Source: Peromyscus leucopus
Lineage: Eukaryota; Chordata; Mammalia; Rodentia; Cricetidae
DNA length: 64,000 nt
Direction of reading: 5' to 3'
Assembly (NCBI RefSeq): GCF_004664715.2
Contig: NC_051083.1
Span: 96,917,161-96,981,160 of the forward strand
The notes under the pieces were generated by a model. That model had not been told where the DNA came from and ran no database searches. It saw nothing but the letters and a program-made list of their open reading frames with translations. Numbering within the stretch: the stretch's first letter is position 1; each line of letters begins with the position of its first letter. Positions 1 to 64,000 of this stretch are shown piece after piece. The translations under genes and the position numbers were made by a program.

Positions 1-115
1 ACAAAATTACAGTTATGAAATAACGAAAATAATTTTATAGTTTGGGTCACCACAATATAAGGAACTGTATGAAAGGGTCACAACATTAGGAAGGTTGAGA
101 ACCACTGCTCTAACT
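1..115 (-). mobile_element. URR1-type hAT element, right end
   Basis: It ends 'aggttgagaaccactg', the terminal inverted repeat of this non-autonomous hAT family; the other end is outside the window. Confidence 0.75.
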
Positions 116-228
116 GAAATATATTATCGAAACAGATTTCTGTTTTGAGGAGCTTTTAACAGTTCACATCATATTCTTTTTATGTTTTTAAATATTGATT
201 TTTTAAATTGACATAATAATTGTACATA

Positions 229-392
229 TGGTGGGCTAGCCAGCTCAGCAGGTAAAAGTACTTGCCATGAAATCCTGACTGTCTGAGCTTGATGGCTGGA
301 ATCCACAGTGGAAGAGAGAACTGACTCCAAAAAGTTGTCCTTGGATCTCAACACAGGCACCACAGCACGTGCAAGCATGCATAGTAAGAATT
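229..392 (+). repeat. B2/B3-related SINE, sense
   Basis: 'ccagctcagcaggtaaaag' and 'gaactgactccaaaaagttg' resemble the tRNA-derived head and body of this family. Confidence 0.5.
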
Positions 393-540
393 TAAAACTA
401 TATTGCATGATGTTCAAATCAGAGTAAACATAACGATCTCATGTATATATCTTTTCTTTATGGGAAACATTAAAAAATCTTCCTTTTAGCTTTAAAAATG
501 AACATTACATTATCATTGTAACTATTACACTTTTTAATGA

Positions 541-1860
541 CATGCAAAAACTTCTTGCTACTATCTAACTATGGCTTCTTATCTGTTGACCTGCCTTCCT
601 TCATTCTTCCTTCTCCCTACTGTACCCAGCCTTAGGTATCCAGCATTTGGCTCTCAGCTTCTATCAGATCAGTTTTGTTTATTATCTTTTTCATATGGAT
701 GCAATTACATGTTGCTTGTTTTTTTGTACTTGGCGTACTTCACGCAACATAATGAACTCCAGTTGTATCCACATTGTCCCAAATGACAATATGTCATCTT
801 TTGTGTTCCTTAAGTAGTATTTCATCATGTACATATTTTAGGCTTATATTGCTGGGATAAAACACCATGACCAAAAGCAACTTAGGAAGGAAAGTGTTTA
901 TTTCATCTTAACACTTCCAGGTAACATTCTATCACTGAGGGAAGTTAGGGCAGAAACCCAGGGTAAGAATCTGGAGGCAGGAACTGAGGTAGAGGCTATG
1001 GAGGGGAGATGCATGCTTGTTTGCTTAGCCTGGCTTGCTAGGCCTGCTTGCTTATAGAACCCAGGACTGACTTGTCAGGGGTGGCTGAACCCACAATGGG
1101 CTAGCCCCCTCCCCCCATCAATCACTAATGAAGAACATGTCCACAGGTTTGCCTAAAAGCTCATCAGGTGGAAGCATTTTCTCAAATGAGGTTATGTCTT
1201 CCCAAATGACTGTAGCCTGTGTCAACACGACATAAACATGAACCAACAGAGTGTATTTACTGATATCTCTTTAGTAATTCATCAGCTGATAGACATTGTT
1301 GGATTCCATTTCTTGACTATTGTATACTGTACTGCAGTACTCATGTCTTTTAGATATCTGACTTACTTTCTTATGACCATATACCCAGCAGTGAGATTCC
1401 AGAATCATAAGGTACAACGTGTATGCAAGTTTAAATTCTCACTAACAGTGTACCAGAGTTCCCTTTCTCCACATTTTCACCAGCATTTGTTACCTTTTCT
1501 CTTTTTGTTATTAACCATTCTTCTTCTGGTGAAATCATATCCCATTGTGGCTTTTATTTGAATTTCCCTGACGATTTATGATATCAGCATTTTTAATGGC
1601 CCCATTTGCCATGTGACAATTCTGAAAATTTTCTATTTAGACCGATTTCCTATTGAAAGTGGGATTTGGGGCTTTCTTTTTTTGCTATTGAGATTCTATA
1701 GCTCCTTATATATTCTAGATCCTTCTAAGATTGATATATCACATGTATTTTTTCACATTCTGTGTAGTCTTCAAGTTTTCACTTCATTCTATTGAGTTTT
1801 TGTAGTGTAGAAGCATTTAGTTTTACGCAATCTCACTTGGTCAGTTTTGATTTTGTTAAC
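541..1860 (-). mobile_element. Old LINE-1 fragment, antisense, interrupted at 838-1235
   Basis: Typical antisense L1 sequence such as 'ccacattgtcccaaatgaca', 'ccatatacccagcagtgaga' and 'ttctccacattttcaccagc'. ORFs in it are relics of no function. Confidence 0.7.
838..1235 (+). repeat. Rodent interspersed repeat inserted in an old L1
   Basis: It carries the signature 'aaacaccatgaccaaaagca', then 'tatagaacccaggactgac' and 'cacaatgggctag'. Antisense L1 sequence flanks it on both sides. Confidence 0.65.
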
Positions 1861-2220
1861 AATTCACAGTGTATTTCTAATGGAATACACTTTTTAAATT
1901 ATAATTTCAATACAGCACTTTGTTGCATAACTGTGTTCTGAGAGGTGAGAATGGGAATTGCAGTTTTATTTTGATTATTTGTTCCCACTAAGATACAGCT
2001 GAATGAAAATAGCATTGAATCTAAAGAATTGAAACAAACAAAAATGCTTAAGAAATGCTTTCAAATATCTCAGATAATAGAGTCATATTAATAGCACTCA
2101 CCAAAGAGTTTTCCTCTTGTGACTGTTAAATCATACCTGGAATTATGAAGGTAAAGAAAAGGAAAGTTATATATAAATACCTTTATAAAATATTTATTCT
2201 TTAAATTAAATGGGGAAAGT

Positions 2221-2360
2221 CCAGACATGGTGGTACACCTCTAATCTTAGCACTCAGGAGATGAAGGCAAGAGGATTAGGTGTTCAAAGCCATACTCAGC
2301 TACATAGCAAACTTGACACTAGCCTGGGATACATGAGACCCTGTCACAAAAGAAGATGAT
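2221..2360 (+). repeat. B1/B4-family SINE, sense
   Basis: 'gacatggtggtacacctcta' then 'agcctgggatacatgagacc' and an A-rich end. Confidence 0.6.
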
Positions 2361-2924
2361 GAAGAGGAGGACCAAAAGAAAATCAAAACATCATACACAG
2401 TTTAAAATAAACAGTGTAAGTTCTATTTGCTGTAGGAGAAACATCTGTTTTAAATTCCCAGAGAGTGCATGATTCTTAAAAATGATGAAGCCAGATGAGA
2501 GTTCAGTCATAATAAGTTCTTAGAGATTAGGAAGTCTATTGTATTTCTCCTTTTATCTCCATTAGTGTCCAGCACAGTGCTAAGCTTGGCATGCTGGCAT
2601 GTACTTTATATTTAGTGGGTCCTCAGATTTTCTGTACAGTTATGAATACAGATTACCTGTCTGCTGGTCCCATCTCTCTGGGACTCCTTTTGCATCGTAA
2701 ATATTTGTTTGTCTGTGTAGCTCTCATTTATATCCATGTCTTTTCTGCTCTTTTCTCAATGCATCTTCATCCCTTTTTCATTCATAATAGCTTGGTCTTC
2801 CCCAGTCACATTTCACTGTTGCTCCTCTGGTGTGTGCTACACATCTGTCTTGTTCAGGCATGTTGACTTCACCTTTCACTGACAATTTTCACATACACAC
2901 ACAACACAAATAATCAAAATATAA

Positions 2925-3550
2925 AAACCAAGTTTTTTTCTTTTTTTATTATTAAGCATTTTTCTGTTCATTTTACATACCAAGCACAGGTGCCCCTCTC
3001 CTCCCTTCTCCCATCCCCGAGCCTTCCTCCCCAACCCATTCCCCCATTCCCACCTCCTCCAAGGCAAGGTCTCCCATGGGGAGTCAGCAGAGCCTGGTAC
3101 ATTTAGTTGAGGCAGGTCCAAGCCCCTCCTCCCTGCACCAAGGCTGTCAGAGGTGTCCCACCATAGGTAATGGGCTCCAAAAAGCTGGCTCATGCACCAG
3201 GGATGGATCCTGATCCTACTGTCAGGGGGCCCCTTAAGCAGGTCAAACTAAACAACTGTCTCACCTATGCTCAGGACTAAGTCCAGTCCCATGGAGGCTC
3301 CACAGCTATTGGTCCACAATTCATCAGTTTCCATTAGCTTGGTTTGGTTGTCTCTGCAGGTTTCCCCATCGTGATCTTAATGCTCTTGCTCATAGAATCC
3401 CTTTCTCTCTCCCTGACTGGACTCCTGGAGCTCGGCCTGGTGCTTGGCTGTGGATCTCTGCATCTGCTTCCATCAGTCACTGGACGGAGGCTCTTTTATG
3501 ACAGTTATACTTACCTGGCAGGGGAGACACCATGATCAAGCAAGGTTTTT
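2925..3550 (-). mobile_element. Rodent L1 3' region, antisense
   Basis: A C/T-rich stretch with 'ttcccccattcccacctcct', then 'ctctgcatctgcttccatca' close to the right end. This resembles L1 3' region sequence seen across rodents. The short ORFs inside are not genes. Confidence 0.6.
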
Positions 3551-3974
3551 TTTTTTAAAAAAAAAACTAAAAGCAAAGTATACTTTAAAAATAGCTTTTA
3601 GTGTATAAATGTAAGGGTTTAACTTTATTTATTTGAATTTTATAATTTATTTTATTGTATTTATTTTAATTTAATCAATTTTTGTTTTTAATGGATTATT
3701 GTCCACTGTTAAAGTTCCTGGTGAATGAACAAAATACTTTCTCTAGATAAAAACCCACTTATATTAACTTTGTTTTTGCTTTAATGGCTCTCAACTGATT
3801 TTTCCATAAATTATTGCCCTGAGCTAAGCAATCTCATATCCACTTCCAAGACACAGTGGTTTTTATTTTCTTTTTATTAGGTCTTGGTTTTTATTGTTTT
3901 GCTTTACCTATTGTTATGATGACTTTCAAAATCCTGTCACTAATCATTTAGTGCTACGAACAATCAACCCTTGA

Positions 3975-4359
3975 ATTCCATTTTCCTCTGCCTTTCTCTG
4001 GACATTTGACCAAAACATTTAGAACTTTTTCTAAAGAGCATTAAGATCAGCTTTGGGGAGCACAAGAACTCACTCTTCCAAGCTGAATTTGAGAAAAACC
4101 TCTTCATTAATCACCCTCATCGACTTGGAAAACTACATTTTTCCAGTATGGGATTCTGCCATCCCAACATTCAGGCATAGGGCCATAGAATCAGATTCCA
4201 CCACCGACCATAAATCAAACTCAGAATTTCATGTCTCATCATTGGAGCCATAACTGTGAGCCTAAGCTTTAAACTGACAGAATTTCACTAAGTTTTCTGA
4301 GGAAAAAGTTCTAAACATTTTGGTCAAATGTCTAGAGAAAGGCAGAGGAAAATGGAATG
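3975..4359. repeat. Inverted repeat with about 56-bp arms
   Basis: Arms at about 3975-4030 and 4304-4359 are reverse complements with about three mismatches. They share the core 'cctctgcctttctct' / 'agagaaaggcagagg'. The spacer is 273 bp. It could be an old hairpin-forming DNA transposon; family unknown. Confidence 0.85.
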
Positions 4360-4846
4360 AGAGGAGGGAAGGAAGGAGAAAGAAAGGGAGCCCGATTTTC
4401 CTGAAATTGTCCTTAATTCAAGAACACTGTCAATGTGTTTTCACTCTATGACAGTTATATAAAATGTATATGGTGAAAAGGAGTCCAGTAAGACAACTGA
4501 ATCACATATTTCTCTTTAGTCACTGCAAGTCTGTGCACTTCCTTAGTAAACAGTAGCAGTGTGATGAAGGGTGGAACTTACTAATGCTGGCAGCTGCCTC
4601 ACTGATGTCTCACTAATATGTTGGAATTAATTTCAAGGATTTTCCTCAAATAAGAATGCACTGAAAAAAAAATGATCTTTCTAACTCATAGTGACTTTTC
4701 TCAGCAATATTAGTAGATTGTTTTTAAAGAAGCATCACAGGTCTAAACTAGTTTAGATCCAGTTTAGTGAATACTTCAATTTAGTGAATTAGGGTTGAGC
4801 ACTCACTGTGTTTAATGTAGAGCTATAATTAAAAACCAGGTTTTGG

Positions 4847-4990
4847 GGCTGGGTGTGGTGTCAAACACCTTTAATCCCAGCAGTCAAGATGCAGACTCAG
4901 GGAGATCTCTGAGTTTGAGGACTGGCTGATCTACATAGTGAACTCCAAATGGCCAGGAGTATATAACGAGACCCTATCTTAATCCCTCTC
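4847..4990 (+). repeat. B1 SINE, sense, diverged
   Basis: 'gctgggtgtggtgtcaaaca' and 'cctttaatcccagcagtc' followed by a degraded right half. Confidence 0.7.
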
Positions 4991-5097
4991 CCCATGTGAA
5001 GAACCATGTTTAGAATCCACCATGACTTTTTTATATTTATCACCTCCCTGAATGTCTAGCAAAAAGAAATGCATTATTGTATTAAGAAACAAACTAA

Positions 5098-5176
5098 TGG
5101 CTGGGACTCTAGCTCCACAATGGCACTACCTTAGCAAATAGAAGATCTAGGTTCCATTCACAGTAGATGAAAAAGG
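5098..5176 (+). repeat. ID-type SINE
   Basis: 'ggctgggactctagctcc' followed by 'ctaggttccattcacagtag' and an A-rich tail matches a degraded ID element. Confidence 0.45.
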
Positions 5177-5442
5177 GGGAGGAGGTAAGAGGGGCAGATC
5201 CACCCCCATTGATGCTTGTTTACTCTGCATTGATCTGCACACTCATCCTGCCATCTCCCCTTGAACCCCTCTTGAGCTGCCCAGGTTCTCATTGGCTCTT
5301 TCTATCTTCCTTCCTTATGACTCCTCTATATTACACCTGGAAGAGCTTGTATCTAGTACTTAGAAATTGTCTTAAAACTTTTGAAAACAGAATAAAGAGA
5401 TTTTTGGAATGATTAATGGAAAAGAAGGTGATATATATATAT

Positions 5443-5572
5443 AGTTTTTCGAGACAGGGTTTCTCTGTGTAGCTTTGCTCCTTTTTCTGGAACTCACGTG
5501 GTAGCCCAGGCTGGCCTTGAACTCACAGAGATCCACCTGGCTCTGCCTCCCAAGTGCTGGGATTAAAGGTGT

Positions 5573-5622
<50 letters not shown>

Positions 5623-5637
5623 ACCCATCGAGATTTT
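5443..5637 (-). repeat. B1 SINE, antisense, with an expanded GCC tract
   Basis: 'tttttcgagacagggtttct' begins the antisense B1 and 'gctgggattaaaggtgtgcg' leads into 14 GCC units (5575-5616), then three ACC units. In intact copies this end reads gccaccaccgcc. Confidence 0.9.
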
Positions 5638-6359
5638 TAATTCAAAAGGCCATGGCCAGATTAATTTCTTTAAACCCAAGTTTTTCTTGGGTTTCATGGT
5701 AAATCAGAATATGCATACCCTCTAAGACTGAAAACAAACAAGAGAAGGCAGTTTCATCTTTTATGGTCATCTTTTCCACCACCATTGACTTGTTAAAGAA
5801 ACTGGCCATTGTCTGGTATAAAGCACCATTTGCTGGTCTTGTCTGTTAGTTTCACTTGATGACAATGAGTTGTTAATCTGTTCCTTGTCGTTCCTACAAG
5901 TGCAAATTAACTCAAAGAGGCTTAGATTCAGGTTCAAATTTTGGCAAAATTCTTTGTAAGTGGTGCTGTTTCATGGTATATTACATCAGGATGAAGGGCT
6001 TGATTGTTTCATATTTTGGTGAGGAGTCAATCAATAGGAAGATTCAAAGGGTGATTGTCCCCTTCCACATAAAGATCAGAACTGATAGTTTTACCTATTG
6101 ATGATTATTGCTAAAATCAGCCATTTTATTAAGGATTGTAAAATAGTGCTTTTTCTAAATCTGTCATTACTTCTGTGCCTACTGGCTTGTATACTTTTGT
6201 TGAAAACAACTGTATTTGATCACCTAGCATTCTTTGTTTACTATGAAATATACAAATAAATCAAGATAAATTATTCATTTCTTAATTGTCAAATTTCAAT
6301 ATAATTAATCAGTACTTGTTACTTCCAATGCAAAGGCTTTCTTTTATATTTAAAAAACT

Positions 6360-6723
6360 TGTTGCTGGAGGACTTCTCTCCAGGTTCCCCAAGCCCCACA
6401 GTCCCACAATCCACTTATAAAATAATCACTCAGACGCTTATATCACTTACAAACTGTATGGCCATGGCAGGCTTCTTGCTAACTGTTCTTTTATCTTAAA
6501 TTAACCCATTTTTATAAATCTATACCTTGCCATGTGGCTGGTGGCTTACCAGAGTCTTTACATGCTGCTTGTCCTGGCGGTGGCTGCAGTGTCTCTCTCC
6601 TCAGCCTTCTGCTTCCCAGAATTCTCCTCTCTCCTTGTCCCACCTACTTCCTGCCTGGCAACCTACTTCCTGCCTGGTCACTGGCCATCAGTGTTTTATT
6701 TATATAGAGCAATATCCACAGCA
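6360..6723. mobile_element. Solo LTR with 6-bp target duplication
   Basis: A 364-bp element with TG...CA ends flanked by AAAACT at 6354-6359 and 6724-6729. It contains 'cttgccatgtggctggtggc' and 'atcagtgttttatttat', a familiar rodent LTR. The short ORFs in it are shadows. Confidence 0.7.
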
Positions 6724-9700
6724 AAAACTTTATAAATTCACAGAGTATTATATTTTCAGTTTCAATTATTTCAATTTTTGTTTCAATTATTTGTACTCAT
6801 TACTGTTTTTAATGGCCAGACTATATCTTTGGCTAATGATAGTCCCTTTCCATACATCAGTTTTGAGAGAGTTCTAGAAAAAACATATTTATGATTTCAA
6901 GATCTTGAGTTACAAGGACATAAACTCTAAATTTATTTATATCCTTTCTTTCTAATTCTGACAGTTACTCTGTATAAACATTGAAATCGCATATGAACTG
7001 AGTATATTTCAACCCTGTATGTATTTCCTATATTTGGTGTCTGAAATTCAATGCTTAAGAGCATTCATTAATACATAATGTATTTCTAGGAGGATTTGAG
7101 TATAAAGAAGCTTTCTTTGGAGGGAGGAACATTTACCTGTTTGATATGGATATATTTTAGCTTAAATGGTGACATACTAAATAACTCCTTTTCTGTCATG
7201 TGCCTATTGTTAAGAGGTGGATACATATAAGTATCTTGCTCTCTTAACATGTGCCTAATGCTTTGCATTTGAATGTACCACAATTTAGTTAACCATGCTT
7301 TTACTGATGGACATTTGTGGCTTTTTCTGATATATTTCTATTATAAATGAGGCTTCAGTAATGATCTTTGCAAATAAATCATTTCACATTTATGCAAACT
7401 TATTGGGATGACTTCCTAAGTGTAGAATTTTTGTATCATTAATATACGCATTTAAAATTTCCAAGTTGCCTTCCATAAAGATAGCTCCTTTTCATAGTCC
7501 AACAGTAGTTCATAAGTGTGTCTATTTGCATGTACAGATGTATTCCTTCATTTAGAATTATATTACAACTACAAAAACTTATCTCCATATTGACTTTTAA
7601 AATGTAAATATATAAGAAAAATCTAAAATGAAAGTGTGGGACAAAATGAGTCTATGCTAAAGAATTTGTTTGCCAATGTCCAATATCTACATGATGCCAA
7701 TGCCATGCCATATCTCTCCAGGGATTAGATCAGCTATACATACAAGTTTGATGGAAAGTGGCAGTGAGAGCAGTTTTTAAGATAATTTTACTCCTGTTCA
7801 TAATGATATGCATATGGCCAAAGGAATTTTATGCAACTTCTGGATATTTCTCAATCATATAATCAAACTGAATGGCAATATGATTAATTCATTGACTATT
7901 ACAAATAAGCTGGATTACCAGTTTGTGTGTAATCAAGCACCTAATACTGGCCCCTCTATATTTGTCTTAAAGTTCTAAAAATAAATATATAACATTATGT
8001 GCTTTTGAGATTTTCCCCTACTATTCACGAGACCCCTCTTTATACTCTCAGGTATATTGAAGAGGAATATCTCTAAGTCTTATTTCTGAAGGGGAATTCA
8101 TTTAATTTTTAGGTTAACATATCAAAGCATGGTTTTAATTATGTTGTGTTCATACATGCATTCCTATACTTTGTTCTAATTTGCCCCCTCCCCGCTGCCC
8201 TTATTTCTCAAAGAGTACCATGAGTAGCTGCTTGGTTTAGATATAGCCTAAAAACAGTATACTGCTTCAAGCTCAGAGATAAGTGCTGAGAATAAACCCT
8301 CTGACTTTTTTTTGTTTGCTTGTTTGTTTTGTTGTTGTTGTCCTCATTCAGGGTAAGAGCAGAAGTGGTGTCTAGTGTGTTATTCTTTGGGTTGAATCAC
8401 CCACCCAAAAAGTATTTGCTTCCTCATTGAATCCATTTTGGACCACACAAGGTAGAAGACTGTTATGGAGCACTAAATAGATATAGTCTAAGCTCTATAA
8501 TAGGCTTTGTGATGTAGAAGATTGGAAATACATTAGCACTTGTGAAGAACAATGTTTTTAGACCAATGGAAGATGTCCTTTGTTCTGCTTAATGCTCTTA
8601 AATGCCCCGTGTTGTCTGCTGTCCCTTGTAAAGAAAGATGATACCACTCAATCTAGCACCATTAGCAGAGTTTACACATTAAGTTGTTTTCTTTTGCCAG
8701 TCATCGTAATGAGCATGTATTAAGCCACCTGCCCTCTTTCCTGTCCAGGCCCTCTGGAAACTAATGGCAAACACTGTGAAACAGCTGCTTTGACTTAATG
8801 GTGAAGGGAGGAACTGAGAGTTAGCTGGCATTTGCAGGGATTAAGCTCTGTAACTGTGGCCTCATTATCACTGGACTACAACCCACTGAGTTTTCTGGCC
8901 TCACACCCATAGTGTGTTACAGCTCTATTTAAAAACAGATGACTGTGAATGATCTGAGGAAAGCTATGTCCTAGCTAAACAACAGAAAATTCCCCCACTG
9001 GATTTCATAATCTTACTAATGAAAGCTTGTACCTCCTGGTTCTAGCTTCATTCTATGTATTTAGGTCATCAAGTGATGACTTATATAATCTATACTATTT
9101 TATTTTTTACCTTAGATACACATATAAATAAACTTCATGAGAGAAAACACTGCACCACCTCTAACATCACTGTATACAGTATTCCTCACCATTCCTAATG
9201 GATATTGAAGTCCCAGTCAGGAATTTTATACCCATTCAAGATGATTATGTTTTACATCTACTCTAATATTTCAATACAAGGGCATGTGTGACAGTATCAA
9301 ACAAACATTTGTGCAACTTTATGTCAACTGCACTTATATAGTAAAACCATTTCTATATAGGGCCCTATTGAGTAGTAACTCTCTTAAATAGTGATGACAG
9401 TTATATGTTTATCTCAGCCATGTTAACATGAACATTGATTGAATTTCATTATGGCATCTTCATAAATAAAATGGCAAATGTGAAAGATGTAGTTGAGCAA
9501 TGGCATCAAACAAACCGATGCATTTTAAAACTCAGATATTAGCTGTATACCATGGTAAGCTACTCACAATTGCCCAGTTCCAATTTACTCATTTGTAAAA
9601 TGAGGCAAATAGAGAGTTGCACAGAGTGGGCACTAAAAGAGAGCATTCATTTCCAGTGAGTTGACAGAGAGAATGTCTCAATAAATGATAAAGGTATTTC

Positions 9701-12700
9701 TACCAACAGCAGCAGGAAAAGCAAGAGTAGATATAAAAAAATAACCAACATAAATGGGGATTATGTTCCTGACTGTGACCTCATTAGCACCACACTTGAA
9801 CCTGTAAAACATTAAAAAGGGAGTAGCACCTATCCTTCAGGCGACCTTACTCATTCCCACCAGGCTTACCACACACCTCATTGCTTCCTAATGCCCTTTT
9901 CTCTTTATTCAGTCTGCAAAGTTTCTCCTATCCTTACTTTATTGCCCTCTTATCCTCTAATTCATTTTCATACTGACATCAAAGTGATTTATCCCAACTA
10001 TTAGTCTTACCATGTTGTTGCCCTGGCAACTATTTAGCATGGTTTGACATTGGCTCTCAATGTCAACCTCAAAACCTAGTGGAGAATAGTGATAATTAAA
10101 CTGACTTGTGAGAAAAATGGAGAAATGGTGAATTGTTTCTTTCTAGACCTTTCAGGCTAGATGCCAGTGTTTCCATTTGAGGACTGTGTACTTGACCATG
10201 ACAAGGAGAACCTATGGATAAAGCATCTGGTGCAAAGCTCAGAGCCTAGCAGTGGTATTCATCATACTGTAATTGATGAGGCCCTGTGGCTGAACAGTCT
10301 GTTAGTTTCATGTTCTTTAACTATGCTGAAGGTTTAGAAGAGCTCTACTTCGTAGTTCGGAGAACTTGCTTAGTTGTTTCCTATTGGGCATATCCTTCCC
10401 ACTCTTGGGGCTTCAGCGTTCTCATCTGTAATGAGGAGGTTAAACTGGACGAACCTGTCTTCCATTCAGTTCTACTAATGTATAATTTCCTTGTACCATC
10501 TGAGGAACTGAGATTTTTAATAAATAAAATTTGCATAATAAATAAATATTCTCCTTAAAACATTATATCTTTAATAAAATGAGAATAGAGGGAAAGAAGA
10601 ATCAATTAAGTTGTTGGCAAAGAGAAAATCAAATTGACAGTGATGTTCCTTAAGCACGCCAAACCCAGTATGTCAGTGAATACGGAATTTTATTCCCCAT
10701 CTTTATCAGTCTGATTTCTGTACATCCTAAAATGCCACTAGATGATGGAGTTTTCAAGTTAAGATGAAGTAAAATTTTATTGTGTAAGCATATATATTGA
10801 GATATTTTAATACACTTCAGCACTTTGCAAGGCTCATCTTTTGGGAATCTGTGTGCCACATGATTAGCATAAAGGTTGTTTCCTAGTTACCCATGTGCCC
10901 CAAATATTACAAAGAAAGGACTGTTGAACTTCACCACCTACAAACGAATAACTTGACCATGAACTGTACTTATTAATGGTGATTCTTATGCTTTATTAAG
11001 TAAAAATAATTATTTGTTACAAATATTTAGAGATTTTGAATTAGTTCATGATATTTAGCAGTCACATTATGGTATTTCAATTACCTCTATCTTAGGTAAC
11101 TATTGAATTTCTATTAGAAACATTAGGTATCTTGAAAACTCCCAGATATGTAAAGAGTTTCTTATTCATCTATAGGTTACAATTGGGAAGTTAGTTGCTA
11201 TATTAGAGAGCAATCAACAAAATAATAATCATTAATAGCTACTTGGCAATTACTATGTACTAGGGCTGTACATCTTTTAAGCTTAGCATACATTTAATCC
11301 ACCTTTGAAGGTAAATTACGGAGAGTCACACAACTAGAAAGTGGTAGGATTTGAATCAGGAGAGATTTGGATGAGTAGGCATGAGGAATGCTTTTCTCAG
11401 CCCAGCAGTGGTCAACAAATGTGATTTTATCAATGAATCTTAATGATATTGAGATCTCTTGAAGAAAACAAAACAAGACAAACAAACAAACAAAAAACTC
11501 TCATGTTGAGTCAGAAATCAATCTTCAATTATTGAAGTGTAAAAATACAGTAGACTTGGGGTTCAGTGAAATGTTAGGTATTCTAACATGGAGTGGCTCA
11601 TCGGGTACTAAGTTTCACTGTCGATATCTGAATTTGTGCATATTCAGTTGAAGATTCCAACTTACTGATCAGTGCCCTAAAGCCATCTACCTAATAGCAT
11701 GTTTGATTGGGAAGGGGCATGACATGAACCCATTTTAAGACAGAACTGAAGGGAGGAGGAAGGGGAAAATGTCTCCCCACTGAACAATTGCATAAATCCA
11801 GTAAAGTGAGAGAAGGGCAAATGAAGGGGAAGCATTCACGTTTAGCTACTAACCCATGCTCTAGAATTTCAGGTTCTTTAAATTGTCTGTTTGTAGTGAG
11901 CCTATGCTAATGTTTGTTGTAAATCCTGGGATACTGGGCTTTCAGGATTAGGACTCCAGCAAGTTTAAGACAATAAAATGTTGAAGGGAATGGAGGGACA
12001 AAACAGACAAGAAAAGAAAGAAAACAAAGGATTTCAAGGTAAATCTCCAAAGATGGTAAACACTAATCCCTCTTGAACTTTCAGTCAATCATAGATTTAT
12101 TTCCTAGAGCAGTGGAAATGGACTTCAGCGGTTGGAGGAACACCCACGGAGAATAAGGGAAAAGTCACCATGTGGGCTAGCCTTTTGTCAGCCTAACTTT
12201 AACTAGACCAGCTCCCATCTTGCTTAATTTATGTACTGTAAGTTCACATGTATGATTTTTATGTAATGTGTTCTAAGCTTAAAGAAAAAAAAAGAAAACT
12301 GCAAAACCATTTCTCAAGGGAGAGAGACTAAAAAAGTCTCTACAAATTGGTCAAAAAGATCACCCTTAAAACCCTGCTGTTGAACAGTAAAAATATGCTA
12401 GCAAAGTTTTTAGGGCTGGGACATTGGGAGGGGGCAACTGCCAGTCAGTATATCAGTTATTCTCTGCTGTGAAATGAATAGCTACAGCAGCAATAAGGGC
12501 TGATAACAACAGTGACTGTACTAAGCTTCAACACTGATGTGGACCCAGGGCCAAATGCTTTTTTAAATTGTGTCACTTACTACTATCTCATTTTTACAAA
12601 TACTGTCGTTCTTCTGCATCTGAAGGTATGCAAATGTTTTAAACATCTAAAGATAAACCAAATAAAGATTTAAAAATCATAGTTACCAATTAGGTCTGAA

Positions 12701-13139
12701 GAGCTCCTTGCGGCTTTTTGCTGCTGAAATACACATCAAGTTGAGACAATTTATTCCTCTGAACTCAATATAGTGCTGAGTTCAAAACGATAAATCACAC
12801 ACTGGCCCCAAACTCAGGGATTTCTGATCATTTATTCCAAGAAGGAAGTGTCTCATGAAGATTCAATTGGATGAAATACTTTCTTTATTGAAAGGAAAGA
12901 TCTTGTTGCAATTGAATATTTGTTTAAGAATAGTTTTATTAATGTGTTGATTCATCAAATATTTATAGGGCATCAACTATAAGTTCTGAATGCGGAATCT
13001 GTAATATACAATATCAACGACGGATTTGTTTAATGTAAGCATAAACCATTTTGAGAACTGCCAAGTGTTTGTGCAGGTAACACCTAGTGATTTAGTGTAA
13101 TATTTAGTCTAATTTCAAAAACTAATTTTAAAGCTAAGC

Positions 13140-13325
13140 AGAATGTGGTTTGTGAATTGTATAGCCTGGGAAGGTTACCTAACCTTTCTGACTCTTGGGC
13201 TTCTGACTTATGACATGAGAATACTATAGATGAATATGAGAAGGATCCATAAAATCAAGTATATAAAGCTCTCAGCACTGTGTTTGACACACAGAGCACA
13301 TTCAATACATGCTTATTGTTCTGTG
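13140..13325 (+). repeat. MIR SINE
   Basis: 'gggaaggttacctaaccttt' and 'agctctcagcactgtgtttg' match the MIR core and tail. Diverged as expected for an ancient element. Confidence 0.6.
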
Positions 13326-13640
13326 GTAACTGGGAAATTACTAGCCCGGCTTGTGATGGTGAGGTGATCTTAAATTTCTGCTACTAGTCAAATATTTCTT
13401 ACCTTACACTATCTGTTTCCTTTTCTGGGAACAGGTAATATAAGCACCCTAGGCTTTTAAGAAATATTTTGGCTCATCCAGGGAGAAGAGTCATAAAGAA
13501 ATGCCTGGTGTAAGAAACCAATTCCTGATCCTGGAGTTATGGCTCATGGCTGTAATCTCAGTATTTGGAAGGCTAAAGCAAAAAGATCAAAGTAAGGCCA
13601 TTCTAGTTTGCATGGGGTAAAAGAGACAGAGACAGAAAGG

Positions 13641-13746
<106 letters not shown>

Positions 13747-14625
13747 CCCTAAAGTGAAACATTTAAACCTCAGTGCATAGTAAGTAAATGAATCACTGAT
13801 CGGATTCTATCCTAGCTCTTTTACTTGCCACAGATGAACTAGATACCTCCTCATCTGGAAATGATGGATGGTGGGAAGACCTTCAGAAAACAAGTGTGAT
13901 TCACAGAAATACACTGGAAATCCAGCCAGACAATACATTTTTAAAGTTAAAATAGAAGCATAAGTACTACAAAGACTCAAGAAATGATGTTTTTTTAAAA
14001 GAAAAATATTTCACATGAGTGAAAACTCACAGAAATTGTTGAGAATTGAGCAAAAAGAAAAATAAAGATGGAAGCTCTATAACAGAGCCCCGGTTTTATT
14101 CCTTTGTGTAGGTACAGCACTGACTTAACACTGAAAGTGACCGATTCATTAAATGAAGGCTTGGAAATACATAAAATAGCTACTCTGCCCATATGCTAAA
14201 AAATAACAGTTGAGTTACAGTTGCCTAAGCAAAAGATAATCTATTCTTTTCTGAAATTTACTTCAGTCAATCACAGTCCTGAAATGTTGGTTGTTTTAAC
14301 ATATAAAGAATATTATGAATATTACAAGGCTTCTCTGAGAAGATCAAGGCCAGTATGCTAAATTCACAAGTGTGTAGCCCAAGAACTGGTGCCAGAAAAT
14401 CCAATGGGAGGTTCTTGTTCAGCACAAAGGATTCGTTGTGATTATTTCAGATGTAATTAGTAAATAAGACAGTTGTTTTGGTACTGTGCACTTATAACTT
14501 TGCTAAGAGAGTACATCTAATATTAAGTGTTCTTACTCTCCTGGAAATAAATCCCATTTTCATACATGGCAATATATGGATAACACCTTGACTGCTTATT
14601 CACTGGGTAATTTTCACTTTTCCAG

Positions 14626-35016
<20,391 letters not shown>

Positions 35017-35226
35017 AACTGCGAGCCTTACCCCTCACCGTCTCCCTGATGAGTAAGACTGAACTAAAACTGCTGCAGGAAACATGGAAGAAAAGACAGT
35101 CGAATGGGGTGGGGGTTCTTTAACTTTAAAGTGAATAGAAACTTCTTATAAGCCTTTTTCCTACTCCCTCAGACTATGTAATTTATTTGTAAGCCTGAAC
35201 CGCAGCCCACACAGGGCAGCAATGTT

Positions 35227-35251
35227 GAAGTGACCATTAAGAGGTCACTTC
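35227..35251 (+). promoter_or_regulatory. PAK3: Perfect 9-bp hairpin in the PAK3 3' UTR
   Basis: GAAGTGACC (35227-35235) pairs with GGTCACTTC (35243-35251) across a 7-base loop, about 210 bases after the stop codon. The surrounding sequence is non-repetitive. A structural or protein-binding role is inference. Confidence 0.45.
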
Positions 35252-37228
35252 CACCGTGAAGCGAAAGAGCCAGTAGTGAATCCCCTCATTTTGTGCATTT
35301 ACTTTGAAGAAAAAGATTTCTCAAAGATGCACACTCCCTCTTCATAGTGTTGTGTTTGTTTTTAAGTTAGAGAGTAGCCCCTCTTGCATTCAAACCTCTT
35401 TCAAAACTCCTTCCCCAATGTGATGTTTTTTCACTTGCATTGTCATTAGATGTCCGGAAAAAATAAAAGATGTCAACATGTTTTTTTAAAAAAAATAGAA
35501 AGAAAAAAAAGCAAAGAAAAAACAAAACAAAAACAAACAAAAATGAAAAAAATAGAACAAGTGCTGTGTGAAGCTGTGGACGTCCATGCCCTAATAGAGT
35601 CGCAATTTTTTCTTCTTCTGTAGTGGTGGCTTGGTTTGTGTACCTATTTTTCTGCATTTGTATTGGAAAAGGTTTCCTTTAAGACACTTTCCAAAAGCAG
35701 AGAGGAATCTGAGTGTTCAGGGTGGGTTTTTAAAAGTTGTGTCTAAACAGAGCTCTAATTGTGAGATACTGTCACATTTTACAAGGATGCTTAGGTAGTA
35801 GTTGAATTGTCATGTAAAGCAGCTTGTTGGCCTCTGTGATAACAGAAAAAAGACACACACTGAAAATGTGGCAGCGCTTCTGTGTGAGTCTAGGTTCTAG
35901 TTTAGGTTCTAAACCTAGACTACCCTGATTGGAGAAATCTTACTTACACAAAGATGAGACTTTCTCTGAGAGCCAAAAGGAAAATGCAGAACTCCTTGTT
36001 GGACAATAAATAAGCAAGGATAATAGCGAATTTAATCCTCTCTTGTGCTCCTGTAACATACGCATTGTACAATACGCACATTATGAGGAAATAGATCCAT
36101 TAGCCAACATTCTTCATAATAAAAATTATTCATTTTGACAATTTGTAACACTTAAGAATTTTTAAAGATCAAGAGATGAGAGATATAGTAAAAAAAAAAA
36201 ATTCAACTCTGTAAGAAATGGGAAGTCAGTGAAAGCTACATCCCAGTCAACGTGGCTCTAAATATTCGATAGATTTTCCCTATATATCTCTAATCTCTTT
36301 TTCAGGATATGGTGTGTTCTTATTTAGTTATGTAGGCTTTTCTCCTTTTAAAGCCTGTTCATAAAGATGTTGAAAGCTCACCAAGAAAATACTTTTGATC
36401 TATATTCATATATCCCAAGAACTATCAGTCCAATAGAATTCCTTTTGTGGCTTGAGGAAAATCCCAAAATTCTACTGTTATTTCATTATATATATTAGTT
36501 ATTTTTAATCTTCTGAGAGTAGAAAAACATCTGGAAGGTGTCTGCATAGAAAAGGATATGCTTCTCTTGTGAGTGTATAGTCAGTTTTATGAATTCTAGA
36601 AAGTTGTTTTCTCTAAGTCTTTGAAAAGCCAGCAACCTATGCTATACAACATTTCTTAATTTGTAGAGATAGAGAATCTGAATAGAGTTGACCTACATTC
36701 AGCAAGAGGGGAAAGAGATCAATGGCATATGCCTTTCTCCTCTGTGATGTACATCTGTCCATTGGACCATCCATCCAATCCTTCAAATGAAAGCACTTTC
36801 TCTAGAGTTTCTGCTGATCATATAGTGCATATGTTTATGTTGAGAAGATACCACTGGTGGATTTCCTATTTTCCTACATTATAAAATTAGGGTGAGGTTT
36901 GCCCCTCCTCTGAAAGTATCCACCATGGAATAAAAGACAAATGTGAAAAGAAAAGAAAATGATTATATTAATTTCATGTTTATTTTGCAAAGAGGCATCT
37001 GGGCCTAAAATTCTAAATGTCACACCTCTCTACTGAGAGAGGGGGACTCTTAATTTTTACTTTATCTTATTTTAAATGAAGGATTTTTCCCACTTGTAGT
37101 GCCAGGGAATTCCACAAAATACCTGGGATGCAAATAGAATTCAATTGATGGCTATATTCTACTAATAGAGAGAGCCCAAACCCTGGTTGGGAAGTCCAAG
37201 ACATCGATTAACATCTTTTGCATGTTGT

Positions 37229-37303
37229 AAAGGCCTTTGTTGTTGTTATTGTTGTTTATTATTGTTATTGTTGTTGTTGCTGTTATTGTTGTTGATGTTA
37301 TTT
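37229..37303 (+). repeat. TTG/TTA-rich imperfect trinucleotide tract
   Basis: Interrupted TTG, TTA and TTGC units in the presumed PAK3 3' UTR. Confidence 0.85.
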
Positions 37304-40104
37304 AGAAGACCCTGGAGCAGTGATCCTTCAGATCACTGTTGGCCGAGAGATGGCTACTCTTTGTACTCTCCATTCAGCATATTGACAATTAGGGGCCAGG
37401 TTCCTATTTACCATCATTTTGTACTAAGATTTAATAATCTGTTCCAGTAAGCATTACTTGTACAAAATTATATCTATGTACATGTACAAATTAGAACAGC
37501 TTCTGAAGTTTTTTCCCTGTGTTGAAGAATTACATATATTTCTAATAAGTGTTAGAGAGGAACTGTTTCTCATGCCAAAATGATGCTGAAGGATCCATAT
37601 TTGGGATACTTGAACAACCTGGACTCCAGATGGTTAATAGTTTAGTCCCTTTCCTTGATTTTGTTTTGAGCTCATCTTAATCCAGGTGAGTCTATCCAGA
37701 TCTTTAACGTTGCTAGTGTGCCCTGAGACATTTGTGGGCACATTTTCGAATGTTGATTCAAAAGTCCTGAGACAGGAATAGGGCAGTGGGAAAGTCAGGG
37801 AAGGGTGAGAAGCACAGTAAAGATTATTTATTTAAGAAAGAATAGAACATTAATATTGTAGCAAGGATCCGGTTCGTTGTCATAATCCCATGAGGATTTG
37901 GGGATGATACAATCCCCCTAAATCAGTCACCATGTTGGGAAATGACTTCGTTCTTGCCGATCTTGTCTATGTGTCATTGTAAATATTTGTGCGTCCATGC
38001 TCCATTTTGGCTACTGGATGGCCAAGTCACATGAAAAGATTGAACTCAAGTATTTATTCTTTAATTGTGTTATTCAGGTTTCTTTCAGGCTTGTGAATTG
38101 CACCTACAGTGTTTTAGTTTAACCACCTAGTCCCCACATCTATCTCTCCTGCAAAGCACATTCCATTGCTAAAAAAAAAAAAAATATAAATTGCTTCCTG
38201 TTTTCTGTATAACTGTTTTGATAGTTTGAGATGTTTGTCTATAATGGATATTCTCACCTCAAAAATCGTGTAAATAATTATATTCGTTTCCTCAATGGGT
38301 CGTTTATTTCTAATGAGGCTGCCAGTTCTCAGAGAGAGTCTATGAAGTCACTTTGAAATAACACACACAGGGATTACATCTATGTAAAAAGAAGTGTGCA
38401 TATGGATAAAGACTGGGAACACAAATAATTGGAATTGGTTGTGTTAGGGTGGTGGGATTATGTGAAAATTTTTTCTTTCAGAAATTTTCTTTCTTTGATA
38501 TTATTATATTATTAATTTAAATAAATAAAAAACAGAAAGAGAACTATAGAAACATAGAAGAGATGCCAGGAGCAGATGTCTTCTGGCCAGAGCCCAGAGC
38601 ATGCAGGGCACAGATATTTCCTAGTTACAATTATTCTGTAGGCTTTATACTTGCCTAGGTACTGAGGTTGGCACATGCTCAGGTATGGCACATGCTTTCT
38701 TGTGAGACTATTATCTAAGTCAAAGCTAAGGAGATGTCACTGCTAGAACTCCAAATGTATTCTTCTGCTATAAAACAAGCTGCCCTCAGCTTTGGTATGG
38801 CATCCGGGTGTCTATTTTGTTTGCCTTAGATTGGAGAGCTGACACCTTGATTAGCCCCTTTGATGATATTTGTTTCAGGTGCCCCTTTCTAGATTGTCTT
38901 AAAAGATTTTCAAAGTCAATTTTGGAAGGACAGAAGGATAAAATAGCTAATTCTCACCATTTCCTTGCATAACAAGACCTATCATTCTGGAAAAATTCTT
39001 TAAATGGCTGTAAGGAAAGCCCATTGGTTTCAATAGAAATTACCATATATAATTAAACCTAACTCCGAATTTCTTAAGAGAAATATTTAGGATTGTCTGT
39101 CAGCATTCAGTTCCAGTCCTATTAGTTTTGGCTTGGGATGGTCTCCTTGTACTCTTGTGCTGCATAATTATAGCTTGTAGCCAGCAATTGTGGTTTTTTT
39201 TTTTTTTTTTCAAGAGAAAGAGAGACCAACCACCAAAAGAGAAGAAATTCCTCCTAACTCACCAAAGCAATTTTAGGTGAGAACTTCAATAATGTTATAC
39301 AGTGTCAATCAAAAGCAGACCCTACCCCCATAATTCTTTTACTTAGCTATTGACAATACATATGGAAGTCTTAACCTAGCCATCCTGGTTGAATCTCGTC
39401 CTTCTCTGAGCTTATTGCAGTTAATATTCACCTAAACAAACGATGGCGTGTGGTATAAACATCTCCCAGTCTTGGAAGAAGAAGCCTGAAATTCAGCATT
39501 TGTAAACCGACAGTCTAATGGGCCTGGGATTTGGAATAACCTTAACACACAATACTGAACATATATTTGCATGTGGATTGGAAAGGGAATAAATAGGGCC
39601 TTGGGAATAAGGGAAATGTTTCTCTTACGAAAGAGTTTTTCAAAAAAAAGACATATTTCTACTATAGTTTTTGGTTGTTTGGCTTTCAGTTTTATCACTC
39701 CTTTTCTGCTTCATACTCCTTTAGTAATCAAATATATCTAACCCAACTTCTCATGCATGGGAATGGCTGTTTATCATTAAACAGTATCTAAATGAATCTG
39801 CAAATGTGGGAATCAAGATATCACCTTGTGCACACCTCTGACTATATATATACTATCAACTTGTAGCATTTAATGCCACTTAATATCATTGAACTTGAAA
39901 GGTAAACTTATAAAATCTAATTAGTGCCATCAGCGTCTCTATAGAAGCTGCCATCGGGTGAATGCTGTCTTGTAATACCAACAGTAAGGCAAGTACTATG
40001 TATGTTCATCCGATTTGGAACCTAGAAACAAGCTGACAACAATGCTAGAGAATGAGTCAGATGTAATAGAAGTGACCCTGGCCAGGAAAGAGACATAGAT
40101 GTTA

Positions 40105-40225
40105 ACATGGGCATTTTGCCTAACTTGCTGTGTGACCTTGAGCAAATTACTTGACCTTCCTATTTATTCATCTAGAAAATAAAGGTGTTGAATTAACTGC
40201 TCTTCAAGGTCTTTTTAAAAGCTCT
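40105..40225 (+). repeat. MIR SINE in the presumed PAK3 3' UTR
   Basis: 'ctgtgtgaccttgagcaaat' and 'aaaataaaggtgttgaatta' match the MIR core. Confidence 0.65.
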
Positions 40226-41464
40226 GACATTGTATGGGGTAACAGTTTGCCTTGCAAATTTAACCTGCCAAAGCGATGGCAAATATCACAAGCTTAAGCT
40301 GGATCTCTTATGTTGCAGTTACATAGAACTATGTAAGATGGAAAAACTCAAGTAAATGAAGTTAACAGCACCAGAGAATGTAGATCAAACTCATGGAAAC
40401 CTTCCAACTTCTTCACAATGGTTTTGTTTTTATTTCAATGTCATTTTTCCACTGAATGTTCCCAGTTTTCATTTTCTATACACTGTGTGTAAAGTCTGGT
40501 TTCCATTAAGCTGTGGCTAGCATTTGCTACTAGAAGAGAAATTCACTGTCACATTTCATAGAATAAAACTTGGGCCTCTCTTTTCCTATGAAGCAGTTAT
40601 GGGCCTTAGAGCATTAAAGTAGAAATGGCACAGGATGGCAGAACCCAAGCATTTGAATGGCTAAGACCACAGAGTGGACCTATGTACTTACAAGTTGCAA
40701 AAGAGAGCAACGGAAAGGCAATTGCATGCTTTTAGCAAACAAATTAACTGTTGGGTTTAAATAAAACATTTCTCATGGAAAGTCCCACAGCAATTAACTA
40801 GTTGTATAAGCATGCTATTGAAAAGAAGAGAAACCAGAAGTTAGTTTGGTGGATGGTCCCTACTGTCTGCCTACAGCAGAGTGCCAACCAGCCCTGAGTG
40901 TGAAATTCAAGTTCAATGTGTGTGCTTGTGTGTGTGGTGTGCTTTTTGACCCGCATATACTATATTCATTAGTGATGGTAAGATCTTTCACCATTAATGG
41001 GTTGAGTTTAAAAAAAATCTCAGTACATCTGACAGTAGGAGCCAGATCACATGGATACTGATGTCTACTGGGATTGATCTCATAACATCCAAATAAAATA
41101 AATTGAGGAGGATCTTCATTTTCACCAGTTTTCGGCGTTGTATCTCATTTGGCTGTGCATTATTTTTGTCAAAATGTGTTATTTGTAAACCCATGTGTAG
41201 TGAAATTCTTCTGTAATTTTGAATTAATGCTATTTATGGTCTTACGTTTGTTTGATTTTTAAGTAAGTTATTTCTTTTGTAGACTTGCTGATGGTATGAC
41301 TCCATCCCTCTGCCCTCAGCAGCTGATCTTTTTGAGGATTTTAATTTTTGGTATTTTTATTTTAATTGTGGTTGAAGCAATAGCAATTTGAAATATGGAT
41401 TGTGCATGACTGTGTCTTGAGTGTAAAAATATTGCAGTTTGAAACTTGGACCTAAAGTATTGCA

Positions 41465-41470
41465 AATAAA
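41465..41470 (+). promoter_or_regulatory. PAK3: Candidate PAK3 distal poly(A) signal AATAAA
   Basis: An AATAAA hexamer in 'tgcaaataaaacg' is followed by 'gatttgttgtttctctc', a plausible GU/U-rich downstream element. Older repeat sequence begins further right. Confidence 0.4.
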
Positions 41471-41883
41471 ACGACAAACATCAATGATTTGTTGTTTCTC
41501 TCTTCTGTCACTCTCCCACCCCACCCTGATTTCATCAGTCGCTTTGCCTGTTTCACATTTTGGAAGGTATCACACTCTTACAGGTATAGAGGTGATAAAA
41601 TGGCCAGCATTTTACCAATGTAGGAGATGATGCCCCACAGAATCTTCCATTGAATAACTCAGATTCTCTATTTGGCTTTTACATGGACTAGCTCAGAGAA
41701 GTAAATGTGTATATTCAATAGAGGACAAAAACCTGGTGGATCCCAATGGTAGATGAAGGCAAATCCCCACGAGAATTTGCATGTAACAAATACTTGGATT
41801 TTGATCAGCTTTCTGTTTGGAAATTCCTAAACATACAATGCCATGTTCATGATATTCTGATTTGTCTTATTTATCTTTTTTCA

Positions 41884-42092
41884 AAGATTTATTTTTTTAT
41901 TCATGTGTTTATGTATCTACATTATGTACAGTTGTGTGTGGGTGCCTATGAGGGCCAGATAAGGGCACAGGATCTCCTGGAAGCAGAAGTCCAGGCAGTT
42001 TTGAGACTCCCGATGTGGGTGCTGGGAACTGAACTCTAGTCCTCTGCAAGAGCAGAAAGTTCCCTTAACTGCTGAGCCACCGAGTAGTTTCT
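41884..42092 (-). repeat. B2/B3-type SINE, antisense
   Basis: 'gtgggtgctgggaactgaac' and 'taactgctgagccaccgag' mark the head of a B2-related SINE read on the opposite strand. Confidence 0.7.
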
Positions 42093-42099
42093 TCCCATA

Positions 42100-42480
42100 T
42101 CTTATATCAATACATTCTTTTTTAGTTTCTGCTTTTGTTGTTAACCCCCACATCCAATTAGTGCTGACCCACAAGCACGCGGGTGTGTGGCTATCTACTG
42201 AGGCTTGAGCAAAGAGTGACTCTTCCTTCCTAAGCAGCCAACAACTGCCAGGAGCTCTTCCAATATGGGTGGGGCCTTGGGATCCTTCCTGATCCATGAT
42301 GGAATTTTGACTGACTTGATTTTATTCAGGTCTTGTGCAAGTAACCACATGTTCTGTGAGTTGATGTACAACAGCCAAGTCATCCAAGAGTCAGCATTTC
42401 ACAGCTCTACTCTCCACCTGCCAGTTGCTACGTTCTTTCAGCCTCTACTTCCATGAAGGTCAATGGGCCTAGTTAGAGGG
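42100..42480 (-). mobile_element. L1-related fragment, antisense
   Basis: Contains 'ttcaggtcttgtgcaagtaa' and 'catgttctgtgagttgatg', close to rodent Lx-type L1 sequence. Confidence 0.5.
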
Positions 42481-43248
42481 AGGTTGATATAAATGACCTA
42501 TCAACAGCTGGGAACTAATAGTTACTTATCCTTAACAGTTTGACCAGCTATGCGTCTCTGCATTAACCACTACCCTCTGCAAAAAGTTTTTCTGAGCATA
42601 GTTGAGAGAATCACAGATCTATGGCTATAAACATAAATGGTTAGAATTGCAGACTGACAGCATGACCATTTAGCAAAACAGTAACAGTAGGTTCCTTCTA
42701 GAGTCTATGGTCTCCTTAGTCATGATCTTTTGACCAGATTTATGGTTCAAGGCATGAAATCCCCCCAGTGGAGAAACCTCATACCCAATCAGAAACCAGT
42801 CCTTCACCCATAACCTTTACACAACTATTACATCAGTGGGGCTACTTTACCAGCAGATCAGTATTAGAGCATGCAGTGTCCAGCACTGAGGAAAACCACT
42901 GATGCTTTTTCTCTCTCAGCAGCCTGCACACAGAAAGCCGACTTTCTGACACTGTGTAAGCTAGCCAACTTGGAGAGAATTTCTTCGTAAATTTGAGGCT
43001 GATTTTTCTATCCCTTGCATTCAAAAGTAAGTGTTATCTTCAGCAATCGGGTCTTACCATCTACGTATGGTGGAAAACCAAGAGCAGTGGCAATATCCTG
43101 TGTTTTGGGGGTGTGCTGGGGTCTTTTTGATCAATAAAGAGGTAAAGAGGTAGCCTGTACCTGGCACTGAAGTTTTCCTTTTATAATCCATATATTCTGG
43201 GAGCAGATTGCCCACATTGCAAGGTACTTCTGTTGAACCCCCCATGTA

Positions 43249-43365
43249 TGTATTATGTCTTTATGTATGTATATGTATATATATAGAGATGCACTATATA
43301 TAGTATACATTGTGTATTAATATATATGTATATTAAATACATACATATTATATATATATATAATT
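43249..43365 (+). repeat. AT-rich tract with ATGT and TATA runs
   Basis: Alternating A/T and TATG units able to form cruciforms. No coding content. Confidence 0.8.
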
Positions 43366-43549
43366 ACCTTACAAACTAGGGGATTTCCATAAGGCTTCAT
43401 GTATTCTTGACTAACCCACCCCCTACATTCTCTTCTCCCTAACTACTCTATCCCCACTTAAAACTTCAACCCTGAGTATAACTTCCGTCTCATTTCATGT
43501 CACTTGTGTTCTGCTATCCTTTCTAGTTGAAATTTTTCTTGGGTTGGAT

Positions 43550-44290
43550 GCAGATAAAACCACTTTAAGATTCCATCTCACTAAAGTAAGTATGGCCCAA
43601 ATCATGAATCTAACTGACAACAAAAGCTGTCATAGATGTGGAGAAAGTAGAAGCCTTTATACACTGTTGGTAAGAAGGTAAACTAGTGAAGCCACTGGGG
43701 AAATCAGCCTGAGGTTTCTCAAAAACTATAAATGGAACTACTACACAACCCATCTGTATCACTCCTTCGTAAATGCTCAAAGGACTTTATATCATACTAT
43801 AGAAATACTTTCACATCAATGGTTCATTCACAATAGCTTGGAAATAGAAACAACAAAGATACCAACAAATGATGAATAGATAAGGAAAATGTGGTACATG
43901 TTCACTATGGAATATGACTTAACAGTAAGTGAAAAATGAGATTATAAAGTTTGCAAGCAAATGAATAGAACTAGAAAAAAATACACTGAGTGAAGTCACC
44001 TAGGCTCAGAAAAACAAGTGTTATGTATTTCACTCAAATGTAGATCCCAGCTTTGAATCCTTTCTATGTTTAGCCTGAAATATATGTGAAATCCAGGAAA
44101 CTAGAAACTGGCTACCTTAGGGGAAGGGCATAATGAAATTCAGGTAAAATAGAAGTTGAGAAGGGGAATATTGTGGACAGAAGTGTTCAAACACAGAGAG
44201 GAAGGTTGCAATGAGAAAATGAGGTATTGGTAGGGGGCCTAACCAAAATGAAAGATGCATGAATATAGAATATAGAAAATATATAATATT
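43550..44290 (+). mobile_element. L1 fragment, end of ORF2 and 3' region
   Basis: Sense L1 sequence including 'ctgtcatagatgtggagaaa' and 'tggtacatgttcactatgga', decayed by stops. It ends at the left arm of the inverted duplication. Confidence 0.75.
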
Positions 44291-44292
44291 TA

Positions 44293-44428
44293 TGAAAACA
44301 TAAGCTCCAAATAAATGCTTGCTTTTTAAACCTTCCTTGGTCATGGTGTCTTGTTACAGAATTATAAAAGTAACTAAGACATAAGACCAGAGCAGTCTAG
44401 GTATGTTAAAATACATGTATAATAAGAC
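44293..44428 (-). repeat. Left arm of a 137-bp inverted duplication
   Basis: The reverse complement matches 45203-45339 with two mismatches and one 1-bp indel (about 98% identity). It holds the start of a rodent interspersed repeat plus about 50 bp of unique flank. It abuts the 3' end of an L1 fragment. Confidence 0.9.
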
Positions 44429-45202
44429 ATGATGAATGATGAATAGATAAGGAATATATAGAAATGATTCTTATGAGCTAAAAAGTTACAAAGTTTTACC
44501 AAAATCAATTAACCTTTTTCTTTACAACAAAAATTGGGGGAATAAGGCATAAACAGTGATAAATGCATTCATATGCAGCTTAGTACTATTAGTCTGTATG
44601 CTGGAACTCTAGCCTTGTCCAAGTCTCTCGCATCCTTTTGAAGTAGAGTGGGCCTAATACCTGAAGAGCTAACCACAAATAGTGGCTGTAATGCTTATTC
44701 TCAGAGGCATCAGCTGCCAGACACTTAGTTGGCATCTTTTTGGTTACCACATATATATGTTAAATATCACCACTATTAGTGACATCAGCTAATCCTGAAC
44801 CAACATCACTGCACACTCACTCAAATGCATGCCACTTTAGTCTACTTACTTGTGTTTTATATATGTATACAATTCTGGGTAGGACACTGGGGTAAGCAGT
44901 ACTACAGCATATAGCTTTTCTATACCTGAAAGCAAAAGTCACTTCAATGGGATCAAACCATTTTTCTACATCTTTGTACCATTTAATAGCTCTATTTCAA
45001 TTATTTCTACATACTCAAAGAACCAGGAATGGCTTTCACATTCCTTTCTCTATTCCTAAGACTTCTCAGATCACTCCTTATATATTCCAGTGTTTTCCTC
45101 ACCCACCATCTGCCATGGAGCTTAATCTTTAGCTTTTGCTGTAACCCTTCCTTTGAACATTCTCTGTTTTGCAAGCACTTAACTTTAGAGTTGGCAGTTT
45201 GG

Positions 45203-45339
45203 GTCTTATTATACATGTATTTTAACATACCTAGACTGTTCTGGTCTTATGTCTTAGTTACTTTTATAATTCTGTAACAAGACACTATGACCAAGGAAGG
45301 TTTAAAAAGCAAGCATTTTATTTGGAGCTTATGTTTTCA
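45203..45339 (+). repeat. Right arm of the 137-bp inverted duplication
   Basis: Partner of 44293-44428. Here the sequence continues into the rest of the interspersed repeat, so this arm is the likely donor. The spacer is 774 bp. Confidence 0.9.
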
Positions 45340-45414
45340 GAGAGTTAGAGCCTATAACCATCATGAAAAAAATGGCACCAGGCAGGCAACCATGACATGT
45401 GAGCAGCAGCTGGG

Positions 45415-45891
45415 TGTAGTGGGTAGCTGTTCTAGCTTTGACCTGGAAGTACTACCCCCAGTGAGGCTTCTGGTAACTGTCATGCCTACTTATGACCTGC
45501 CCCTGAGGTGGGGCCAAGAGGGGAGCCCTTAAGACCCAAGATCTGGATGTGTTGGCTCTCTTGGTTCCTGGTGATCCTGGATGATGGATGGTGACCACAA
45601 AGGGACCCGAACGAACCCCCAATCTTCTGATGCAGGCTAGCTCAGTTGATAGAGCATGGGACTCTTAATCCCAGGGTCGTGGGTTCATGCCCCACATTGG
45701 GCACCAGATATTGGGGGATTTATTAAGGCAACTCCACGTACTTTAAAAGGAGGTTTATTTTGGGGGGTAACTTACAGCTAGTAAAGGGGTTGGTACAGGA
45801 TTCAGGAGAGGTGAGGTGCAGTCCAGCTGGGTTCTCTGAAGAACTCTGCTTGGTTTACTTCCAGGTCAAAGTTGGAACAGCTACCACTACA
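45415..45891. mobile_element. Palindromic LTR insertion: LTR(+), tRNA-Lys sequence, LTR(-)
   Basis: This 477-bp insertion has inverted ends (TGTAGTGG...CCACTACA) and is flanked by the 6-bp target duplication GCTGGG (45409-45414 and 45892-45897). Left part (45415-about 45634): an LTR-like unit reading TG...CA on the plus strand. Middle (about 45635-45706): tRNA-Lys(CTT) positions 5-76 including CCA. Right part (45707-45891): a second LTR-like unit on the minus strand with AATAAA signals, ending CCCCCAATATC just before a primer-binding-site-like TGG. The two units share about 37 bp at the outer ends and CCCCCAAT near the inner ends but differ between. The host is a rodent interspersed repeat whose sequence resumes exactly after removal. 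It contains no gene. Confidence 0.8.
45635..45706 (+). pseudogene. Reverse-transcribed mature tRNA-Lys(CTT) sequence
   Basis: The sequence matches tRNA-Lys with anticodon CTT (45664-45666) from nucleotide 5 to 76. The A box (TAGCTCAGTTGATAGAGC) and B-box region are recognisable. It includes CCA at 45704-45706, which eukaryotic tRNA genes do not encode, so it derives from mature tRNA. Compared with the canonical sequence as I remember it, changes at positions 17, 57, 66 and 73 are CpG-decay type; position 19 is G to A; position 58, the m1A site, is A to T. The first four bases are TGCA rather than the acceptor GCCC, so it is not a working gene. Confidence 0.75.
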
Positions 45892-46574
45892 GCTGGGAGC
45901 TCACATCCAAATCCAAAATCAAGAAGCAGAGGCTGCACTGTCAATGTCAGGAGGCTTTTGAAGCCTCAAAGTCTTCCCCCTTTTTACATCTCCAAGGCTA
46001 TACTTCCTATTTCTTCCAAGTCAGTGCCATAAACTAAGGACCAATAGTCAAACAATTGAGCCTACAGAGTTATTGTAATTCAAAGCACAAGCTTTGGCTC
46101 AAATATTGGATTTCCTGGTGTTCTTTTTCTCTCCAAACTGTACATTTTGTACTTCTTTTACTCCTGCATATAGACCTGCATAAGAGTGATTACTAGTAAC
46201 CATGCCACTGAGCCAATATTAGGCTGTGTTGAAATCTTTTCCACCAAAGAAATTAATTCATTACTTTTCAATTTAGCCTCATGCAAATTCTTAGACCAAG
46301 GGCAGAATCAATCAGATTCTTTGTCAAAATATCATAGGAATGTCTTCTATTCTAGTTGCTATCAAAGTCTTTGCTTCTTTCTGAGGCCTCTTGAGCAGGC
46401 CCTCCACAGTGGCTCTGGAGATTATTGTCTTCCCAGCTTCTATGATGGCCCATTAAACTCTGCTTACACTATTAAACCAATTTTCTAGTCCAAACTCTTT
46501 CACATCCCTACAAAAGTAACACATATGATCAGGTCTATCACAGCGAGAGTCAACTCATAGTACCATAGTACCAA

Positions 46575-46955
46575 CTTCCGTCTTAATTTATTTTTCTATT
46601 GCTGTGATAAGACACCATGACCACGACAACTTATGAAAGGTTGTTTGACTGAAAGTTTCAGAGGGTTGGAATACATGCCCATCATGATGGGGAATATAGC
46701 AACAGGCAGGCACTCATGGTGCTGGAACAGTTGCTAAGAGCTTACAGCTTGATTCATAAGCATGAGGCAGAGAGAGCTAACTGGGAATGGTATGGGCCTT
46801 AGAAACCTCAAAGCCTGCTCCTAGTAACACATCTCCTCTAAAAAGGCCACCCCTCCTAATTTTCCCTCAAACAATTCCACCATATGTATTCATAGGATTG
46901 TGTATAGCCAAACATGAACCCGTGGGGATCATTCTTATTCAAACCACCACATCTT
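46575..46955 (+). repeat. Rodent interspersed repeat, fuller copy
   Basis: It reads 'attgctgtgataagacacca' at the start and ends 'attcaaaccaccaca'. Same family as the copy at 45250. Confidence 0.7.
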
Positions 46956-47739
46956 AATTTCTAGAAACATACATTCCCACACAAAAGTAAGAAGCAAGAC
47001 TACATTACCACTAAAGGGAAGTGAGAGAGAGAGAGGATCTCCCTTCAGTCTTAAAATTACATGCAGATCTACAATTATCTCAACAGGATGTGTAACAATA
47101 GAAACAATAAACTGTATGGTACCTCTCTTTTGACATTTCAGAGGTTATGATAACCAGAAAAGACTGAATATTATGCCCGGCCCCAGCCCCAGATCTATTA
47201 CTTCTCCTGATCACCTTACTGCCAGGGACTTCCTCATTAATTCCACATGTCACCATAACCAACTATCTCAGGTAATAAGATTTCCCACTTTGTCTTTCTG
47301 TGCTTCGGGGATCTCCCTCAGAAGACACAGCATTCAAATATCTTGAGTTTTTCCCTGTGAGCATGGATTGACTGACCTTGGATTACAGTCCAAGTCATAC
47401 AAGAATAAAACTTACAATAAGAAACAGCTTTTATTTTACAACCTGTAAAACTAAATTGTTTTATTTGACAAGACAAAAGACAATGCCATGTTCTAACAAT
47501 ATTATGATATAGAATAAGATCTTTAACAACTAAATTCTACAGTAGGCATAAGTAAGGTTTTCCTCTCTAAATTCTCTTGGACAAATTAGCAATTGAAGTT
47601 AAAGCTTCTTTCAAATTTAAATCGTTGTAACTAATGGGATTAAGATATTTTTAATCACTTAAATAAAATATAGGTACTCCTTTAGCATCAGATGGAGAGT
47701 AAGAATTACTGGAGATTGTTTTCCTACAATTTTTTTCTT

Positions 47740-49050
47740 TTTGCTTTTATTGGTTCTTTGTAGATTTCACATCATGCCTTCTGATCCCACTCATCTCCTT
47801 ATCCCCTTATATCTGCCCTCTGCCCTTGCAACCTTTCCCACCATAAAGAACCATATTTAATAGAAAAACCAAAAACCAAACAAAACAAAAAACAAAAAAT
47901 AACAATAGAAGGAGGAGGAGGAGGAGGGGAGGAGGAGGAAGAGGAAGAGGAAGAAGAAAAAGAAGAACCATCTTACATCTTGTCATGGAAGCTGTAGTGT
48001 GGCCCATTGAGACACACAGTTTATCCCTTAGTCTGTTCATCTTTACTTGTAAGTGTTCATTGCCACTAGTGATTGGCTCAAGGCCTCTGGTTTCTGCTAC
48101 ACTACCAGAAATGGGCTCTCACTGGGGATCCTCTTGGATATCCTGTCATCCTATGTCATGGAGATCCTGCTGTTTCGGATCTATAGGTTTGTTCCCTTCA
48201 CATGTTCTAACAGTTCATAGATTCGTTGTATGTTGGGGTAGGCTAACTCATAGCCCTGGTTCGGTTCTGGGCTTGGGTCGTAGCTGAGTTGGTCAGCCTG
48301 CCAGCTTTCCCTCATCATCATTACCTGGATGAACTCTTCAGCACTACCTCGGCTAGCTCACCCAAAGCAACCTACAAGGAGCCAGGCCAGTTTTCCTGAT
48401 CTCAGTCCCTTAGATTCAGATCCCACCCACTCATGTAGCCAGGGCCAGCTCTAGTGTACTGCCAAGGCAAGGTGCAGGGTCCTCTCTACTGATTGTAGGG
48501 GGTGTGGGAGGATCAGCTTTTCTGCTCTCACGCCCTCAGGACTGGCTCATGCAGATCTACATGGGACAACAACATTAGGGTCAGCTCTAGTGTGCTGCCC
48601 AGGCGGGGTGCAGGACCCATTCTCCTGTGTGCTATAGCTGGTGTAGGGTAGGGCAGGGCTAGTTCTCTCACTCTCATGACCCCAGAGCCATCTCTCTCTC
48701 ATGCCACAGGTAGCAAGGGACAGAGGGAGGAGGACATCTTTTCCTCACTCATGCCAACACATAGTAGACAAGCGGAGAGCAGGGCCAGCTCTCATGCTCT
48801 CAAGCCCTTGGGGTTGGCTAACCTGCATCCTTGACTACAGGGTCAGCTCTAGTATGCTTCCCAGGTGAGGTGTATGCTTATAGTGAGGAGTGGAGCCATC
48901 TTTCCTAAGTGCCAGGTGAGCTCTTCCATGAGGGGTAGGACCAGCTCTCCTGCTGCAATATCCAGCGAGGGTCAGGACCAGACAACCCAGGGCCAGTAAA
49001 GGGAGGGGTAAGCTTAGCATAGCATGGTTCCAATGACCAATTTCAATACC
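47740..49050 (-). repeat. Rodent repeat with degenerate internal repeats (L1 5'-type?)
   Basis: It starts near 'tttattggttctttgtagat' and includes 'tcttggatatcctgtcatcc'. From 48430 to 49000 the block 'ccagctctagtgtactgcc' recurs in altered form near 48450, 48585, 48785, 48845 and 48935. I suspect the 5' region of an Lx-type L1 but am not sure. Confidence 0.4.
47909..47967 (+). repeat. GGA/GAA purine tract
   Basis: GAG-rich trinucleotides on the plus strand at the edge of the rodent repeat at 47740. Confidence 0.9.
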
Positions 49051-49159
49051 TTTTGAAATCTCAGAGCGCACCACCAGTGGGTGACACATCTTTCCCAATA
49101 ATGGTTCCCAAACATTCAAATATAAGAGCTTACAGGAGCGATTCTCATTCAAACGACCA

Positions 49160-49318
49160 CGAGGAGTGTCTGCCTCGTGTGTGTTGGGGAGCATGCCTGT
49201 GAAAGCCAGAAAAGGGCATCAGATTCTGTATAACTGTAGTTACAGACAGTTGTGAGCCCCCAAAGTTGGTTCTGGGAATCCTATCGTGTTCTCTGAAAGA
49301 GCATGAAGTGCTCTTCTT
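49160..49318 (-). repeat. B2/B3-type SINE fragment, antisense
   Basis: 'gttacagacagttgtgagc' and 'agagcatgaagtgctctt' match a degraded B2-related SINE. Just to the left, about 49050-49155, is the tail of the rodent interspersed repeat family ('ttctcattcaaacgaccac'). Confidence 0.55.
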
Positions 49319-49476
49319 TTCATTGAAAAAAAATTATCTAATATATTTTGATCATGGTTTCCCCTCACCCAACTCCTCCAAGATAATCCCTACCTCTTTC
49401 CCCCACCCAACTCCATGTCTTTCTTTTTCTCTGAAAAACAACCAAACAAAAATCCAAATTATAATTTTAAAAAAAT

Positions 49477-49480
<4 letters not shown>

Positions 49481-49522
<42 letters not shown>

Positions 49523-49537
49523 ACACACACCACACAC
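49481..49537 (+). repeat. CA microsatellite
   Basis: A CA run with two CCA interruptions near the right end. Confidence 0.95.
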
Positions 49538-49559
49538 AGCTGTTTCTCCAATCCTGAGA

Positions 49560-50252
49560 TTTTAATTATTTTTAAATTTATGTGTATGAGTACTTTGCCT
49601 GCATGTATATATGTGCACCACCTGCATGCAATTCTAGTAGAATCCAGAAGATGACACTAGATCCTATAGAACAAGAGAGTTACAGGCAGTTGTGGGTTAT
49701 CCAATGTGGTTCTTAATAGGTTTTCTGTACCTCCATAATAGGTTTCTCTGCCCACCCAGTAAGCCAGATCAAGACAAATTGAAAAAGTCGAAGAACAGGT
49801 TTATTTGCGCAAATTAACTCTGGAGTGTGTTCTCCAGTCCCATAGATGGAGGCTGGAGAAACCACATGCCCAAAGTATAGCAGAGAGCGTAAATAGGTTG
49901 TACAACACGGGGCTGTCGGCAGACGTGTCTGCCACAAGCTGGGTTTCTGTCCCAGTATTGTCAATAGCTGAGCACTTTAGGTGGAAAACTGGGGTGGCTG
50001 GCAACTTCAGGGGAGGAAGCTGGCTGCCATAGCCACCAAGAAATCAGAACTGGGCTTTTTGGTGCCTTCCCTTTGTTAGGAGATTCTCAGAGTGGGAGGG
50101 GTTTGAAGAGCTAGGGATGGGGCTTCTCGGACCTTGTGGGAGCTGCAAGGAATGAGCTGGAGGTTCCAACCAATCAGTTATGGGATTCAAACAAGAGTCC
50201 TCTGGAAGAGCAAGAAGCACTCTTATTGGCTGTGCCATCTCTCCAGCCCCAT
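49560..50252 (-). repeat. B2/B3-type SINE, antisense, split by an LTR
   Basis: Left piece 'tttgcctgcatgtatatatg', right piece 'gagtcctctggaagagc' and 'gccatctctccagcccc' belong to one SINE consensus separated by about 460 bp. Confidence 0.65.
49717..50180 (-). mobile_element. LTR-like insertion splitting a B2/B3 SINE
   Basis: On the minus strand it has 'caaataaacctgttc' followed by a T-rich stretch and a 'tgatctggcttactggg' end, as in an ERV LTR. B2/B3 sequence lies on both sides (49560-49716 and 50181-50252). I could not define a clean target duplication. Confidence 0.55.
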
Positions 50253-50999
50253 TTGAGTTTGTAATGTATTTAAATATACATGTCTGAACTTCAAAAGATT
50301 ATTGAGTGAGTGTGAAATGGTTATGAAGCTTCATTTTATAAACATCTATTTTCTGTAAAATTCAGTTGAACCCAGAAAATTACATATACTCAGGCAATCA
50401 GCAGAACAATCAAGATGCTAATTGCCTAACTTGGTATGCTGTTGTGAATAGTGCTGCAATAAACACAGGAAGGTATGTCTATAGCAAGCTGCCTTTAATT
50501 TGTTTGCTCAGGCTGCCTATACTTCTTTCTTCCCTTCCTTTGCTTACATGAAACTAATAATGTGCTAATCTACCATCATAGTAGCTTGCTTTCCCTAGAT
50601 TTTGAATAAATGAAATCTATCGGTCCAGCTTCTTCCACTCAGCATAAATATTCTGTGATGCATAAATTCATCCCAATATGTCTTTTATACAACACATATG
50701 CAAGTCTCCCTATACTGTATAAAAATACATGAAATATCAATTGGGGATAAGATTATGAGGGAAAATATTTAGCATGTATTTTGCATCATTCTTGGTGAAG
50801 AGTTGATGATATATTGCTGGTAGTATGTGATATTTTGATATCATTTTTGGACATGCAACCTATTTTAATTTAAATAGGGCCTAGGTTCAAAGCCAAAGTG
50901 ATATTTTCCTTAACCTGTCATTTTCTAGCTGAGCAACTGTAGGCAAGTTATTTCATGTCTCTTTTCTTTACCTTCCTTATCTTCTTATCTTTTTTGTTT

Positions 51000-51149
51000 G
51001 TTTTTTCGAGACAGGGTTTCTCTGTGTAACAGTCCTAGCTATCCTAGAACTCACTCTGGAGACCAGGCTGGCCTCGAACTCACTGAGATCCACCTGTTTC
51101 TGCCTCCCAAGTGCTGGGATTAAAGGCATGCACCACCACTGCCTGGCCC
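51000..51149 (-). repeat. B1 SINE, antisense, with target duplication
   Basis: A nearly full B1 bordered by TTACCTTCCTTATCTT at 50968-50983 and 51150-51165 (with a T-rich stretch after the left copy). It interrupts a MIR piece that begins near 50915. Confidence 0.9.
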
Positions 51150-52035
51150 TTACCTTCCTTATCTTAAAGAAGAAAGAATACTGGTGTTTTGTGTGGACAT
51201 TAAAATAAATGAAACACACAATAGACACTCAACAGGGAATGGTTTCTCTCTCTTTTTAATTTGAGGAAATTTTTCATACTAAAAAAAAATGTGTCTTTGA
51301 GCTTAATTGTAATATCAGAGTGCCATCTGGTGACCATATAGAATGATTACATTACCTCCATTTTTTTATAAAATTATACAGTATTTAAACCCATAATGTG
51401 TTCTGGAATAACATTATAAGGAGTGAAAGTGAGACCTGTATTTCAGAGTTGTTTTGTTGACTGAGATATCTCCCCTGGTGAGACATCCATTCTAAGCAAG
51501 TGGCATAGTTTAAGGGAAATGAGAGAAACTTCCTCCCTAGCCTGGTTTAGGATGGCAGATTGAGTGAACCAGCAAATAAGTTGAAGGCTCTATATCCGTT
51601 TGATTCTGAAGAAGATTTAGGAAGAAGGTTGCTATTTTCCTTTGTTAGTGGATCTTCCTTTGGAAGATCTAGCTTGGACAGTTTGGGTCTTGAGTCTAAC
51701 TACAGGGAGGTTTCGAAAGTACGTAGTCCCAAATACTATCATAAAAATAGAAGACCCTGCTCAAATCTGCCAACCACCTACTGAAACAACTGCACCATCA
51801 GAGTGCAGCTGATCTCAGGCTCTTCTGGTACAGTGCCACTGAACTCCCACCCTTAATTAAGATTGAGAAAGCTTCTTCATCAGAAAGGGGTGATTTGGGC
51901 TAGGACTGAAATCATCGGACTCACCCCTGGGCTACAGTTTCACAAAGCACCCACCATCTGTGCTCTGAAACATGTCTCAATAGATTACCACCCTTGCCAT
52001 CCCTCCGATACCATTAATTAGTCAAGACTAGTCAA

Positions 52036-52057
52036 TTTATTGAGTATGAACTTTATT
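52036..52057 (-). promoter_or_regulatory. CAPN6: Candidate CAPN6 poly(A) signals (two AATAAA)
   Basis: AATAAA on the minus strand at 52057-52052 and 52041-52036, reached about 1.39 kb after the stop. They are the first such hexamers in a suitable place. Confidence 0.5.
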
Positions 52058-52948
52058 GTGATTTTTTTTTTGTAAGGCACTGTGGCAAAGGCATTGTAAA
52101 AGTTACAAAGACTGCAACATGTGATAGAAAATGATTAAGGTAAAAAAGGAGCTACAAAATGTATTTTTAAATGAATGCATGCTGAACTACACTAAGTACT
52201 ACGACTATGTTTATTTTTTTCGTCATTGCAAAAGCACTGAAATATTGTTGGAGGTGGGGTTTGGGGGTAGAATTTGAATGAACTTCATGGAGGAGGTGGA
52301 CTTTACGCTGGGCCTTGAAAAAGGGCAGAATACTGATAGATGAGGGTGAAGGGAAGCACATATAATGACTGATTCACAAGGAAATTTTGTAGACATACTG
52401 AAAAACAAACCCTTGGGGAGTGGAGCTTCCCAACAGAGGGAGAAGCCTGAGGGGGTCTGGGTGGGACCCAGACTCTCAGGTTCCCATATAGCATTTTCAG
52501 TACCGATGATATTAGGAAGCACAGGGCAATGGGCTTGTTTGTAAATCTAGCAGCAGCAAGAGGTTTCACATTGTAGTCAGGGACCCCAAACTGGCTGACC
52601 TATTACTGAATGGATTCATTCATCTTTTTGGTATGCATGATACTTCACTAGTCCTTACTCTTGCCCACTGACTGTCTGAATGGTAGTTCGTGCGCACCTA
52701 CATGCGCATGTGTGAGTGTAGGTGTGTGTGGATGGATGGGGGACTGAGGCTTTGTCTCCCACTGCAGCTTCTTCCACTTTTCCCTCTTGTGGCACACAGC
52801 TAGCTTCCACTTTACTGAAGTTCAAGCCCTCTCATTGTCTCAGCCTCATTGAACTCCAGCTCTTGATTAAGCACCTAGGAAGCTTCCTCAACATGAAGAT
52901 AAAACACTATGGGGGAGTGACTTGAATTAGGGCAGGACTACACTTTCC

Positions 52949-52969
52949 GGTGGTGGTGGTGGTGGTGGT
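52949..52969 (+). repeat. GGT tract in the CAPN6 3' UTR
   Basis: About seven GGT units; ACC repeats in the CAPN6 transcript. Confidence 0.85.
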
Positions 52970-53445
52970 AAGGGCTGGGACCATTAAAGTCAGCTCTTGC
53001 TATTGGTAAAGTTTTGCTGGTAAATCTGTAGTGTCAGTCAGGAGATGGGATGTCAGGCTAGACCAGCTTGGCCTTGATCGCCTCTCCTGCTTCCTCAATA
53101 TGCCCTACAGGGAAGATATGTTGGGCAAGTGGAAACAACAGAGACACATGTAGCATGTCCAGATTCTTGTTACTGTCCCACTTGAATCTCACCCCCGGAA
53201 GCCCTAAGGATCTTTTCTCAGCAAATATGTGATCTCCAGATGGGACTGTCACCTCCCCCTGTCCAGCTGCTGGAGGTATATAGGTTCTGTAGCTACTGAT
53301 GCTACTTGGATCGGGAGGTATGGGAAACATCAGAAAAGAGGAAACGTTAATAAATGTGGAGTTTCAGTAACTGTGAATTTTAGCTAAAACCTGGTACCTG
53401 ACATAAAAAGATGGAAAACTGTCAGGATTCTCTGATATTGGATAT

Positions 53446-61277
<7,832 letters not shown>

Positions 61278-64000
61278 CTGGAGATACAGGAATTTGTTAT
61301 GCAGGAGTCTGGGAGGAGGTTTTTAAGGATCACTAGAAGCTGAGATAAGCAGAACAGCCTACAGAGGAGATAGGGTTAAGTGTGGATAGGATTTTTATAG
61401 ATTCCGGGATAAAGGGAAGGTTGGGGAGATTTGTGGTAAAACACAAAGAAGTGGGTAGCCTATGCACAGAAAATGACCATGTGGTGAATAGAAACGGAAG
61501 GAGAGAATGGAATGAGATAGGATGGCCTGGGCTTTGGAGGCATTTTTAACCACAGCAGTGAACACTGGAAGACTAGAACTAAGAATTAGCACATTGCAAT
61601 CTGATCTCATTTTTGTCAGGATGAGATTTTCCCTGAAGTACCCATGCTTAGAAGGACAATTACCTTTAAGAGACAAGGTCTGACAGAGGTGACCATTAAT
61701 GCATCGCCTTCTCTAGGAAAAATGAGTTAGGAGACTAGACAGAAAGCCCTTTTCTAACACAAGCAAAACCAACAGCAGTTTCCATGACAACCAGCTTTCC
61801 CAACCCCCACGTTTATGTGAATATAAATGACAGCAGCATTAACAGCAGGTGTTAATGAGCCATTCACAGGACTACGTCAGTGGACACTGTCCCTGTGGTA
61901 TATATTCCAAAAGTGTCTGGCTGGAGAGTGGGGGCAGTATTTGCTAGGGGATTACACATGTGTTTTTATTTCAGTATATCATTAACTGGGTCATTCCCAC
62001 TGTGAGTAGGAACAATGAAAGTCAAATAATGGAACTACAACAAAACGTGATGAAAGTAAAATGGAGCTGCTTTCAAAGTATAATCAGTGCCTAGAAAGAA
62101 AGAATCCCCCAAGTTCATCCAGTGATGGAATGGATATTGTGGTGAGTGATTCATTATTTGAGCTGACTACTGATAGGTCACAGGGCAAGGCAGAAACATC
62201 GAGGCACAGCAGATAGAGCGGCAGGCGTGAGCAAAGGAATATGTAACATTGTATAATTGCAGGCATGATGTGGCTCAGAGCATTAGCACTTGCAGAGTTC
62301 AAAGACATCAAATCCCAATTAAGTCTTGATAAATGGAAACAGTTTCATGGACGGGCTGTTGGCACATAAATTGACATTCTGCATACCCTGCTGAAATAAA
62401 TCCCAGTTGCAAATGGAAAGAAAATCTAGACCCACATCCTCCAAAATTATTAAATAGAACCAGCTATTTTTTCCTGGTGTATAATGTCTACTTTGTAATG
62501 GATATAATTCTCCTTGATGAAGGGTCTGGTCTACAGAATGAAGCGTTCCAAATATCAGTTAAAAGCCAAAATAGCTCTGGAAAGAAATAGACTTTCTGGG
62601 CAGGGACACATCCAAACTGAAGATTAATTGGGCATCAACCTGCCAAAAGGAAAGGATTAGGTGGGTTGTCAGCTTTGCACTTTCTGTCCCTTTTTGTTTA
62701 AGATGCATATCTGGTGTCTTGTCACTACCTTTTATCTTAGGAGACTATTTCTATCTAAATAGTGTATGGGTTGTAAGCTGCCTTTTTCTTTTCATTTACT
62801 GAGCACAGAGCAGGTGTACTAGATGAATTAGGGCCCAATACTTCTCCTCTCTGTTTCCTCTTTTTTTCTAAGATGAAATTAAGAAGCACGATCATTCCTC
62901 CCTTGGTCAGACATTGGCACTTTATTTGGAGCAATATGTGAAGTTATGCAATAATTTCTTGGAAACAGATGAAACGTAGCATTGTTTCCTGGCATAGAAA
63001 GCATCTCAGTGAGTATTGATAGGTAAAAAAGTGTTTTTTTTTATATATTTTAAGGCAAATTAGTTCCTTGCTTTATGTAGTATTACTAGGGGTTGGGGTT
63101 ATTTTGCAATCTGTTTAATTTAGATAAACAGGAGTCTACACCCAGTCAATACTTTAAATGTGTGAACTTCTAGTCACATAAGGGAGCAAAAAAGACACAT
63201 AAACAGATTAAATATGAGGAACTGGGTGATCAGCATCTTCTTTGTATGAGTTGGATATAGTTATTATTAATAGCATGCATTACAACCTTGTTTTACTTCA
63301 ACATTTTATATAGACTACCCAACAGTGGGTTTTAAAACACAGTATCAGTCATGGAATATCAAAACCACAAGGAATATTAGAGACCATTTAGTCAACTTAT
63401 TTTACAGATGAAGAAACAGGGTCATCAGATAGGGACAGCCACTCAGGTCTCTGGTCATCTAGTCACGAGGACATCTAGGTTAAAGCTTTTGAGTCTCCAT
63501 AAAAGCATAATGTTAAAGAAGAGACCTCAAGACTTCGGGTGACTCATCCCTTTATCTTTAAGCTTATCAATGATCATGTGTAAAGGAATAACATTGCAAA
63601 GCTCCTGCATAGATATCCATCCTAATTTGTAGCCCTTTGCTCAACACTCCATTTTTCTGAAAGATTTTTCCAGCTCCTGAGTTTAGAAGAAAATATCGGC
63701 CATAGGCATTGATTTCCATAAGTCAAGTGACTAAGAATAAATCAGTCTTGTACTACAAGCAAGTACCACGATGTGAAAGACATGAAACAAGTCTTCTAAA
63801 GCCATATCTTGTACCTCTTATGTGAAACATTTAAAGACTAGAAAACAGCCAAGGAGTTAGAAAGATAAGAATGAGCCAATGCAAATCTAACTGCTTTAAG
63901 AATTTTTCAGCAGTAACTCAAAAATAATGAAACGGCTCTTAAGTGACTTTTACTGTAGTTTGGGACACACTGGATATCTTCCTGTTGAGGTTAAAGATGG
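61278..64000 (-). other. CAPN6: CAPN6 intron upstream of residue 56, running off the window
   Basis: I looked for the exon encoding the first 55 residues and did not find it, so this is intron sequence. It is mostly non-repetitive, with a MIR/L2-like piece at about 63380-63490. No promoter is claimed. Confidence 0.75.

Follow-up and report, generated by a model that had tools for sequence, protein, structure and literature searches.

How does a copy of a mature lysine tRNA, 3' CCA included, come to lie between two head-on LTRs in a rodent genome? The locus that raises this question was picked out by an earlier, sequence-only reading of a 64,000-nucleotide stretch of Peromyscus leucopus DNA (contig NC_051083.1; hereafter, the window). 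Comparison with the rest of the genome indicates that it is very probably the integrated product of an aberrant reverse-transcription event, in which strong-stop synthesis of an endogenous retrovirus (ERV) primed by tRNA-Lys(CTT) read through into its primer and then jumped template.

Anatomy of the window element

The window element is an insertion of 477 bp (45415-45891) with the terminal sequences TGTAGTGG...CCACTACA. Its outer 37 bp match in inverted orientation at 34 of 37 positions, and both flanks carry the 6-bp motif GCTGGG (Table 1). The sequence-only reading had described this unit, its inverted ends and its flanks, all of which were confirmed by sequence reading. It had also placed the insertion inside a repeat, and a paralogue of that repeat supports this: it spans the insertion point without the insert and contains the hexamer region once, in diverged form (GCTAAG versus GCTGGG).

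Table 1. Features of the window element and its surroundings (window positions).
Feature	Position	Strand	Basis
Target-site duplication GCTGGG, left copy	45409-45414	none	supported by empty paralogue
Left arm: truncated LTR, positions 1-174, U3 end outward	45415-45588	+	match to relatives
tRNA-Arg (TCG-like) nt 38-76 including CCA, reverse complement	45589-45631	-	alignment score
GCA between the Arg and Lys tRNA copies	45632-45634	none	probable origin given in text
tRNA-Lys(CTT) nt 5-76 including CCA	45635-45706	+	Rfam, alignment
Right arm: reversed LTR (TC spacer, LTR 328-181, then 37-1)	45707-45891	-	comparison with relatives
Target-site duplication GCTGGG, right copy	45892-45897	none	flank reading
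Empty copy (paralogue) of host repeat	46580-46865	+	alignment, 64% over 297 columns

The left arm matches the 5' part of the LTR, wholly or partly, in all 20 relatives fetched (L031-L050). At the point where it stops, ordinary LTRs have TGGTAGACC and the insert has the tRNA-Arg end TGGTGACC; tRNA-Arg may thus have primed inside the LTR at a look-alike site. The tRNA-Arg match scores 50, compared with 28 for the top of 2,000 shuffles and at most 24 elsewhere in the window (one overlapping tile of the same match excepted). The reference is an assumed tRNA-Arg sequence, which ARAGORN folds as tRNA-Arg(TCG); among the tRNA references, the one compared with a host gene is Lys(CTT). The end of the copy adjoins G37, which we take to be m1G in tRNA-Arg of this kind. 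The PBS sequence tggcgaccacgaagggac, which the tRNA-Arg part resembles, is attributed to tRNA-Arg in an extract of published work (PMC11905727). The GCA that follows is probably either untemplated or a remnant of Lys nt 1-4.

The tRNA-Lys part scores 42.6 bits as tRNA in Rfam, in keeping with the initial claim of a tRNA-Lys(CTT) running from nt 5 through CCA into a reversed LTR, while ARAGORN predicts no tRNA gene in the 64-kb window. Its CCA adjoins the reverse-complement LTR end via the TC spacer, in the window element and its relatives alike, which is the arrangement of a PBS. The right arm, 185 bp long, lacks LTR positions ~38-180 relative to ordinary ~328-bp LTRs; this 143-bp gap shows GTA microhomology near 45855 by eye. 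As in an LTR retroelement, the LTR ends start with TG and lie beside a short direct target duplication, yet both are U3 ends instead of one U3 and one U5. Nor does the element resemble a tRNA gene or tRNA-derived SINE, which would lack CCA and have A58, whereas here CCA is present and nt 58 is changed. The tRNA-Arg at the inner end of the left arm, the incompleteness of both arms and the many relatives of the LTR family were absent from the sequence-only reading.

Two further features of the window are recorded here. An inverted duplication of ~135 bp adjoins the insertion (44293-44428 and 45203-45339); its copies lie 774 bp from each other at the closest point and are 98-100% complementary over two pieces. 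On the minus strand, an open frame of 137 aa at 53966-54379 has a C2-domain match of 17.8 bits, below the Pfam cut-off of 22, and no PDB sequence match; it may be an exon of a gene for a C2 protein.

The arms belong to one LTR family

We searched the 477-bp unit against its own genome (2.475 Gb). Among the best 40 of 5,652 candidates, which were scored, there was one full-length match, the unit itself. The LTR is complete at ~328 bp in ordinary copies and unites both window arms, as judged from the 20 copies fetched first. Because these genome copies join both, the arms represent different segments of a single LTR, which bears out the LTR identity proposed for the outer units. An earlier idea, that the arms came from separate LTR families with 37 bp in common, was dropped on the same observation.

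By eye, the solo LTRs L040, L046 and L048 run from TG to CAATA and have 6-bp duplications, while none is visible in L042, L050 and some other copies. Ordinary copies L071, L081 and L092 have a short tRNA-Lys PBS followed by an unrelated leader, with no tRNA body. L057, a provirus of this family, contains RVT_1, RVT_thumb, Integrase_Zn and rve in separate open pieces. In L084 (1192-1408), tandem partial copies of the 5' part of the LTR precede the LTR. Scans of viral contigs for the LTR edge or PBS gave 0, 2, 19 and 1 stretches; none is a relative, because the longest BLAST match between the unit and these 22 loci did not exceed 30 nt.

Dozens of loci carry a whole tRNA-Lys

Three queries were used to collect loci with a tRNA body. 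With the LTR end plus tRNA (best 40 of 2,587 candidates scored), 34 loci were inspected; the tRNA body is entered in 23 and absent in 11, and in L076 the tRNA copy reaches only nt 39. A query from L078 (best 40 of 3,364 candidates scored) gave 38 of 40 places extending beyond the PBS, the 2 without a tRNA body being excluded; 7 of the 38 were already in the set, and the other 31 all have the tRNA. Mature tRNA-Lys as query (best 40 of 1,267 candidates scored, 20 fetched) gave 19 tRNAs with CCA, here termed young loci, and one ordinary gene (L142). With this gene left out, 73 loci were read, or 72 once L105, a duplicate of L101, is dropped.

Thus, at least 72 distinct loci in this genome carry a tRNA-Lys body with CCA, at least 67 of them beside the LTR family of the window. 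These counts are lower bounds and not frequencies, because each search was limited to its best 40 candidates, ranked by similarity to tRNA-bearing queries. Past the LTR comes the complement of the primer tRNA, which extends beyond nt 58, as expected of strong-stop read-through. In loci beside this LTR the CCA lies at the LTR-PBS boundary, L114 and L119 being among the few with a mutated PBS start. Among the young loci, 14 of 19 adjoin an LTR of the window's family (tip score ≥36). Since the CCA neighbour of the other five (L124, L131, L134, L138 and L139) does not match this LTR, the sequences suggest that read-through may extend beyond one family. Rfam, run on 19 loci, recovered the tRNAs, along with 3 SRP-like, 1 miRNA, 1 snoRNA and 2 scaRNA matches, all below family thresholds.

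Palindromes recur with their own junctions

An inverted LTR tip ends at least 11 of the 72 loci. Eight were identified by alignment score (≥36, where reversed probes reached at most 27 over 54 loci): L060, which is the window element, L077, L078, L093, L103, L104, L106 and L121. L130 was also identified by score (36), and L100 and L136 by short inverted tips together with a duplication, their arms of ~9 and 11 nt being supported by the duplications and not by alignment score. The 11 palindromes differ from each other in arm lengths, bridge or junction. The bridge of L077 contains tRNA-Glu, that of L100 contains tRNA-Gly and a leader-like piece, and that of L106 includes a piece that matches the leader in short reversed stretches; in L130, a 149-nt arm that equals its LTR except for one gap is joined directly at tRNA nt 1.

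Because at least 11 of the 72 loci are palindromes, with arm lengths and a junction particular to each, palindromes are a recurrent product and not a copied unit. The sequence-only reading had offered either a rare single event or a family spreading as a palindrome, and neither describes what was found. Its proposed search of the 477-bp unit, run on this genome, indeed returned no second full-length copy among the best 40 of 5,652 candidates, yet palindromes recur. We likewise dropped a one-off event, given the many separate loci in the genome.

Perfect 6-bp duplications flank 7 of the 11 palindromes (L060, L078, L100, L106, L121, L130, where it lies in a C run, and L136). The tip hexamers of L103 and L104 match at 4 of 6 positions, L103 also having a perfect hexamer 52 nt farther out, and no duplication could be assigned at the tips of L093 and L077. 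In the region of L077:1355, the left U3 end is expanded by GTGGA tandem repeats, which mask the duplication. Three non-palindromic loci with a U5-type end (L116, L118 and L125) have a perfect hexamer 4, 14 and 21 nt past the tRNA, and provirus L061 has a hexamer match of 5/6. A search for matching hexamers within 250 nt had 18 hits, and two controls had 6 and 12; taken alone, hexamers are therefore weak evidence.

What follows the tRNA 5' end is also informative. Six of 54 junctions contain a copy of another tRNA, namely Arg, Lys(TTT), Glu, Gly and, in two cases and starting from its CCA, Leu(TAA). Both Leu(TAA) copies end at about nt 58-60. Outside the 54, L143 has a tRNA-Glu-like piece by eye. 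Weak tRNA matches in L075, L111 and L113 were excluded by judgement as SINE-like. In L111 and L113, a SINE-like sequence with an A tail splits the tRNA copy, which resumes beyond it. Before tRNA nt 1, L132 and L133 have a common flank that breaks off a few dozen bases short of the joint; from there the sequences diverge, both ending in CCA.

TGG, the complement of CCA, directly follows nt 1 in 10 of the 36 loci that end there, although in L093 it is LTR sequence. In L127 the tRNA 5' end gives way to a long T run and then to repeat-like sequence. L075 also has a T run after the tRNA 5' end, with CACTGCA and a matching hexamer 530 nt farther, and both T runs look like the trace of a jump by the enzyme onto a poly(A) tail. 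Reverse transcriptases can pass from the end of one template to that of another (end-to-end template jumping), and the TGG and T-run junctions fit this behaviour.

Position 58 of the tRNA is selectively changed

Over the 72 loci, position 58 of the tRNA is T in 51, G in 8 and A in 13. The 53 older loci have 37 T, 4 G and 12 A, and the 19 young loci 14 T, 4 G and 1 A. Other A sites in the older loci kept A in 578 of 592 cases, and transversions elsewhere numbered 59 in 3,633. CpG transitions account for many of the other changes (in the first 23 loci, for 106 of the 151 transitions at positions other than 58). In 18 of the 19 young loci, position 58 is the sole change in 76 nt relative to the mature tRNA; the nineteenth, L124, retains A58 and is altered at nt 33. 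Young loci were chosen by similarity and an unchanged copy would have outranked them, but the only 100% match among the best 40 of 1,267 candidates is the gene L142, over nt 1-73. This is the only host tRNA-Lys gene read; its position 58 is A, and it lacks CCA. In the window element both tRNAs are altered at nt 58, Lys by A>T (45688) and Arg by A>G in the tRNA sense (45607), the latter with a 4-nt duplication nearby.

An extract of a review (PMC13191261) ascribes m1A58 to all retroviral primer tRNAs, naming Lys3 and Arg and not Lys(CTT). Reverse transcriptases that pass m1A misinsert, and the mismatches for m1A followed by G are low in C, according to part of PMC4787781; the sampled loci, with no C among their position-58 changes, agree with the pattern given there. 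Deletions at m1A are also known (PMC7144921, in part). The position-58 changes therefore seem to be a footprint left by a chemical modification of the primer tRNA, and we infer that m1A caused them. The 13 loci with A58 may stem from unmethylated primers or from correct bypass; among the palindromes, A58 is kept in 4 of 11 (L077, L078, L104 and L121). The same review extract describes the product reaching the tRNA 5' end as the one from unmodified tRNA (PMC13191261).

Mechanism and alternatives

The window element can be accounted for as follows. Plus-strand strong-stop DNA would pass m1A58 and copy the primer tRNA-Lys(CTT) to near its 5' end. The resulting 3' end would be unable to make the normal second strand transfer, and reverse transcriptase would jump template. 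In the window element, the target would have been a second plus-strand DNA consisting of LTR 1-174 and a tRNA-Arg copy stopped at nt 38. Copying this DNA to its U3 tip would yield a duplex with a U3 end on both sides, which integrase could use because the jump template is itself a plus-strand DNA copied to the U3 tip; insertion would make the 6-bp duplication. The order of the jumps and the co-packaging are our inference, and the 143-bp gap in the right arm probably arose during reverse transcription and not later. The same failure would have occurred many times in this genome, with inverted LTRs, other tRNAs, poly(A), proviral interior and short U5 ends as its outcomes. The core of the sequence-only reading, namely a primer-derived tRNA, read-through to near its 5' end, a head-on second LTR and two U3 ends with a 6-bp duplication, is supported.

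Four alternatives deserve consideration, the first being that a whole-tRNA PBS was fixed once in the ERV lineage, A58T was inherited and the palindromes are later rearrangements. A58T is indeed common to most loci. Moreover, on an LTR tree of 46 rows and 45 distinct loci (L030 and L046 being the same locus), the read-through label is clustered, with only 5 of 500 shuffles equally low, and one supported clade contains eight read-through loci, the ordinary copies of that clade lying outside the tree sample. However, the label is scattered over this tree, with 10 changes; 0% of 200 bootstrap trees have one, and the starred branches alone force 3. In ordinary copies L071, L081 and L092, a short PBS is followed by an unrelated leader. 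Among loci with a common interior, the tRNA joins it at different points: relative to L081, at ~792 (L089), 991 (L072), 1265 (L068) and ~803 (L069, after a 37-nt piece including tRNA-Lys(TTT)-like sequence), and relative to L071, at ~620 (L062, with GCCAGGC homology at the joint) and ~870 (L065). By best alignment the tRNAs fall into two isodecoders, with 44 and 9 loci and partly mixed stems (for example, L059 and L063), and T, G and A all occur at position 58. Finally, the 19 young loci differ at the joint before nt 1, with a tRNA otherwise perfect in 18. We regard a single fixation as very unlikely. That the palindrome itself is a mobile family is harder still to credit: the eleven palindromes share an architecture and have differing duplications, as such a family would, but they vary in arms, bridge or junction, and the window unit is its own only full-length match among the best 40 of 5,652. 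In addition, the transcript of such a palindrome would lack direct R repeats and so offer the first strand transfer no acceptor.

The alternative closest to ours, which overlaps with it in all but the joining step, holds that two complete LTR-tRNA products were end-joined as double-stranded DNA and later trimmed by post-integration deletions. Long inverted repeats are prone to deletion, neither arm of the window element is complete, and a 3-nt GTA microhomology is seen at the right-arm gap. Against this, the boundary of the left arm is a copied tRNA-Arg CCA and not a random deletion point, and the 149-nt arm of L130 has one gap only and joins directly at tRNA nt 1; we consider end joining unlikely. 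An ordinary tRNA gene or pseudogene that chance insertion or recombination had placed between two LTRs would account for the Rfam score of the Lys part as tRNA, but hardly for a CCA, unlike in host gene L142, at the LTR-PBS boundary, for the selective alteration of position 58, or for a single 6-bp duplication around the entire unit. In our view the CCA joint and the recurrence refute this explanation, to which we give practically no credence.

Read-through and template jumping thus remain our preferred explanation, and we think it likely that this genome is a large archive of primer-tRNA copies, young ones included, that integrase accepts two U3 ends in vivo, with U3-U3 'strong-stop palindromes' forming a distinct class of insertion, and that nt 58 reports both the methylation of germline primers and the base inserted opposite. 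An extract of the review (PMC13191261) does not count strong-stop products that extend to nt 37 or to the tRNA 5' end among the usable templates; here, dozens of them are germline insertions. Because these products were left in the germline, a genome can reveal what becomes of strong-stop DNA, how integrase uses two U3 ends, where template jumps land and perhaps also whether a primer tRNA was once methylated. They also explain CCA-bearing tRNA copies beside LTRs, which annotation could mistake for tRNA genes.

Comparison with known systems

Literature searches restricted to open-licence PMC papers, with partial listings, found no title on LTR-tRNA-LTR insertions. Judged by these open-licence titles, known pieces (strong-stop read-through, m1A misinsertion and LTR insertion) combine here into a seemingly undescribed class of germline insertion. 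Experimental retroviral LTR-LTR palindromes and aberrant U3-U3 integrations present head-on LTRs or two like ends for integrase. The window element shares these features, but the experimental systems are not known to have a full primer tRNA bridge with a second tRNA, and we know of no such palindromes or U3-U3 integrations as a genomic class. Within this genome, the short-PBS copies (L071, L081 and L092) and solo LTRs (L040, L046 and L048) have the same LTR as the window element; the solo LTRs resemble it in their 6-bp duplications and the short-PBS copies in their tRNA-Lys PBS, but unlike it they have no tRNA body and no inverted LTR.

The nearest counterparts are the HIV-1/tRNA-Lys3 products P1, which ends at the tRNA 5' end, and P5, which ends at position 37, there at ms2t6A37, as described in an extract of the review (PMC13191261). 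Like the loci reported here, they consist of an LTR and a tRNA copy past m1A58. There, P1 and P5 are reaction products outside the active templates, P1 arising from unmodified tRNA, whereas the class to which the window element belongs is germline-integrated endogenous DNA, found at many loci and mostly changed at nt 58.
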